Below are positions 1 through 64,000 of a DNA stretch of 64,000 nucleotides, piece after piece. Every line of letters starts with the position of its first letter. Positions within the stretch are counted from its first letter, which is position 1. Source of the DNA: Gammaproteobacteria bacterium (lineage in GTDB: Bacteria > Pseudomonadota > Gammaproteobacteria > HK1); the NCBI GenBank assembly GCA_022824305.1, contig JAJEAD010000039.1, forward strand, positions 62,001 through 126,000. Direction: 5' to 3'. A model generated the notes under the pieces. The model did no database searches. It had not been told where the DNA came from and saw only the letters and a program-made list of their open reading frames with translations. The translations under genes were made by a program, and so were the position numbers.

Positions 1-320
1 TCATCCCCCCGCTCGCCGAGTCGGCGAAGCGGCGCCTCGACCGCCTCGGCTATCGCGATGTCGCGGTCAGGCTCGGGGACGGGTACTACGGCTGGCCCGA
101 GCACGCTCCCTTCGACGCGATCATCGTCACCGCCGCCGCCGGTCACGTCCCGCCGCCCCTGGTGGAACAGCTCGCGCCGGGCGCGCGCATGGTGATTCCG
201 GTGGGACCGCGCTTCGCGGTGCAGCACCTGCTCCTCATCGAGAAGGGCCACGAGGAGGGCGAGGTCTTCACCCGCAACATCCTGCCGGTGCGTTTCGTGC
301 CCCTGACCGGGGATCATTGA
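1..320 (+). CDS. pcm: Protein-L-isoaspartate O-methyltransferase, C-terminal part
   Basis: The gene enters from the left edge; the first complete codon is at base 3 and the stop ends at 320. Pcm transfers a methyl group from SAM to isoaspartyl residues and so starts repair of aged proteins in the cytoplasm. The visible part holds the family's late methyltransferase core (FDAIIVTAAAGHVPPPL), followed by the GARMVIPVG strand and the typical C-terminal ending RFVPLTGDH. The N-terminal SAM-binding glycine motif lies outside the window. The assignment is firm from these motifs even though about half of the protein is missing. Confidence 0.9.
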   Translation, partial: IPPLAESAKRRLDRLGYRDVAVRLGDGYYGWPEHAPFDAIIVTAAAGHVPPPLVEQLAPGARMVIPVGPRFAVQHLLLIEKGHEEGEVFTRNILPVRFVPLTGDH

Positions 321-381
321 GCCCCCGCCTCCCCGTCGTTTCCGAAGGCGAGGCGGTATCGGGAAGGATGGCGGCAGCAGG

Positions 382-2805
382 TTGAGCAAGCCTCGCGCGA
401 GCGCTTCCCTCTATCTTTCCGTCGCCCTCGTCTCGGCCGCCGCGCTCGCCTGCGAGGTGCTGCTCACGCGACTCCTCGCGATCGTCCACTGGCACCACTT
501 CGCCTACCTCGTGATCAGTCTCGCCCTGCTCGGCTTCGGGGCGAGCGGCGCCTTCCTGAGCCTCGCGGGGAGCTGGTGCGCGGCGCGCTTCCGGGCCTGC
601 TGGGTGGCGAACGCGGCGGGCTTCGGGTTCGGCGCGCCGCTTTGCTTCGCGCTCGCTCAAGCGCTGCCCTTCAACGCCCTGGAGGTGGCCTGGAGCGCCC
701 GGCAGTGGGGGTGGCTGGCGCTGCTCTTCCTGTGCCTCGCGCTGCCCTTCTTCGCGTGCGCGAACTGCATCGCGCTCTGCTTTCTCCGCTACCGGGAGCG
801 CATCGCCGCGGTGTACGCGGCGGACCTTGCCGGAGCCGGTCTCGGCGCGGCGGGGGTCATCGGGTGGCTCTATGTCTCGCCGCCCGAGGCCGTGCTGCAA
901 GGGCTCGCCGCGCTCGGGATGGCCGCCGCGATCCCGGTGGGGTGGGGCGGCGGGCGGGCCCTGCGCGGCGCGTGCGCGGCGCTCGGCCTCGCCGCGGCCT
1001 TCCTCGCCCTTGCGCCGCCGCTCGTCCCCCTTGCCCCGTCGCAGTTCAAGGGGCTCTCCCAGGCCCTCGAGGTGGACGGGGCGCGCGTGAGCGCCACGCG
1101 CACGAGCCCCCTCGGGGTGCTGAGCGTGGTCGAGAACGAGCGCGTTCCCGTGCGCCACGCACCGGGCCTGAGCCTCGCCTCCACCTCCGCCATCGCGCCT
1201 CAGGTCGGCGTCTACACCGACGCCGAGCACCTGCGGGTCATCACCCGCTTCGACGGCGACCTCGCCCCCTTGCGCTACCTCGCGGAATCCACCTCGGCGC
1301 TGCCCTACCACGCCGTGCGGCCCGCCCGGGTGCTCGTCCTGGGAGCCGGAGGCGGGGCCGGGGTGCTCCAGGCGCTCGAGGCGGGAGCGGAGGAGGTGCA
1401 CGCGGTCGAGCTCGACCCGGAGATGGTGGCCCTCGTGCGCGAGGACTTCGCGGACTATGCCGGCGATCTCTACCGCCATCCGAGGGTGCGGGTCCACGTG
1501 GCGGAAGCGCGCGAGCACCTGCGGGCGAGCTCCGGGCGCTACGATCTCATCCAGGTCGCGGCGCTCGACTCCTTCGGGGCGGCCGCCGCCGGTCTCCACG
1601 CCTCGAGCGAGCGCTACCTGTACACGGTGGAAGCGGTCCGGGCCGCCCTCGAGCGCCTGCGCCCCGGCGGCGCGCTCGCCTTCACGCGCTGGGTCAAGGT
1701 GCCGCCGCGCGACGGCGTCAAGCTCTTCGCCACCCTGATCGCGGCGCTCGACGAGCGTGGGGTGTCCGATCCCGGCCGGCACCTCGCGTGGATTCGGGGG
1801 TGGAGCACCGCCACCCTCATGGTCAGAGGCGAGGCGTGGAAGGCCGCCGAGATCGACGCGATTCGCAGCTTCGCCCGCACGCGCTCCTTCGACCTCGTGC
1901 ACGTCCCGGGCGTGGCCCGGGAGGAGGCGAACCGCTTCAACCGCCTCGATCGGCCCTGGTTCTTCGAGGCGGCGGCGGCGCTGCTCGGCCCCGACCGGGA
2001 GCGCTTCTTCGAGCGCTACAAGTTCCACGTCGAGCCCGCGAGCGACGACCGGCCCCACTTCTCCCGCTTCGTCAAGTGGGCGCACCTGCCCGAGCTGCTG
2101 CGCCTGCAGCGCCAGGGCGGGATCGGGCTCCTCGAGCTCGGCTATCCGGTGCTCGTCGCGACCCTCGGAGTGTCGCTGCTCGCGGGCGCGTTGCTGATCC
2201 TCGCGCCGCTCGCCTTCCTGCGCGCTCCGTCCCCGCGCGCGCCCGACCGGGCCGGAGTCTGCGCCTACTTCCTGTGCATCGGATTCGCCTTCCTCGCGAT
2301 CGAGATCGCCTTCATCCAGAAGGCGATGCTGCTGCTGGGGGCGCCGGTCCTCGCGGTGGCCGTGGTGCTCAGCGCCTTCCTCGTCTCGGCCGGGGTCGGC
2401 AGCCTCGCGGTGCAACGGAGCGCGGCACAGGGGCTGCCGGTGCGCGCGGTGGCGGTCGCCATCGCGGGCTTGAGCGGGCTCTACCTGTGGGGCCTGCCCG
2501 CCTTCGTGGAGGCCGTCGCCACGCTGCCTCTCGGCCCGCGGGCCGCGCTCGTGGCGGTAATGATCTTCCCCCTCGGGGTGCTCATGGGCATGCCCTTTCC
2601 CGCGGGACTCCGGCGGCTGGCCGCCGCCGCCGCCCCCTGGACGCCCTGGGCGTGGGGCATCAATGGCTGCGCCTCGGTGAGCGGGGCGGTGGCGAGTACC
2701 CTGCTCGCGGTGCACTTCGGGTTCAGCGCGGTGGTCCTGCTCGCGGCCGGCGCCTACCTGCTCGCGGGCGCGCTGGAACGGGTGTCCTTTCCGCGCTCCG
2801 GTTGA
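382..2805 (+). CDS. Polytopic membrane protein with spermidine-synthase-like methyltransferase domain
   Basis: The 807-residue protein has about six hydrophobic segments at the N-terminus (residues 10-230), a soluble SAM-dependent fold in the middle (about 300-460) and another set of membrane segments from about 590 to the end. The central domain has a nucleotide-binding loop (VLVLGAGGGAGVLQAL) followed by an acidic strand end (AVELDPEMV), as in spermidine synthases. The usual catalytic Asp motif is altered to YDLIQVAALDS, so polyamine synthesis is not assured. Such SpeE-MFS-like fusions are widespread and mostly uncharacterised. The start is a TTG at 382 with a purine-rich stretch (ggaagg) upstream; the nearby ATG at 368 is out of frame and closes at once. 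A fragment matching residues about 484-525 lies inverted at 4122-4250. Confidence 0.8.
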   Translation: MSKPRASASLYLSVALVSAAALACEVLLTRLLAIVHWHHFAYLVISLALLGFGASGAFLSLAGSWCAARFRACWVANAAGFGFGAPLCFALAQALPFNALEVAWSARQWGWLALLFLCLALPFFACANCIALCFLRYRERIAAVYAADLAGAGLGAAGVIGWLYVSPPEAVLQGLAALGMAAAIPVGWGGGRALRGACAALGLAAAFLALAPPLVPLAPSQFKGLSQALEVDGARVSATRTSPLGVLSVVENERVPVRHAPGLSLASTSAIAPQVGVYTDAEHLRVITRFDGDLAPLRYLAESTSALPYHAVRPARVLVLGAGGGAGVLQALEAGAEEVHAVELDPEMVALVREDFADYAGDLYRHPRVRVHVAEAREHLRASSGRYDLIQVAALDSFGAAAAGLHASSERYLYTVEAVRAALERLRPGGALAFTRWVKVPPRDGVKLFATLIAALDERGVSDPGRHLAWIRGWSTATLMVRGEAWKAAEIDAIRSFARTRSFDLVHVPGVAREEANRFNRLDRPWFFEAAAALLGPDRERFFERYKFHVEPASDDRPHFSRFVKWAHLPELLRLQRQGGIGLLELGYPVLVATLGVSLLAGALLILAPLAFLRAPSPRAPDRAGVCAYFLCIGFAFLAIEIAFIQKAMLLLGAPVLAVAVVLSAFLVSAGVGSLAVQRSAAQGLPVRAVAVAIAGLSGLYLWGLPAFVEAVATLPLGPRAALVAVMIFPLGVLMGMPFPAGLRRLAAAAAPWTPWAWGINGCASVSGAVASTLLAVHFGFSAVVLLAAGAYLLAGALERVSFPRSG

Positions 2806-2949
2806 CGGGAGCGCCGGCGCGACGCCGGCCGGCGCGGAAAGTTCCCCGCAGGTCGGGATCGCACGCGCGGCTGTCGGATCGCCGACCCTCCTCGCACGCG
2901 ACTCGGGTAGCCTCTCTCGCTCCCGGAGCCGCTCGAAGGGAGAGCCGCC

Positions 2950-4065
2950 ATGAACACCGGCCCTGACCTCCATCCCCCGCTGCTGCTCATCGGCAGCCTC
3001 CCCGGCGACGCGGCCCGCGCCGTGATGGCGCAGTGGGGCGGGGCGCTCGGCCCTCGGCTGCTCGCGCTGCCGGACGGCGAGACAGGCTACCGGCGGATGT
3101 GGATGGAGTTCCTGTGCTTCCAGGTGTTCGAGCCCAACCCCGCGATCGAGACCCGGTCGCGCCCGCCTCCGGTCGATCCCGAGGATCCCGACGACTGGCG
3201 CCAACCGGGGGACGACTGGATCTCGCTCGGCTACGAGCGGGGCACCTGGCGCTTCCGGGTGCGGCCCGACGCGGGCGCGATCGATCTGGGCGAGCTGGGC
3301 TACGCCCGCGAGGCGGTCGCCTCCTACCGGGCATTCGAAGCCCTTCGCTCCGAGGGCAGGATTGCCCCGAACCTGCGCTTCCAGGTCAGCATCCCGCTGC
3401 ACGACAGCAGCCTGCGCTGGTACATGGAGCGGCGCCGGGACGTCGAGCGGCTGTGGCGCCCCTACTCCGAGGCCGTCGCGCGGGAGGTCGATGCGATGCT
3501 CGCGGCGATCCCGGTCGAAGACCTGCTCATCCAGTGGGACGCCTGCGCCGAGACCCTGGGCCTCGACCCCGCCGGGGCCGGGCACTGGCCGTGGCAGCCG
3601 GAGGGAGACCGGCGGGAGAGGTTCTCCCGGTCCGTGGCGGAGCTCTCTGCCTCGGTGCCGGAGCCGGCCATGCTCGGGCTGCATCTTTGCTACGGCTCCT
3701 TCGTCGAGCAGCATCTCGTGGAACCGGCGGATCTCGAGACCTGCGTCGCGCTCGCCAATGCGGCGGTGCGCGGCGCGGGGAGAAGACTCGACTACGTGCA
3801 CATGCCGGTGCCGAAGGGCCGTGCCGACGACGCGTTCTTCGCGCCCCTGCGGCGCCTCGAAGCCGGCGGCACGAAGCTGTACCTGGGGCTCGTGCACGGG
3901 GACTCGCGGGAGGCCAATCTCGCCCGCGTCGCGGCCGCGAAGCGCCATGCGGGCGCATTCGGGGTGGCGGCGGAGTGCGGGTTCGGCCGGGCGCCGCAGG
4001 AGAAGATGCCGGCCCTGATCGCCAGGCACCGCGAAGTGGCGGACGCGCTCCCGCGGCGCCCGTAG
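2950..4065 (+). CDS. MetE-like (UROD/MetE superfamily) zinc protein of unknown function
   Basis: The 371-residue protein resembles the C-terminal catalytic barrel of cobalamin-independent methionine synthase. The N-terminal motif LPDGETGYR is typical of stand-alone MetE-like proteins. His245 and Cys247 (LGLHLCYGSF) match the H-x-C zinc pair of MetE, and Cys343 (AAECGFGR) matches the distal Cys ligand. It lacks the MetE N-terminal half and is much shorter than the 750-residue enzyme, so methyl transfer to homocysteine is possible but unproven; the methyl donor cannot be told. The ATG at 2950 has a GGGAGA ribosome site just upstream. The gene stands alone between the spermidine-synthase-like gene and a substrate-binding protein. 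Confidence 0.65.
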   Translation: MNTGPDLHPPLLLIGSLPGDAARAVMAQWGGALGPRLLALPDGETGYRRMWMEFLCFQVFEPNPAIETRSRPPPVDPEDPDDWRQPGDDWISLGYERGTWRFRVRPDAGAIDLGELGYAREAVASYRAFEALRSEGRIAPNLRFQVSIPLHDSSLRWYMERRRDVERLWRPYSEAVAREVDAMLAAIPVEDLLIQWDACAETLGLDPAGAGHWPWQPEGDRRERFSRSVAELSASVPEPAMLGLHLCYGSFVEQHLVEPADLETCVALANAAVRGAGRRLDYVHMPVPKGRADDAFFAPLRRLEAGGTKLYLGLVHGDSREANLARVAAAKRHAGAFGVAAECGFGRAPQEKMPALIARHREVADALPRRP

Positions 4066-4078
4066 CGCCGCGCCGGCG

Positions 4079-4132
4079 TCGATCGGCCCCGCTCCGAAGA
4101 CCAACCGTGTGCTTCGGTGCGGGGCCGATCGA
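4079..4132. terminator. Long stem-loop after the MetE-like gene
   Basis: The arms 4079-4099 and 4112-4132 pair over about 21 bp with one mismatch, around a 12-base loop. The structure begins 14 bases after the stop at 4065 and could stop transcription, but no T-run follows it, so it is not a textbook intrinsic terminator. Its right arm overlaps the start of the inverted gene fragment at 4122-4250, so it may instead be a by-product of that rearrangement. Confidence 0.4.
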
Positions 4133-4250
4133 GGCGGTTGACGCGGTTCGCCTCCTCCCGGGCTATTCCCGGGACGTGCACGAGCTCGAAGGAGCGCGTG
4201 CGGGCGAATTCACGAATAGCGTCAATCTCGGCGGCGCTCCACGCCTCTCC
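4122..4250 (-). pseudogene. Inverted fragment of a spermidine-synthase-like gene
   Basis: Read on the minus strand this stretch encodes about 43 residues that align without gaps to residues about 484-525 of the protein at 382-2805: EAWSAAEIDAIREFARTRS here, EAWKAAEIDAIRSFARTRS there, continuing through a shared NRLDRP end. DNA identity by eye is a little under 90 percent over about 120 bases. There is no start codon, SAM-binding domain or membrane segment, so it cannot be a working gene. The intergenic stretch 4066-4376 holds this fragment, the stem-loop, and the ribosome site of the next gene; nothing else is apparent in it. Confidence 0.7.
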
Positions 4251-4376
4251 ATCTCCAGGAGGCCGCTCCGGCCGGTGTCGAATTCCACCGGCTCCATGTC
4301 GAAAAGACTCCGCGACTCTCGATGCTCCCTTGCCAGACTGGAGGCTAGCTTCCAACCCGAACGAGGAGGACACGAG

Positions 4377-5948
4377 ATGCCGACCGAGATCCAGAAGCAA
4401 CTCCCCGGCCTCACGAATCGCCGCGACTTCCTGCGCGCCGGCGCGGCCGTCACTTCCGCCGCTCTCCTGAACCTGCCCGGGCGCGACGCGGGCGCGGCGA
4501 CCAGCGGTGGACACCTGCGGGCGGGACTCGCGCACGGCTCCACCTCGGACACGCTGGACCCGGGCCACTTCGAGAACGGCTTCATGTGGATGCTGGGCTA
4601 CATGGCCTTCAACAACCTGACCGAAGTGGATGCGAGCGGACAGCTCGTCGGGGAGCTGGCGACGAGCTGGAAGCCCGACGCCACCGCCACCCGATGGGAG
4701 TTCGAGCTGCGCCGGGACGTGGAATGGCACGACGGCAAGCCCCTCGAGGCCGAGGACGTCATTGCCTCCCTGAACCACCATCGGGGCGAGGGCACGACCT
4801 CCGGGGTCGCCCCGCTCGTGTCCGACATCGACACCATCACCGCGCCGGACAGGCACCGGGTCGTGTTCCAGCTCAAGTCGGGCAATGTCGACTTCCCCGC
4901 CATCCTGGCCGGGCAGTCCTTCGGCATCAGGCAGAACAGGGACGGCGTCATCGACACCTCGTCCGCCATCGGCACGGGGGGCTACGTCATCGAGCGCTTC
5001 GATCCCGGCCGCAGCGTCGAGGCGAGCCGCAACCCGAACTTCTGGAAGGCGGATCGCGCGCACTTCGCCGAAGTTTCCGTGGTGTCGATCCTCGACCCGA
5101 CGGCGCGGGTGAACGCCCTGCTCTCGGGCTCCGTGGACGTCATCGACGGGGTCGATCCGAAGACGGCGGGCCTCCTGAAGCGAGAGCCGAAGGTCAACGT
5201 CGAGTCGGTCACCGGCAACCTCCACTACACGTTCTCGATGCACACGGACAAGGCGCCCTTCGATCACAACGACGTGCGCCTGGCGCTCAAGCACGCGATC
5301 GACCGGGAGCTCCTCGTGGAGACGATCCTGCGAGGCTATGGCTCTCCGGGGAACGACCATCCGATCGGACCCGCCTACCGCTACCACGCCGCCGACCTGG
5401 AGCAGCGCCGTTACGATCCCGACAAGGCCTCCTGGCACCTGAAGCAGGCAGGCCTGCAATCGCTCGAGGTCGAGCTCAGCGCGGCCGACGTCGCCTTCGC
5501 GGGGGCGGTGGATGCGGCGACGCTCTACGCGGAGAGCGCGGCGAAGTCGGGAATCCACATCAAGGTCGTGCGCGAGGCGAACGACGGCTACTGGGCCAAC
5601 GTGTGGCTGACCAAGCCCTGGGTGGCCGTCTTCTGGGGCGGGCAGCCCACCGCGGGCGCCATGCTCGAGCTCGCCTATTCCGCCGAGTCTTCCTGGAACG
5701 ACACCATGTGGAGGCACGGACGCTTCAACGAGCTGCTGAAGGCCTCGAAGACCGAGGTCGACGAGGCCCGGCGCCGCGAGATGTTTCGCGAGATGCAGAT
5801 CCTGCTCAGGGACGACGGCGGCGCCGTCATCCCCATGTACGCCGACTTCGTCATCGCCGCCTCCAGCGCGCTCGGGCACGACCGGATCGGAGGCCGGCTC
5901 GGTCTCGACGACTACCGGCTCGCGGAGCGGTGGTGGAAGGCAGGCTGA
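4377..5948 (+). CDS. ABC transporter substrate-binding protein, family 5 (peptide/nickel type), Tat signal
   Basis: The 523-residue protein begins with a twin-arginine export signal (NRRDFLRAGAAVTSAALL), so it is folded before export to the periplasm. The body is a solute-binding protein of the DppA/OppA class: the motif with RRDVEWHDGKPLEAEDV about 100 residues in and the downstream HTDKAPFDHNDVRLALKHA motif are diagnostic. Ligands in this family range from peptides to opines, nickel complexes and glycosides, so the substrate is unknown. The start is the ATG at 4377, eight bases after a strong gaggagg ribosome site. No permease or ATPase gene adjoins it, so it is an orphan binding protein in this window. 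Confidence 0.85.
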   Translation: MPTEIQKQLPGLTNRRDFLRAGAAVTSAALLNLPGRDAGAATSGGHLRAGLAHGSTSDTLDPGHFENGFMWMLGYMAFNNLTEVDASGQLVGELATSWKPDATATRWEFELRRDVEWHDGKPLEAEDVIASLNHHRGEGTTSGVAPLVSDIDTITAPDRHRVVFQLKSGNVDFPAILAGQSFGIRQNRDGVIDTSSAIGTGGYVIERFDPGRSVEASRNPNFWKADRAHFAEVSVVSILDPTARVNALLSGSVDVIDGVDPKTAGLLKREPKVNVESVTGNLHYTFSMHTDKAPFDHNDVRLALKHAIDRELLVETILRGYGSPGNDHPIGPAYRYHAADLEQRRYDPDKASWHLKQAGLQSLEVELSAADVAFAGAVDAATLYAESAAKSGIHIKVVREANDGYWANVWLTKPWVAVFWGGQPTAGAMLELAYSAESSWNDTMWRHGRFNELLKASKTEVDEARRREMFREMQILLRDDGGAVIPMYADFVIAASSALGHDRIGGRLGLDDYRLAERWWKAG

Positions 5949-5961
5949 CCCGGCGTCCGGA

Positions 5962-6915
5962 TCATGCCTGGTCGACGCGGGCCTGCCGGCGTTCGGCGCT
6001 CGGTGTCGCGCCGAATTGCTCCGCGTACTTGCGGGCGAAGTGGCTGGATCCGACGAAGCCGACCGCGCGCGCCACCTCGCCGACCGGGAGCGTCGACTCG
6101 AGCAGCAGGTTGCGGGCGCGCTCCAGGCGCAGGCGCAGGTAGTAGTCGAGCGGCGAGCAGCGATAGTGCGCCTTGAACAGGCGCTCGAGCTGACGCTGGG
6201 AGAGACCGACCGCTTCGGCGAGGGCCGGGATCGTGAGGGGATCGAGCGTGTGTTCCCACATCAGCGCGGTGGCCGAGCGCAGACTCGGGGAGAAGAGCGC
6301 GGTGGAGAGGCTCTCCGCGCTCCGCTGATGATCGTCGGCCGGCCTCACGTTGCGGTAGAGGACCTGGGTGGAGATCTCCAGCGCGAGCCGGCGGTCCGTC
6401 CACTCCCCGATGAGATGCAGCATCATGTCGAGGACCGCGGTGCCGCCACCGGTGGTGTAGCGCTTCCGATCGATCTCGTAGAGATTCTCGGTGACATCGA
6501 GGCGAGTAAAGGCCTCGGCGAACGCGGGCAGGTGCTCCCAGTGGATGGTGCAGCGGCGGCCGCCAAGCAGTCCCGCCCAGGCGAGAAGCCAGGTTCCGGT
6601 ACCGATCGCTCCGAGCGCCCGTCCGCTGCGGGCGAAGCGGCGCAGGCACTCCACCGCGCCCGAGGAGCGGGCGCCGGCGGCATTGAAGCTCGCGCACACG
6701 AAGAGCACGTCGAGGTCCCGGGTCTCGGCGAAGTCGCGCTCGGGCTCGATCGCGAGGCCGTTGCTCGCCTCGGTGCGGCGCTCGCACCACAGCGTGGTCC
6801 ACTCGAAGAGCCGCTCGTTGCGCATGCGGTTCGCGATGCGCAGGGGCTCGATGGCGGCGCTCAGCGACATCATGTTGAACCCGGGTACCGGGATGAAACC
6901 GAGCCGCATGATCAT
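5962..6915 (-). CDS. GlxA/GbdR-type AraC-family transcriptional regulator
   Basis: This 317-residue regulator has an N-terminal DJ-1/PfpI-like domain (about 1-185) and a C-terminal AraC double helix-turn-helix (about 215-310, with LTIPALAEAVGLSQRQLERLF). The N-terminal half closely follows the GbdR/CdhR/ArgR group (VPGFNMMSLSAAIEPLRIAN, GRRCTIHWEH, GGGTAVLDMML), whose known members sense glycine betaine, carnitine or arginine. The cysteine of the PfpI nucleophile elbow is replaced (IGTGTW), as expected for a sensor rather than an enzyme. The start is the ATG at 6915, followed by a second in-frame Met at 6909. The gene is divergent from the cupin-Rieske operon at 7075 and is its probable regulator. 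Confidence 0.85.
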   Translation of the reverse strand: MIMRLGFIPVPGFNMMSLSAAIEPLRIANRMRNERLFEWTTLWCERRTEASNGLAIEPERDFAETRDLDVLFVCASFNAAGARSSGAVECLRRFARSGRALGAIGTGTWLLAWAGLLGGRRCTIHWEHLPAFAEAFTRLDVTENLYEIDRKRYTTGGGTAVLDMMLHLIGEWTDRRLALEISTQVLYRNVRPADDHQRSAESLSTALFSPSLRSATALMWEHTLDPLTIPALAEAVGLSQRQLERLFKAHYRCSPLDYYLRLRLERARNLLLESTLPVGEVARAVGFVGSSHFARKYAEQFGATPSAERRQARVDQA

Positions 6916-6963
6916 GGCCGGCCGCGGGTTCCCCGCCCGGGCCAGGTCCCGGGCACTCGGCCG

Positions 6964-7011
6964 CGATCTCTCTTCACGGTCGAGGGTCCGCCCTCGCCGG
7001 CGAGGAGATCG
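6964..7011. promoter_or_regulatory. Nested dyads in the divergent regulator/operon promoter region
   Basis: Between the regulator (start 6915) and the cupin operon (start 7075) lie overlapping inverted repeats: outer arms cgatctc (6964-6970) and gagatcg (7005-7011), an inner hairpin cgaggg-tccg-ccctcg (6981-6996), and a perfect 14-bp palindrome cctcgccggcgagg at 6992-7005. The position suits an operator for the divergent AraC-type regulator. This is inferred from position and symmetry only; no -35/-10 pair could be fixed. Confidence 0.35.
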
Positions 7012-7074
7012 TGGCATCCTGTGTCTCGCCCCACCTTCCTGTCAGCTCCGATGGACTTTTGAGGGCATTGAATC

Positions 7075-7638
7075 ATGAGCACACCATTGAAGAGAAACCG
7101 CAGCACCCCGTCCGAGTTCGTCCCGGTGGACGAGTCGGCGGGCGATCTCCTCGATCACCACCAGTACATGGACGGATCCCTGCCCCCCGGCATCCGGCCC
7201 GCGAAGTGGTCGATGAAGGCGGTCCGGGCCGAGCTCGAGGCGATGGCCGGGGACGAGCGCTGGGACGGCAACACCCGTTACGTGTCGCTTCGAAGCGTGG
7301 ACTCCGACTACAACTCGACCATCCCCACCATGTGGACGACGATTCACTGGTTGAAGCCGGGCGAGCGCATCGACATGCACCGGCACACCCCGGGATCTCT
7401 CTACTACATCATCCAGGGCCGCGGCTACTCGACCATCGACCACTACCGGATCGAGTGGGAGGCGGGGGACACCTTCTCCTGTCCCTCCCACTCCTGGCAC
7501 GAGCACTGGAACACCGGCGACGAGGTGGGCCTGATATGGACGGTGCAGGACCTGCCGACCTACTCCTACAATCGCATGGTGTCCTTCCAGTCCGGGGACA
7601 GCGACGAGATGAGCTTCCTGCACAAGTCGAAGGGCTGA
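7075..7638 (+). CDS. Cupin-domain protein, first gene of the Rieske oxygenase operon
   Basis: The 187-residue protein carries one cupin barrel. Motif 1 is seen as IDMHRHTPGSLYYIIQGRGY (two His and a shortened acidic position) and motif 2 as EAGDTFSCPSHSWHEHWN, which together supply candidate His ligands for a metal. The fold and the SWHEHWN ending resemble gentisate-dioxygenase-like cupins, but the protein is only half the length of a gentisate dioxygenase, so ring cleavage is speculative. It starts 160 bases from the divergent regulator and ends 17 bases before the Rieske gene, so it is the promoter-proximal gene of the operon. Confidence 0.75.
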   Translation: MSTPLKRNRSTPSEFVPVDESAGDLLDHHQYMDGSLPPGIRPAKWSMKAVRAELEAMAGDERWDGNTRYVSLRSVDSDYNSTIPTMWTTIHWLKPGERIDMHRHTPGSLYYIIQGRGYSTIDHYRIEWEAGDTFSCPSHSWHEHWNTGDEVGLIWTVQDLPTYSYNRMVSFQSGDSDEMSFLHKSKG

Positions 7639-7655
7639 CGGGACGGGCCGAATCG

Positions 7656-8753
7656 ATGTACGAGCAGCTTCTTGCGCTGCGCTGCGACAACCGGGCGACG
7701 CTCTCGGCCTCGGGCCTGCCGGCGGCGCACTACACGGACCCCGCCCACTTCGAGCTCGAGAAGCGCCGGATTTTCTACCGGAGCTGGATCTGCGTCGGCC
7801 ACGAGAGCATGGCGAGGGCCCCCGGCGCCTGGTTCGTGGCGCGGATCGCCGACCAGGAGGTGCTGGTGGTCCGCAACGAGGAGGGCCGCCTCAACGCCTT
7901 CCACAACGCCTGCCGCCACCGCGGACACGTGCTCGCGTCCGGGAGCGGGGAGTGCCGGCGCCTGGTCTGTCCCTACCATGCGTGGACCTACGATCTCGAC
8001 GGCCGGCTGCTCAGGGCTCCGAACATGGCGCGGGTGCCGGACTTCGAGCCCGGCGAGGTACGCCTCTCCATGGTGCGGGTGGAGACGCTGGCGGGCGCGG
8101 TGTTCGTGAACCTGGACGCGGGCGCGCCGCCGCTCGCGTCGGTGTTCGCCGGGGTGGAGGAGGAGATCCTCCGCCACAAGGCCAACGTCGCCGACCAGGA
8201 TCTCGTGTACGACAACCCGCTGGTCCACCGCTGCAACTGGAAGGCCTCGGTCGAGAACTTCTCCGAGTGCTACCACTGCGGGCCGGTGCACGGCTACCTC
8301 ACCACCAACGTCATCGACCCGGGCTCCTACGAGCTGAGCGCGGAGGCCCTGGTGCAGCGTCACGTCGTCGGAGGGCGGGACGGAGTGATGACGCAGCGGC
8401 TGTGGCACTTCTGGCCCAACACCGCGATGGGCCTCTATCCGATACCGGGTGTCGGGCTCGTCTGGTGCATCCGCCACATGACTCCGGTACGCCACGACGA
8501 AACGCTCTACCACTACCGGTGGTTCTCGGATGTCGGCGGACCCGCGGACACCATTCGCGAGTACGCCGTGCACCACGCCGAAACCACCGGGACGGAGGAT
8601 GCCGAGGTCGCGGCCGGCGTGCAGCGCGGGATGGCGAGCCTCGGATTCGAGCGGGCCCGGCTCTTCTGCACTCCGCACCATGGCGCCTCCTCCGAGCACG
8701 TCATCAAGTACTTCCACGACCTCGTGCGCACCGCGATGGCGGCACCGGAATGA
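7656..8753 (+). CDS. Rieske non-heme iron oxygenase, alpha subunit
   Basis: The 365-residue protein has a Rieske [2Fe-2S] domain (CRHRGHVL with CPYHAW, about residues 87-110) and a catalytic domain with the NWKASVENFSECYHCGPVHGY motif that supplies the His ligands of the mononuclear iron. The C-terminal TEDAEVAAGVQRGM stretch is typical of the group containing glycine betaine and related amine monooxygenases rather than classic benzene dioxygenases. No beta subunit or ferredoxin gene adjoins it; a flavin reductase two genes downstream could help deliver electrons. The stop overlaps the next start (ATGA, 8750-8753). The substrate is unknown; a quaternary amine or aromatic acid are the two obvious classes. 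Confidence 0.88.
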   Translation: MYEQLLALRCDNRATLSASGLPAAHYTDPAHFELEKRRIFYRSWICVGHESMARAPGAWFVARIADQEVLVVRNEEGRLNAFHNACRHRGHVLASGSGECRRLVCPYHAWTYDLDGRLLRAPNMARVPDFEPGEVRLSMVRVETLAGAVFVNLDAGAPPLASVFAGVEEEILRHKANVADQDLVYDNPLVHRCNWKASVENFSECYHCGPVHGYLTTNVIDPGSYELSAEALVQRHVVGGRDGVMTQRLWHFWPNTAMGLYPIPGVGLVWCIRHMTPVRHDETLYHYRWFSDVGGPADTIREYAVHHAETTGTEDAEVAAGVQRGMASLGFERARLFCTPHHGASSEHVIKYFHDLVRTAMAAPE

Positions 8754-10450
8754 CGCGCACGAGCGGCGCCCGGGTGCTGGCGGAGATGCTGGACGCCTAC
8801 GGCGTCACGCACGTGTTCATGGTGCCCGCGGTGCTGCGGCGGAGCATGGCGGAGCTGGAGCGGCGCACCGGTATCGAGGTCATCCACACCCACGGGGAGA
8901 AGTCGGCCGCGTACATGGCGGACGGCTACGCGCGCGTGTCGGGCCGGCCGGGGGTGTGCATGGCCCAGCAGGTCGGGGCGCTCAACCTCGCGGCCGGCCT
9001 TCGCGACGCGTACCTGGCGAGCTCGCCGGTGATCGCGATGACCGGCGGCAGCCCGCCGCGGCTCCGCCACCGGAATCTCTACCAGGCCGCCGACGACCTG
9101 CCCGCCTTCGCCCCCTACACCAAGCTCAACGCCGCGCTCGGGGCGGTCGAGCGCTTCCCGGACCTCATCGCGCGCGCGTTCGGCGAGGCGACCTCCGGTT
9201 GCCCGGGGCCCGTGCACCTGCAGTTCGCGGGCCAGGAGGGCGAGATCGACCGCGAGGTCGCCGACATGCAGCCGCGCTGCGACGAGCGCCACCGCCGGGT
9301 GCCCGCGCACCGGCCGGCCGGCGGCGCCGATGCCTGCCGGCGCCTGCTCGAGCGCCTGCAGGCGGCGGAGCGGCCGGTGCTCGTCGCGGGAGGCGGCGTG
9401 CACCATTCCGGGGCGTCGGCGGAGCTCGTCCGGCTCGCGGAGGCCCTGCAGGTGCCGGTGGCGACCTCGCTCAACGGTCGCGGTGCGATTCCGGAGGGCC
9501 ATGCCCTCGCGCTCGGGGTGATGGGGACCTACTCGCGCCCGAGCGCGAACCGCTCGGTGCACGAAGCGGACTTCGCCCTCTTCGTCGGCAGCGGCGCCGG
9601 CAGCATGACGACCAACTTCTGGCGCCTGCCCCGGCCCGGGACGGAGAGCGCGCAGATCGACATCGCGGCCGAGGCGATCGGCAGCGAGGTTCCGGTCGGG
9701 ATCGGCATTCAGGGCGACGCCCGGACGGTCCTGAGGCAGATGCTCGACCTCGAGGCGCCGCCTCCTCCCGCCTCGCGGGCGGACTGGCTGCGGGCGGTGC
9801 GCGCCGCTGCCGATGCCTGGCTCGGGGAGCGCGAGGCGCAGGTGCGCTCCGATGCGCTTCCAATCCGTCCCGAGCGCCTCTGCGCGGAGCTCGGCGCCTG
9901 GCTTCCCGAGGACGCGGTGGTCGTCGTCGACACCGGGCACGCGGGAATGTGGATGGCGAGCATGTTCGAGCTCACCGGCGCCGGCCAGCGCTTCATGCGC
10001 AGCGCCGGCCATCTCGGCTGGGCCTTTCCCGCCGGCCTCGGCGCCAAGTGCGCGGCGCCCGAGCGGCCCGTGGTGACCTTCACCGGCGACCTGGGGTTCT
10101 GGTACCACATCGCGGATGTCGAGACCGCGGTGCGCCGGGACATCGCCGCGATCACGGTCGTGAACAACAACCACTCCGGCAACCAGTCGCGCCGCGGCTT
10201 CACGCTCGCCTACGACGGCGAGCCGACGCCGCAGTCCGAAGCCCTGTGGGTCCACAACGAGGTGGACTTCGCCGCGCTCGCGAACGGGATCGGGGCGCTC
10301 GGCATCCGGGTCACCCGTCCCGAGGAGATCCGGCCGGCGCTCGAGCGGGCGCACGCGGCGCGACGGCCGGCGGTGATCGACGTGGTGACCGACATCGACG
10401 CGGCGGCGCCGCTCGCCTGGGACGCCGAGGACTGGACGCAACGCTACTGA
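8750..10450 (+). CDS. Thiamine-diphosphate-dependent enzyme, acetolactate-synthase-like
   Basis: The 566-residue protein has the three domains of the acetolactate synthase/benzoylformate decarboxylase family: an N-terminal pyrimidine-binding domain with the cofactor-activating Glu (HTHGEKSAAYMADGYAR), a central domain (about 190-320), and a C-terminal diphosphate-binding domain with GDLGFWYHIADVE followed about 25 residues later by the NNN metal-binding end. The motif is GDL rather than the usual GDG. Family members decarboxylate 2-oxo acids or cleave C-C or C-S bonds, so it probably acts on a 2-oxo acid or aldehyde made downstream of the Rieske step. Translational coupling to the oxygenase (4-base overlap) argues for one pathway. 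Confidence 0.82.
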   Translation: MTRTSGARVLAEMLDAYGVTHVFMVPAVLRRSMAELERRTGIEVIHTHGEKSAAYMADGYARVSGRPGVCMAQQVGALNLAAGLRDAYLASSPVIAMTGGSPPRLRHRNLYQAADDLPAFAPYTKLNAALGAVERFPDLIARAFGEATSGCPGPVHLQFAGQEGEIDREVADMQPRCDERHRRVPAHRPAGGADACRRLLERLQAAERPVLVAGGGVHHSGASAELVRLAEALQVPVATSLNGRGAIPEGHALALGVMGTYSRPSANRSVHEADFALFVGSGAGSMTTNFWRLPRPGTESAQIDIAAEAIGSEVPVGIGIQGDARTVLRQMLDLEAPPPPASRADWLRAVRAAADAWLGEREAQVRSDALPIRPERLCAELGAWLPEDAVVVVDTGHAGMWMASMFELTGAGQRFMRSAGHLGWAFPAGLGAKCAAPERPVVTFTGDLGFWYHIADVETAVRRDIAAITVVNNNHSGNQSRRGFTLAYDGEPTPQSEALWVHNEVDFAALANGIGALGIRVTRPEEIRPALERAHAARRPAVIDVVTDIDAAAPLAWDAEDWTQRY

Positions 10451-10477
10451 GCTCCGAGCCGATCTCCGGAGGTTGAA

Positions 10478-11188
10478 ATGGGCCAGCCCGAGTTTCTCGC
10501 GCCGCCGCGGCGCCTCGACGCGCCCCTGGGCCTGGACCCCGCGTCCTGGTCGCCTCGGGACGTCTATCATCTCCACACGGCTCTGATTACACCCCGCCCC
10601 ATCGCCTGGGTGTCGACCCGCTCGGCCGAGGGTCTGGACAACCTCGCGCCGCACTCGTACTTCAACGCAGTGTCCGACGACCCGCCGATGCTCATGTTCA
10701 GCATCGAGGGCAAGACCGACACCTGGCGGAACCTGCAGGAGGTGCCGGAGTTCGTGGTGAGCTTCGTCACCAGTGCGCTGGCCGAGGCGATGGAGATCTC
10801 CGCGGTGCGCATGCCCCCGGAGGAGGACGAGTTCGCCTGGGCGGGGCTTGGCAAGCGCGCCGCGGAGCGCGTGCGGCCGGCCCGGGTGGCGGGAGCGGCG
10901 GCCGCGCTCGAGTGCACGCTGGACAGCGTCACCCCGGTGGGGAGAAGAAACCACATGGTGCTCGGGCGCGTGGTGCGCTACCACGTGAGCGAGGCGGTGT
11001 GGCGCGAGGGCCGGGTCGATCCCTCCCGCTACCGCCCCATCGGGCGTCTCGCCGGGCATTACTGCGAGCAGGGCCGGCGATTCCGGATGCGCCGGCCGGA
11101 GTTCGCAGCGCTTCGCGAGCACGGCGCCGCGGGCGCCGCCCGGCTCACCGAGCGTACCCCGCTCCCCGATCCCGATTCGACGGAGTGA
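10478..11188 (+). CDS. Flavin reductase family protein (FMN-binding split barrel)
   Basis: The 236-residue protein shows the flavin reductase / DIM6-NTAB fold: TPRPIAWVSTRSAEGLDNLAPHSYFNAVS near the N-terminus binds flavin, and the later SVTPVGRRNHMVLGRVV strand is also conserved. Such proteins reduce FMN with NAD(P)H for partner oxygenases. It is the last gene of the operon and follows the ThDP gene by 27 bases, with a clear GGAGG site before the ATG. It could supply reducing power to the Rieske enzyme or another monooxygenase, but the pairing is an inference from position. Confidence 0.8.
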   Translation: MGQPEFLAPPRRLDAPLGLDPASWSPRDVYHLHTALITPRPIAWVSTRSAEGLDNLAPHSYFNAVSDDPPMLMFSIEGKTDTWRNLQEVPEFVVSFVTSALAEAMEISAVRMPPEEDEFAWAGLGKRAAERVRPARVAGAAAALECTLDSVTPVGRRNHMVLGRVVRYHVSEAVWREGRVDPSRYRPIGRLAGHYCEQGRRFRMRRPEFAALREHGAAGAARLTERTPLPDPDSTE

Positions 11189-11388
11189 GCTGACGCCCGG
11201 CTCTGCGGCGTAGGCGGCGCAACGGGGGCGGTCGCCGTCCGCCCCATCCCTGACGGGGACGGGAAGGCGGTCGCGGATCTCCGGCGCGCCCGTGGGTCGG
11301 TGCGGCACGTGACGCGCTTCGCCTGCGGGCCGGCCTTGTCCTCGGCCCCTGTCTTGACGAGAATGTCCGGCTGCCTCGCGCGAGTTCC

Positions 11389-13275
11389 ATGTCCGTCCCC
11401 GCCGCTACCGACACCCCCGATCGAACGCTCGCCCTCGTGCCGGACTCGGTGCGCACCCGGCGCACCGCGGTCGCTTTCGACGCCGGAGTGCTGCTGCGCA
11501 TCACCCGCATGGCGATGGCGCATCCCTGGCGCATGGGGCTCGGATTCGCCGCCACTCTGTTCGCGGCCGCGGCGCAGCTCGTCATCCCGCAGCTCATCGG
11601 CGAGGCGGTGGACCACGCCCAGAGCCTCCTCTCGGCGGCCGCCGACGAGGCCGGGGCGCGGGAGGCGCTCGTTCGGGCCGCCACGCTGATCCTCGTGACC
11701 TCGGTCCTGCGCGGGCTCTTCACCATGATGCAGAACTACCAGGGGGAGGCGGTGGGGCAGCTCATCGGCTACCACCTGCGCCTTGCGCTCTACGCCAAGC
11801 TCCAGAGCCTCTCCTTCAGCTACCACGACCGGGTGCACACCGGGGACCTGATGACGCGGGGCATTCTCGACGTCGAAGGCGTCAAGCTGTGGGTGAGCAC
11901 GGGACTCTTTCGGGCGATGCTGCTGGTGATCCTGGTCGGCGGCGGGGCGTGGCTGCTGATGTCGATCGACTGGGTGCTCGGATGCGTCGCGCTCAGCTTC
12001 GTGCCCTTCGTCGCGGTCGGCGCCTCGCTCGCCCGGCTGCGGCTGCGCCACCTGTGGTACGCGCTGCAGGAGGAGCTCGCGGTGCTGACCAGGGTGATGG
12101 AGGAGAACCTCGGCGGCATCCGGGTGGTGCGCGCCTTCGTGTCCCAGGCCTTCGAGATAGCCCGCTTCGACGTCATCTCCCGGCGTGCGCTCGCCATCGC
12201 CCACCGGCGCATCGACGTGTTCGTGAAGAGCACCACGACCATGACCTTCGCGTACTTCATCTCGATGGGCCTGGTGCTGTGGGTGGGCGGCGAGAAGGTG
12301 ATGGCAGGCGAGCTGACGATCGGCGAGCTCGCCGCCTTCCTCGCGTTCATGGCCATCCTCCAGATGCCGGTGCGCCAGATCGCGTGGACGGTGAACGCGA
12401 TCGCGCGGACGTCGACCTGCGGCGGGCGCCTCTTCGAGATTCTCGACCTCGAAGCGGAGATCCGGGACCGGCCGGGCGCGCGCGATCTCGAGGTCCGGGA
12501 CGGGGTGATGCGCTTCGAGAATGTCTCCTTCCGCTACCGCAAGGAGGGCAAGGGTCCGCCGGTGCTGCGCGACGTGAGCTTCGAGGTCCATCCCGGTCGG
12601 GTCACCGGCATCGTGGGGCCGCCCGGCAGCGGCAAGTCGACCATCGCCCATCTCATCCCGCGCTACTACGACGTGGATTCGGGAAGCGTCACGATCGATG
12701 GTCAGGACGTGCGCGACGTCACGCTCGCATCGCTCCGCCGCCGGGTGAGCGTGGTGCAGCAGGACCCCTTCCTCTTCACCGCCGCGATCGACAACAACGT
12801 GAACTACGGCGACCCCTGGGCGGAGCGCAGCGCGGTGCGTCGGGCCACCGAGGCGGCGCAGCTCAACAAGTACGTGGAGCAGCTTCCGGAGGGCTACGAG
12901 ACCCTGGTCGGAGAGCGTGGCGTCTCGCTGTCCGGAGGGCAGCGGCAGCGCCTCGCGATCGCGCGCAGCGTGCTGCCCGATTCGAGCGTGATCGTCTTCG
13001 ACGATTCCACCGCGGCGGTGGACGCCGCCACCGAGCGGCAGATTCACGAGGCGCTCGCCGACGTGACCCGCGACCGCGCGATCATCATCATCGCCCACCG
13101 CCTCTCCTCGGTCATGTACGCCGACGAGATCCTCTTCCTCGAGGAGGGACGCATCGTCGAGCGGGGCGCCCACGACGTGCTGGTCGCTCTCGGCGGACGC
13201 TACGCCGCCCTCTACGCGCTGCAGACCCGGATGAGCGAGGGCGTGCCGGAGGCGGCGGAGAGCGGCGGCACATGA
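11389..13275 (+). CDS. ABC exporter subunit A (membrane domain fused to ATPase), degenerate Walker B
   Basis: This 628-residue half-transporter has six membrane helices (about 40-330) and a C-terminal nucleotide-binding domain. Walker A is GPPGSGKST and the signature LSGGQRQRLAIAR is canonical. After Walker B the catalytic Glu is replaced by Asp (VIVFDDSTAAVD). That substitution marks the non-hydrolysing site of heterodimeric exporters of the BmrCD/TM287-288 type. The stop overlaps the next subunit's start (ATGA, 13272-13275), so the two are made together. The cargo (lipid, drug or peptide) cannot be read from the sequence. Confidence 0.88.
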   Translation: MSVPAATDTPDRTLALVPDSVRTRRTAVAFDAGVLLRITRMAMAHPWRMGLGFAATLFAAAAQLVIPQLIGEAVDHAQSLLSAAADEAGAREALVRAATLILVTSVLRGLFTMMQNYQGEAVGQLIGYHLRLALYAKLQSLSFSYHDRVHTGDLMTRGILDVEGVKLWVSTGLFRAMLLVILVGGGAWLLMSIDWVLGCVALSFVPFVAVGASLARLRLRHLWYALQEELAVLTRVMEENLGGIRVVRAFVSQAFEIARFDVISRRALAIAHRRIDVFVKSTTTMTFAYFISMGLVLWVGGEKVMAGELTIGELAAFLAFMAILQMPVRQIAWTVNAIARTSTCGGRLFEILDLEAEIRDRPGARDLEVRDGVMRFENVSFRYRKEGKGPPVLRDVSFEVHPGRVTGIVGPPGSGKSTIAHLIPRYYDVDSGSVTIDGQDVRDVTLASLRRRVSVVQQDPFLFTAAIDNNVNYGDPWAERSAVRRATEAAQLNKYVEQLPEGYETLVGERGVSLSGGQRQRLAIARSVLPDSSVIVFDDSTAAVDAATERQIHEALADVTRDRAIIIIAHRLSSVMYADEILFLEEGRIVERGAHDVLVALGGRYAALYALQTRMSEGVPEAAESGGT

Positions 13276-15149
13276 AGGCGGTCGCACCGGCACCGACGGC
13301 CGCGCCGCTCCGGCCGCCCCGGGCGGTGGTCGGCTCCCAGGTCTCCTACGAAGAGGAGATGTTCGGGGCCGCCTTCGACGGGCGGGTGGTGCGCCGCTTC
13401 TGGGCCTTCGTGTCGCCCTATCGCCGGCGCGTGTACATCGGGATGGCGGCGGTGCTCGTCTTCACCCTCACTCAGGTCGCGGTCCCGCTCGTGCTGCGCT
13501 ACGCGATCGACGACGCGCTCGTGGCCGGCGAAGCGGGCCTCGCGGTGCTGCGCCTCAGCGTTCTCGCCTTCTTCGTGGTGGTCACGCTCAACTACGCGTC
13601 GAACTTCGTGCAGGAGCGCGTGGTCGGGCGGATCTCCGGGAGCCTGCTCTTCGATCTGCGGCGCGCGATGTACCGGCACCTGCAGCACGTCTCGCTCTCC
13701 TTCATGGACAAGACCGAGGTGGGGCGGCTCATGTCCCGGCTCCAGGGCGACGTCAATGCGCTGCAGGAGTTCCTGGAGACCTCCATCTTCGCAATCGGAG
13801 ACTTCGTCCTCCTCATCGGCATCATCTCCGTCCTGCTCGCGCTCGACTTCGAGCTCGGCCTGTTCACTCTTTCCGTGGTGCCGGTGCTGCTGCTGGTGCG
13901 CATCGTGTGGCTGCCGCATGCGAAGCGGGCCTTCCTGCGGGCGAGAGAGGCGAGCTCGGTGGTCAACGGCGCGCTCGCCGAAAGCGTCCACGGGGTGCGC
14001 ACCATTCAGGAGATGGGCCGCGAGAGCGTGAACTTCGCGCTCTTCGAGGAGAAGGCCAACGACAACCTGCGCGCGCACCTGCGTGCGTCGAAGTTCTCCA
14101 ACGTGATGATTCCGATCGTCGACACCCTCACCGGCATCGCGATGGCGGTGGTGATCGTGATCGGCGGTGGCATGGTCCTCGGGCAGGAGCTCGAGCTCGG
14201 GGTGATGGTCGCGTTCATCTTCTACGTGCAGCGCTTCTTCGATCCCATCCGCTCGCTGACCATCCAGTACAGCATCATGCAGCGCGCGATGGCGGCGGGA
14301 CAGCGCATCTTCGAAGTGCTGGACGTGCCCGTCGAGGTCCGCGACAGGCCGGACGCGATCGCGCTGCCGCGCGAGGCGCGCGCGATCGAGCTCGACGACG
14401 TGACCTTCGGCTACGTGCCGGGATCGCCGGTGCTGCGCAACGTCAGCCTGAGGGTGGAGCCGGGGGAGACGGTGGCGCTGGTGGGGCCGACCGGCTCGGG
14501 CAAGACGAGCATCACCGCGCTCGTCCACCGCTTCTACGACGTGTGGAGCGGCGCGGTGCGGATCGGGGGCCACGACGTGCGCGACGTGCGCCAGGACGAC
14601 CTCGGTGCGCACGTCGCCATGGTGCTCCAGGAGCCCTTCCTGTTCACGGGGACGGTCTACGACAACATCCGCTACAACAAGGCGGACGCCACGCGCGCGC
14701 GGGTGGAGGCGGCGGCGCGCGCGGTCGGGGCCCACGACTTCATCGGGCGCCTCCCCGAGGGCTACGACACGGTGCTCGATCAGCGCGGATCGAATCTCTC
14801 GCTCGGGCAGCGCCAGCTTCTGAGCTTCGCCCGGGCCCTGGTCGCGGATGCGCCGATCCTGGTGCTCGACGAGGCGACCGCCAACGTGGACAGCTACACC
14901 GAGCGCCAGATCCAGCGCGCGCTCGCCCGCCTGCTCGAAGGGCGCACCGCCATCGTGATCGCCCACCGCCTCGCCACCATCCGGGGGGCGGATCGGATCC
15001 TGGTGCTGCGAGACGGCGAGCTCGTGGAGCAGGGCACCCACGACGACCTGCTCACGCTCGACGGGCTCTACGCGCGCCTCTACCGTCTCAACCACGCCTC
15101 CTTCGACGATCTCGCGGCGGAGGAGGGCGGCGGCGCCCCCGCTTCGTGA
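13272..15149 (+). CDS. ABC exporter subunit B (membrane domain fused to ATPase), canonical catalytic Glu
   Basis: The 625-residue partner of the preceding subunit has a six-helix membrane domain (about 50-340) and a nucleotide-binding domain with Walker A GPTGSGKTS, Walker B ILVLDEATANVD with the catalytic Glu, and an altered signature LSLGQRQ in place of LSGGQ. In a head-to-tail heterodimer this altered signature would face the Asp-containing Walker B of subunit A, placing both deviations on one degenerate site and leaving one good hydrolysis site. The N-terminal 40 residues are a soluble extension. About 180 bases separate it from the next gene. Confidence 0.88.
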   Translation: MKAVAPAPTAAPLRPPRAVVGSQVSYEEEMFGAAFDGRVVRRFWAFVSPYRRRVYIGMAAVLVFTLTQVAVPLVLRYAIDDALVAGEAGLAVLRLSVLAFFVVVTLNYASNFVQERVVGRISGSLLFDLRRAMYRHLQHVSLSFMDKTEVGRLMSRLQGDVNALQEFLETSIFAIGDFVLLIGIISVLLALDFELGLFTLSVVPVLLLVRIVWLPHAKRAFLRAREASSVVNGALAESVHGVRTIQEMGRESVNFALFEEKANDNLRAHLRASKFSNVMIPIVDTLTGIAMAVVIVIGGGMVLGQELELGVMVAFIFYVQRFFDPIRSLTIQYSIMQRAMAAGQRIFEVLDVPVEVRDRPDAIALPREARAIELDDVTFGYVPGSPVLRNVSLRVEPGETVALVGPTGSGKTSITALVHRFYDVWSGAVRIGGHDVRDVRQDDLGAHVAMVLQEPFLFTGTVYDNIRYNKADATRARVEAAARAVGAHDFIGRLPEGYDTVLDQRGSNLSLGQRQLLSFARALVADAPILVLDEATANVDSYTERQIQRALARLLEGRTAIVIAHRLATIRGADRILVLRDGELVEQGTHDDLLTLDGLYARLYRLNHASFDDLAAEEGGGAPAS

Positions 15150-15332
15150 AGGCGGCGCGCACCGGAATCCGATGCCGCCGGTAGCGGCCGAGCACCCGCG
15201 GCGCAACGAAGCGCGGAGCTCGAAGCGGGGGGACGCGCGCCCGGCACGGGAAGCTCGGGAAGCGCCCGCCCTCCCTTCGGTGGCACAATGGGGGCACTCG
15301 GGCGAGCCCCGCACTCGTGCGCCGGAGCTCAG

Positions 15333-16127
15333 ATGATGCACCTGGACCAGACGCAGATCCGCCGCTTCGAAGAAGACGGGATCCTGTTCTTCCCCGGATT
15401 GCTGGATCCCGGCGAAGTGGCGGAGCTCAGAGCGGAGCTGCCGGAGATCCTCGCGATGGACCGGCCGGAGATCCTCCGGGAGAAGCACTCCTCGAACGTG
15501 CGCTGCGCGTTCGCGCCCCATACCTACAGCGAAGGCTACCGGCGACTCATGCAGCACCCGGACATCGTCGGTCCGGTGGCGCAGCTCCTCGGCGGCAGCG
15601 TCTACCTGCACCAGTTCTCCATCAACCCCAAGGCGGCCTTCGTGGGCGAGGCATGGGGCTGGCACCAGGATTATCCGACCTGGCGGGTGGAGAACCGCAT
15701 CGCGCGCCCGGACCTCGTCGTCGTGGGCGTCTATCTCGACGAGGTCACCGAGTTCAACGGTCCGCTCTTCTTCATCCTCGGGAGCCACCGGCGCGGCGTG
15801 CTCGACATCGAGACCGACGCGACGTCGACCAGCTACACGCTCCTGGGAGTGAGCGACGAGGACGTCGCGGAGCTCTGTCGGAACGGACGGCTGTACAGCC
15901 CGCTCGGCCCGGCCGGGTCGGTGTGGATGTTCCACTGCAACATCGTGCACGGATCCAACGCCAACATGTCTCCGTCCCGGCGCGCGCTCTGCACCATCAG
16001 CTACAACCGCACCGACAACCTGCCCTCGGCCCACCCGCGGCCGGAGTGGGAGGCGCACAGCGAATTCACGCCGGTCGAAGCGCGCATCGAACACTCCCTC
16101 GGCGAATCGGGCGCCCGCTCAGCTTGA
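15333..16127 (+). CDS. Phytanoyl-CoA dioxygenase (PhyH) family protein
   Basis: The 264-residue protein is a 2-oxoglutarate/Fe(II) oxygenase of the PhyH type. The iron triad is visible as His111 and Asp113 (GWHQDY) and His206 (IVHGSNANMSPSRRAL); the Arg after the last His is placed to hold 2-oxoglutarate. Relatives hydroxylate ectoine, phytanoyl-CoA or amino-acid-derived substrates; the substrate here is unknown. The first of two adjacent Met codons, at 15333, follows a GGAG site. The stop overlaps the proposed TTG start of hflX by TTGA, which suggests co-translation although the functions look unrelated. Confidence 0.8.
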   Translation: MMHLDQTQIRRFEEDGILFFPGLLDPGEVAELRAELPEILAMDRPEILREKHSSNVRCAFAPHTYSEGYRRLMQHPDIVGPVAQLLGGSVYLHQFSINPKAAFVGEAWGWHQDYPTWRVENRIARPDLVVVGVYLDEVTEFNGPLFFILGSHRRGVLDIETDATSTSYTLLGVSDEDVAELCRNGRLYSPLGPAGSVWMFHCNIVHGSNANMSPSRRALCTISYNRTDNLPSAHPRPEWEAHSEFTPVEARIEHSLGESGARSA

Positions 16128-17488
16128 AGGAAGGAACCCACGGCGACCGGCACGAGGCCGAGAAGCGGCTCGCCCGTCCTCGGAGCCATCCGAGCGTCGC
16201 CCCCCGCGAGGCGGCGCTGCTCGTGGGCCTCGTGCTGCCGGGCACGCCGGCGTGGGAGGCCGAGGACTCCCTCGACGAGCTCGGCCACCTCGCCGAGACC
16301 GCGATGCTCGCGGTGGCCGGACGGGTGCTGCAGGCGCAGCCGCGCATCGGCGCGACCTACTACATCGGCAAGGGCAAGGCCCACGAGCTCGAGGAGCGCG
16401 CGCACGGGTGCGGGGCGAGCGTCATCGTCTTCGACAACGACCTGTCGCCGGCGCAGATGCGCAACCTCGAGCGGCTTTCGGGCCTGCGCGTCCTCGACCG
16501 CAGCGCCGTCGTGCTCGACATCTTCGCCCGGCACGCCCGCACGCGCACCGCGATGGTGCAGGTGGAGCTCGCGCAGCTCGAGTACCTGTTGCCGCGCCTC
16601 ACCCGGCAGTGGACGCACCTCTCGCGCCAGGCCGGCGGCGGCGCCATCCGGGGCATGGGGGGGACCGGAGTGCGCGGTCCCGGCGAGACGCAGCTCGAGA
16701 TCGACCGCCGCCTGATCCGGGACCGCATCCGCAGCCTGCGGCGCGAGCTCGGCCGTATCGGCTCGCGGATGGCGACCTCGCGCAAGGGGCGCGGCGATCG
16801 CTTCCGTGTCGCCCTCGTGGGATACACCAACGCCGGCAAGTCCACTCTGATGCGGGCGCTCTCGGGCGCGGAGGTCCTCGTCGAGGACCGCCTCTTCGCC
16901 ACCCTCGATTCGACCACCCGCGCGGTGGATCTCGACGGGCGATGCACGGTGCTCCTCACCGACACCGTGGGTTTCATCAAGCGCCTGCCCCATCATCTCC
17001 TCGCCTCCTTCCGCGCCACCCTGGAAGAGGCGGTGGAGGCCGATCTGCTGCTCCACGTCGTGGACCTCTCACACCCGCACTGCGATCTCCAGATGGAGAC
17101 GGTGCGGAGCGTGCTCGAAACCCTCGGCATCGCGGACCGGCACACGCTCCTGGTGTACAACAAGGTCGACCGGGTGGTGCGGGGCGACGGAAACGGAGCT
17201 TGCCCGCGGCCCACCCTCCGGCCGGGGGCCGGCGTCGAGGTCTCGGCCCTGACCGGCGCAGGGCTCGATGATCTGCGGGCCCGGATCCGTGCCCGCTGCC
17301 GGGAGCGCGAGGTCATCCTGGACCTGCGCATCCCCCACGCCGAAGGACGCCTGCTCTCGCAGCTTCACGGACACGGCGAAGTGCTGGAGCGCTCTTCCGG
17401 CCCGACCGACGCCCGGGTGCGGGTCCGGATCGACCGGCGGTGGGCGGGGCGCCTGGGGCTGGCGCGATTCGAGGAGGGCGCCGCCTGA
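16124..17488 (+). CDS. hflX: GTPase HflX
   Basis: The ribosome-associated GTPase (about 454 residues) splits or rescues ribosomes under stress. It has the N-terminal HflX domain (about 20-170), the diagnostic linker GPGETQLEIDRR, then the G domain with G1 GYTNAGKSTL, G3 DTVGF and G4 NKVD, and a C-terminal domain ending RFEEGA. There is no in-frame ATG upstream of the conserved region; the TTG at 16124, overlapping the phyH stop, is the best available start but has no convincing ribosome site. In many gammaproteobacteria hflX sits beside hfq; here its neighbour is a dioxygenase gene. Confidence 0.9.
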   Translation: MKEGTHGDRHEAEKRLARPRSHPSVAPREAALLVGLVLPGTPAWEAEDSLDELGHLAETAMLAVAGRVLQAQPRIGATYYIGKGKAHELEERAHGCGASVIVFDNDLSPAQMRNLERLSGLRVLDRSAVVLDIFARHARTRTAMVQVELAQLEYLLPRLTRQWTHLSRQAGGGAIRGMGGTGVRGPGETQLEIDRRLIRDRIRSLRRELGRIGSRMATSRKGRGDRFRVALVGYTNAGKSTLMRALSGAEVLVEDRLFATLDSTTRAVDLDGRCTVLLTDTVGFIKRLPHHLLASFRATLEEAVEADLLLHVVDLSHPHCDLQMETVRSVLETLGIADRHTLLVYNKVDRVVRGDGNGACPRPTLRPGAGVEVSALTGAGLDDLRARIRARCREREVILDLRIPHAEGRLLSQLHGHGEVLERSSGPTDARVRVRIDRRWAGRLGLARFEEGAA

Positions 17489-17498
17489 TTTCCGTTCG

Positions 17499-17595
17499 CC
17501 GCAGTGTTTCCCCGACTTTCGTCGTGACGGCGCGCCTCGGCGCAGTCCATGCCGGCAGACTCGCGTCCGCAGCCGGAAATCGGTGAAACATTGCG
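17499..17595. repeat. Imperfect inverted repeat between convergent hflX and MFS genes
   Basis: The stretch at 17499-17520 (cgcagtgtttccccgac) returns in inverted form at 17573-17595 (ggtgaaacattgcg), with about 16 of 19 positions matching and roughly 50 bases between the arms. It sits where the two genes converge, so it may form a weak two-way transcription stop. No T-run accompanies it. Confidence 0.3.
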
Positions 17596-17672
17596 CTTGG
17601 CCGGGGGAACGACGAGACGGGCGCGGACGCGAAGGAAGGGGCCTGCGTTGCCGGCCGGTCCGTGACCGGCAA

Positions 17673-18914
17673 TCAGCTCCTGGGCGGCCGCGTTCCCGTG
17701 TCGTCGCTGGTGAAGCGCAGCACTGCCGCCGCGCACAGGAAGAGCGCCGAGCCCGACGCGAAGGCGGCGGAGTAGCTGCCGGTGAGGTCGTAGGAGGCGC
17801 CGGCGAGCAGGGGCCCGACGGTGAAGGTGATGATCGTGCTCATGTTGATGAGCCCGAGAATGGCGCCGTAGTGGCGTACCCCGAAGGTCTCCTGGACGAT
17901 GAGGAGGAGGAGCACCCCGGTACCGCCCATGAAGAGCCCGTAGATCGGCGTGATCGCCAGCATCAGCAGGGGGCTCGGCGCGAAGGCGAGGCAGAGCACC
18001 GCGACGGCGTGGCCCACCAGGTCGAAGATGAAGGCCCGCCGCGCGCCGAAGCGCTCCGCGAGGAGGCCGAAGCAGATCTTTCCGGCGATGCCGCTCGCCG
18101 CGAGCAGCCCGAGGGCGAGCGAAGCGACGGTGAGGCTCGCGCCCTCGTTGCCGAGGTGGACCACCACGTGCGGCAGGATGGTGGCGTAGGTGAAGCAGCC
18201 GAGGCAGACCGCCACCGCGATCACGTAGAAGCTGCGGGTGCGCAGCGCGCGCCGCGTCGTCCAGTGCTCTTCTTCTCCCTCCGAAGGCGCCGCGTCCTGC
18301 GTCCCGGACGCGTCGGACCCGGCCGGGGCGCCCAGGGGACGCTCCCGCACCACGAGGAGGGAGTAGAGGGCGACGCCGAAGCAGGTCAGGCCGATCGCGA
18401 TGTACGCATCACGCCAGGTGCCGAGCGCGAGGATCAGCGCGGTCGCCGGCGGGACCACGAGCCCGCCGAAGTTGGCGCCCGCGTTCGTGATCCCCATCAT
18501 GCGACCGCGGGTGCGCCGGAACCACAGGCCGATGAGACGCCCGGCGGGCAGAATGGTGGTGCCCGCGAAAGGCACGAGCTGGAGGAAGCTCAGCGCGTAC
18601 CAGTGCCAGAGCTCGCTCATGAAGGGTCGGAGCATGAAGCTCGTGCCCATCGTCAGCAGCGACCCGACCATGACGGGACGGGCCCCGTAGCGGTCCATCA
18701 GGCGTCCGAGCACAGGCGCGGCCAGCGTGCCGAGCGCGGTGAAGGACAGCGACGCGCTGATCTGGGTGCGGGTCCAGCCGAAGGCCTCCTCCAGGGGCTC
18801 GACGAAGTGGCCGAACGCGTACTGCGTCGCGCCGATCGAGATCGACATCGAGAGGAACGCGGCGGAGGCGGCGAGCCAGCCGCGGACCGGGTCCCGCGAG
18901 CTGGGAGGGGTCAA
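17673..18914 (-). CDS. Major facilitator superfamily transporter
   Basis: The 413-residue protein has about 12 membrane helices and the MFS loop motif after helix 2 (GRLMDRYGARP), with a second copy of the pattern after helix 8 (AERFGARR). A charged cytoplasmic loop of about 30 residues joins the two halves. The pattern resembles monocarboxylate/oxalate-formate-type carriers, but the substrate is open. The start is a TTG at 18914 that overlaps the stop of the phosphoribosyltransferase gene (TTGA), so the two genes are probably translated together at the end of the purine block. Confidence 0.8.
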   Translation of the reverse strand: MTPPSSRDPVRGWLAASAAFLSMSISIGATQYAFGHFVEPLEEAFGWTRTQISASLSFTALGTLAAPVLGRLMDRYGARPVMVGSLLTMGTSFMLRPFMSELWHWYALSFLQLVPFAGTTILPAGRLIGLWFRRTRGRMMGITNAGANFGGLVVPPATALILALGTWRDAYIAIGLTCFGVALYSLLVVRERPLGAPAGSDASGTQDAAPSEGEEEHWTTRRALRTRSFYVIAVAVCLGCFTYATILPHVVVHLGNEGASLTVASLALGLLAASGIAGKICFGLLAERFGARRAFIFDLVGHAVAVLCLAFAPSPLLMLAITPIYGLFMGGTGVLLLLIVQETFGVRHYGAILGLINMSTIITFTVGPLLAGASYDLTGSYSAAFASGSALFLCAAAVLRFTSDDTGTRPPRS

Positions 18915-19513
18915 AGCCGGTGCGCGAAGGGCTCGATTCCGAGCTTGTTGCGCAGGATCTCCTCACGGGTCAGACCGTGCAGCTCGTGGGGGAAGACCAG
19001 CCAGCGCTCCGTCTCGTGAACGTAGTAGTCGGGCACCCGCTCGGTGCGGTTGTTGCCCGGCTTGAAGTAGACGGTGGCGATCCGGGTGTCAGTGGGAGCG
19101 TTGCGGCGGGCCTTGCGCCGCAGGTGGGAGATCACCGCGTCTATGCTGAGCCCGGTGTCGAACACGTCGTCGACGATGAGCAGGCTCTGATCCGCGTTCA
19201 CGTTGTCGATGATGTACTGCATGCCGTGGACGCGGATCCGGGACCCGGTGCGGGCGATCCCCCGGTAGAAGGACGTGCGGATCGCGATGTGGTCGGTCTT
19301 GACGTCGAAGAAGTCCAGGAGCTCCTGCACCGCGATCCCGACCGGGGTGCCGCCCCGCCACACCCCCACGATGAAGCTCGGGCGGAAGCCGCTGTCGAGG
19401 ATCTGCATGCCGAGGCGGAAGGAGTCCTCGAGCAGGGACTGGGCGCTGATGTAGGTCTTGGGGACTGCCGCCGGTTCGGAGTGGGACCGGATCTCGGCGA
19501 GGTATTCGGCCAT
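18911..19513 (-). CDS. Purine phosphoribosyltransferase, hypoxanthine/xanthine type
   Basis: The 200-residue protein is a type I phosphoribosyltransferase. The PRPP-binding loop is clear (LLIVDDVFDTGLSIDAV), preceded by an N-terminal substrate strand with FIVGVWRGGTPVG. Enzymes of this class join a purine base to PRPP, giving IMP, XMP or GMP. The location downstream of urate-degradation and nucleoside-import genes supports a purine substrate; xanthine versus hypoxanthine cannot be told. The gene begins with an ATG, 84 bases after uraD, and its stop overlaps the MFS start. Confidence 0.8.
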   Translation of the reverse strand: MAEYLAEIRSHSEPAAVPKTYISAQSLLEDSFRLGMQILDSGFRPSFIVGVWRGGTPVGIAVQELLDFFDVKTDHIAIRTSFYRGIARTGSRIRVHGMQYIIDNVNADQSLLIVDDVFDTGLSIDAVISHLRRKARRNAPTDTRIATVYFKPGNNRTERVPDYYVHETERWLVFPHELHGLTREEILRNKLGIEPFAHRL

Positions 19514-19597
19514 GGAACTGCGCTCGGACGCTTCGGGCGGCGGGGAGTGTAGCCTGAACGGAGGGTCTTGGCCGCCCGGTCGCCGCCGCGCCGCCTG

Positions 19598-20110
19598 CTA
19601 CGCCTCGACCTGCTCCTCGATCCGGAATCGGATGATGCGCAGCACCTGTTCCAGTGCGGCCTCGCGCTCGAGCTCCACCGGGCGGGGGAGACGGTGCTCG
19701 AAGGCGGCCAGGATCTGCGCGCCGCTCGCGCCCCTGACCGCGAGGATGAAGGGAAAGCCGAAGCGCTCGCGGTAGGCGCGGTTGCATGACTCGAAGCGTG
19801 CGCGCTCCTCGGGGCCCAGCCGGTCGAGGCCGGCGCCGGCCTGCTCGCGCCGCGAGTCCGCGCTCAGGGCGCCGAGTCGGGTGGCGAGATCCGGATGTGC
19901 GCGCAGCAGCGCGAGGCGCGCCTCCTCCGATCCGCCGCGCACCGCGTCGGCGAAGGCCGCCACCATGCTCTCCCGACTCGGAAAGGGACGCCGGCGCGCC
20001 GCCCCGGCCGCGACCCAGGGCGAGTGCTCGGCGACACCGCCGAAGCGGGCGACGAAATCCGCCTCGGCGAGGGCGTTCACTGCGGCGAGGCGGAGCGGGG
20101 AGGCGCTCAC
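19598..20110 (-). CDS. uraD: 2-oxo-4-hydroxy-4-carboxy-5-ureidoimidazoline (OHCU) decarboxylase
   Basis: UraD converts OHCU to S-allantoin, the last step of the three-step urate-to-allantoin route. The 170-residue protein shows the hallmark EHSPWVA stretch and HPDLATRLG with the conserved catalytic His, followed by NRAYRERFGFPFILAVRG, which is highly conserved in the family. The start is a GTG that overlaps the puuD stop (GTGA), so the two urate genes are coupled. No hydroxyisourate hydrolase gene is present in the window; that middle step would need a gene elsewhere or proceed spontaneously. Confidence 0.92.
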   Translation of the reverse strand: MSASPLRLAAVNALAEADFVARFGGVAEHSPWVAAGAARRRPFPSRESMVAAFADAVRGGSEEARLALLRAHPDLATRLGALSADSRREQAGAGLDRLGPEERARFESCNRAYRERFGFPFILAVRGASGAQILAAFEHRLPRPVELEREAALEQVLRIIRFRIEEQVEA

Positions 20111-21297
20111 GGTGACGGGTCGGAGAGCCAGGCGCCGAGAAGGCGGCGCTCCTCCTCGTCCATGCCGCTGAGGTTGCCGAGCGGCATGACGTGGGTCTCG
20201 ACCGCGTTCTGCCGCACGAGCGGCGCGTAGCGGCGCAGGTCTTCCAGCGTCTCCAGCACCATGTTGGCGGGGGGCGTGCGGAAGACCTGGCTTGCGGGCT
20301 CGTGGGCGTGGCAGGTGGTGCAGTGAACGTGAACGATCTCCAGGACCCGCGCGCCGTCCACCGCCGGCGCGCCGCTTCCGGCGTCACGGGGCGCGGGCGT
20401 GGTCATCCACAGGGCGGCGACGAGGCACGCCGCGATGACGGGTGCGGCCCAGGCGAGCGCCCCGGCGGGGCGCCCCACCTCGACGCGCACCAGGAGATGG
20501 CGGGCGCTCGCGCCTCCGATGACGATCAGCCCCACGAGCAGCCACGCCTGCGGATGGCCGGTGAGCAGGGGGTAGTGGCCGCTGACCATCAGCACGAGCA
20601 CCGGGAGCGTCAGGTACGTGTTGTGCACCGAGCGCTGTTTTCCGATGGCGCCGTGGCGCGGGTGCGGATCCACGCCCGCACGCAGGGCGGCGACGATCTT
20701 CCGCTGGTGCGGGATGATCACCGCGAACACGTTGGCGGCCATGATGGTGCCGGCGAGCGCGCCGACGTGGACCAGCGCGCTGCGCGCGCTGAACACGTGG
20801 GTGTAGGCCCAGGCCGCGGCGAGGATCAGGACGAACACCAGCCCCGCCAGGAGCACCGGGTGATCGCCGGCACGGGAACGGCAGAGGCCGTCGTACACGA
20901 ACCACCCGAAGGCGAGGCTCGCGATCGAAATGACGATGGCCTGGGGCGCGTCGAGCGCCATCACCGCGGGATCGATGAGCCAGACCCCGGGGTTGAGGTA
21001 GTACTGCACCACCATCAGCGCGAAGCCGGTGAGCCAGGTGAGATAGGCCTCCCACCGGAACCAGACGAGGTGGGAGGGCAGGGCGTCCGGCGCGACCTGG
21101 TACTTCTCGACGTGGTAGAAGCCCCCGCCGTGCACCTGCCAGGCGCTGCCCGCGACCCCCGGCGCCGCCCCCGCCCGACGCTCGAGCGAGAGGTCGAGGG
21201 CGATGAAGTAGAAGGAGGTGCCGATCCAGCCAATGCCGGCAATGAGGTGCGCCCAGCGCAGCAGCAGGTTCAGCCAGTCCGCGGCGAAGGCGCTCAT
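20107..21297 (-). CDS. puuD: Membrane urate hydroxylase with C-terminal cytochrome c domain
   Basis: PuuD oxidises urate to 5-hydroxyisourate in the inner membrane and passes electrons to a cytochrome chain instead of to oxygen. The 396-residue protein has an N-terminal membrane domain of about eight helices (WAHLIAGIGWIGTSFYF, then HVEKYQVAP typical of PuuD), followed from about residue 310 by a c-type cytochrome with the haem motif CTTCH (326-330) and a downstream Met candidate in HVMPLGN. The start at 21297 has a GGAGG site six bases upstream; a longer frame from 21315 is possible but lacks one. It is the first gene of the puuD-uraD-phosphoribosyltransferase-MFS run. Confidence 0.9.
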   Translation of the reverse strand: MSAFAADWLNLLLRWAHLIAGIGWIGTSFYFIALDLSLERRAGAAPGVAGSAWQVHGGGFYHVEKYQVAPDALPSHLVWFRWEAYLTWLTGFALMVVQYYLNPGVWLIDPAVMALDAPQAIVISIASLAFGWFVYDGLCRSRAGDHPVLLAGLVFVLILAAAWAYTHVFSARSALVHVGALAGTIMAANVFAVIIPHQRKIVAALRAGVDPHPRHGAIGKQRSVHNTYLTLPVLVLMVSGHYPLLTGHPQAWLLVGLIVIGGASARHLLVRVEVGRPAGALAWAAPVIAACLVAALWMTTPAPRDAGSGAPAVDGARVLEIVHVHCTTCHAHEPASQVFRTPPANMVLETLEDLRRYAPLVRQNAVETHVMPLGNLSGMDEEERRLLGAWLSDPSP

Positions 21298-21520
21298 CGT
21301 GCCTCCGCGGAGCACGCCCGCGAGGCCCCCGACGGACTGCGTCCGGTGCTGTCGCGATGCATCCTCGGCTGCCTCATTCCGCCGCCGGCCTCGGGTCCCG
21401 CACTGCCTCGGTGCCGCGAATCATGGTGCGTTCCCACGGGCAGATTCTGTCAAGAGCAGGAAGGTGCCCACCCCGGCCCTGCCGGGCCGGAGTGGGCGTG
21501 CGGAGGTGGCGCTGCGTGCG

Positions 21521-22588
21521 CTATTGCGGCAGCTCGTCGTCGACGCCCTTCACGTACCAGTTCATGCCGAGCAGGACGCCGTCGTCGAGGTGCTCGCCTT
21601 CGCCGATGACCATTTCGCCGTCCTGGCGGTAGATGGGACCGGCAAAGGGGTGCATGGCGCCGCTGCGGATCTTCTCGGTCGTGTCCGCCGCCATCGCGGC
21701 GACGTCGTCGGGCATGTTCGTGAAGGGGGCCATCACGACCATGCCTTCGGCCATCCCGTCCCAGGTGTCCGAGGACTCCCAGGAGCCGTCGAGGACGGCC
21801 TGGGTGCGGGCGACGTAGTAGGGTCCCCAGTTGTCGATGATCGAGGTGAGCTGGGCCTTCGGCGCGAAGTGGATCATGTCCGACGCCTGGCCGAAGCCGA
21901 GCACGCCCTTCTCCTGCGCGGTCTGGATGGGCGCGGTGGAGTCGGTGTGCTGGGCGATGATGTCCGCGCCCTGGCCGATCATGACCTCGGCCGCGTCCTT
22001 CTCCTTGCCCGGATCGAACCAGGAGTTCACCCACACCACCTTGACCTTGAAGTCGGGGTTGACGGACTGGGCGCCGAGCATGAAGGCGTTGATGCCGCGC
22101 ACCACCTCGGGGATGGGGAAGGAGGCCACGTAGCCCGCGACCCCGCTCTTCGACATCTTCGCCGCGATCTGACCGATCACGTAGCGGCCCTCGTAGAAAC
22201 GCGCGATGTAGGTCGACACGTTGTCGGAGCGCTTGTAGCCGGTGGCGTGCTCGAACTTCACGTCCGGGAAGTTCTCGGCGACCTTGATGGTGGGGTCCAT
22301 GTAGCCGAAGGAGGTTGTGAAGACGAGGCCGGCGCCGTCGCGCACGAGGCGGGTGATGGCGCGCTCCGCGTCCGGTCCTTCGGGCACGCTCTCGACGTAC
22401 ACCGTCTCGACCTTGTCACCGAGCTGGTCCTCGAGCATGAGGCGTCCCTGGTCGTGGGTGTAGGTCCACCCGTGGTCGCCGATGGGGCCGACATAGAGGA
22501 ATGCGACCTTCAGCTTGTCGTCGCCCGACACCGCGGTGACCGCGAGCGAGAGCGCGAGGCCGGCGGCCATTGCGAGCATTTTCTTCAT
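21521..22588 (-). CDS. BMP family substrate-binding protein (nucleoside/purine-type ABC importer)
   Basis: The 355-residue periplasmic protein begins with a Sec signal peptide (MKKMLAMAAGLALSLAVTAVSG). The mature part is a basic-membrane-protein/PnrA-type binding domain: VAFLYVGPIGDHGWTYTHDQ at the N-terminus, the GYKRSDNVSTYIARFYEGRY stretch and GVLGFGQASDM are family markers. PnrA-like proteins bind purine nucleosides. No lipobox Cys follows the signal. It lies downstream of two permeases and an ATPase of the matching ABC class, and upstream of puuD, so a purine or urate-related ligand is likely. A strong ribosome site (GAGGAG) precedes the ATG. Confidence 0.88.
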   Translation of the reverse strand: MKKMLAMAAGLALSLAVTAVSGDDKLKVAFLYVGPIGDHGWTYTHDQGRLMLEDQLGDKVETVYVESVPEGPDAERAITRLVRDGAGLVFTTSFGYMDPTIKVAENFPDVKFEHATGYKRSDNVSTYIARFYEGRYVIGQIAAKMSKSGVAGYVASFPIPEVVRGINAFMLGAQSVNPDFKVKVVWVNSWFDPGKEKDAAEVMIGQGADIIAQHTDSTAPIQTAQEKGVLGFGQASDMIHFAPKAQLTSIIDNWGPYYVARTQAVLDGSWESSDTWDGMAEGMVVMAPFTNMPDDVAAMAADTTEKIRSGAMHPFAGPIYRQDGEMVIGEGEHLDDGVLLGMNWYVKGVDDELPQ

Positions 22589-22660
22589 GGGATGTTCTCC
22601 TCTTCAGAGTTTCCGTGGTTGGATGTCGTGATGCCTGGCGCCGGGGAGCCAGGTCCGGGA

Positions 22661-22685
22661 CGCTGCCTTCGCCGAAGGCGCAGCG
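22661..22685 (-). other. Stable hairpin between permease and BMP genes
   Basis: A 25-base near-palindrome forms a stem of about 10 bp with a two-base bulge and a three-base loop. It lies in the 247-base gap between the second permease gene and the BMP gene, in their direction of transcription. Hairpins in this position can stop part of the transcripts or protect mRNA ends, letting the binding protein be made in different amounts from the membrane parts. No T-run follows. Confidence 0.35.
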
Positions 22686-22835
22686 ACCCATGTCGACACG
22701 AACGCCCTGCTCTCGGCCCTGCTCCTCCCGGGAAACAGGGGCCGCGTTCGAAGCGACAGAAAGTCAATGTATTCAGCAGGTTGAAACGGGCAGCGACGCC
22801 TGGACGGCGACCGGATTGCCGAGTCCGGAGGCGGA

Positions 22836-23756
22836 TCATCGGTCCGGCACGAAGGTCTGGCCGATGCAGGCAGGGGTGTTCACTTTCGTCAGGAGACGAT
22901 TGCCGGAGATCACCACCAGCGCCGCGATGGTCACGAGATAGGGCAGCGAGGAGAGCAGCTGCGAGGGGATGCCGATGCCGATGCCCTGGACGTAGAGGCC
23001 CATGATCCACACCGTGCCGAAGAGGTAGGCGCCGACCGCGACCCGCCGCGGGGCCCAGGTGGAGAAGACGACGAGGGCCAGCGCGATCCAGCCCCGGCCC
23101 GCGCTCATGTTCTCGATCCACAGGGGAGTGTAGGCGAGCGAGAGGTATCCTCCGGCGAGCCCCGAGCAGAGACCGCCGAATGCGATGCAGCCGTAGCGCA
23201 CCGCGATCACGCGGTAGCCGAGCGCGTGGGCCGAGTGGTGGTTGCCTCCGGTGGCACGGATCACCAGGCCCAGTCGGGTGCGCGAGAGGACCCAGGCCAC
23301 GAGCGCGGTGAGGGCGAGCGACGCGTAGACGAGCAGGTCCTGCCCGAAGAGCACCGGGCCGAGCAGCGGCAGGTCGCTCAGCCCGGGAACGTGGATCGGG
23401 GTGAGCTTCACCCCCGGCAGACCGGTGAAGCCCTCGCCGATCAGGCCGGAGAGTCCGAGGCCGAAGAGGGTGAGCGCGAGGCCGGTGGCGACCTGGTTCG
23501 TCACCAGGGTCTGGGTGAGGAAGGCGAAGAGCAGCGACATTGCGATGCCCGCGCCCACCGCCGCCACCACGCCGAGCGCGGCCGAGCCCGTGGTGTACGC
23601 GGCCGCGAACCCGGCCACCGCCCCCATCACCATCATCCCCTCGACCCCGAGGTTGAGCACCCCGGAGCGCTCGGTGACGAGCTCCCCGATCGCCGCGAGC
23701 AGGAGTGGCGTCGACGCGGTGATGACCGTCAGCAGGACCGCTTCGAGCGCGCTCAT
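22836..23756 (-). CDS. ABC transporter permease, nucleoside type (second permease)
   Basis: The 306-residue membrane protein has eight to nine helices and the BPD_transp_2 motifs of branched-chain/nucleoside importers: the N-terminal GELVTERSGVLNLGVEGMM is the classic marker of the shorter nucleoside permease, and HALGYRVIAVRYGCIAFGG is the cytoplasmic loop that contacts the ATPase. Its start overlaps the end of the preceding permease (ATGA at 23753-23756). With that permease it forms the membrane channel for the BMP-dependent importer. Confidence 0.9.
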   Translation of the reverse strand: MSALEAVLLTVITASTPLLLAAIGELVTERSGVLNLGVEGMMVMGAVAGFAAAYTTGSAALGVVAAVGAGIAMSLLFAFLTQTLVTNQVATGLALTLFGLGLSGLIGEGFTGLPGVKLTPIHVPGLSDLPLLGPVLFGQDLLVYASLALTALVAWVLSRTRLGLVIRATGGNHHSAHALGYRVIAVRYGCIAFGGLCSGLAGGYLSLAYTPLWIENMSAGRGWIALALVVFSTWAPRRVAVGAYLFGTVWIMGLYVQGIGIGIPSQLLSSLPYLVTIAALVVISGNRLLTKVNTPACIGQTFVPDR

Positions 23757-24847
23757 GGCGCTTGCTCCGCGCCGGCCGTCCCTGCGCCCGGGCGTCGCCC
23801 GAAGCGCAGGCGGTAGCGGATCAGCGTGTCGCAGGCGAGGATGAAGAAGAGCAGCATGCCCTGGAAGACCTGGGTGGTCTTGCCCGAGATGCCGAGCACG
23901 ATCTGGGCCGACTCGCCGCCGAGATAGCTGATGCCGAGCACCAGGCCCGCCAGCAGCACCACGACCGGGTTCAGGCGCCCGAGAAAGGCCACGATGATCG
24001 CGATGAATCCGTAGCCGGGCGAGATGGAGGGCTGGAGCTGCCCTACCGGTCCCGCCACCTCGCAGATGCCGGCCAGCCCCGCGAGCCCGCCGGAGATACC
24101 GAAGCACAGCCACACCGTGCGCGAGCGGGAGAAGCCTCCGAAGGCGGCGGCGCGGGGCGCTTCTCCGCTCACCCGGATCTCGAAGCCCTTGAGCGTGCGG
24201 GCCATGAACACGAAGAGCAGCGCGACCGCGATGAGCGCGAGAAGCGCGCCGAGATGCACGCGCCCCGCCCCGAGGGTGGGCAGGCTCTGCCAGGCCTGGA
24301 ACTCGATCGATTCGGGAAAGTTGTAGCCGCCCGGGTCACGCCAGGGCCCGCGCACCAGCCAGTCGAGGAGATACTGCGCGACGTAGACCAGCATGAGGCT
24401 GGTCAGGATCTCGTTCACCCCGAAGCGGTTGCGCAGCAGGGCGGGGACCGCCGCCCACGCCATTCCCCCGAGCGTGCCGAGGAGGAGCATCAGGGGCAGC
24501 ACCAGGAAGGAGTCCCAGTGCGGCGCGAGTATCGGCACCGAGGCGCCGGCGATGGCCCCGACCGTGAGCTGGCCTTCCGCGCCGATGTTCCAGATGTTGG
24601 CGCGGAAGCACACCGCGAGCCCGACGCCGATCAGCACGAGCGGCGCCGTCTTGACGATCAGCTCCTCGATCGACCACAGGGTGGTGACCGGCTCCACGAA
24701 GTAGATGAAGAGCGCGCGCAACGGGTCGAGCCCGCTCGCGGCGAAGATGATGGCGCCCGCGATCACGGTGAGCGCGATGGCGATCAGGGGGGAGATCACA
24801 CTCATGGCGCGGCTTCGCTCCGGGCGCTGCTCGAGCCAGAGTCTCAC
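23753..24847 (-). CDS. ABC transporter permease, nucleoside type (first permease)
   Basis: The 364-residue permease carries the long-form marker ANIWNIGAEGQLTVGAI and the coupling loop EAPRAAAFGGFSRSR. The GTG at 24847 is preferred over the ATG at 24805: it overlaps the ATPase stop (GTGA) and adds the charged N-terminus MRLWLEQRPERSRAM that is usual in proteobacterial members. Together with the following permease, the ATPase and the BMP protein it makes a complete importer. Confidence 0.9.
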   Translation of the reverse strand: MRLWLEQRPERSRAMSVISPLIAIALTVIAGAIIFAASGLDPLRALFIYFVEPVTTLWSIEELIVKTAPLVLIGVGLAVCFRANIWNIGAEGQLTVGAIAGASVPILAPHWDSFLVLPLMLLLGTLGGMAWAAVPALLRNRFGVNEILTSLMLVYVAQYLLDWLVRGPWRDPGGYNFPESIEFQAWQSLPTLGAGRVHLGALLALIAVALLFVFMARTLKGFEIRVSGEAPRAAAFGGFSRSRTVWLCFGISGGLAGLAGICEVAGPVGQLQPSISPGYGFIAIIVAFLGRLNPVVVLLAGLVLGISYLGGESAQIVLGISGKTTQVFQGMLLFFILACDTLIRYRLRFGRRPGAGTAGAEQAP

Positions 24848-26400
24848 GGCGCCCGCTCCCCGGAGGCGGCGCCCGTTTCGTGCGCCCCGGCCATGAGGAG
24901 GCCGATCCCTTCGCGGTCGATCGAGTTCGCCGCGTGCGTCCCGGAGAGCTCGCCGCGCGAGATGACCGCGATGCGGTCGGCGATCTCGAAGATCTCGTCG
25001 AGGTCCTGGCTGATCACCAGCACCGCGGCGCCGGCCCGGGCCATGTCGATGAGGGCCTGGCGGATGAGCGCGGCGGCGCCCGCGTCCACTCCCCAGGTCG
25101 GCTGGTTGATCACCACGATGCGTGGACTGCGATCGAGCTCCCGTCCGAGGACGAACTTCTGGAGGTTCCCCCCGGAGAGCGCGCTCGCCTGCGGGTTGGG
25201 ATGGCTGGTGCGCACGTCGAAGGCCCGCACCACGCGCTCGCTCACCTCGCGGGTCCGGGGGCGGTCGACGAAGCCCGCGTGCACCATCTCCGCGTCGGAG
25301 GCGTGGCGTGTGAGCAGCACGTTGTCGGAGAGCTCGAGGCTGGGAAGCGCGCTGTGCCCGAGCCGCTCCTCGGGCACGAAGGCGGCTCCGAGGCGGCGCC
25401 GCGCGGTGATGCCCTGTCCGCCGCAGGGCATGCCGGCGAGCGCCACGCTCGCCTCGGCCGGGGCGAGGCGCTCTCCGGATAGCGCGTCGAAGAGCTCTGT
25501 CTGTCCGTTGCCCGCCACGCCCGCGATCGCGACCACCTCGCCCGTTCGCACCTCGAGGGAGATGTCGTGCAGGCGCACCCCGAAGGGGCCCTCCGCGGGA
25601 AGGGTCAGGTCCGAGACCGCCAGCATGACCGCGTCCTCGCTCTCGCGCGCTTCCGTGCGCACCTCGTGCACGTCCGCCCCCACCATGAGGCGGGCGAGGG
25701 ACGCGGCGGTCTCCTGCGTGGGATCCACGTTGGCGGTGACCCGGCCGTGGCGCAGGATGGTGGCGTGGTGGCACAGGCGCTTCACCTCTTCCAGCCGGTG
25801 CGAGATGTAGAGCACCGCGCAGCCCTCGCCGGCGAGGCGGCGCAGGGTGACGAAGAGCTGATCGGCCTCCTGCGGAGTGAGCACCGCGGTCGGTTCGTCC
25901 ATGATGAGCAGGCGAGGCTCCTGCAGCAGGCAGCGGACGATCTCGATGCGCTGGCGCTCGCCCACCGAGAGATCCGCAACCAGGGCGTCGGGGGCCAGCG
26001 GCAGGCCGTACTCCTGCGAGACCTCCACGATGCGCGCCGCGAGCGCCTCCCGGTCGAAGGCGCCGGGCAGGGCGAGCGCGATGTTCTCCGCCACCGTGAG
26101 GGCGTCGAAGAGCGAGAAGTGCTGGAAGACCATGCCGATCCCCAGACGCCGGGCGGCGGCCGGGTTGGCGACGCTCACCGGTCGGCCGCGCCAGCGCAGC
26201 TCACCGCCGCTCGGCTGCAGGGCGCCGTAGATGACCTTGACCAGCGTGGACTTGCCGGCGCCGTTCTCCCCGAGCAGGGCGTGGATCGTCCCCGGGCGCA
26301 GGGAGAGGGAGACCTCGTCGTTGGCGGTGAAGTCGCCGAAGCGCTTCACGATGCCGATGGCTTCGAGCAGGTAGCCCGGGTCGGTCGAGGTTTCGCTCAC
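24844..26400 (-). CDS. ABC transporter ATPase with two nucleotide-binding domains, nucleoside/sugar type
   Basis: The 518-residue cytoplasmic subunit holds two ATPase domains in tandem. The first is canonical, with Walker A GENGAGKST, signature LSVGERQRIEI and Walker B LLIMDEPTAVL. The second (from about residue 265) has GVAGNGQTE in place of Walker A, LSGGNLQKFVLGREL as signature and VVINQPTWGVD in place of Walker B, so it probably binds but does not hydrolyse ATP well, as usual in this subfamily. It starts with GTG and is the first gene of the importer operon. Confidence 0.92.
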   Translation of the reverse strand: MSETSTDPGYLLEAIGIVKRFGDFTANDEVSLSLRPGTIHALLGENGAGKSTLVKVIYGALQPSGGELRWRGRPVSVANPAAARRLGIGMVFQHFSLFDALTVAENIALALPGAFDREALAARIVEVSQEYGLPLAPDALVADLSVGERQRIEIVRCLLQEPRLLIMDEPTAVLTPQEADQLFVTLRRLAGEGCAVLYISHRLEEVKRLCHHATILRHGRVTANVDPTQETAASLARLMVGADVHEVRTEARESEDAVMLAVSDLTLPAEGPFGVRLHDISLEVRTGEVVAIAGVAGNGQTELFDALSGERLAPAEASVALAGMPCGGQGITARRRLGAAFVPEERLGHSALPSLELSDNVLLTRHASDAEMVHAGFVDRPRTREVSERVVRAFDVRTSHPNPQASALSGGNLQKFVLGRELDRSPRIVVINQPTWGVDAGAAALIRQALIDMARAGAAVLVISQDLDEIFEIADRIAVISRGELSGTHAANSIDREGIGLLMAGAHETGAASGERAP

Positions 26401-26784
26401 CGAGCGCTCCGCGCGCGCGGCGCGGGCCCGACCGGCTCACCGCAATGCAGCAACTGGATCTCCATGTCGCGCGCAAACCCCACTTCCGGGGGATGATGCC
26501 GATCGGTCGCTGCCGATCAACCTGGGCTGATGGGCATGACGGTGTGCGTGGGAGGGGAGAGGGACAGCAGACATGGCCGCTTGACCGGATTTCTTTCCAT
26601 TGTATAGCGCACAGGCTCCCCTGCTCTTGCCTACTGTCCGACTGATTCCGAGCCCGATCGTGGTGACCCGAAGGACTCGGGGTTCACGCCTTCACCGCAA
26701 TGCATGGGGTCGCGGCACCCCGCCACCCCCAAATCGGAGTGCGCCAGTCTTCACTCCGCGGGCGACCGGGCCGTGAGGCGCCCG
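26401..26784. other. Intergenic stretch upstream of the nucleoside importer operon, with a 13-bp direct repeat
   Basis: This 384-base gap separates the ATPase start (26400) from the stop of the next minus-strand permease (26785). No credible gene was seen in it. It should hold the promoter of the importer operon; a tataca-like -10 can be read on the minus strand near 26603, but without a good -35. The 13-base sequence tcaccgcaatgca occurs at 26437-26449 and again at 26692-26704 in the same orientation, and a small hairpin (gatcgg/ccgatc) lies near 26500. Confidence 0.4.
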
Positions 26785-27645
26785 TCAACCCACTCCGCCG
26801 ATCTTGTCGGGCTTGTTCCAGAACACGAAGGTTCGCTGTACCCAGACGACGAACATGAACATCGCCAGTCCCAGGAAGCTGAGGTAGATGATCAGCGAGA
26901 ACACTCGCGGTGTGTCGAGCTGCGAGGCCGAGACGCGGATCAGCGCGCCGACCCCCTTGCCGCCCCCGAGGAACTCGCCGGTTATCGCTCCCGCCATCAC
27001 GCCGACGGCGGCGATCTTGAGGCCGGTGAATACGTACGGCAGTCCCGTAGGCAGCTTCAGGCGAATCAGAGTCTGGAGCCGGGACGCGCCCATCGACTTG
27101 AACAGGAAGCGTTCGTTCTCGGTGGCGGCGTACAGCCCGGCCGCGGTCGACACGACGACCGGAAACGTGGCGATGAAGGCTGCGAGCGCCACCTTGGACG
27201 AGATCCCGAAGCCGAGCCAGGCGATGAAGAGAGGCGCGAACGCGACCTTCGGCATCGTGTCGATCGCGACGAGAATCGGCATGACCGCGCGCTCCCCGAA
27301 CTTGGTTTCTCCGACCAGCGTGCCGAGACAGAAACCGAGCCCCACCGCGATCAGGAACGCATAGATTACCGTCAGAGTGGTGGTGATGAATGCATCGAGG
27401 ACGTATCCGCCGGAGGTCAGGTTGCTTCCCACGAAGACGAGGTCGGCACCGGTCTCGGCGGGGCTCGGCAGGATGATGGGCGAGACGATTGCGAGCCGGG
27501 TGACAATCCACCACAGCGCGACGACTCCGAAGACGAGAATCGAAATGGCTATCGGTCTCGGTATCCGGTCGATAAATGGATCGCGTTCGACCCAGACCGT
27601 GTCCCCGGTCCCCGAACTTGCCTGGAGAGTATCGCCAGTGGGCAT
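26785..27645 (-). CDS. ABC transporter permease, SsuC/ThiX-like
   Basis: The 286-residue inner-membrane protein has six helices and the cytoplasmic EAA-type loop (ENERFLFKSMGASRLQTLIRLKLP) typical of permeases for sulfonates, nitrate, pyrimidine thiamine precursors and riboflavin. The N-terminal part includes IILPSPAETG, common in this family. Its ATG overlaps the stop of the ATPase gene (TGATG), and it is the last gene of a three-gene importer operon. The ligand is discussed under the binding protein. Confidence 0.85.
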   Translation of the reverse strand: MPTGDTLQASSGTGDTVWVERDPFIDRIPRPIAISILVFGVVALWWIVTRLAIVSPIILPSPAETGADLVFVGSNLTSGGYVLDAFITTTLTVIYAFLIAVGLGFCLGTLVGETKFGERAVMPILVAIDTMPKVAFAPLFIAWLGFGISSKVALAAFIATFPVVVSTAAGLYAATENERFLFKSMGASRLQTLIRLKLPTGLPYVFTGLKIAAVGVMAGAITGEFLGGGKGVGALIRVSASQLDTPRVFSLIIYLSFLGLAMFMFVVWVQRTFVFWNKPDKIGGVG

Positions 27646-28475
27646 CAGAGGAACCCCTCCCTGTCGAGTTTCGCGCGTATCTGACTCACGACTTCGCCGA
27701 ATCGTGCGGTGTTGATCATGTCGAGCGTTCGCGGGCGCGGCAGGCCGATTTCGACGACGTCCGCAATGCGCCCCGGGTTGGCCTGCATCACGTAGATCCG
27801 ATCGGAGAGGATGACCGCTTCCGGAATCGAGTGGGTGACCAGGAACGCGGTGGCGTGACGCTCCATGCAAATGCGCTGAAACTCCATGTTCATGAAGTCA
27901 CGGGTCAGCTCGTCGAGCGCCGAGAACGGCTCATCGAGCAGGAGCACGGCGGGGTTGGTGATCAACATCCGGCAGATTGCCGCGCGCTGCGCCATCCCGC
28001 CCGAAAGCTCGCCCGGATAGACATCCGTTGCCTCTCCCAGTCCGACCAGCTCGAGGAGCTCTCGCGCCCGCGCCGTCGCGTCGCGCGCCGCGGCACGTCC
28101 GCGGCGGACCTCGATCGGCAGCACGACATTCTCAATCGTGGTCTTCCAGGGCAGAAGCGTCGCCTGCTGGAACATCATTCCGATATCGGCACGCGGCCCC
28201 ATCACCGGTTGCTGCTCGAGCACCACTCGTCCGGAGGTGGGCGGAATGAGCCCCGCCATGACCTTCAGGAGCGTGGACTTGCCACACCCGGAGGGGCCGA
28301 TGACCGAGGCGAACTCGCCCCTGCCGAGGACGAGGTTGACATCGTCGATCGCGCGTAGCTGATTGCGCGAATAGACCTTGGTCAGCCGCTCGATCGAGTA
28401 CACCGGCCGATGGTCATCGGCCGGTGTGCTCGATGTTGCCGGTGTAACGGGATGCCGGGTCAGGGCGCGTTCCAC
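27645..28475 (-). CDS. ABC transporter ATPase, SsuB/NrtD-like
   Basis: The 276-residue subunit has Walker A GPSGCGKST, Q-loop MMFQQATLLPWKT, signature LSGGMAQRAAICRML and Walker B VLLLDEPFSALD, all canonical. There is no ATG before Walker A; the GTG at 28475, overlapping the last 16 bases of the binding-protein gene, is the best start. The protein energises the adjacent permease. The signature reads SGGMAQ instead of the common SGGMRQ. Confidence 0.87.
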   Translation of the reverse strand: MERALTRHPVTPATSSTPADDHRPVYSIERLTKVYSRNQLRAIDDVNLVLGRGEFASVIGPSGCGKSTLLKVMAGLIPPTSGRVVLEQQPVMGPRADIGMMFQQATLLPWKTTIENVVLPIEVRRGRAAARDATARARELLELVGLGEATDVYPGELSGGMAQRAAICRMLITNPAVLLLDEPFSALDELTRDFMNMEFQRICMERHATAFLVTHSIPEAVILSDRIYVMQANPGRIADVVEIGLPRPRTLDMINTARFGEVVSQIRAKLDREGFL

Positions 28476-29497
28476 GCATCGATGTGGACGTTGGTGTAGC
28501 CCGCGCTCAGGTCTTCGAAGGGACCATCCAGCGCGCCGCCGTCCAGCAGGCTCTGTTGCCAGGCCTCCCAATGCTCCGGCGGCTGGTAGCCGAAGCCCCG
28601 GTCCATGTAGGCATCCGTCGGAGTCATTCGCTCGATCACCGCGTCGAGGAGCGCCGCGGCGAATTCGCGGTCCTCGCCCTCCTGCGGGTTGCCGGCCGCC
28701 ATGTGCGTGAGCGCCTGGTCCTTGTTGGCGGGGTCGGACATGAAGCGCGTGCCCCGCACCAGCGCGCGGCCGAATCCCTCGACGACCTCGGGATTCTCGT
28801 CCATGTAGCTCTGCAGCACGGCATATCCGTTGCCGAAGAAGCCGAGGTATTCGTCGGGCGTAATCTCGTTGAGCTCCAGGCCTCGCGAAGCGAGGATTGC
28901 CGCGTCCGATACGGCGCCGGCATAGGCCTCGACCTCACCCCTCAGGAAGGCGACCGCGGCCGTGCCGCCATCGCCCACCGGCAGGAAGGTGTAGTCCTCT
29001 CCCTGCGTCATTCCTGCGTCGGTCAGGATCGCCTGTGCGAAGGACACCTCCGCCCCGTCCGCGGTGCCGACGCCGATCACCTGCCCCCGGAGGGATTCCA
29101 CGCTGTCCCTGCCGGAATCCGCCTTCACCAGCAGTCCGAACACGCTCTTGGGGTAGAGGTTGTAGAAGAAGACCACGTCGAGCCCGCGCTTCCTCGCAGC
29201 CAGCACCGGACCCGGGCCCGGCGCTCCAATCTGGGCCTGTCCCGCCGACATCGCCTGCAGCACCTGCGACGACCCGTCGACGGCCTCCACGGTGAGCGAC
29301 AGCCCCTCCTGCTCGAAGTATCCTTCTCCGATCGCCGCCCACATGGGCGCCCACGTGATCGCCGAAGGGTTCGGCACCGCCACGGTGATGCTCATCTGAG
29401 CGCTGGCGCCTGGCGCAAATCCCATCCCCAGCGCAATGACCGCGCCGGCAATGAGGCCGCCGACTCGCGTTCGCGTGTTCCACTTGCCTGCTCGCAT
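28460..29497 (-). CDS. NMT1/THI5-like substrate-binding protein of an ABC importer
   Basis: The 345-residue periplasmic protein has a Sec signal peptide (AGAVIALGMGFAPGASA, cleavage after about residue 35). The mature part is an SsuA/THI5-like binding fold (WAPMWAAIGEGYFEQEGLS, then QAQIGAPGPGPVLAARKRG). Ligands in the family include thiamine pyrimidine precursors, taurine and other sulfonates, nitrate and riboflavin; no thi, ssu or rib gene adjoins to decide. The start at 29497 is seven bases after a GGAGGA site. It is the first gene of the operon; its upstream region contains a transposase remnant. Confidence 0.85.
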   Translation of the reverse strand: MRAGKWNTRTRVGGLIAGAVIALGMGFAPGASAQMSITVAVPNPSAITWAPMWAAIGEGYFEQEGLSLTVEAVDGSSQVLQAMSAGQAQIGAPGPGPVLAARKRGLDVVFFYNLYPKSVFGLLVKADSGRDSVESLRGQVIGVGTADGAEVSFAQAILTDAGMTQGEDYTFLPVGDGGTAAVAFLRGEVEAYAGAVSDAAILASRGLELNEITPDEYLGFFGNGYAVLQSYMDENPEVVEGFGRALVRGTRFMSDPANKDQALTHMAAGNPQEGEDREFAAALLDAVIERMTPTDAYMDRGFGYQPPEHWEAWQQSLLDGGALDGPFEDLSAGYTNVHIDAWNAP

Positions 29498-29565
29498 ATC
29501 GAATCCTCCCGGATGATTTCTGAAGTCGGATACGCTGGCCGTGCCGGAGCCGGCCGGGTCGCAGA

Positions 29566-29805
29566 TCACTCCATTTCAATGAGAACTGCAAGCTTCGAGT
29601 CGATCACGCCGGAGCGGAGCGACGCAAGCGATACCGCATCGCGCTCACGCTCGACGCTCGTCAGATCCGGTCTCGTCGGTCTGCCGGACGCGCTCGCGAG
29701 CGTCTCTTTCGCGCAGCCGAGCTTCCCCGCGATCGACCCGAGCGCCGCCCACTGAGTGTCCTGTGCGGACCGGCGCACGAGCGCCATGCGAAGGGCCTGT
29801 TCCCG
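29566..29805 (-). pseudogene. Remnant of an IS3-family transposase OrfA
   Basis: The minus-strand frame ending at 29566 reads REQALRMALVRRSAQDTQW followed by AALGSIAGKLGCAKETL and later TSVERERD. This matches the N-terminal helix-turn-helix of IS3-family OrfA proteins, which run [43 protein letters not shown]. The frame has no start and loses similarity after about 60 residues; no OrfB or terminal repeats were seen. The gap 29498-29827 holds only this and the upstream region of the NMT1-type operon. Confidence 0.6.
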
Positions 29806-29827
29806 GTTTTCCCGTGAGCACCGATCC

Positions 29828-31003
29828 TCAGGCCGATTCGCCCAGGCGTCGCAGTCCGGCGTCGAGGTCCGCCATGAGGTCCTCCGGATCCTCGAGCCCG
29901 ATGTGCAGGCGCATGAGGAAGGGGGCTTCCGCCCAGGGCGCCGCACTGCGGGGGAGCGGGGTGTCGTAGAGCGCCACCAGGCTCTCGTAGCCGCCCCACG
30001 ACGAGCCGATGCGGAACAGGGATAGAGCGTCGACCATGCGTGCGACCGCCGCCCGGTCGCTGGTGTCGAGCACGACGCCGAAGAGGCTCGCCGCACCCTC
30101 GAAGTCCCGCCGCCACAGCGCATGCCCGGGATCGCCGGGCAGGGGCGGGTAGAGCACCCGCCGCACTCCGGGCTGTTCGGCGAGCCACGTGGAGAGGGCG
30201 AGCGCCGAACGGGCCTGGCGCCGGATCCGCACCGAGAGCGTGCGCAGCCCGCGCAGGGCGAGATAGCAGTCATCGGGTCCCGACACCTCGCCGAAGGCCA
30301 TCACGGTGTCTGCGAGGCGGCGGTGGAGCGCCTCGTTGGCGAGCGTGACGAGACCGATCACGAGGTCCGAATGACCGGCGAAGTACTTGGTTCCGGCCTG
30401 GATGGAGATGTCGACGCCGTGGGCAAGCGGCTTGAAGAAGAGGGGAGTCGCCCACGTGTTGTCCATCGCGCTCAGAATGTCGCGCTCCCGTGCCGCGCCG
30501 GCGATGGCGGGAACGTCCTGCATCTCGAAGGTCAGCGAGCCCGGCGCTTCGAGGAACACGAGGCGGGTGTTGGCACGAAAGAGCCGCCGGATGTCCGCGC
30601 CGATGCCGGGGTCGTAGTAGGTCGCCTCCACGCCGTAGCGTGCCAGCACCTCGTCGCAGAAGCGGCGGGTGGGGCCGTACACGGAATCGGTGACGAGAAC
30701 GTGGTCCCCGGCCGACGCGAACGCGCAGAGCGTCATGGTGATGGCGGAAAGGCCCGACGCGGTGACCACCGTGCGGCAGCCGCCTTCGAGCGCGGCGACC
30801 GTCTCGGCGAGCGCCCGGGCGTTGTGGGTGCCGTTCGCCCCGTAGGTGATCGCCTCGTAGGCCCGTCCATCGTCGAAGCGCCGGAGATAGCTCTCGATGT
30901 CGGGGGAGAGAATCGTCGAAGCCCGGTACACGGGCAGGTTGACGGTGCCCTCGGGCTCGACCCGGCCCCTGCCGGCCGCGACGAGCCGGGTGTCGTCCTT
31001 CAT
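29828..31003 (-). CDS. PLP-dependent transsulfuration enzyme, cystathionine beta-lyase-like
   Basis: The 391-residue protein belongs to the Cys/Met metabolism PLP family. The N-terminus MKDDTRLVAAGRG and the motif PVYRASTIL are typical of MetC-like enzymes; the active Lys is in IQAGTKYFAGHSD and the PLP-ring Asp/Asn region is AMDNTWATPLFF. MetC cleaves cystathionine to homocysteine, pyruvate and ammonia, but family members interchange activities, so a lyase or desulfhydrase role is equally possible. The start at 31003 was chosen by family alignment; an ATG 18 bases earlier is possible. It is divergent from the TauD-type gene. Confidence 0.82.
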   Translation of the reverse strand: MKDDTRLVAAGRGRVEPEGTVNLPVYRASTILSPDIESYLRRFDDGRAYEAITYGANGTHNARALAETVAALEGGCRTVVTASGLSAITMTLCAFASAGDHVLVTDSVYGPTRRFCDEVLARYGVEATYYDPGIGADIRRLFRANTRLVFLEAPGSLTFEMQDVPAIAGAARERDILSAMDNTWATPLFFKPLAHGVDISIQAGTKYFAGHSDLVIGLVTLANEALHRRLADTVMAFGEVSGPDDCYLALRGLRTLSVRIRRQARSALALSTWLAEQPGVRRVLYPPLPGDPGHALWRRDFEGAASLFGVVLDTSDRAAVARMVDALSLFRIGSSWGGYESLVALYDTPLPRSAAPWAEAPFLMRLHIGLEDPEDLMADLDAGLRRLGESA

Positions 31004-31216
31004 GCGTGGGAGTGAATCCATGGCAATTGCGGATAGCGGCGGCGCCGGAGCGCGGAATGGTACGGCGCGGGGCAGCGCGTGGCGATCCTGCGTGGGCCGC
31101 TCGGGCTCCGGAAGGCGCAGGAACAAGGGGGCGCATCGACGGCGGCGCGGGCCGCAATGTGGGTTATTCTCCACGCTACCGGCCGCGCCTGCCGGCCGAA
31201 TTGCCGGAGAAGTCCC

Positions 31217-32149
31217 ATGAGCGCGCTTCCCGACCGAGACGCCGCCGCCGCGCTGCGTGTTCGCCCGATGTCGATCCACATCGGCGCCGAGATCGAAGGC
31301 GTCGACCTCACGCGTCCCCTCGCGCCCGGCGCCGTGGCCGCAATCCGGGCCGCGCTGCTCGAGTGGAAGGTGGTGTTCTTCCGCGGGCAGGCGCTCGACC
31401 ACGCGCAGCACGTCGCCTTCGCACGCCAATTCGGCGACCCCACCCCGGGGCACGTGGTGTTCGGGGGCGACTCCGTCTATCCGGAGATTTACTCGGTCGC
31501 CAAGCACCGGGTCGCGAACAGCGTCGTAGGCGTGCCCCACGTGCGGCCCTGGACGGGCTGGCACACCGACATCACTGCCGCTCTGAACCCGCCGGCCGCA
31601 TCCATCCTGCGCGGCGTCACCGTCCCGCCCTACGGCGGCGACACGCTCTGGACCAATCTCGTGGTCGCCTACCGCAACCTGTCCGCGCCGATGCGGCGCT
31701 TCCTCGAGGACTTGAGGGGCATCCACCGTTTCGAAGACCAGCAGGAAGGCAGGATGAGCCGCGAGTACGCGGAGCACGTGCGACGCTCGCGCTTCGAGAG
31801 CGAGCATCCCCTGGTTCGCATCCACCCGGAGACGGGGGAGAAGGTGCTCTTCGTGAGCCCGGGGTTCCTCAAGTCGATCGTGGGGCTCGCGCCCCGCGAG
31901 AGCGAGGCCCTCCTCGAGCTGCTGTGGGAGCACGCGGTGCGGCCGGAGTTCACGGTGCGATTCCGGTGGGAGCCGGGCAGCGTCGCGTTCTGGGACAACC
32001 GCGCGACCGCGCATCTCGCCCCCCGCGACATCTTCGACAGCGACTTCGAGCGCCAGTTCTACCGGGTCACCCTCGTCGGTGACGTGCCGCGGGGCGTGGA
32101 CGGGAGGGAGTCGACGCCCATCGACGGCGATCCGATAGTCCCGGTCTGA
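31217..32149 (+). CDS. TauD/TfdA family 2-oxoglutarate dioxygenase
   Basis: The 310-residue enzyme has the iron triad His116-x-Asp118 (WHTDIT) and His266 (ATAHLAP), with the Arg for 2-oxoglutarate about 12 residues later (ERQFYRVTL). The family hydroxylates taurine, aryloxyalkanoates, alkyl sulfates, and similar compounds. The N-terminal part (IGAEIEGVDLTRPL) fits TauD proper. The substrate is unknown; the nearby SsuABC-like importer and transsulfuration enzyme make a sulfonate or sulfur compound attractive but unproven. The ATG at 31217 follows a GGAGA site. Confidence 0.85.
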   Translation: MSALPDRDAAAALRVRPMSIHIGAEIEGVDLTRPLAPGAVAAIRAALLEWKVVFFRGQALDHAQHVAFARQFGDPTPGHVVFGGDSVYPEIYSVAKHRVANSVVGVPHVRPWTGWHTDITAALNPPAASILRGVTVPPYGGDTLWTNLVVAYRNLSAPMRRFLEDLRGIHRFEDQQEGRMSREYAEHVRRSRFESEHPLVRIHPETGEKVLFVSPGFLKSIVGLAPRESEALLELLWEHAVRPEFTVRFRWEPGSVAFWDNRATAHLAPRDIFDSDFERQFYRVTLVGDVPRGVDGRESTPIDGDPIVPV

Positions 32150-32273
32150 GCCGGCTGTCCGCTCACGGGGCGAGTCGCAAGAGACCCTACACCCGCCGCG
32201 CCCGGCGGCGGGGGCGCGGCGGGTGAGGGCGTCCCGCGCGGCGGGAGGGGAGGCCGCGCCGCGGGGATGAGGC

Positions 32274-34172
32274 TCATCCGATCAGGCCGCCGTCCTCGCG
32301 GTTGATCGCGATGACCGCGGAGCGCGGCACCGAGCCGCCACCGCCCGGGAAGTGACTCCCGCCCTTCTCTCCGGGGTGCTGGATGCCCACGAAGACGCTG
32401 CGCCGATCCGGACTGAAGGCGAATCCGGTCACCTCGCATTCCTTCGGGCCCACCATGAAGCGACGAATCTCGCCGGTCTCGGGGTCCGCGATGAGCATCT
32501 GGTTGTTGCCCTGGCCCGCGAAGTCGTCCGCGTTCGAGTAGTTGCCGTCGGTCTGGATCCACATGAGCCCGTTGCGGTCGAAGGCGAGACCGTCGGGCGA
32601 GTTGAACATGTTGCCGGCGTTCACGTTGGCGGACCCCGCCCGGGCGTCTTCGTGCACCGTCGGGTTGCCCGCGATGACGAAGAGGTCCCAGTCGAAGCCC
32701 TGCGCGCCGTGATCGCCGCCGTCCGGCCTCCAGCGCACTATCTGGCCGTACTTGTTGGCTTCGCGCGGGTTCGGGCCGTTCACCGGGGTGAGGTCGCCGC
32801 CCGCGTTGGGCTTCTTCCCGCGGTTCCTGTTGTTGGTGAGGCAGCAACAGGCCTCGGTGCGGATCGGGTTGGCGGCCACCCACTCGGGGCGGTCCATGGT
32901 GGTGGCTCCCACCGCGGAGGCGGCCTGGCGGGTGCGAACGGCAATCTCCGCCGGACCGCTCATGCCGGTCGAGGCCGGCGTGAGATCCTTCCACTCGCCG
33001 CGTCCGTCGTCCTCGAACTTCGCCACCGAGAGCGTTCCGCTCTCGAGGAGGTCCGAGTTCTCACCCCCCGCACGGTAGGCGCGCTCGCTCACGAAGCGGT
33101 AGAGGAACTCGCCGCGCTCGTCGTCGCCCATGTAGACCACGACGCGACCGTCCGCCGCGAGCACCACTTCGGCGTTCTCGTGCTTGAGGCGACCGAGGGC
33201 GGTGCGCTTCTTCGGCGTCGAGTGCGGGTCGAAGGGATTGATTTCCACCACGTAGCCGGCGCGGTTGGGTTCGTTCGGGTGGCGCGAGATGTCGAAGCGC
33301 TCGTCGGTCGTGGCCCACGCGTACCCCCGGTCCTCCGGCCCCACCCCGTAGCGCCGGTGGTCCTCGTTCGGCCGGTAGTCGGGATCGCTCGACGAGAAGT
33401 ACCCGTTGAAGTTCTCCTCGCAGGCGAGGTAGGTATCCCAGGGAGTGCGCCCGTTGCCGCAGTTGTTCCAGGTGCCGAGCGAGACGGTGCCGCTCGGGTC
33501 CGCGTCCGTCCTGAGCAGCTCATGTCCGCGGGCGGGGCCGGTCAGCTCCATCGGCGTGTCGGCGGTGATGCGGCGGTTGTAGGGCGAGTCGTGGACGATG
33601 GTCCAGCGCCCGTCGCGCTCGGCCACCTCGACCACGCTGACTCCGTGTCCGGCCTTCCCCTTGCGCACGTCGTCCGCGTTCTCGGGGGCGCCGGACTCGC
33701 GGTTGCCGTAGATGATGCGACGGTTCACGTACTCGTTGTTGACGGCGAGGACGTGGCGGCGCCCGTGCATGAAGAGGGCCATTCCATCGTTGTTGTCGCC
33801 GAAGGCTCTCTCCTGGCTGGCGCCGGTGCCCCGCGTATCGGGGTCGAAGGCGGGGGCGTCCGACCACAGTGGATCCCCCCACCGGACGACTACGTGCCAG
33901 CGGTAGCCCGGCGGCACGGTGACGGTGTCGAGGGTGTTCGCGGAGACCTGCGCAAAGGCGAGCCGCTCCGCGGCGTCCGCCGAGCGGGAGGCGAGGCCGG
34001 TCGTTCCCGCGCCGATGATCGTCGCGGCGCCGAGCGCGGCGCCGCCGCGGAGCAGGGCGCGGCGCGACATCATGCGTTCCGCTATGCGGTCGAAATCGGT
34101 GCGCAGGGGCGGGGGATTGCGAAGTTCGTCGAACTCGTCGAAGGAAATCTCGTGGTCATGGGTGCGAGACAT
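32274..34172 (-). CDS. PhoX-type (DUF839) phosphatase, Tat-exported
   Basis: The 632-residue protein begins with a soluble leader of about 30 residues and a twin-arginine signal (SRRALLRGGAALGAATI), placing it in the periplasm or outside the cell. The body follows PhoX-family proteins: NNDGMALF with VNNEY, CEENFNGYF, GYVVEINPFDP, KHENAEVV and VVYMGDDERGEFLY, and the C-terminal SPDGLAFD and QHPGEKG motifs. PhoX enzymes are calcium/iron alkaline phosphatases that release phosphate from esters. A CCC triplet (residues 442-444) in the segment EACCCLTNN is unusual for an exported protein. The ATG at 34172 follows a GGAGACGA site. Confidence 0.85.
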   Translation of the reverse strand: MSRTHDHEISFDEFDELRNPPPLRTDFDRIAERMMSRRALLRGGAALGAATIIGAGTTGLASRSADAAERLAFAQVSANTLDTVTVPPGYRWHVVVRWGDPLWSDAPAFDPDTRGTGASQERAFGDNNDGMALFMHGRRHVLAVNNEYVNRRIIYGNRESGAPENADDVRKGKAGHGVSVVEVAERDGRWTIVHDSPYNRRITADTPMELTGPARGHELLRTDADPSGTVSLGTWNNCGNGRTPWDTYLACEENFNGYFSSSDPDYRPNEDHRRYGVGPEDRGYAWATTDERFDISRHPNEPNRAGYVVEINPFDPHSTPKKRTALGRLKHENAEVVLAADGRVVVYMGDDERGEFLYRFVSERAYRAGGENSDLLESGTLSVAKFEDDGRGEWKDLTPASTGMSGPAEIAVRTRQAASAVGATTMDRPEWVAANPIRTEACCCLTNNRNRGKKPNAGGDLTPVNGPNPREANKYGQIVRWRPDGGDHGAQGFDWDLFVIAGNPTVHEDARAGSANVNAGNMFNSPDGLAFDRNGLMWIQTDGNYSNADDFAGQGNNQMLIADPETGEIRRFMVGPKECEVTGFAFSPDRRSVFVGIQHPGEKGGSHFPGGGGSVPRSAVIAINREDGGLIG

Positions 34173-34308
34173 GCGCTCGTCTCCGTCTGGATGAGAAGGA
34201 TGGCGTCCGGGGGCGCCTGCTTGCGGCCTCCCGGGTCGGGTACGGACTATGAAAGCGCGAAGTGTCAGAGCGATGATCCGGATGTTGCACTTCCACGGCA
34301 GGCGCCGC

Positions 34309-34337
34309 TCGGCAACGCTCCACCCTGCGCGCATAAT
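34309..34337 (+). promoter_or_regulatory. Candidate promoter of the homocysteine methyltransferase gene
   Basis: A sigma-70-like pair, tcggca (34309-34314) and cataat (34332-34337), is separated by 17 bases and lies 38 bases upstream of the ATG at 34376. The region is the divergent gap between the PhoX-type gene and this gene, where a promoter is expected. The -10 is good; the -35 matches at four of six positions. Confidence 0.4.
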
Positions 34338-34375
34338 GCTCCCCCTTGCAATCGACGCTCCGACGAGGTGCCGCC

Positions 34376-35362
34376 ATGGTGCTCGACGAGAAGCTCTCCA
34401 CCGGGGACATCATCGTGCTCGACGGCGCGACCGGCACCGAGATCGCGCGCCTCGGTGGGGCGATGAACGCCGCTGCGTGGTGCGGCGTGGCGACACGGAC
34501 CCACCCCGACACGGTGCGCCGGGTGCACGAGGCCTACCTCGAGGCGGGCGCCGACGTGGTGACCGCCAACACCTTCGCCACCTGCCGGCACGTGCTGGAA
34601 GGGGCGGGGCTGGGCGACGAGACGGTGGCCATCAACCGGCGGGCGGTCGAGCTCGCGTGCGAGGCGCGAGACCGGGTCGCCCCCGACCGCCCGGTGGCGG
34701 TCGCCGGGTCCATGTCCAACACCTGCGCGTGGCTTCCGGGTACGGTCACGCCCGACCCGGCCCATCTTCCTTCGCCGGAGCAGGAAGCGGCCAACTACCG
34801 GGAGATGGCGGACACCCTCGCGGAAGCGGGGTGCGACCTGCTGGTGATGGAGATGATGCTCGATGTCGAGCACGCGCTCCGGGTCACCGAGGCGGCGATG
34901 GCCACCGGGCTGCCGGTGTGGGTGGGCATCAGCGCCAGTCGGGGGGCCGACGGCGCCATGGTGGGATGGGACCTGGGCCTGGAGATGAAGGGCCGCGTTT
35001 CCGAATCCTACGAGCCTCCCGAACCCGAGCCGCTCGAAGCCATCATCGACGCGTTGGCCGCTCTCGGTCCCCAGGCCGTCGGCATCATGCACAGCACGCC
35101 CGAATCCACGACCCCCGGGCTCGAGGTGCTCTTCGGGCGCTGGCGGGGCCCGGTCATGGCCTATCCCGAGACGGCGTACTTCGATACGGAGACCCAACTG
35201 GCGGGGGCGCGGATAGACCCGGACGAGTTCGCCGAGGACTGCCGGCGCTGGGTGGAGTCGGGAGTGCAGATCATCGGCGGGTGCTGCGGCACCACCATCG
35301 CGCACATCCGGGCCATGGTGGACCGACTGCCCGCACGGGTGGGGGCTCGCCAGGCCGCCTGA
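34376..35362 (+). CDS. Homocysteine S-methyltransferase family protein
   Basis: The 328-residue barrel protein carries the zinc motif GGCCGTT near the C-terminus (with the earlier Cys in the NTFATC region), the signature of enzymes that methylate homocysteine from S-methylmethionine, SAM or betaine. LDGATGTEIARLG at the N-terminus and TANTF are also family hallmarks. The methyl donor is undetermined. Its ATG follows a CGAGG site. It is transcribed alone, between the phoX-type gene and gluQ. Confidence 0.85.
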   Translation: MVLDEKLSTGDIIVLDGATGTEIARLGGAMNAAAWCGVATRTHPDTVRRVHEAYLEAGADVVTANTFATCRHVLEGAGLGDETVAINRRAVELACEARDRVAPDRPVAVAGSMSNTCAWLPGTVTPDPAHLPSPEQEAANYREMADTLAEAGCDLLVMEMMLDVEHALRVTEAAMATGLPVWVGISASRGADGAMVGWDLGLEMKGRVSESYEPPEPEPLEAIIDALAALGPQAVGIMHSTPESTTPGLEVLFGRWRGPVMAYPETAYFDTETQLAGARIDPDEFAEDCRRWVESGVQIIGGCCGTTIAHIRAMVDRLPARVGARQAA

Positions 35363-35432
35363 GACACTTCCCTTCGCGTCCTCGTCCCTCGCAGCCCGAC
35401 CGCTCTCGCGGCCCGGCCGGGACGCTCGAGGC

Positions 35433-36335
35433 TCACTCGTCCCAATCCGGCGGAGAGGGCCGGCTCGCGGCCCGGGGAACACACTCGAGCGACCATTCGC
35501 CTCGCGCCCACGACCAGAACTCCGAGGGCGGGGAGCCCTCGAGATCCGGAGGAGGGGCATGGCCGAGAAAGGTGAGCGCGTCGCGGGCCACGTCCGATGC
35601 CGGGCGCGCGCTGGTCGGCGCGGCGCGGGTCTGCTTGCTGAGCTTCTTTCCGCCGCGTCCGGTGGCCACCGGCACGTGGCCGTACTCGGGCCGTCGAAGG
35701 CCGAGCAGATCCTGGAGGTAGACCTGGTGCAGGGTGGCGAAGAGGAGATCCGCGCCGCGCACCACCCGCGTGATGCCCTGCTCCGCGTCGTCGACCGCGG
35801 TCGCCAGGTGGTAGGCGAAGATGCCGTCCGCGCGGTAGACGATGAAGTCGCCCACTTCCAGGGCGAGATCCTTGCGGAACCTGCCCCGCACCAGGTCAAC
35901 CACCTCGCAGGCGCCGTCTCCGGCGCGTACCCGTACCGAGCGCGCGCGCCTTCCGGGGGGCAAGCCGGAGCGGCAGGTCCCGGGGTAGATGCGCCCGCCC
36001 GCTTCCCGGCGGGTGCAGGCGCAGGGGAAGCACAGGTCCCGTGCGCGCAGCGCCTGCAGCGCGGCCTCGTAGCGCTCCCGGCGCGCGCTCTGGTGAACGA
36101 CCTCCCCGTCCCAGGCGAGCTCCAGGCGTTCGAGCTCGCGAAGTATCGCCGCGCCCGCGCCCGGCGCCACGCGGGGAGTGTCGATGTCGTCGATGCGCAG
36201 CAGCCACTCGTCGCCCCGGGAGCGGGCGTCGAGATAGCTCGCTACCGCCGCGACGGCCGAGCCGAAGTGCAGCTCTCCGGTGGGCGAAGGGGCGAAGCGC
36301 CCTCGCCCCCGCGATTCCGGCGGCCTCCCGTCCAT
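35433..36335 (-). CDS. gluQ: Glutamyl-Q tRNA(Asp) synthetase
   Basis: GluQ attaches glutamate to the queuosine base at position 34 of tRNA(Asp). It is a truncated glutamyl-tRNA synthetase: the HIGH-equivalent is in GRFAPSPTGELHFGS, the zinc site is CACTRRE with a later YPGTC, and the KMSKS-equivalent is KKLSKQ; the anticodon domain of GluRS is absent. Three in-frame ATGs exist (36383, 36359, 36335); the last is chosen because it lies closest to the conserved start, as in E. coli GluQ, and has a weak GCGAGA site. The gene is divergent from smc. Confidence 0.9.
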   Translation of the reverse strand: MDGRPPESRGRGRFAPSPTGELHFGSAVAAVASYLDARSRGDEWLLRIDDIDTPRVAPGAGAAILRELERLELAWDGEVVHQSARRERYEAALQALRARDLCFPCACTRREAGGRIYPGTCRSGLPPGRRARSVRVRAGDGACEVVDLVRGRFRKDLALEVGDFIVYRADGIFAYHLATAVDDAEQGITRVVRGADLLFATLHQVYLQDLLGLRRPEYGHVPVATGRGGKKLSKQTRAAPTSARPASDVARDALTFLGHAPPPDLEGSPPSEFWSWARGEWSLECVPRAASRPSPPDWDE

Positions 36336-36415
36336 CGTCTCGCTGCGCGGGTGCGCCATGGCGTCGAGTGTAGCGACCACCATGCCGGCGCGGACATCCG
36401 GGAGCTAACGCTTTC

Positions 36416-36445
36416 TTAGCACCTGGGGCCAAGTTGTTGTATCAT
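36416..36445 (+). promoter_or_regulatory. Candidate promoter of smc
   Basis: The pair ttagca (36416-36421) and tatcat (36440-36445), spaced by 18 bases, lies 43 bases before the smc start. Just downstream are two small palindromes, gtcgatcgac (36454-36463) and acgtacgt (36462-36469), of unknown meaning. Confidence 0.5.
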
Positions 36446-36487
36446 CGAAAGGTGTCGATCGACGTACGTGCAAGCACCTCAGAGTAG

Positions 36488-39400
36488 ATGCGCCTGCGCA
36501 AGGTCCGGTTGACGGGCTTCAAGTCCTTCGTCGACCCCACCACGATAGCCTTTCCCGGCAATCTGATCGGCATTGTCGGTCCGAACGGCTGTGGAAAGTC
36601 GAACATCATCGACGCGGTGCGCTGGGTCATGGGCGAGCTCTCCGCCCGCCATCTTCGCGGCGCTTCCATGGCCGATGTCGTGTTCACCGGCTCCCACGCC
36701 CGCCAGCCGCTCTCGCAGGCCGCGGTGGAGCTCGTGTTCGACAACAGCGACGGGCGCCTCGGAGGGCGATTCGCCTCCTACCCGGAGATCTCGATCAAGC
36801 GCCAGGTCGGTCGCGAGGGGTACTCCCAGTACTTCCTGAACTCCGCCCAGTGCCGCCGTCGTGACGTGATGGACGTGTTTCTCGGCACCGGTCTCGGACC
36901 GAGAAGCTACACCATCATCGAGCAGGGCACGATCTCCCGCCTGATCGAAGCCCGGCCGGAAGAGCTCAGGGCATTTCTCGAGGAGGCGGCGGGAATCGCC
37001 AAGTACCGCGAGCGTCGTCGCGAGACGGAGAACCGCATCCGCCGCGCGCGAGAAAACCTGGAGCGCCTGAACGATCGGCGCGACGAGATCGGCCGCCGCC
37101 TCGTTCACCTGAAGCGCCAGGCGACGATCGCGGAGCGCTACAAGGTCTTCAAGGAAGAGGAGCGGGTTCTGGAGGCGGAGCTCATCGCCCAGCGCTGGCG
37201 GCGCTACGATACGGAGTTCGCGCGCCAGCAGCGCAAGCTCAGGATTCGGGAGCGGGCGGTGGATGCGGCGATGGCCGGGCAGCGGCGTGCGGAGGCCGAG
37301 CTCGAGCACGTGCGGGCGACGCACCAGGCCGCGAGCGACACGTTCAACCAGTTGTACCGCCAGGTGGTCGATGCCGGTACCGAGATCGCGCGAAGCGAGG
37401 AGCGGATCCGCAGCATCCGCCAGCAACGGGAGCGTGCGGAGGCCGCGCTCGAGCGGGCGCGGGCGGACCTGGGCCGGGCGCGGAGCGAGGCTCGCGAAGA
37501 GCACGGCCAACTGGAATCGACGGAATCCCGCCTTGCCGGAGCGGGTCGGGACTCCGAAGCGGCCGAACGCCGCACTTCCGAGGCGCGCTCGGCGCTTCGG
37601 CAGAGCGAAGAGGCGATGCGGGCGTGGCAGGCGGAGTGGGAGGCGATCCGGGAACGCGCCGAAGAGGCTTCCCGGGCGGCCCGGGCCGAGCAGTCGCGGC
37701 TGGAGTCTTCCCGAGAGAGGCTCGCCGCGATGCGCCAGCGCGCCGAGCGTCTCGATGAAGAGCGCGCCCGATTCGCGATCGCGCCGCTGCAACGGGAGCT
37801 CGACGAGACGCGGGAGCGCCTCGAAGCGGAGCAATCGTCGCTGAATGCGCTCACCACGCGGCTGTCGGGCGCACTGGATGGCGTACGGAGCTGCCGCGCC
37901 CGGCAGGAATCGCTCGGCCGCGCCCTGCACGAGAAGCGCGCCGCGCTGGAGACCGCCCGCGGCCGGGAAGCGGCGCTCGAGCGGCTGCAGCTCGAAGCGA
38001 GGGGCGATGCCCGGGCGGGGGTCGAGGCGTGGCTGGGCGAAAGAGGCCTCGCTGAAGGGGTTCGCCTGGCGGACCAGGTGCGGACTTCTCCGGGATGGGA
38101 GCGCGCGGTCCAATCGGTGCTGGGGACGCGCCTTCAGGCGCTGTGCGTGGACGATGCGGGGGCGCACGTTCGCGCGCTGCCCTCTCTCGAAGAGGGACAA
38201 CTGACTCTCTTCCGCCCCGGCCCTTCCCCCGGGAGCGCCGCCGGGCACCTGTCCCCGGCGGTACCGCTCGATCGCCACGTGCATCCCGGAGACCGCCTGG
38301 GTTCGCTCCTGCACGGCGTCTGGGCCGTCGAGCATGTGGACGAAGCGCTCGCGCTGCAGCCGAAGCTCGGTCCTTCGGAGAGCGTCGTCACCCGTTGCGG
38401 CGTCTGGCTGGGGCCGGACTGGGCACACTTCGCAGGGGAGGCGGGCGGCGCGGGCGTGCTCGAGCGCCGGCGGCAGCTCGAGGAGGTGCGCCGCGAGCGC
38501 GGCGCCCTGGAGGAGCGGATCGAAGCGCTGGAGCAGGAGCACCGCGAAGCGGAGGCCCGCCTCGGCAGCCAGGAAGACGAGCAGGGACGGGTGCAGGAGC
38601 TGCTCTCAGCGGCCCATGAGCGCGTCGCCGCTCTCCAGGCGGAGCAGGCCGCGCGGGGAGCCCGGCTCGAGCAGACCAGCCGCCGGCTCGTCGAGGTGGG
38701 CGCCGAACGGCGCGAGCTCGCGGCCGGCATCGATGAGCAGCAGGGCGTTGAAGAGGCGGCCCGGGACGGGGTCCGGGCAACCTCCGGCGAAGCCGAGCGA
38801 CTCGGGCGGGAGCGCGATTCCTGGGAGGAAGGGCGCGAGCCGCACCGCCTGCGCCTGGAACAGGCGAGGGAAGGGTGGCACGCCGCCCGGGAGGCGTCCT
38901 ACGAGGCGGGTCTGAAGCTCGAGTCGATGCGCGCGCGCCGGGAGGCTCTGCAGGGCGCGACGGAACAGAGCCGGAAGCGCATCCTCGACGCGGAGACGCG
39001 GTGCCGCGAGCTGGAAGCGGAGCTGCGCGAGAGCGCGGGGCCGGCCGAGGAAGCGCAGGCGCGGCTGCAGGAGGGGCTCCGGCGCAAGAGCGGCTTCGAG
39101 ATGCAGCTCAACGCCTCGCGCCGCGCGGTCGAAGAAGCCGAAGGCCGGCTCGTTTCGAGCGAGCAGCGCCGGCAGGAGTGCGTGTCGCGGTCGGAGACGG
39201 AACGCGAAGCCCTCGAACGCGAGCGCATCGCGAGCCAGGAGGCGGCGGTACGCCGCAAGACCGAGGAGGAGCAGCTCGCCGCCCGGGGCTTGCAGGCGGA
39301 GGATCTGCTCGACGCGCTGGACCGGGATGCGAGCGAAGAGACATGGGAGGAGAAGCTGTCCGAGCTCGCGGCCAGAGTTTCCCGGCTCGGACCCATCAAC

Positions 39401-40000
39401 CTCGCCGCAATCGAAGAGCACGACGAGCTCGCCGAGCAGAAGACCTACCTCGACACCCAGCATGAGGATCTCTCCGATGCGCTCGGCACGCTGGAGGCCG
39501 CCATCCGAAAGATCGACCGGGAGATGCGCACGCGCTTCCGATCCACCTACGACAAGGTCAACACGGGACTGGCCCGCATGTTCCCGCGGCTCTTCGGCGG
39601 CGGGGAGGCGAACCTCGTGCTCACCGGCGACGATCTCCTCGAGACCGGGGTTGCGGTCATGGCGCGTCCTCCGGGCAAGCGCAACACGAACATCGCCCTG
39701 CTCTCGGGCGGAGAGAAGGCGCTGTGCGCCATCGCGCTCGTGTTCGCCATCTTCGAGCTGAATCCCGCTCCCTTCTGCCTTCTGGACGAGGTGGACGCTC
39801 CGCTGGATGACACCAACGTCGTCCGTTTCTGCGAGCTGGTGAAAGAGATGTCGGAGCGCCTCCAGCTCGTGATGGTGACCCACAACAAGATTTCCATGGA
39901 GATCGCGCAACAGCTCATCGGGGTGACGATGAACGAACCCGGCGTGTCGCGCCTGGTGACGGTCGACCTCGACGAGGCGGTGGAGATGGCGGCGCAGTAG
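36488..40000 (+). CDS. smc: Chromosome segregation protein Smc
   Basis: The 1170-residue ATPase folds back on itself as a long antiparallel coiled coil and compacts and segregates the chromosome. The N-terminal head has Walker A GPNGCGKSNIIDAV; two coiled-coil arms (about 170-500 and 660-1010, rich in Arg/Glu heptads) flank a hinge at about 510-640; the C-terminal head has LSGGEKALCAIAL and Walker B FCLLDEVDAPLDD. Length is normal for a bacterial Smc. Presence of Smc rather than MukB is usual in gammaproteobacteria outside the enteric group. It is the first gene of smc-zipA-ligA. Confidence 0.97.
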   Translation: MRLRKVRLTGFKSFVDPTTIAFPGNLIGIVGPNGCGKSNIIDAVRWVMGELSARHLRGASMADVVFTGSHARQPLSQAAVELVFDNSDGRLGGRFASYPEISIKRQVGREGYSQYFLNSAQCRRRDVMDVFLGTGLGPRSYTIIEQGTISRLIEARPEELRAFLEEAAGIAKYRERRRETENRIRRARENLERLNDRRDEIGRRLVHLKRQATIAERYKVFKEEERVLEAELIAQRWRRYDTEFARQQRKLRIRERAVDAAMAGQRRAEAELEHVRATHQAASDTFNQLYRQVVDAGTEIARSEERIRSIRQQRERAEAALERARADLGRARSEAREEHGQLESTESRLAGAGRDSEAAERRTSEARSALRQSEEAMRAWQAEWEAIRERAEEASRAARAEQSRLESSRERLAAMRQRAERLDEERARFAIAPLQRELDETRERLEAEQSSLNALTTRLSGALDGVRSCRARQESLGRALHEKRAALETARGREAALERLQLEARGDARAGVEAWLGERGLAEGVRLADQVRTSPGWERAVQSVLGTRLQALCVDDAGAHVRALPSLEEGQLTLFRPGPSPGSAAGHLSPAVPLDRHVHPGDRLGSLLHGVWAVEHVDEALALQPKLGPSESVVTRCGVWLGPDWAHFAGEAGGAGVLERRRQLEEVRRERGALEERIEALEQEHREAEARLGSQEDEQGRVQELLSAAHERVAALQAEQAARGARLEQTSRRLVEVGAERRELAAGIDEQQGVEEAARDGVRATSGEAERLGRERDSWEEGREPHRLRLEQAREGWHAAREASYEAGLKLESMRARREALQGATEQSRKRILDAETRCRELEAELRESAGPAEEAQARLQEGLRRKSGFEMQLNASRRAVEEAEGRLVSSEQRRQECVSRSETEREALERERIASQEAAVRRKTEEEQLAARGLQAEDLLDALDRDASEETWEEKLSELAARVSRLGPINLAAIEEHDELAEQKTYLDTQHEDLSDALGTLEAAIRKIDREMRTRFRSTYDKVNTGLARMFPRLFGGGEANLVLTGDDLLETGVAVMARPPGKRNTNIALLSGGEKALCAIALVFAIFELNPAPFCLLDEVDAPLDDTNVVRFCELVKEMSERLQLVMVTHNKISMEIAQQLIGVTMNEPGVSRLVTVDLDEAVEMAAQ

Positions 40001-40086
40001 CCCGCGCATCCTTCCGCAGTCGGCATGAATCCTCCACGCCAAGCTTCCGACGCCGCGCCCGCGCGCTCTCTCGGCGCTCCCCGAAC

Positions 40087-41154
40087 ATGAACGATCTGAG
40101 ACTCGCCCTCCTCGTGCTGGGAGTCCTGGTGATCGCCGCGGTGTGGCTGTGGAGCGTCTACGCGCGGCGCAGCCGCGACCGGCCGCGGGTCCGGCCGGGA
40201 GTCCCTGGTGCGCGCGGCGCCGGGCGCAGGCGGAAAGAGGCGAAGGGGCCAATGGGAGGCGCGCGCGCCGCTTCGGGGCGTCCGCCGCGGGGCGAGAACC
40301 TGGCCCTCGATCTCGACCGGGAAGTCGGGGATGGAGATCCGGAGCTGCCGCCGCCAGGACGCGAGCCGCGCGATGATGTCGAGGACGTGGAAGAGGCCGG
40401 GCCCCGCCGCCCGGGCGCCCGTGACGAGGCGGCGTCCTCCCGGCGCCGAAGACCGGACAGGAAGGCCAGCCCGGCTCGTGCCACGCGGGCGCGCCGCGAG
40501 CCGGACGCCCGCTTCGCCGTCGCCGATGACCGGGAGGGAGGCGAGGATTCGCAATCGCCGGCCGATGAGTGGATCGCCAGTGGTCTCGAGGGGTTGCGCG
40601 CCCCGCGCGACGAGCCCGAACAGATCGAGATGGACACTTTCGAGGTGGAGCTCGATGAGGTGCCGCCGGCCGCGAAGGCGGGCGGGGCGGAAGGCTCCAC
40701 GGAGAGCCGCGAGCCGGCGCAGGAGCCCCTGGTGGTGATTCTCACGGTGCTGGCACCGCCGGGAGAGAGGCTGGACGGGGCGGCGCTGCGTGCCGCCCTC
40801 GAGGTCCGGGCGCTACGCCACGGCGAGGACCGGCTCTTCCATTTCTACCCGGACGCCGGCTCTCCGGGCGCGGGGCCGCTGTTCAGCGCCGTCAATGTCG
40901 TCGAGCCCGGGGTGTTCGACCTCGATACGATGGATTCGCTACGCACGCCGGGGATCGGGCTGTTCATGCGCCTGCCGGGCCCCGAGGACCCCGGAGCCGC
41001 GTTCGGAGTCATGATCGACGTAGCCCGGGAGCTCTCGGACGCGCTCGACGCGCAGCTCTGCGACGAGACCCGCAGCAGGCTCAGCGCGGAGACGCTCAAT
41101 CACCTGCGCGAGCAGATCGCCGACCACGACCGCAGGCGCCGGCTGCGTGCCTGA
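40087..41154 (+). CDS. zipA: Cell division protein ZipA
   Basis: ZipA anchors FtsZ to the inner membrane at the start of division. The 355-residue protein has the expected order: one N-terminal membrane helix (residues 4-24), a basic stretch, a long low-complexity linker rich in Pro, Arg and acidic residues (about 30-215), and the C-terminal FtsZ-binding domain (about 215-350, with LFSAVNVVEPGVFDL and PGIGLFMRLPGPEDP). Sequence conservation is limited to the C-terminal domain, and the identification is reinforced by position between smc and ligA, as in Pseudomonas. Confidence 0.93.
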   Translation: MNDLRLALLVLGVLVIAAVWLWSVYARRSRDRPRVRPGVPGARGAGRRRKEAKGPMGGARAASGRPPRGENLALDLDREVGDGDPELPPPGREPRDDVEDVEEAGPRRPGARDEAASSRRRRPDRKASPARATRARREPDARFAVADDREGGEDSQSPADEWIASGLEGLRAPRDEPEQIEMDTFEVELDEVPPAAKAGGAEGSTESREPAQEPLVVILTVLAPPGERLDGAALRAALEVRALRHGEDRLFHFYPDAGSPGAGPLFSAVNVVEPGVFDLDTMDSLRTPGIGLFMRLPGPEDPGAAFGVMIDVARELSDALDAQLCDETRSRLSAETLNHLREQIADHDRRRRLRA

Positions 41155-43272
<2,118 letters not shown>

Positions 43273-43460
43273 CTCGCCGGTGCCGGCATCACCTGTACAG
43301 CCGGAGTCGACTGGCCTGTCCGGGTGTGCCGCAGGCGCCGGTGGAGCGCAACGGGGCGGGCACGCGGATCCCGCAGTAGCGGATCGGGTTCCGGTGGGGC
43401 ACGGAAACCGGCGTCCTTTCCGGCCGCCGCTTCGAGCCGCCGGACGGGCGTTCGCCAGGG

Positions 43461-44597
43461 TCAGGCGAGGGCCTGCTCGAGGTCCGCGATGAGGTCGTCG
43501 GCGCTCTCGATCCCGACGGAGAGGCGCAGGAGGTTCGCAGGCGTCGCGCTGTGCGGCCCTTCCACGGTGGCGCGGTGCTCGATGAGGCTCTCGACGCCGC
43601 CCAGCGAGGAGGCGGGCACGAAGAGCTTCGTGCGGGTCGCGATGCGCCTGGCAAGGGCCGCGTCGCCGTCGACGAGCAGGGAGAGCATGGCCCCGAACCC
43701 GCCGCGCATCTGCCGCTTCGCGACGGCGTGGCCGGGATGGGACTCGAGCCCGGGGTAGAGCACCGCCGCGAGGCGGGAGTGGCGCTCGAAATGACGCGCA
43801 ATCGCCAGCGCGTTGGCGGCCTGGCGCGCGTAGCGCAGGTGCAGGGTCCGCATGCCGCGCAGCAGCAGCCACGTCTCGAAGGCGCCGAGCACGCCCCCCA
43901 TCCCGGTGCGGGCGCTATGGATGTCCTGCCAGCGCGCGTCGCGCTCGCGGGTGGCGAGCACTCCGGCTGTGAGGTCGCTGTGACCGGCGAGGTACTTGGT
44001 GGCGGAGTGAAAGACGATGTCCGCCCCGAGCTCGAGCGCGCGGAGCGTCACCGGCGGGGTCACGGTGGCGTCCACTCCGAGGATGGCGCCGGCCGCGTGC
44101 GCGGCCCGCGCGGTGGCGCGCACGTCGATCACGTCCCAGGTCGGATTCACCGAGGGCTCGATCCATACTACCGTGGTGTCGCCCGCTCCGAGCACCTCTT
44201 CCAGGGAACCGGGCGTGGACGCATCGAAGAACGCCACGTCGATGCCGCGGCGCTCGGCGAGACGGCGCAGCCAGTCCGCGCTGCCGTGGTACATGATCCT
44301 GGGGGCGACGACGCGCTCGTCGCGGCGCAGCGTCTCGAAGAAGGTGGCGATCCCGGCCATACCGGAACCGAAGAGGAGCGCGTCCTCGGCCCCTTCGAGC
44401 CTCGCCAGGAGCGCTTCGACGTATCGGCCGGTGGGATTGGCGGTCCGGGCGTAGACGAATCCCCGCGTCTCGTAGCGCTCGTCGCGGCCGAAGGTCGTCG
44501 ACGGATGGATCGGGGCGACGATGGCGCGCGTCTCGGAATCGATGAAGTGCCCGCCCTGGGCGAGCAGGGTATCGGGAGAGGGGTCGTTGTTCGTCAT
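43461..44597 (-). CDS. PLP-dependent transsulfuration enzyme, cystathionine gamma-synthase-like
   Basis: The 378-residue protein is a second Cys/Met-metabolism PLP enzyme. Motifs include VAPIHPSTTFGRDERYET, YARTANPTGRYVE, GSGMAGI for the phosphate cup, and the PLP Lys in HSATKYLAGHSDLT. Such enzymes may be cystathionine synthases, lyases, O-acylhomoserine sulfhydrylases or methionine lyases; the sequence alone does not decide. It is only distantly similar to the homologue at 29828. It stands alone, convergent with ligA and just downstream of the minus-strand operon that ends at 44610. Confidence 0.82.
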   Translation of the reverse strand: MTNNDPSPDTLLAQGGHFIDSETRAIVAPIHPSTTFGRDERYETRGFVYARTANPTGRYVEALLARLEGAEDALLFGSGMAGIATFFETLRRDERVVAPRIMYHGSADWLRRLAERRGIDVAFFDASTPGSLEEVLGAGDTTVVWIEPSVNPTWDVIDVRATARAAHAAGAILGVDATVTPPVTLRALELGADIVFHSATKYLAGHSDLTAGVLATRERDARWQDIHSARTGMGGVLGAFETWLLLRGMRTLHLRYARQAANALAIARHFERHSRLAAVLYPGLESHPGHAVAKRQMRGGFGAMLSLLVDGDAALARRIATRTKLFVPASSLGGVESLIEHRATVEGPHSATPANLLRLSVGIESADDLIADLEQALA

Positions 44598-44609
44598 GCT
44601 CGGAGTCGC

Positions 44610-45575
44610 CTACCTTGTCGTCTTCAGGGAACGGTGGTCGCATGCGCTTCGCCCGGCCGCGGAAACCCGGTTGCGCCCGCTTCGCTTCGCGCGGTAGAGC
44701 GCGGCGTCGGCCTTCGCCATCAGCTCCGCGGCGTCGTCCCCCGGAAGGGCGGCGGCGACGCCGAGGCTGACGGTCGGGCGGATCGTTCCCTCGCCGGCGG
44801 GGATGCGGAGGGCGTCCACCGCGCTGCGCACCCGTTCGGCGAGGCGCCGCGCGCCGCCCTCGCCGGTGCGCGGAAGCAGCACGCAGAACTCCTCCCCGCC
44901 GTAGCGGAAGAGGACGTCGCTGCTACGGATGCGGCGCGCGATGCACTCCGCGATCGCGGCCAGGCAGCGGTCCCCGGCGGGATGGCCGAAGCGGTCATTG
45001 ATTTCCTTGAAGCGGTCCACGTCGATCATGAGCAGGGCGAGGGCGCCGCCGTGGCGGCGCACGAGACTCGCCTCCCGCTCGAGCGTGTCTTCGAGGAGGG
45101 CGCGGGTGGCCGCTCCTGTCAGGGGGTCCCGGGTCGAGGCCTCCCGCACCTCGCGGTGGCGCAGGGCGTTGTCGAGGGGGCGGGCGAGGTCGGCGCTCAT
45201 CGCTTCCAGGGCCCGGATCTCGCCGATCCGGAAGGGATGGCGGCGCGCGAAGGTGAGGGTGCCGAGCCGGCGCTCTTCGAGGCGCAGCTCGATATCGTGC
45301 CGGCCGGCGCCGGGCCTGCCGCTTCCCGCTTCGTGCGCCGCTTCCCCTTCGGTGAACGCAACGCTGTCGTGGGCGACCACCCGGGCGCCGTGCCGCGCGA
45401 AGATCTCGACCGTGCGCCCGGGGTCGAGGGTGGTCTGCAGGGCGTGGGCGAGAGCGAGGCGCCAGGCGCGGTCGACGCCCGGAACGGAACCGGCCCGGCC
45501 CCGGGGCTTCGCATTGTGGCTCTCCCGCCGGCGAGTCGGGGCGCCGTCGTACCCGCTTCGCAGCCCTTCCTTCAC
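44610..45575 (-). CDS. Diguanylate cyclase (GGDEF domain)
   Basis: The 321-residue protein makes the second messenger cyclic di-GMP. The C-terminal GGDEF domain (about 155-315) has the active motif YGGEEF and the inhibitory RxxD site exactly five residues before it (RSSDVLFRYGGEEF), so both catalysis and product inhibition are expected. The first 150 residues form a poorly conserved soluble sensor region of GAF-like size. The start is a GTG at 45575 overlapping the stop of the SDR gene (GTGA), which makes this the last gene of an operon otherwise concerned with ubiquinone and nucleoside recycling. Confidence 0.88.
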   Translation of the reverse strand: MKEGLRSGYDGAPTRRRESHNAKPRGRAGSVPGVDRAWRLALAHALQTTLDPGRTVEIFARHGARVVAHDSVAFTEGEAAHEAGSGRPGAGRHDIELRLEERRLGTLTFARRHPFRIGEIRALEAMSADLARPLDNALRHREVREASTRDPLTGAATRALLEDTLEREASLVRRHGGALALLMIDVDRFKEINDRFGHPAGDRCLAAIAECIARRIRSSDVLFRYGGEEFCVLLPRTGEGGARRLAERVRSAVDALRIPAGEGTIRPTVSLGVAAALPGDDAAELMAKADAALYRAKRSGRNRVSAAGRSACDHRSLKTTR

Positions 45576-46324
45576 CGCGGTCTCAGGTCGAATGCGCCAC
45601 TGCCGAGGCGGCGGCCGTGGGGCCCGAAGAGGAAGACCAGCCCCGGCGCCCTCTCCGCCGGTGCGGAAGCGCACGCGGGCGACTCCGCCGGGTACGCGAG
45701 GGCGCGGAGCGCCGTGCGCATGGGCCCGGGATCCAGGCGCAGCACTCTCGCGTGCGAGTTGCACTCGAGCTCGTCGGCGAGAATGCGCGAGAAGGTGTCC
45801 ACGGCGGCTTTCGTGATGCCGTAGGCCCCCCAGTAGGCACCGCCGCTGCGCGCCCCTTCGTCGTCCACGAACGCGATCACCGGATCGGGGGCGGAACCGA
45901 GAAGGGGCAGGAGGGCGCGGGTGAGGAGGAAGCAGGCGTTCAGGTTGACCTGCAGGACTTCGGCCCACCGTTCCAGGGGGTAGCCCGAGAGCGCGGTCAG
46001 ACCTCCGAAGGCCGCGGCGCCGTGCAGGAGGCCGTCGAGACGACCGTACTCGTTCCCGAGCCGGTCGGCGAGCTCCGCGTAGTCGTCGGGCTGCGCCCCT
46101 CCCAGGTTCATCGGATACAGGACGGCGCGACCGCCTCCCGCGGCTTCGATGTCGTCGTAGAGACCCTGAAGGCGGGCGAGGCTGCGGCCGACGAGCACCA
46201 CCTCGGCTCCGCTCGCCGCCATCGCGAGCGCCGCCACCCGGCCGAGCCCGCCGGTGGATCCGGTGATCAGGATGACCCGGCCCGCGAGCTCGTCCCGCGC
46301 CGGGGCGTAGCCCTCCGGAGGCAC
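45572..46324 (-). CDS. Short-chain dehydrogenase, YciK family
   Basis: The 250-residue protein has the NAD(P)-binding motif ITGSTGGLG, the structural LLHGAAAFG motif and the catalytic Tyr-x-x-x-Lys (YGITK). It aligns along its length with YciK (LDGLLH, QVNLNACFLLTRALLPLL, WGAYGITKAAVDTF). The catalytic Ser that should precede the Tyr by about 13 residues is replaced by acidic residues (VDDEG where YciK has TSSSV), so activity is doubtful or unusual. The GTG at 46324 fits the family's N-terminus; a TTG at 46354, overlapping the previous stop, is an alternative. The position after ubiG and gph matches Pseudomonas. Confidence 0.8.
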   Translation of the reverse strand: MPPEGYAPARDELAGRVILITGSTGGLGRVAALAMAASGAEVVLVGRSLARLQGLYDDIEAAGGGRAVLYPMNLGGAQPDDYAELADRLGNEYGRLDGLLHGAAAFGGLTALSGYPLERWAEVLQVNLNACFLLTRALLPLLGSAPDPVIAFVDDEGARSGGAYWGAYGITKAAVDTFSRILADELECNSHARVLRLDPGPMRTALRALAYPAESPACASAPAERAPGLVFLFGPHGRRLGSGAFDLRPR

Positions 46325-46350
46325 CTGCGTGCGGACAGCCCGCGGAGTGC

Positions 46351-47184
46351 TCAACGCAGATGCCGCGCCGCGCGCCACGCCGTCCAGAGCTTGGCGAACG
46401 GCGATGGCCCGATGTCCCAGCGACGGCAGTCGGCGCGGGCGAGGGCGCGGAACTGGCTCAGAGCGAGCCGGGCGAGGACCACGCGGCCGGGCTCGGGAGG
46501 GGAGGGAAGCTCCGGCAGCCGGTCGAAGGCCACGCGGAGCAGGCGCTGGCCGCGCGCCACGCGCCCGAGCAGGAGGGCGCGCATCGCGGGGCTGCAATGT
46601 CCCCGGGTGCCGGGTTCGGGATCTCCGCCCAGGGCCTCGTCGCAGGCCAGGGGCACCATGCGCGGCGTGATGCGTCGCTCGCCGGGCGGGGGGCGGCCGA
46701 GCTCGAGCATCTCGAGGCCCCGGCCCAGCGCCTCGAGCACTCCGGGCGCCGGTGCGGGTGCGGTGGCGAGCGCAGCCGCGATCATCTTCTCTCCCTGCGA
46801 GCCGAGTGCATCGCAATGCTGCCACAGCTCTTCCTCCTCCATCATGCGGTCCCGCGCGACGAGGTCGCGTACGCTGTCCACCATGCGGCCCATGCTCGCG
46901 CCCGCGGATTCCATCGAGCCGCTGACGCTCTCGGACAGGGCAATCGAGATGGGGTGTCGGGGAGCGCCCGCGAGGAGGCGCGCTACCTCCTCGCGCCACC
47001 ACTCGATGCGAGCGAGCGCGGTGCTCCGGTCCCGCGGCACGAAGGCGAGGCGGCGGGCCTCCTGCTGCCAGGCGGCCAGCGCGCACAGCGGCCGGTGCCG
47101 ATCCGGAGAGATGAAGAGCAGGCTGTAGTAGAGGTTCGAGCCGGGCGGCGCGACCTGGGCCCGCAGGTGTTCGTGGGTGTCCAC
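46351..47184 (-). CDS. Squalene/phytoene synthase family protein, active-site motif not seen
   Basis: The 277-residue protein resembles all-helical squalene/phytoene synthase-like proteins (YYSLLFISPDRHRPLCALAAW near the N-terminus, then ARIEWWREEVARLLAG and the long helical C-terminal half with RLALSQFRALARA). The two Asp-rich motifs that bind prenyl diphosphate and Mg in true synthases are not recognisable (EEEELWQHCDALG stands near where one is expected), so it is probably not a prenyl condensing enzyme; it may be closer to the NDUFAF6-like branch. It starts at a GTG one base after the upstream gene's stop. Its place in an operon with ubiG suggests a membrane-related task, but none can be stated. 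Confidence 0.6.
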   Translation of the reverse strand: MDTHEHLRAQVAPPGSNLYYSLLFISPDRHRPLCALAAWQQEARRLAFVPRDRSTALARIEWWREEVARLLAGAPRHPISIALSESVSGSMESAGASMGRMVDSVRDLVARDRMMEEEELWQHCDALGSQGEKMIAAALATAPAPAPGVLEALGRGLEMLELGRPPPGERRITPRMVPLACDEALGGDPEPGTRGHCSPAMRALLLGRVARGQRLLRVAFDRLPELPSPPEPGRVVLARLALSQFRALARADCRRWDIGPSPFAKLWTAWRAARHLR

Positions 47185-47185
47185 G

Positions 47186-47899
47186 TCACTCCCGGCCGGG
47201 ATCGAGCCAGCCGAGCAGATCGAGGGGATTCTCGATGTGCCCGTGTGCGTCCCATCCGCTGGCATCGTCTCCGTCGGGCAGGTACCCGTAGCGGGCGACG
47301 AGGGTACGCACCGCCGCCGCTCGCCCCGCCGCGATGTCGTCGGGGGAATCGCCGACGAAGAGGCAGTGCGCGGGGGGAATGCGCAGCAGGCGGGATGCGT
47401 GAAGGAGCGGCTCGGGATGCGGCTTCGCGTGGGCGACCCGGTCACCGCATACCACGCAGGAAGGGCGGTCGGCGATTCCGAGGGCATCGAGCAGGCGGCG
47501 GGTCAGATCATGGGGCTTGTTGGTCACGATGCCCCACGGGAGCCCGCGCGACTCGATGGCGAGGAGCAGGGCCTCCATGCCGGGGAAGAGACGGGTGTGC
47601 ACCACGATTCGGGCCGCGTAGGCAGCGAGGAAGCGCAGGCGGATGGCTTCCGCGAGCTCCGGCTCGGGCGTCCGGCCGAGGGCCGTGCGCATCATCGTCC
47701 GGCTGCCGCCGGTGACGGCGCCACGGTAGCGTCGGGCCGGGAGCGGGGGGAATGCGTGCTCCGAGATCGCCGCATTCATGGCCGCGGCGAGGTCCGGCAG
47801 GGTGTCGGCGAGGGTGCCGTCGACATCGAAGAGCACCGCTTCGACGGGGTCCGGACCGGCGCCGCCGGGCGAGCGGGAGAGCGCCGTCCGGCGGGTCAC
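47186..47899 (-). CDS. HAD phosphatase, phosphoglycolate phosphatase / MupP-like
   Basis: The 237-residue protein is a HAD hydrolase with nucleophile motif FDVDGTLADT, motif II IVTNKP, the Lys in HAKPHPEPL and motif IV FVGDSPDDIAAG. Two functions fit: Gph, which clears 2-phosphoglycolate, or MupP, the N-acetylmuramate-6-phosphate phosphatase of peptidoglycan recycling. In Pseudomonas the gene in this exact position, between ubiG and yciK, is mupP, so MupP is a real possibility. The GTG at 47899 overlaps the ubiG stop (GTGA) and is preferred to a GTG five codons earlier. Confidence 0.8.
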   Translation of the reverse strand: MTRRTALSRSPGGAGPDPVEAVLFDVDGTLADTLPDLAAAMNAAISEHAFPPLPARRYRGAVTGGSRTMMRTALGRTPEPELAEAIRLRFLAAYAARIVVHTRLFPGMEALLLAIESRGLPWGIVTNKPHDLTRRLLDALGIADRPSCVVCGDRVAHAKPHPEPLLHASRLLRIPPAHCLFVGDSPDDIAAGRAAAVRTLVARYGYLPDGDDASGWDAHGHIENPLDLLGWLDPGRE

Positions 47900-48600
47900 T
47901 CCTTCACGAACCACGCGAGGTAGTTCACCCCCAGGTCCTCGCCGAGGCTCGCGCTCCGGGTCAGCGGGTTGTAGCGGATGCCCGCGACCTCGCGCAGGGT
48001 GAGGCCGGCATCGCGGCCCAGGGCGTCGAGCTCCGAGGGGCGGATGAAGCGGGCGTAGTCATGGGTGCCGCGGGGCAGCAGCTCCAGGACGTGCTCCGCG
48101 GCGACGATGCCGAGGAGGAAGGACTTCGGCGTGCGGTTGAGGGTCGAGAAGAAGACGCCGGCTCCGGGCCGGGCGAGCTCCGCGCAGGCGCGAACGAGGG
48201 AGGCGGGATCCGGGACGTGCTCCAGGAGCTCCATGCACGCAACCGCGTCGTAGCGCTCGGCGTGTTCCACCGCCAGGGCCTCGGCGGTCCCGAAGCGGTA
48301 GTCGATGCGCAGCCCTTCTTCGGCCATGTGCAGCCGTGCGACCTCCAGGGTGTCCTCCGCCGCGTCGAGGCCCGTGACCTCGGCGCCCCGGCGCGCGAGG
48401 GCCTCGCTGAAAATGCCGCCGCCGCAGCCGACATCGAGCACCCGCGCGCCGGCCAGCGGGGTCCGTTCCCCCACGAAGCGCAGGCGCAGGGGATTGATCT
48501 CGTGCAGGGCCCGGAACGCGCCCTCGGCGTCCCACCAGCGCGCCGCGAGCGCCGCGAAGCGGGCGGTCTCCCGCGGATCGACATTGGGACGCGACTCCAC
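47896..48600 (-). CDS. ubiG: Ubiquinone biosynthesis O-methyltransferase
   Basis: UbiG performs both O-methylations in ubiquinone synthesis using SAM. The 234-residue protein starts with the family N-terminus NVDPRETARFAALAARWWD, followed by EINPLRLRF, SAM motif I VLDVGCGGGIFSEALA and the CMELLEHVPDP and KSFLLGIVAAEHVL stretches that separate UbiG from general methyltransferases. The GTG at 48600 overlaps the upstream stop by one base. The order mtaD-ubiG-gph-yciK is conserved in gammaproteobacteria. Confidence 0.95.
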   Translation of the reverse strand: MESRPNVDPRETARFAALAARWWDAEGAFRALHEINPLRLRFVGERTPLAGARVLDVGCGGGIFSEALARRGAEVTGLDAAEDTLEVARLHMAEEGLRIDYRFGTAEALAVEHAERYDAVACMELLEHVPDPASLVRACAELARPGAGVFFSTLNRTPKSFLLGIVAAEHVLELLPRGTHDYARFIRPSELDALGRDAGLTLREVAGIRYNPLTRSASLGEDLGVNYLAWFVKE

Positions 48601-49919
48601 TACGCCCCGGATGCGATGCGCCGTCGCCATTCCTCGGCCCGGGCGCGCACCGCGGCTTCGTCGATCGTGAGAAGGCGCCGATCCTCGAGCACCCTGCGTC
48701 CCGCGACCCACACGTCGCTGACTTGGTGTGTCGACGCCGAGTAGACGATCTGCGAGATCGGGTGGTAGACCGGCGAGGTCTCGGGCGGGGAGAGGTCGAT
48801 CGCTACCGCGTCGGCGTCCTTCCCGGCCTCCAGGCTGCCGATGGACCCTTCCATGCCCAGGGCACGGGCGCCGCCGAGGGTCGCGACCTCGAGCGCCTGG
48901 GCCGCGGGGAGGACGCTCGGATCGCCGGCCACACTCTTGGCGAGAAGGCTTGCGGTGCGCATTTCACCGAACATGCTGAGGTCGTTGTTGCTGGCCGCCC
49001 CATCGGTGCCGATCGCGACGCTGGCGCCCGCGCGCAGCAGGGCGCCCACCGGGCAGAGGCCGCTCGCGAGCTTGAGGTTCGACTCCGGGCAGTGCACGAC
49101 GTGGGCGCCGCGTTCCGCGAGGTGATCGAAGTCGCCGTCCTCGAGCTGCGTCATGTGCACCGCGATGAGACGGGGACCGAGGAGGCCGAGGCGCTCGAGG
49201 CGCTCCAGCGGCCGTTCACCGTTCTCCGCCCGCGCGCTCTCGACCTCGTGGGCGGTTTCGTGCAGGTGGATGTGGACCGGGATGTCCAGCTCCGCGGCGA
49301 GCTCGCGGATGCGTTCGAGAGGGCCGTCGGAGACGGTGTAGGGGGAGTGGGGCGCCCACGCGCTTCGTACGAGGGGATCGTCTTCAAAGCGCTCGTGCAC
49401 TTCGATTCCCTTCTCGAGATACCGGTCCGGTCCCTCCGCCCAGCCGGTGGGAAAGTCGAGCGCGATCAGGCCGGTGACGATCCGCATGCCGGCGTCGGAG
49501 GCGACCTGTCCCGCCACCTCCGGGTAGAAGTACATGTCGTTGAAGCAGGTGGTGCCGCCGCGCAGCATTTCCGCCGCCGCGAGCCCGGTGCCGTCGCGCA
49601 CGAAGGCCTCGTCGATCCACTTCGTCTCGGCCGGCCAGATGTGCTGGTTCAGCCAGGTCCACAGGTCGAGGTCGTCGGCGAGGCCCCGGAACAGCGTCAT
49701 CGCCGCGTGGGTGTGCGCATTGACCAGCCCGGGAATGAGGGCGTGGGTCGGAAGCGACACCTGCTCCGCCGCCCGGTAGCGGGCCGCCGCCTCCCGGCGC
49801 GGCAGGAGATCGACGATACGCCCGTCCGCGACCACGAGCGCGTGGTCTTCGAGGACCGCACCGCGCGGCGCGACCGGCACGATCCAACGGGCGGAGATGA
49901 GGGTGTCGGCGGGCTGCAT
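48600..49919 (-). CDS. mtaD: 5-methylthioadenosine / S-adenosylhomocysteine deaminase
   Basis: The 439-residue amidohydrolase has the metal ligands of the TRZ/ATZ subgroup: NAHTHAAM, the His in APHSPYTVSD, HLHETAHEVE with His and Glu, and the Asp in TDGAASNNDL. It deaminates methylthioadenosine and adenosylhomocysteine to the inosine derivatives. A gene for 5-methylthioribose-1-phosphate isomerase (mtnA) lies on the other strand less than 1 kb away, which supports a role in methionine salvage. The ATG at 49919 was chosen because it precedes the conserved strand ISARWIVPV; longer frames have no support. It is the first gene of the operon running down to 44610. Confidence 0.9.
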   Translation of the reverse strand: MQPADTLISARWIVPVAPRGAVLEDHALVVADGRIVDLLPRREAAARYRAAEQVSLPTHALIPGLVNAHTHAAMTLFRGLADDLDLWTWLNQHIWPAETKWIDEAFVRDGTGLAAAEMLRGGTTCFNDMYFYPEVAGQVASDAGMRIVTGLIALDFPTGWAEGPDRYLEKGIEVHERFEDDPLVRSAWAPHSPYTVSDGPLERIRELAAELDIPVHIHLHETAHEVESARAENGERPLERLERLGLLGPRLIAVHMTQLEDGDFDHLAERGAHVVHCPESNLKLASGLCPVGALLRAGASVAIGTDGAASNNDLSMFGEMRTASLLAKSVAGDPSVLPAAQALEVATLGGARALGMEGSIGSLEAGKDADAVAIDLSPPETSPVYHPISQIVYSASTHQVSDVWVAGRRVLEDRRLLTIDEAAVRARAEEWRRRIASGA

Positions 49920-50127
49920 GCAGGCGGACGGAGCCAGGAGGGGGAGGCGATGATAGCCCACGGCGGAGTGCCCAGGTGGGGAGCCCGGCGCCCGGGGCGC
50001 ATCGACAGGGGCCGACCCGGAAGGGCAACAACCCGATGGTGGGAAGAGCACTTCGCCGCCGTACGGCGGGGCGGATGTCCCGGGCCGAGGCACATTGCGG
50101 GCAGGAGCGGGGTGCTACCATGTCCAC

Positions 50128-50655
50128 ATGAACGTGACTCCGGAACTGGTTGCCGTCGTCGCGGTGGGAGTCGCGTCGTTCACGCTGGGAGTCGCGTTGT
50201 TCACGTTCCTGTGGCGGCTGTCTCGCGACGTGGCGCGCCTGGAGCGCGACCTGCGCCAGGAAATGCGCGGCCTGGAGCGCGAAGTGCGGGCCATGGGCGA
50301 CGGGTTCAGGCTCGACATGCAGGAAAGGAGCGAAGGGCTCAAGCTCGACATGCAGGAAATGCGCGACGGGCTCAAGCTCGACATGGAGCAAGTGAGAGAG
50401 GGGCTCAAGCTCGACATGGAGCAAATGAGAGAGGGGTTCAAGCTCGACATGGAGGAAATGAGCAAGGGGTTCAAGCTCGAAATGCAGCGAATGGGCGAGA
50501 AATTCAGCCGTGATTTGCGAGGCACGGACGAGCGAATCAATCGCGATTCGAGAGAGCTGGGCGAACGGGTGGCCCGGCTCGAAGGCGCCGTCGAGACGAA
50601 CAGCGCGTTGTTGCGCGTTCTGGCGGCGGAGCGGCAGCCCGAAGCAGCCGGCTGA
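50128..50655 (+). CDS. Small membrane-anchored coiled-coil protein with 11-residue repeats
   Basis: The 175-residue protein has a short N-terminus, one membrane helix (about 8-30, [19 protein letters not shown]) and a long charged helix that is predicted to form a coiled coil. Residues about 59-124 are six tandem 11-residue units of the form [11 protein letters not shown]. Eleven-residue periodicity is typical of right-handed or nearly straight coiled coils. The C-terminal part continues as a heptad-like helix. No enzyme motif is present and no family is recognised; a spacer or scaffold at the inner membrane is a guess. The ATG at 50128 is used; an ATG at 50120 closes after three codons. Confidence 0.7.
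50302..50499 (+). repeat. Six tandem 33-bp coding repeats
   Basis: Six in-frame units of 33 bases encode the 11-residue repeats of the coiled-coil protein. Units 2 to 5 share the run gggctcaagctcgacatg or a one-base variant, so near-identical DNA recurs every 33 bases. Such an array can change its copy number by slippage or recombination. Confidence 0.85.
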
Positions 50656-50750
50656 TCTCCCGTCCGGCCGCTACGGCCCTTGCGGTGCGCCGGTCGGGGG
50701 CTCGCGGAGGGCACGGGGCACTACGAGACTGCGACAAGGAGAACCTGCGA

Positions 50751-51806
50751 TTGGGCTCTGACGCCGAGACCCTTCGCCCTTGCCGCTGGACCGGCCGCGC
50801 GCTCGCGCTCCTCGATCAGCGGGCGTTGCCCGAGGAGGTGCGGTGGATCGAGTGCGCCGACGCGGGCACGGTCGCGCGGGCGATCCGCGAGATGGTGGTG
50901 CGCGGCGCGCCCGCGATAGGGATCGGCGCCGCCTACGGCGTGGTGCTCGCGGCCCGCCGGGCGTGGCGGGAGAGCGCCGGCCGGTGGCGCGAGGCGATGG
51001 AGGACGAGCTCGCGGATCTCGCCGCGGCCCGGCCCACCGCGGTGAATCTCGCCTGGGCGCTCGAGCGGATGCGCGCGGCGGCGCGCCGGGCGAGCGGCGA
51101 CCCGGCCGAAGCCCTCCTCCGGGAAGCGCAGGCGATCCACGAGGAGGACATCGCCGCCAACCGCCGGATGGGAGGGCTCGGCGCGAAGCTAATCGACGGG
51201 CGCTGCGACGTGCTCACCCACTGCAACACCGGCTCGCTCGCCACCGGCGGCTACGGCACTGCGCTCGGGGTCATCCGCAGCGCCTGGCGGCAGGGCAAGG
51301 TCGAGTCGGTGTACGCGGACGAGACCCGGCCCTGGCTCCAGGGCGCGCGGCTCACGGCGTGGGAGCTGGTGCAGGACGGGATTCCGGTACGCCTTCTCGC
51401 CGACGGCGCCGCGAGCTTCCTGCTCGGCCGGGGCGCGGTCGGCTGGGTGGTGGTGGGGGCGGACCGGGTCGCGGCCAATGGCGACGTCGCGAACAAGATC
51501 GGCACCTACGCGCTCGCGGTGAGCGCGCGCCACCACGGGGTGGGCTTCATGGTGGTGGCGCCTTCCTCCACCATCGATCCGGATTGCCCGGACGGCGGCG
51601 CGATTCCCATCGAGGAGCGTTCTCCGACCGAGCTGCTCCAGCTCGGAGCGCAGCGGGTGGCGGCGCCCGGCGCCGGGGCGTGGAATCCCGTCTTCGACGT
51701 CACTCCTGCCTCCCTCGTCGATGCGCTGGTGACGGAAAGGGGAGTCCTCCTCCGCCCGGATCGGGCGCGGATCCGGGAGCTCCTCGCCGCTTCGCCGGCC
51801 GCCTGA
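50751..51806 (+). CDS. mtnA: S-methyl-5-thioribose-1-phosphate isomerase
   Basis: MtnA converts methylthioribose-1-phosphate to methylthioribulose-1-phosphate in methionine salvage. The 351-residue protein contains [16 protein letters not shown], the Cys of [18 protein letters not shown], and the Asp of [18 protein letters not shown], the two catalytic residues of the family. The start is TTG at 50751, nine bases after a perfect AAGGAG site; no ATG or GTG fits better. In the adjacent mtaD and downstream gyrA the gene order copies that of Pseudomonas. Confidence 0.95.
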
Positions 51807-51963
51807 GGAAGCCCTCCGCAAGGGGAGGATCAGAGCGCCGGCAGGCGTGCATCGACACCCCCTGTGGGTGTAGAATCCTCTCTTTTTTCAAGGGCTTTCC
51901 GTTCGCGCGAGAAATCGTCGGGTTCGGGGAGTTCCGACCCTCGAAGGACCAGGGAAAAAGCCC

Positions 51964-54519
51964 ATGGGCGAGTTCGCAAAGGAAGTCCTCCCCGTCAACA
52001 TCGAGGAGGAGATGAAGCAGTCCTACCTCGACTACGCCATGAGCGTAATCGTGGGCCGGGCGCTTCCCGATGTGCGCGACGGACTCAAGCCCGTCCACCG
52101 GCGGATCCTGCACGCGATGCAGGAGCTCGATCTCCACTGGAACCGCCCCTTCAAGAAGTCCGCGCGGGTCTGCGGCGACACCACCGGCAAGTACCACCCG
52201 CACGGCGACCAGGCCGTCTACGAGGCGCTGGTGCGTCTCGCCCAGACATTCTCGATGCGAAACGTGCTGGTGGACGGCCAGGGGAACTTCGGGTCGGTGG
52301 ACGGGGACCCGCCGGCCGCGATGCGCTACACGGAGGTGCGCCTCGCCCGCATCGCCCACGAGATGCTCGCCGACCTCGACCGCGACACGGTCGACTTCGT
52401 GCCCAACTACGACGACTCCGAACGCGAGCCCGCGGTCTTCCCGACGCGGCTGCCCAACCTGCTCGTCAACGGGTCGGCGGGCATCGCAGTCGGCATGGCC
52501 ACCAACATCCCACCCCACAATCTCGGAGAGGTCATCGACGCCTGCGTGGCCTGCATAGAGAACCCCGGCATCGAGCTGCCCGAGCTGATGGAGCACATGC
52601 CCGGTCCGGACTTTCCCACCGCCGGGATCATCAACGGTTCGCGGGGGATCCGGGAGGCCTACCAGACCGGGCGAGGCCGCATCTACGTGCGCGCCCGCGC
52701 CCACTTCGAAGGGGGCGAGAACGGGGTCCGCCCGCGCATCGCGGTCACCGAGCTGCCCTACCAGGTCAACAAGGCCCGCCTGATGGAGAAGATCGCGGAG
52801 CTGGTCAAGGAGAAGCGGGTGGAAGGCATCGCCGAGCTGCGCGACGAGTCCGACAAGGACGGCATGCGCATGGTGATCGAGCTGCGTCGGGGCGCGGTGC
52901 CCGACGTGGTGGTGAACCACCTCTACCGGCACACCCAGATGCAGAGCGTGTTCGGCATCAATCTCGTCGCTCTGGTCGATTCCCAGCCCCGCCTGCTGAC
53001 GCTGAAGCAGATGATCGAGGCCTTCGTGCGGCACCGCCGGGAGGTGGTCACCCGGCGCACGATCTTCGATCTGCGCAAGGCGCGCGATCGTGCGCACGTG
53101 CTCGAGGGCCTCGCCGTCGCGCTCGCCAACATCGACCGGATCATCGCGCTGATCCGCGCGGCGAAGAGTCCGGCGGAGGCCCGGGCGGCGCTCCGCAAGG
53201 AGACCTGGCCCCCGGGCGCGGTGGCGGCCATGCTGGAACGGGCAGGGGCCTCGGCCGCGAGCGAGGACGCCGGGTCGGACGACTTCGGGCTGAGCGAGGC
53301 CGGCTACCGGCTCTCCGAGCGGCAGACCCAGGCCATCCTCGATCTCCGCCTGCACCGTCTCACCGGTCTCGAGCAGGAAAAGATCCTGAGCGAGTACGAC
53401 GAGATCCTGGGCCGGATCGAGGAGCTGATTGCAATCCTCGAAGACCCCGAGCGCATGAAGGCGGTCGTGCGCGACGAGCTCGTCGCGCTCAAGGACCAGT
53501 ACGCCGATCCCCGGCGCACGGAGATCATCCGGGACCTGGTGGAGTTCGATCCGGCGGATCTCGTGAAGCCCGGCGAGGCGGTGGTGACTTTCTCGCACTG
53601 GGGCTACGTCAAGTGGCAGCCGGTGGACACCTACGCGGCCCAGAGGCGCGGCGGCATGGGCAAGACCGCCACCACGATGAAGGACGAGGATTTCGTCGAC
53701 CGTCTCTTCGTCGCCAACACCCACGACCTGCTCCTGTGCTTCTCGAGCCGCGGCAAGGTCTACTGGCGGCGGGTCTACGAGCTTCCTCAGGGCGCCCGCA
53801 CCTCCCGGGGCAGCCCCATCGTGAACCTGCTTCCGCTCGAGAGCGACGAGCGCATCAGCGCGGTCCTTCCCGTGAAGGACTTCAGCGCTTCCGGCTACGT
53901 GCTCATGGCGACCGCCCGCGGGCTCATCAAGAAGACCCTGCTCTCGGAGTTCTCCCGTCCGCGTACGAGCGGAATCATCGCGATCGATCTGCTTCCCGCC
54001 GACCGCCTCATCGGTGTCGCGATCACCGACGGCGAGCGCGAGGTCATGCTGGCGAGCAGCGGCGGGAGAGTGTGCCGCTTCAATGAACGCACCGTGCGCT
54101 CCATGGGACGCAACGCGCGCGGGGTCATCGGCATGCGGATCTCGGAGCACGAGGAGATCATCTCCCTCATCGTCGCCGGGGAGGGGATGGTCCTCACCGC
54201 CACCGAGAACGGCTACGGCAAGTGCACCCGGATGGACGAGTATCCGAGAAAGAGCCGGGGCACCAAGGGCGTCATCTCCATTCGCACCGGCGGGAGAAAC
54301 GGGGCGGTGATCGGCGCGCTCGCGGTCGAGTCGGGCGACGAGTTCATGCTCATCACCGACGGCGGCAAGCTGGTGCGCACCCGGGTCTCGGAGGTCAGCG
54401 TGCTCAGTCGGAACACGCAGGGCGTGAAGCTGATCCGCCTCATTCCCGGCGAGCGCCTGGTGGGGGTGGAGCGGGTGATCGAGGACGTCGGCGGGAACGG
54501 CTTCGACGACGGCGGGTGA
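51964..54519 (+). CDS. gyrA: DNA gyrase subunit A
   Basis: GyrA is the DNA-cutting subunit of gyrase. The 851-residue protein has the catalytic Tyr122 (AAMRYTE), the winged-helix start [20 protein letters not shown], and a C-terminal wrapping domain with the GyrA box QRRGGMG, which separates gyrase from topoisomerase IV; the box has Met where Lys is usual. Numbering up to residue 122 equals that of E. coli, so positions 83 and 87, where fluoroquinolone resistance arises, are Gln and Glu ([12 protein letters not shown]). The C-terminal acidic tail is short. The gene ends in a TGATG overlap with tyrA. Confidence 0.96.
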
Positions 54520-55469
54520 TGGGCGCGGCGGAAGGAGCCTCACCGAACACGGCCGGCCGGGGGCGGGAGACGCTCGTCGAGCGCCTCTGTGTCGTCGGGG
54601 TGGGACTCATCGGCGGCTCGCTCGCCCGCGACCTCAAGGCGCTCGGCGCCGTCGGCGAAGTGGTGGGCACGAGCCGCCGCGAAGAGAATCTCGAGCGCGC
54701 CCGCACGCTCGGGGTGATCGATCGCTACGACGTCGATCTCGCCCGAGCGGTGAGGGGCGCGGACCTGGTGCTGACCGCGGTGCCCCTGGGCGCGATGTCG
54801 ACGGTCTTCCGGGGCATCCGCGACGGTCTCGAGCCGGATGCGGTCGTCACCGACGCGGGCAGCTCGAAGCAGAGCGTGGTCGTGGACGCGGACCGGGAGC
54901 TCGGCCCGGCCTTCGCGCGCTTCGTGCCCGGACATCCCATCGCGGGCACCGAGCACAGCGGCGTGGAGGCCTCCCAGAGAGGCCTGTTCAGCGGTCGTCG
55001 GGTCATTCTCACGCCGACCCCGGAGACGGCGCCCGGGCCTCTCGCACGGGTGCGGGCGCTGTGGGAGGCGGTGGGAGCGGAGGTGCTGGAGACGGACCCG
55101 GCCCATCACGACGAGGTGCTCGCGGCAACCAGCCACCTGCCCCACATGCTGGCCTACGCGCTCATGGACCTGCTCGGAGGCATGTCGGAGCGGGTGGAGA
55201 TCTTCCGCTATGCGGCGGGGGGCCTGCGCGACTTCACGCGGATCGCGTCGAGCGACCCGACGATGTGGCACGACACCTGCATCGCCAACCGGGAGGCCCT
55301 GCTCGAGGTGCTCGAGCGCTTCCGCGACGAGCTCGGCACCCTGACCGAGGCGGTGCGGGCGAAGGACGGTCACTCGCTGCATGCGCTCTTTGCGCGCGCC
55401 AAGCGCCTGCGTGACGCCCACGTGGGGGAGGCCCGGGTGCGGGGACGCGGCGGCGCCGGCGCTCCCTGA
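54519..55469 (+). CDS. tyrA: Prephenate dehydrogenase
   Basis: The enzyme oxidatively decarboxylates prephenate on the way to tyrosine. The 316-residue protein has a Rossmann fold with VVGVGLIGGSLARDL, the conserved GTEHSGVEAS loop (with the His of the active site in PGHPIAGTEHSG) and the helical dimerisation domain with HDEVLAATSHLPHMLAYAL. No chorismate mutase domain is fused to it. The ATG overlaps the gyrA stop and the next gene follows four bases after its stop. In related bacteria serC, pheA and hisC lie between gyrA and tyrA; they are missing here. Confidence 0.93.
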   Translation: MGAAEGASPNTAGRGRETLVERLCVVGVGLIGGSLARDLKALGAVGEVVGTSRREENLERARTLGVIDRYDVDLARAVRGADLVLTAVPLGAMSTVFRGIRDGLEPDAVVTDAGSSKQSVVVDADRELGPAFARFVPGHPIAGTEHSGVEASQRGLFSGRRVILTPTPETAPGPLARVRALWEAVGAEVLETDPAHHDEVLAATSHLPHMLAYALMDLLGGMSERVEIFRYAAGGLRDFTRIASSDPTMWHDTCIANREALLEVLERFRDELGTLTEAVRAKDGHSLHALFARAKRLRDAHVGEARVRGRGGAGAP

Positions 55470-55473
55470 TCGG

Positions 55474-56787
55474 ATGCGCTTCGCGGTCCGGCCCGGCGGC
55501 ACCCTGCGCGGCAGCGCCGCGATGCCCGGCGACAAGTCGCTCTCGCACCGTGCTCTCATCCTGGGCGCGATCGCGGACGGCGTGACCCGTGTCGAGGGCT
55601 TTCTCGAAGCGCAGGATACGCTGGCGACGCTCGGCGCCATGCGCGCGCTCGGAGTCGGAGTGGAGCGCTCGGGCGCCACGCTCCGGATCGACGGGGTGGG
55701 CCGGGACGGCCTCACCCGCCCCGAGGGAGCGCTGGACTTCGGCAACTCGGGCACCGGGTTGCGTCTCGTCGCCGGACTGCTCGCGGGACAGGCCTTCCCG
55801 ACCCGCCTCATCGGCGACGAGTCGCTCTCGCGACGGCCGATGGGCCGGATTCGCGAGCCGCTGCGGGCGATGGGCGCGCGCATCCGCACCAGCGAGGGGG
55901 GCACGCCTCCGCTCCAGATGGAGGGCGCGAAGAATCTCCTCACCGGCATCGACTACGAGATGCCGGTCGCGAGCGCGCAGGTCAAGTCCTGCCTGCTGCT
56001 CGCCGGGCTCTACGCGAAGGGCGTCACCCGGGTGCGCGAGCCGGCGCCTTCCCGGGACCACACCGAACGCATGCTCGCGTCCTTCGACTATCCGGTCGAG
56101 CGTGCCGGCTCCTGCGTCGCCCTGGAAGGGGGCCACCGGCTCCGGGCGCGAGCGATCCGGGTGCCGGGAGACCTTTCCTCCGCCGCGTTCTTCATGGTCG
56201 GCGCGCTCATCGGGCGCGACTCGGCGCTTCGCCTCGAGGGCGTGGGCGTCAACCCTACGCGCTCGGGCGTCATCCGGATCCTCAGGGACATGGGCGGCCG
56301 GATTGCGGTGCATCCGGCCCGGGACGCGGCCGCGGGGGAGGAGCCGGTGGGGGATCTCGTCGTCCATGCCGGCGAGCTTCGCGGTATCGACATCGCGCCG
56401 GAGCTCGTCCCTCTGGCGATCGACGAGTTTCCCGCTCTGTGCATCGCCGCCGCCTGCGCGAGCGGGGTGACCCGGGTGCGCGGCGCCGCCGAGCTCAGAG
56501 TGAAGGAGAGCGACCGCCTGGAGGCCATGGCGAGAGGACTGCGGGCGATCGGAGTCGAGGCGCGTACCGTGGCGGACGGCATCGACATCCACGGTGGGGC
56601 GATCGAAGGGGGCACGGTGGATTCGAGCGGCGATCATCGCATCGCCATGGCCTTCGCGATGGCGGGACTGCGCTCCCGAGAGCCGGTGGTGGTGGAGGAC
56701 TGCGCCAACGTCGCGACATCCTTCCCGTGTTTCGCGGGAACCGCCGCGGCCCTGGGGTTGCGGATTTCGCAGGAGGAGCGGGGATGA
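55474..56787 (+). CDS. aroA: 3-phosphoshikimate 1-carboxyvinyltransferase (EPSP synthase)
   Basis: AroA joins PEP to shikimate-3-phosphate. The 437-residue protein has the PEP-binding start GDKSLSHRALILGAIADG, the core GNSGTGLRLVAGLLAG, RPMGRIREPL and, near the C-terminus, ELRVKESDRLEAMARGL. The residue after Gly-Asn in the core is Ser-Gly-Thr, as in class II enzymes of many proteobacteria. The gene is tightly packed: four bases after tyrA, and overlapping cmk by ATGA. Confidence 0.97.
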   Translation: MRFAVRPGGTLRGSAAMPGDKSLSHRALILGAIADGVTRVEGFLEAQDTLATLGAMRALGVGVERSGATLRIDGVGRDGLTRPEGALDFGNSGTGLRLVAGLLAGQAFPTRLIGDESLSRRPMGRIREPLRAMGARIRTSEGGTPPLQMEGAKNLLTGIDYEMPVASAQVKSCLLLAGLYAKGVTRVREPAPSRDHTERMLASFDYPVERAGSCVALEGGHRLRARAIRVPGDLSSAAFFMVGALIGRDSALRLEGVGVNPTRSGVIRILRDMGGRIAVHPARDAAAGEEPVGDLVVHAGELRGIDIAPELVPLAIDEFPALCIAAACASGVTRVRGAAELRVKESDRLEAMARGLRAIGVEARTVADGIDIHGGAIEGGTVDSSGDHRIAMAFAMAGLRSREPVVVEDCANVATSFPCFAGTAAALGLRISQEERG

Positions 56788-57524
56788 GCGACGACGTTCC
56801 GGTCATCGCCGTGGACGGTCCGGTGGGCGCCGGCAAGGGTGCGGTCTGCTTCCGCGTGGCGGCGCGACTCGGATTCCATCTCCTCGACAGCGGAGCCATC
56901 TACCGGGTGCTTGCCCTGGCTTCCCTGCGCCGGGGACTGAACCCCGGAGATTCGCGTCCCCTGGCGCGGCTCGCGGCGGGGCTCGATCTGCATTTCGAGC
57001 GCAGCGAATGCGGCGATTCGCTCCGGGTGATCTTCGAGGGAGAGGAGGTGGGGGTGCTCATTCGCGACGAGCGTTGCGGGCAGCGCGCTTCGACGCTCGC
57101 CGCCGATGCGTCGGTGCGCCTGGCGGTGCTCGAACGCCAGCGCGCGTACCGCCGTCCTCCCGGTCTCGTCGCGGACGGGCGAGACATGGGCACGGTGGTG
57201 TTCCCCGACGCGCCTCTCAAGGTGTTTCTCACCGCGAGCGTCGAGGAACGCGCCCGCAGGCGACATAAACAGTTGGTTGCCAAGGGATTTGGTGTTAGCC
57301 TCGCGCACCTGTTGGGGGAGATCAGCCAGCGCGACAAGCGGGATCAGGAAAGACCCGCCGCCCCGTTGCGGCCAGCGGGGGATGCGATCGTCATCGATAC
57401 CACCCACCACGGGATCGAGACCGTGGTTGAGATGGTCATGGACGCGATCGAGTCCCGAGGTCTGCGCCGGAGCCGGGGGCGCCGGCAGGATCTCCAGAGT
57501 GAAACGGACAAGTGCGCGCGCTAG
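56784..57524 (+). CDS. cmk: Cytidylate kinase
   Basis: Cmk phosphorylates CMP and dCMP. The 246-residue protein has a P-loop at the N-terminus (DGPVGAGKGA, a variant of the usual GPSGSGKGT), the NMP-binding stretch LLDSGAIYRVLAL, the substrate motif VADGRDMGTVVFPDAPLKVF and the lid region RRHKQLVAKG. The C-terminal 20 residues are a basic extension without known role. It overlaps aroA and precedes rpsA by 65 bases, as in most gammaproteobacteria. Confidence 0.95.
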   Translation: MSDDVPVIAVDGPVGAGKGAVCFRVAARLGFHLLDSGAIYRVLALASLRRGLNPGDSRPLARLAAGLDLHFERSECGDSLRVIFEGEEVGVLIRDERCGQRASTLAADASVRLAVLERQRAYRRPPGLVADGRDMGTVVFPDAPLKVFLTASVEERARRRHKQLVAKGFGVSLAHLLGEISQRDKRDQERPAAPLRPAGDAIVIDTTHHGIETVVEMVMDAIESRGLRRSRGRRQDLQSETDKCAR

Positions 57525-57589
57525 GGACGAGCGCGCATCGTCCATAAACCAAACACGACACGTATCTTCCGCGTCGGAGCCTTTACAGA

Positions 57590-59257
57590 ATGGAAAGTTT
57601 TGCGGAGCTGCTGGCAGAGAGCGAAGTTGAAAAGCGGATGCGCCCCGGGGCCATCCTGAACGGGACGGTGGTCGACGTCGGAACCGAGTACGTCACCGTG
57701 CACGCGGGACTCAAGTCGGAGTCCATCATTCCCCTGGAACAGTTCCGGGGAGAATCCGGCGCCATCGAAGTCATGATCGGCGACAGCGTCGAGGTCGCCC
57801 TGGACACGGTGGAGGACGGATTCGGGGCCACGCGCCTGTCGCGGGAGAAGGCCAAGCGGGCGCGGGCATGGGCCCGGCTGGAGTCTTCCTTCGAGGAGGC
57901 GGTCACGGTCACCGGATTCATCAACGGCAAGGTCAAGGGCGGATTCACGGTCGACATCAACGACATCCGCGCCTTCCTGCCGGGGTCGCTGGTCGATGTG
58001 CGGCCGGTACGCGACACGTCCTATCTCGAGGGCAAGCCGCTCGAGTTCAAGGTGATCAAGCTCGACCGGCGCCGCAACAACGTCGTCGTGTCCCGCCGGG
58101 CGGTGGTCGAGGAGGAGAACTCGGCGGAGCGCGAGGCGTTGCTCCAGAGTCTCCAGGAAGGCGCGGTGCTGCAGGGAGTGGTCAAGAACCTGACGGAGTA
58201 CGGCGCCTTCGTCGACCTGGGAGGCATCGACGGCCTGCTGCACATCACCGACATGGCGTGGAAACGGGTCCGTCATCCCACCGAAGTGGTCAACGTCGGA
58301 GACGAGCTGCAGGTCAAGGTGCTGAAGTTCGATCGCGAGCGCAACCGGGTGTCGCTCGGGCTGAAGCAGCTCGGGGCGGATCCCTGGGTGGACATCGAGC
58401 GCCGCTACCCGGAGAGCACCCGTCTCTTCGGCCTCGTCACCAACATCGCGGACTACGGCTGCTTCGTGGAGATCGAGGAGGGCGTCGAGGGCCTGGTGCA
58501 CGTCTCGGAGATGGACTGGACCAACAAGAACGTCCACCCGAGCCGGGTGGTCGCGCTCAACGACGAGGTCGAAGTCATGGTGCTCGACATCGACCAGGAG
58601 CGCCGGCGCATCTCTCTCGGCATCAAGCAGTGCCAGCCGAATCCGTGGGAAGACTTCGCGGCCAACCACAACAAGGGCGACCGCGTGATCGGCAAGATCA
58701 AGTCCATTACCGACTTCGGCGTGTTCGTGGGCCTCGAGGGCTCCATCGACGGACTCGTGCACCTCTCCGACATCTCCTGGCAGCAGGCGGGGGAGGAAGC
58801 GATTCGGAGCTTCAAGAAGGGTGACGAGATCGAAACCGTAGTGCTGGCGGTGGACGCGGAACGCGAGCGCATCTCGCTCGGCATCAAGCAGCTCGACAAG
58901 GATCCCTTCTCCGCCTTCCTCGCTCACAACCCCAAGGGCAGCGTGGTGCGGGGCACGGTTCTGGGAGTCGACGCAAAGGGCGCGGTGGTGGAGCTCCCGG
59001 GCGGAGTCGAAGGCCACATCCGCGCCTCCGAGCTGGCTCGGGACAGGGTGGAGGACGCCCGCACGGTGCTCAAGCCGGGGGATGAGATCGAAGCGAAGTT
59101 CGTCGGTCTCGATCGCAAGCGCCGCGCCGTGTCGCTCTCTGTGAAGGCCAAGGAGTCGGACGAGGAAGCGGCTGCGGTGCAGGAGTACCGGTCCACCGCG
59201 ACCGGGACGGGCGCCACGCTCGGCGACATCATCAAGGAGCAGATGGACAGCCAGTAG
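57590..59257 (+). CDS. rpsA: 30S ribosomal protein S1
   Basis: The 555-residue protein is of normal length for proteobacterial S1 and consists of six S1 RNA-binding repeats; four clear units carry the [62 protein letters not shown] type of motif. It brings mRNA to the 30S subunit, and in known species represses its own translation. The start [12 protein letters not shown] is typical. It follows cmk and precedes ihfB. Confidence 0.97.
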
Positions 59258-59361
59258 GGCGTGAGCCGCGGCGGCGGCAGAGGAGCGGGACGAGGGCGAG
59301 GGGAGAAGGCGAGGCACTTTCGGGCGAGCAGCATCCCCGTGAGGCTGGTCCCGGCTCGACC

Positions 59362-59748
59362 ATGACCAAATCGGAACTCATCGAACGCATTGCGCAGAAG
59401 CAGGCGCAGCTCGCCCACCGGGACGTCGAGCTCGCGGTCAAGATGATGCTCGAGCACATGGCGGAGCGGCTGGCGAGCGGGGACCGCATCGAGATCAGGG
59501 GATTCGGGAGTTTCTCGCTGCACTTTCGCCCCGGGCGGGTGGGGAGAAACCCCAAGACCGGGGCGCCGGTCTCGCTGCCCGCCAAGTACGTGCCGCACTT
59601 CAAGCCCGGAAAGGAGCTTCGAGAGCGCGTGGACGGTCGCCGTGCGGGCGCCGGGCGCGCACGAACGCACGGGGGCGGGTCGAGGGAGGGGGAGCCGGAT
59701 TCCGACGCCCCCTCCGGGGACCGCCCGTCCGGCTCCGTTCCGGACTGA
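59362..59748 (+). CDS. ihfB: Integration host factor subunit beta, with C-terminal extension
   Basis: IHF bends DNA by about 160 degrees at specific sites. The first 95 residues match the beta subunit ([38 protein letters not shown], and [16 protein letters not shown]). About 33 further residues, rich in Gly, Arg, Ser, Asp and Pro, extend beyond the usual 95 to 100 residues; this tail is low-complexity and probably disordered. The place after rpsA is the standard one. Confidence 0.94.
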
Positions 59749-59983
59749 CCCTCGTCCGCTCCGGTGGACACGCTTCCGCTGCGCTTCGCGAACCCGAAGC
59801 GATGAGCGCCATGGCCCCGGAGTTCGGGTACCGCAGGGACGAAGGAGTCCGTGCGACGGTGACGGAACCGGCGCCCATGCCGGGCCGGGATGCCTCCGCT
59901 GAGTTCGCCGCGCGATGTGGCCGGCCGGGCGCGGTCCCGCTCGCGGCGGGAATGTCGGATGGGAGCCCGCTCCGGTGGTGAGC

Positions 59984-61162
59984 ATGGTCCCCCTCGACTG
60001 GTTGTGGCTCCTTCTCCCGGTCGCCGCAACGTCCGGGTGGTACGCCGCGATGCGGCGCAAGCGCGGCGAGAAGCGCTCCTCCACGCAGACCGAGCTGCGC
60101 AACCACTACTTCCGGGGCGTGAACTACCTCCTGAACGAAGAGCCGGACAAGGCGATCGAGCTGTTCATCCGCATGCTCGAAGTCGACAGCGAGACGGTCG
60201 ACACGCACCTCGCGCTCGGGAACCTGTACCGGCGACGGGGCGAGGTCGACCGCGCCATCCGGATCCACCACAACCTCATCGAAGGAGGAGCGCTGGGGGC
60301 GGAGGAGCGCAGCGAGGCGATGCTCGAGCTCGGCCAGGATTACCTCAGCGCGGGACTCCTGGACCGCGCCGAGTCCGTTTACCTCTCCCTTGCCGAGCAC
60401 GAGGTCCACGGGGCGCGGGCACTCGGGCAGCTCATCGACATATACGAGCAGGAACAGGACTGGGACCAGGCGATCGCCGCCGCGCGGCGTCTCCAGGACC
60501 TGACCAGGGGAGAGCTGGGCGCGGTCATGGCCCACTACTGCTGCGAGAAGGCCGAAGGCCTCAACGCGCGGGGCAAGCGCGAGGAGGCGATCGCCACTCT
60601 CGGCCGGGCGCTCGAGCTGCACCGTGGCTGCGTGCGTGCCCGCCTTCTCGAAGGGAACATGCGGCGCGCGGGCCTCGAGCACGAGCTTGCGCTGGAAGCC
60701 TATCTCGGGGTCGAGTCGCAGGACCCCAAGTACCTGCCCGAGGTGTTGCCGAACCTGCGCAAGTGCTTCGAGGCGCTCGACCGGCGTGACGAGCTCTGGG
60801 ACTACCTGCGACACCTGATCGACGCCTACGGCTCGGTGGCCGCCACCCTCGAGCTCGCCGATCTCATTCGCGAGCGCGAGGGGCTCGACTCCGCGCTTGC
60901 CTTCGTCACCGGGCAGCTCGAGCAGCGGGTGTCCATTCGCGGGCTCCACTACCTGGTCGACCTCGAGCTCCGCAAGCAGGGCGAGCGCGCGCCGGGCTCT
61001 CTCCGGCTGCAGAGGGCATTGACCGCGGCGCTGCTCGAGGACCGCTCCCTCTACCAGTGCGGTCACTGCGGATTTCGCGCCAAGTCGCTGCACTGGCGCT
61101 GCCCGAGCTGCAAGCAATGGAACACGGTGAAGCCAATCCAGGAGCTGAACGGCGGGGCCTGA
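59984..61162 (+). CDS. lapB: Lipopolysaccharide assembly protein B
   Basis: LapB (YciM) sits on the inner membrane and controls LpxC turnover, thereby balancing LPS synthesis. The 392-residue protein has one N-terminal membrane helix (about 3-18), a run of TPR repeats (about 35-330; YFRGVNYLLNEEPDKAIELF is the first) and a C-terminal rubredoxin-type zinc site (CGHCGFRAKSLHWRCPSCKQW). The ATG at 59984 puts the membrane helix at the very N-terminus as expected. Order ihfB-lapB is conserved. The 235-base gap before it shows no gene. Confidence 0.93.
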   Translation: MVPLDWLWLLLPVAATSGWYAAMRRKRGEKRSSTQTELRNHYFRGVNYLLNEEPDKAIELFIRMLEVDSETVDTHLALGNLYRRRGEVDRAIRIHHNLIEGGALGAEERSEAMLELGQDYLSAGLLDRAESVYLSLAEHEVHGARALGQLIDIYEQEQDWDQAIAAARRLQDLTRGELGAVMAHYCCEKAEGLNARGKREEAIATLGRALELHRGCVRARLLEGNMRRAGLEHELALEAYLGVESQDPKYLPEVLPNLRKCFEALDRRDELWDYLRHLIDAYGSVAATLELADLIREREGLDSALAFVTGQLEQRVSIRGLHYLVDLELRKQGERAPGSLRLQRALTAALLEDRSLYQCGHCGFRAKSLHWRCPSCKQWNTVKPIQELNGGA

Positions 61163-61266
61163 AGATGGAGCGCGGCGACGCGGCCCGGCCGCGCGTCTCG
61201 CGCCTGCGCCCCTGCCGGCCGGAGGGCGGGCGGAAGCGCTCCGCTTGCGGGCCCGGGCCTGGCGCC

Positions 61267-61294
61267 TTGCAATCGCGGTGCCGGTCCTTATCAT
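61267..61294 (+). promoter_or_regulatory. Promoter upstream of the thrS leader
   Basis: A strong sigma-70-like pair is present: ttgcaa (61267-61272) and tatcat (61289-61294) with a 16-base spacer. Transcription would begin near 61301, giving about 25 untranslated bases before the leader peptide ATG at 61326 and about 175 before thrS. The preceding lapB stop is at 61162, so this promoter would make thrS an independent transcript. Confidence 0.6.
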
Positions 61295-61325
61295 GCGCGC
61301 GGTCATGAACCAAACCGGACAGAGG

Positions 61326-61379
61326 ATGAAGGCTACCGCCACGACCACTACGCGTCGCGGGGCCGCCGCGTCGGTCTGA
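61326..61379 (+). CDS. Threonine-rich leader peptide upstream of thrS
   Basis: A 17-codon frame reads MKATATTTTRRGAAASV and stops at 61379. Five of codons 4-9 are Thr (acc, acg, acc, act, acg). A GGA site lies six bases before the ATG, and a promoter ends about 30 bases upstream. Thr codon clusters followed by hairpins are the mark of attenuation leaders such as that of the E. coli thr operon; here the regulated gene is threonyl-tRNA synthetase. The same frame could open earlier at 61305 (MNQTGQRMKA), but that is too close to the predicted transcript start. Confidence 0.65.
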   Translation: MKATATTTTRRGAAASV

Positions 61380-61407
61380 TACTCCGGCGGCCCCCCTCGA
61401 GGCCGCC
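61359..61407 (+). promoter_or_regulatory. Competing hairpins of the thrS leader
   Basis: Segment 61359-61368 (ggggccgccg, inside the leader peptide) is perfectly complementary to 61385-61394 (cggcggcccc). Segment 61386-61392 can pair instead with 61401-61407 (ggccgcc). A ribosome paused on the Thr codons (61335-61352) would cover the first segment and favour the second pairing. How this pairing acts on the terminator at 61416-61448 is not clear from inspection. Confidence 0.5.
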
Positions 61408-61415
61408 CCTTCTCG

Positions 61416-61448
61416 AAACCCCGGAAGGCGACGGCCGACCGGGGTTTT
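61416..61448 (+). terminator. Intrinsic terminator in the thrS leader (attenuator)
   Basis: The arms aaaccccgg (61416-61424) and ccggggttt (61439-61447) form a 9-bp stem around a 14-base loop; the right arm runs into tttt. The terminator lies between the leader peptide and the thrS ATG at 61475, so it must be read through for thrS to be expressed from the upstream promoter. Confidence 0.7.
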
Positions 61449-61474
61449 CCTGTTTCGGGAAGGAGAGTCGAGCA

Positions 61475-63301
61475 ATGAGTGACGCACCAGACAGTCCCGC
61501 CGGCCCGCTCTATCGAATCCGGCACAGCCTCGCGCACGTGATGGCGCAGGCGGTGCTGGAGATGCGCGAGGGCTCCACTCTCGGCTTCGGCCCGCCCATC
61601 GCGGACGGCTTCTACTACGACTTCATCCTGAGCGAGCCGCTCACCGAGCGGGACTTCCCGGATCTCGAGCGGCGCATGCGCCGGATCCTCAAGAAGGGCC
61701 AGCGCTTCTACCGGGAAGAGGTGCCGGTGGACGAGGGCTACCGCCGCCTGGAAGAGATGGGGGAGCCCTACAAGCGCGAGTACGCAGAGGAGCTGGTCGG
61801 GAAGAAGGGCCTCGAATCCCTGACCTTCTACCGCAGCGGCCCCTTCCTCGACATGTGCGACGGCCCGCACGTCGACACCGCCAAGGAGATTCCGCGGGAT
61901 GCGTTCAGGCTGCGCAGCGTCGCCGGCGCCTACTGGCGAGGCGATGCGAAGAACGTGATGATGACGCGCGTCTACGCGTGGGCCTTCGCGGACAAGCAGG
62001 CGCTGGACGAGGCGGTGCGTGCATACGAGCTCGCCCAGGAACGAGATCACAAGAGGCTGGGCCGGGAGCTCGACCTCTTCACCTTCGACGACAGCGTGGG
62101 CCGCGGACTGCCCCTGTGGATGCCCAACGGGACGGTGATCCGCGACGAGATCGAGAAGCTGGCGGTGGAGCTCGAGTTCAGGGCCGGCTACCAGCGGGTC
62201 GCCACTCCCCACATCGCCAAGAGCAGCCTCTACGACCAGACCGGACACCTCGACCACTACCGGGACAGCATGTATCCCCCGATGGAGGTGGTGGAGGAGA
62301 CCCCGGAGGGGGAGACGGTGCGGGAAACCTACATGCTCAAGCCCATGAACTGTCCCCATCATCACAAGATCTTCGCCTCCCGGTTGCGCAGCTATCGCGA
62401 GCTTCCCCTGCGTCTCGCCGAGTACGGCGAGGTCTACCGGTGGGAGGCCTCCGGCGCGGTGTCCGGGCTGCTGCGCGTGCGCATGCTCTCCATGAACGAC
62501 GCGCACATCTACTGCACGGAGGCGCAGACGCAGGACGTGTTCCGCGAGGTCATTTCGCAGTACGACGAGGCCTACCGCATCCTGGGTCTCAGCAACTACT
62601 ACATCCGGTTCTCACGCTGGGACCCCGAAGACCCCAAGGGCCGGGAGAAGTACGTCGACGCGCCGGAAGACTGGCGACGCTCGGAGCGGATCATCGCCGA
62701 CCTGCTCGAAGAAATGGGCGTGGACTACGTCGACGCCCCGGGAGAGGCGGCCTTCTACGGCCCCAAGATCGACGTGCAGTTCCAGACCGTCACGGGTCGG
62801 GACGAGTCGCTTTCCACCGTGCAGCTCGATTTCGCGGTGCCCCCGCGCCTGGGCCTCTCCTACATCGGAGAGGACGGCGCGGAGCATGTCCCCTACTGCG
62901 TGCACCGCGCTCCCTTCAGCACCCACGAGCGATTCGTCGCGCTCCTGCTCGAGCACTTCGGGGGCGCATTCCCGACCTGGCTCGCACCGGTGCAGGTGCA
63001 GGTGATCACCGTCTCCGAGCACTTCCACGAGTACGCGACCGGCATCGTCTCCCGGCTGCGGGAAAAGTTCGTGCGCGCGGAGCTGGCATCGGAGAGCGAC
63101 ACGGTCTCGAAGAAGATCCGCGACGCCACCACGCGGAAGATCCCCAATCTCCTCGTCGTCGGCGAGCGGGAGAGCGCCGCGGGCACGGTGACCCTGCGCC
63201 GTCACGGCGTGAAGGCGCAGGCGACGATGCCGCTCGAGGTGTTCGAGGCGGCGCTCCTCGACACGATAGCGCGACGAACGCTCGAGTTCGTGATGCCCTG
63301 A
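61475..63301 (+). CDS. thrS: Threonyl-tRNA synthetase without TGS domain
   Basis: The 608-residue enzyme charges tRNA(Thr). It begins directly at the editing domain (YRIRHSLAHVMAQAV with the H-x3-H zinc/editing site) and lacks the 60-residue N-terminal TGS domain of E. coli ThrRS. The catalytic core has the zinc ligands in KPMNCPHHHKIF, SMNDAHIYC and CVHRAPFSTHERF, and the class II motifs 1 to 3; the anticodon-binding domain ends the protein (PTWLAPVQVQVITV). The variants MNCPHH and STHERF differ from the enteric MNCPGH and GSMERF and resemble short ThrRS forms of other phyla, so transfer is possible. infC and rplT do not follow it. RBS is AAGGAGAG. Confidence 0.95.
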   Translation: MSDAPDSPAGPLYRIRHSLAHVMAQAVLEMREGSTLGFGPPIADGFYYDFILSEPLTERDFPDLERRMRRILKKGQRFYREEVPVDEGYRRLEEMGEPYKREYAEELVGKKGLESLTFYRSGPFLDMCDGPHVDTAKEIPRDAFRLRSVAGAYWRGDAKNVMMTRVYAWAFADKQALDEAVRAYELAQERDHKRLGRELDLFTFDDSVGRGLPLWMPNGTVIRDEIEKLAVELEFRAGYQRVATPHIAKSSLYDQTGHLDHYRDSMYPPMEVVEETPEGETVRETYMLKPMNCPHHHKIFASRLRSYRELPLRLAEYGEVYRWEASGAVSGLLRVRMLSMNDAHIYCTEAQTQDVFREVISQYDEAYRILGLSNYYIRFSRWDPEDPKGREKYVDAPEDWRRSERIIADLLEEMGVDYVDAPGEAAFYGPKIDVQFQTVTGRDESLSTVQLDFAVPPRLGLSYIGEDGAEHVPYCVHRAPFSTHERFVALLLEHFGGAFPTWLAPVQVQVITVSEHFHEYATGIVSRLREKFVRAELASESDTVSKKIRDATTRKIPNLLVVGERESAAGTVTLRRHGVKAQATMPLEVFEAALLDTIARRTLEFVMP

Positions 63302-63376
63302 GCGCCGGGGGAGCCGCTCGACGGATTGATTCCCCGGGTCGGGAGGCGGGACCTGCAGGGCGGGGCGAGCCGGGAC

Positions 63377-64000
63377 TCAGGAAACCGGCGCCGGCGCCGC
63401 GGTGGAGCGGACATCGGCGTCGCGGTTCCCGGTCAGGGACTTGAACATCACCTTGGAGCGCCTCGTCGGATCGTAGGCGTGACGGCGCGGGGGAGGGAGC
63501 TCCTCGACCCGGCCGTCCCGGAACCCGCGCTCCTTGAACCAGTGGCTCGCCCGGGTGGTGAGCGCGAAGAGCCGCGAAGCTCCGGTGTCCCTCGCTTCGC
63601 GCTCGATCGCCTCGAGCAGCACGTCGCCGCGTCCCGCGTTCCGGTAGCTCGCATCCACCGCCAGGCAGGCGAGCTCGGCCATGTCGGATTCGGGGTAGGT
63701 GAAGAGCGCGGCACAGCCGATGATCGCTCCGTCGCGCTCGACCACGACGTAGCGGTCCATCTCGCTCTCGAGATTCTCGCGGGAGCGCTCGGCGAGCCAG
63801 CCCTCGGCCTGCAGCGGCGCGATCAGCTCCAGCACCCCGCCGATGTCGGCGAGGGTGGCCCGCCGGGTGGCGTCGTACGCGTCCGCGCTCACCATGGCGC
63901 CGACGCCGTCCCGCGTGAACAGCTCGAGCAGCAGGGCCCCGTCGGTGCCTCGGTCGAGGAGGTGGACGCGCTTCACGCCGTTGCGGCAGGCGCGCACCGC
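63377..64000 (-). CDS. argA: Amino-acid N-acetyltransferase (N-acetylglutamate synthase), C-terminal part
   Basis: The gene enters from the right edge and ends at 63377; about 208 residues are seen. They cover the end of the amino-acid-kinase-like domain (GVKRVHLLDRGTDGALLLELFTRDGVGAMV) and the full GNAT acetyltransferase domain (ATLADIGGVLELIAPLQAEGWL, ELACLAVDASYRNAGRGDVLLEAIE with the acetyl-CoA loop). ArgA makes N-acetylglutamate, the first step of arginine synthesis, and is usually feedback-inhibited by arginine. A tail of about 15 residues after the GNAT fold is low-complexity. It converges with thrS. Confidence 0.92.
   Translation of the reverse strand, partial: AVRACRNGVKRVHLLDRGTDGALLLELFTRDGVGAMVSADAYDATRRATLADIGGVLELIAPLQAEGWLAERSRENLESEMDRYVVVERDGAIIGCAALFTYPESDMAELACLAVDASYRNAGRGDVLLEAIEREARDTGASRLFALTTRASHWFKERGFRDGRVEELPPPRRHAYDPTRRSKVMFKSLTGNRDADVRSTAAPAPVS

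Follow-up and report, generated by a model that had tools for sequence, protein, structure and literature searches.

Evidence for a probable leader-peptide transcription attenuator, likely leaderless and rich in Thr codons, upstream of thrS encoding an N1-less threonyl-tRNA synthetase in Gammaproteobacteria

We analyzed a 64,000-nucleotide stretch of gammaproteobacterial DNA, here called the window, in which the gene for threonyl-tRNA synthetase, thrS, is preceded by a promoter, a short Thr-rich frame, a set of mutually complementary RNA strands, and a terminator hairpin. We conclude, with a probability of roughly 85%, that these elements form a leader-peptide (ribosome-mediated) transcription attenuator that governs thrS according to how much charged tRNA(Thr) is available, and we infer from this its response to threonine. 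E. coli thrS is the textbook example of a synthetase that represses the mRNA encoding it. For the same enzyme, a gammaproteobacterial group very likely monitors charged tRNA(Thr) by means of a leader peptide, alongside a ThrRS that has no N1 domain. Loss of a protein domain would in this way be linked to a changed control logic. The case is carried by the context of the leader and by its conservation, not by the run of Thr codons alone.

A sigma70-type promoter, TTGCAA-16 nt-TATCAT, lies at positions 61267 to 61294 (this and the other features described below are on the forward strand). The sequence-only reading, an earlier annotation of this DNA, had proposed a ttgcaa/tatcat promoter, and indeed this is the sole sigma70-like match in 1.2 kb, where 0.1 would be expected. 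Most homologous loci have the promoter in the same form, TTGCA-16-TAT(C/G)AT. RNA synthesis typically starts about 7 nt past the -10 box, and the expected start in the window is at about 61300 to 61302. The leader frame runs from the ATG at 61305 through its stop codon at 61379 and has 24 codons, MNQTGQRMKATATTTTRRGAAASV. A 17-codon leader had been proposed earlier, MKATATTTTRRGAAASV, which begins at the internal ATG at 61326. Its five Thr in six codons (codons 4 and 6 to 9) are there, but the conserved start, the one to which the homologs align, is the ATG at 61305, and the leader is longer by that difference. The control codons, ACC GCC ACG ACC ACT ACG, occupy 61335 to 61352. A leaderless transcript is probable, given that just 10 nt separate the end of the -10 box from the leader ATG. 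This spacing is 5 to 10 nt in most homologs, as judged from loci whose promoter was located by automatic search.

Frames of 8 to 45 codons that reach five or more Thr within eight codons are rare in this DNA: in the whole 64 kb there is one on the forward strand, which is the leader, and one on the reverse strand. When the 250 nt ahead of thrS were put through 3,000 dinucleotide shuffles, no such Thr-rich frame arose. The Thr run in the leader is not due to chance. By itself the run is not diagnostic, because a genome-wide search for a Thr-run pattern returned 36 matches versus 58 for the reversed control, no better than the control.

The putative intrinsic terminator, at 61417 to 61448, is a CCCCGG/GGC-GCC/CCGGGG hairpin followed by TTTT. 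Its stem, CCCCGG/CCGGGG with the inner GGC/GCC, spans 61419 to 61444 with a folding energy of about -22 kcal/mol, and the four T are at 61445 to 61448. The earlier proposal of an intrinsic terminator with a T-run is thus borne out for the hairpin, but the U-tract is short, just four U and then CC. For this reason a stricter scan, which required five T in eight, found no terminator in the window leader region. Most homologs have the same hairpin with 4 to 7 T. The gene that follows, at 61475 to 63301, encodes 608 amino acids and matches the threonyl-tRNA synthetase model TIGR00418 well above cut-off; the terminator does precede thrS, as had been claimed. Rfam gave no relevant match, T-box and Thr_leader (RF00506) included, either at the gathering score over the window or at E<=5 over 61200 to 61500.

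Between the control codons and the terminator we recognized strands that could pair in alternative ways. Strand A (GGGGCCGCCG, 61359 to 61368) lies in the last leader codons, where a ribosome at the leader stop would cover it, and is complementary to strand B (CGGCGGCCCC, 61385 to 61394). B could take either A or C as its partner. Strand C (GGCCGCCCCTTC, 61401 to 61412) could in turn pair with B or, as an antiterminator, with strand D (GAAGGCGACGGCC, 61424 to 61436), the inner arm of the terminator. These pairings suggest how the switch may work. The RNA would begin a few bases before the ATG at 61305, and a ribosome would load at this 5′ end and translate the leader. When Thr-tRNA is ample, the ribosome would reach the leader stop and cover A; B would then pair with C, leaving D free to form the terminator, and transcription would end short of thrS. 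Under Thr-tRNA shortage, the ribosome would stall at the Thr codons upstream of A, so that A would pair with B and C would be freed. C would then pair with D, the terminator would not form, and thrS would be transcribed. We give this five-strand wiring about an even chance of being correct.

Conservation of the frame, its Thr codons, and the hairpins in relatives had been named beforehand, in the sequence-only reading, as the check on an attenuator at this site. Diverged Gammaproteobacteria with the N1-less ThrRS do have them ahead of the gene, and C and D covary. Of 67 gammaproteobacterial loci of the N1-less ThrRS type, a few of which are one genome fetched twice, 27 carry, ahead of the gene, a short frame in which five or more of eight codons encode Thr, compared to 0.2 expected from shuffles. 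With at least four Thr in eight codons, the count is 34 of 67 versus 1.8 in shuffles. Among 65 loci of canonical thrS, whose upstream regions were placed by tblastn starts, none has both a Thr frame and a terminator. The leaders of the closest relatives, for example MNLIGQTTATTTTTTTRGGAA and MDMRRQTTTTTTTRIGSASRAVMIA, as well as those of more distant ones, MNSQHAFLITTTTTSGWVA or MCDMRVMTTTTTTATSVAGSSRA, each stand ahead of a CCCCG...CGGGG hairpin that leads into a T-run. The control-codon stretch is richer in Thr in near relatives than in the window, and the Thr codons of these relatives vary mostly at third positions, which are synonymous changes. Many loci of the N1-less type are without the attenuator. 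There is no leader where the gene sits directly behind an aconitase-like gene (L040, L043, L044, L046, L047, and L057), and at these loci control was either lost or never gained. On the ThrRS tree, the presence of the attenuator needs about six gains or losses.

Outside this group, a thrS of Candidatus Peribacteraceae (L105), whose ThrRS is 48% identical, has the frame MQHLFVTTTTTTTTSF about 144 nt upstream, with eight Thr in a row. This frame stands close behind a -10-like box and is followed by complementary GGAAGGG/CCCTTCC stretches and a T-rich tract. Judging by these motifs, a Patescibacterium may have a Thr attenuator of independent origin.

How did the window acquire this arrangement? 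DNA homology to three loci of relatives (L031, L032, and L174) sets in at 61266, a single base ahead of the -35 box, and extends to 63231 to 63256 in these three, near the end of thrS; overall, the homologous block closes at about 63231 to 63290. Over this block the DNA is about 77 to 79% identical to that of the relatives. The window neighbors lapB and argA were not found in the fetched flanks of the three loci. By this alignment, promoter, leader, and gene share ancestry as one block. The window ThrRS is about 80% identical to that of donor-like genomes, rpsA is 63 to 66% identical, and in the ThrRS tree the window falls within the leader-bearing clade (support 100/94). The simplest reading of these comparisons is that promoter, leader, and thrS probably moved together by horizontal transfer.

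We considered that the window contig might be a mis-binned piece of another organism. This was ruled out, as rpsA on the contig is 82% identical to that of a genome from the same family, compared to 63 to 66% for donor-like genomes. A second, canonical ThrRS with a TGS domain is present in the same assembly, which has an estimated contamination of 4.46%. It is encoded on contig C61 of G000 (L111, 4961 to 5962) and is cut by the contig end. This thrS piece is 90% identical to, and syntenic with, that of G008, a genome from another genus of the same family, and infC is 72% identical to G008. The canonical thrS on C61 may belong to a contaminant contig or may be a native second copy. No thrS was found before infC of the window genome (contig C98, L114). 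At that locus infC, rplT, and pheST lie together, and the upstream region is read on the other strand.

We then turn to the pairing of the strands. Shuffle tests of C:D and B:C at each locus gave values below 0.05 in 6 of 26 loci, with combined p of 6e-5 and 4e-4; singly they are weak because the regions are GC-rich. In their place we used a test of cognate against swapped partners. Across 20 diverged loci, the cognate C:D pairing was stronger than the swapped one by a double-centered mean of -3.5 kcal/mol (z about -5.7, p<=1e-5, 0 of 100,000 permutations). The C and D sequences differ strongly between loci while their complementarity is kept, as in the pairs GGCCGCCCTTC:GAAGGCGACGGCC, GGGCGCTGCTTT:GAAGGCAGCGCCC, and GCGGTGGCC:GGTTACCGC. 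This is covariation for an antiterminator that is incompatible with the terminator. The same test gave p=0.003 for B:C and p=0.11, not significant, for A:B. About a dozen homologs carry a motif, GGG(Y)(Y)G(Y)C, by the leader stop, with A in the last codons or beside the stop, and C/T changes within it preserve G-C or G-U pairing to B.

The switch was also modeled by equilibrium folding, with the RNA cut just before the 3′ arm of the terminator, for each ribosome position. In the window this gave C:D at every position, with no switch. Among 23 homologs, the expected direction was clear in under half; L031, L034, L038, L075, L206, and L219 showed the expected change, others did not, and some (L182, L201, L212, and L214) showed the opposite one. 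In the window the gap between the leader stop and B is about 9 nt shorter than in relatives, so that a ribosome at this stop would overlap B in part. This leaves two possibilities: static folding may fail to capture the order of events during transcription, or control in the window genome may have loosened. The second possibility would make the window a decayed copy of an attenuator that functions in the donor lineages, with tight control lost after transfer and thrS expressed near-constitutively. Such decay would account for the fewer Thr codons, the shifted stop codon, the four U, and the lack of a switch in the equilibrium model, but it sits poorly with the five Thr codons, the promoter, and all stems being intact despite a DNA identity to relatives of about 77 to 79%. 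Moreover, static folding, which ignores co-transcriptional order, fails for some homologs too. We consider decay unlikely.

The weak U-tract in the window also raises the question of whether the leader peptide is real while control is translational or Rho-dependent, and not exerted by an intrinsic terminator; C might, for example, pair with the ribosome-binding site of thrS. In the minimum-energy fold of 61301 to 61480, CCUUCUCGAA does pair with UUCGGGAAGG beside the thrS start. However, most leader-bearing loci have kept the GC-rich hairpin and the T run, and the inner sequence of the hairpin covaries with C, which makes this explanation quite improbable. Positions 61408 to 61417 (CCTTCTCGAA) can pair with 61456 to 61465 (TTCGGGAAGG), by the ribosome-binding site of thrS, in read-through RNA. 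Based on this predicted pairing, a second, translational layer of control is possible.

The synthetase itself bears on the choice between leader control and the E. coli mode. The window ThrRS has the SAD (second additional), class II catalytic, and anticodon-binding domains, and no TGS/N1 domain (PF02824) was found in it. In 369 genomes of the window's class, every other listed ThrRS match is about 36 to 45% identical, i.e., of the canonical type. The close relatives, at 64 to 82% identity, come from Gammaproteobacteria and Pseudomonadales MAGs, and in 19 of 20 relative genomes the N1-less ThrRS is the sole full-length ThrRS found. The remaining genome, G104, which carries locus L041, is the only one in which a full-length canonical ThrRS, at 42% identity, is present as well. 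Since the window ThrRS has no N1 domain, control other than by ThrRS self-binding is plausible, with the leader taking the place of ThrRS binding its own mRNA. An E. coli-type mechanism, with ThrRS bound to a tRNA-like operator on the message that encodes it, is known for E. coli thrS (PMC3858243, PMC9976931), but given the missing domain, and with conserved upstream elements that are of the leader-peptide attenuator type, it is very unlikely here. Finally, the idea that the terminator belongs to the upstream lapB operon and that the Thr run is low-complexity sequence is hardly credible: lapB, on the same strand, does lie about 260 nt upstream of the terminator, and Thr-like codon runs do occur elsewhere in the genome (the 36 matches to one pattern, compared to 58 when it was reversed), but a promoter separates lapB from the terminator, this combination of leader and terminator precedes thrS in genomes with no lapB relative in the fetched flanks, and the shuffle tests, swap tests, and conservation all contradict it.

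Our favored reading, a leader-peptide attenuator of thrS, can be placed among known systems. The thrABC attenuator controls biosynthesis and also uses Ile codons. It has a Thr-rich leader peptide and a terminator, like the window, but differs in its biosynthetic target, and its family, RF00506, has no match in the window. Attenuators with leader peptides are established or predicted for several synthetase genes: pheST in gammaproteobacteria, trpS/leuS in Streptomyces, and hisS paralogs in Bacillus (PMC1262725, PMC2965389). Like the window, these have a short frame rich in cognate codons, competing hairpins, and usually an intrinsic terminator. Unlike them, the window system serves Thr and an N1-less thrS, and its proposed wiring would have five strands, with the control codons upstream of A and not inside it. 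Control by the E. coli thrS operator (PMC3858243, PMC9976931) is likewise feedback control of thrS, but it is protein-mediated translational repression, whereas we propose ribosome-mediated control of transcription.

Leaderless leader peptides are known from Sinorhizobium meliloti and Streptomyces (PMC7298713, PMC8079986). In S. meliloti, the trpL leader transcript starts at the start codon, and both the leader RNA and the peptide have additional activities in trans (PMC7298713). It shares leaderlessness with the window type and differs in having Trp codons and a biosynthetic gene. In Streptomyces lividans, a weak proposal has been made for a leaderless thrL before thrS, and this is, as in the window, a leaderless frame with Thr codons; however, its Thr count is just two (MKRVRPFLETTPGFVPAR), and it lacks a clear terminator (PMC8079986). 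The window type, by comparison, combines five to eight Thr with a terminator and shows conservation and covariation in many genomes. In the openly available literature, we found no paper that describes attenuation of thrS in Proteobacteria. The roughly thirty examples whose strands covary provide a test set for the evolution of attenuators and for leaderless leader peptides. We tentatively suggest, at somewhat less than even odds, a distinct attenuator type: a leaderless Thr leader with five alternating strands, in which the ribosome at the leader stop, not the stalled one, masks the first strand. This type would be tied to the N1-less ThrRS, would move from one gammaproteobacterial lineage to another as a unit spanning the -35 box through the end of the gene, and would replace self-repression of the E. 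coli type. That the window attenuator adds a thrS case to the known leader attenuators of synthetase genes is well supported, and its unusual wiring, if shown, would make it a variant among them.
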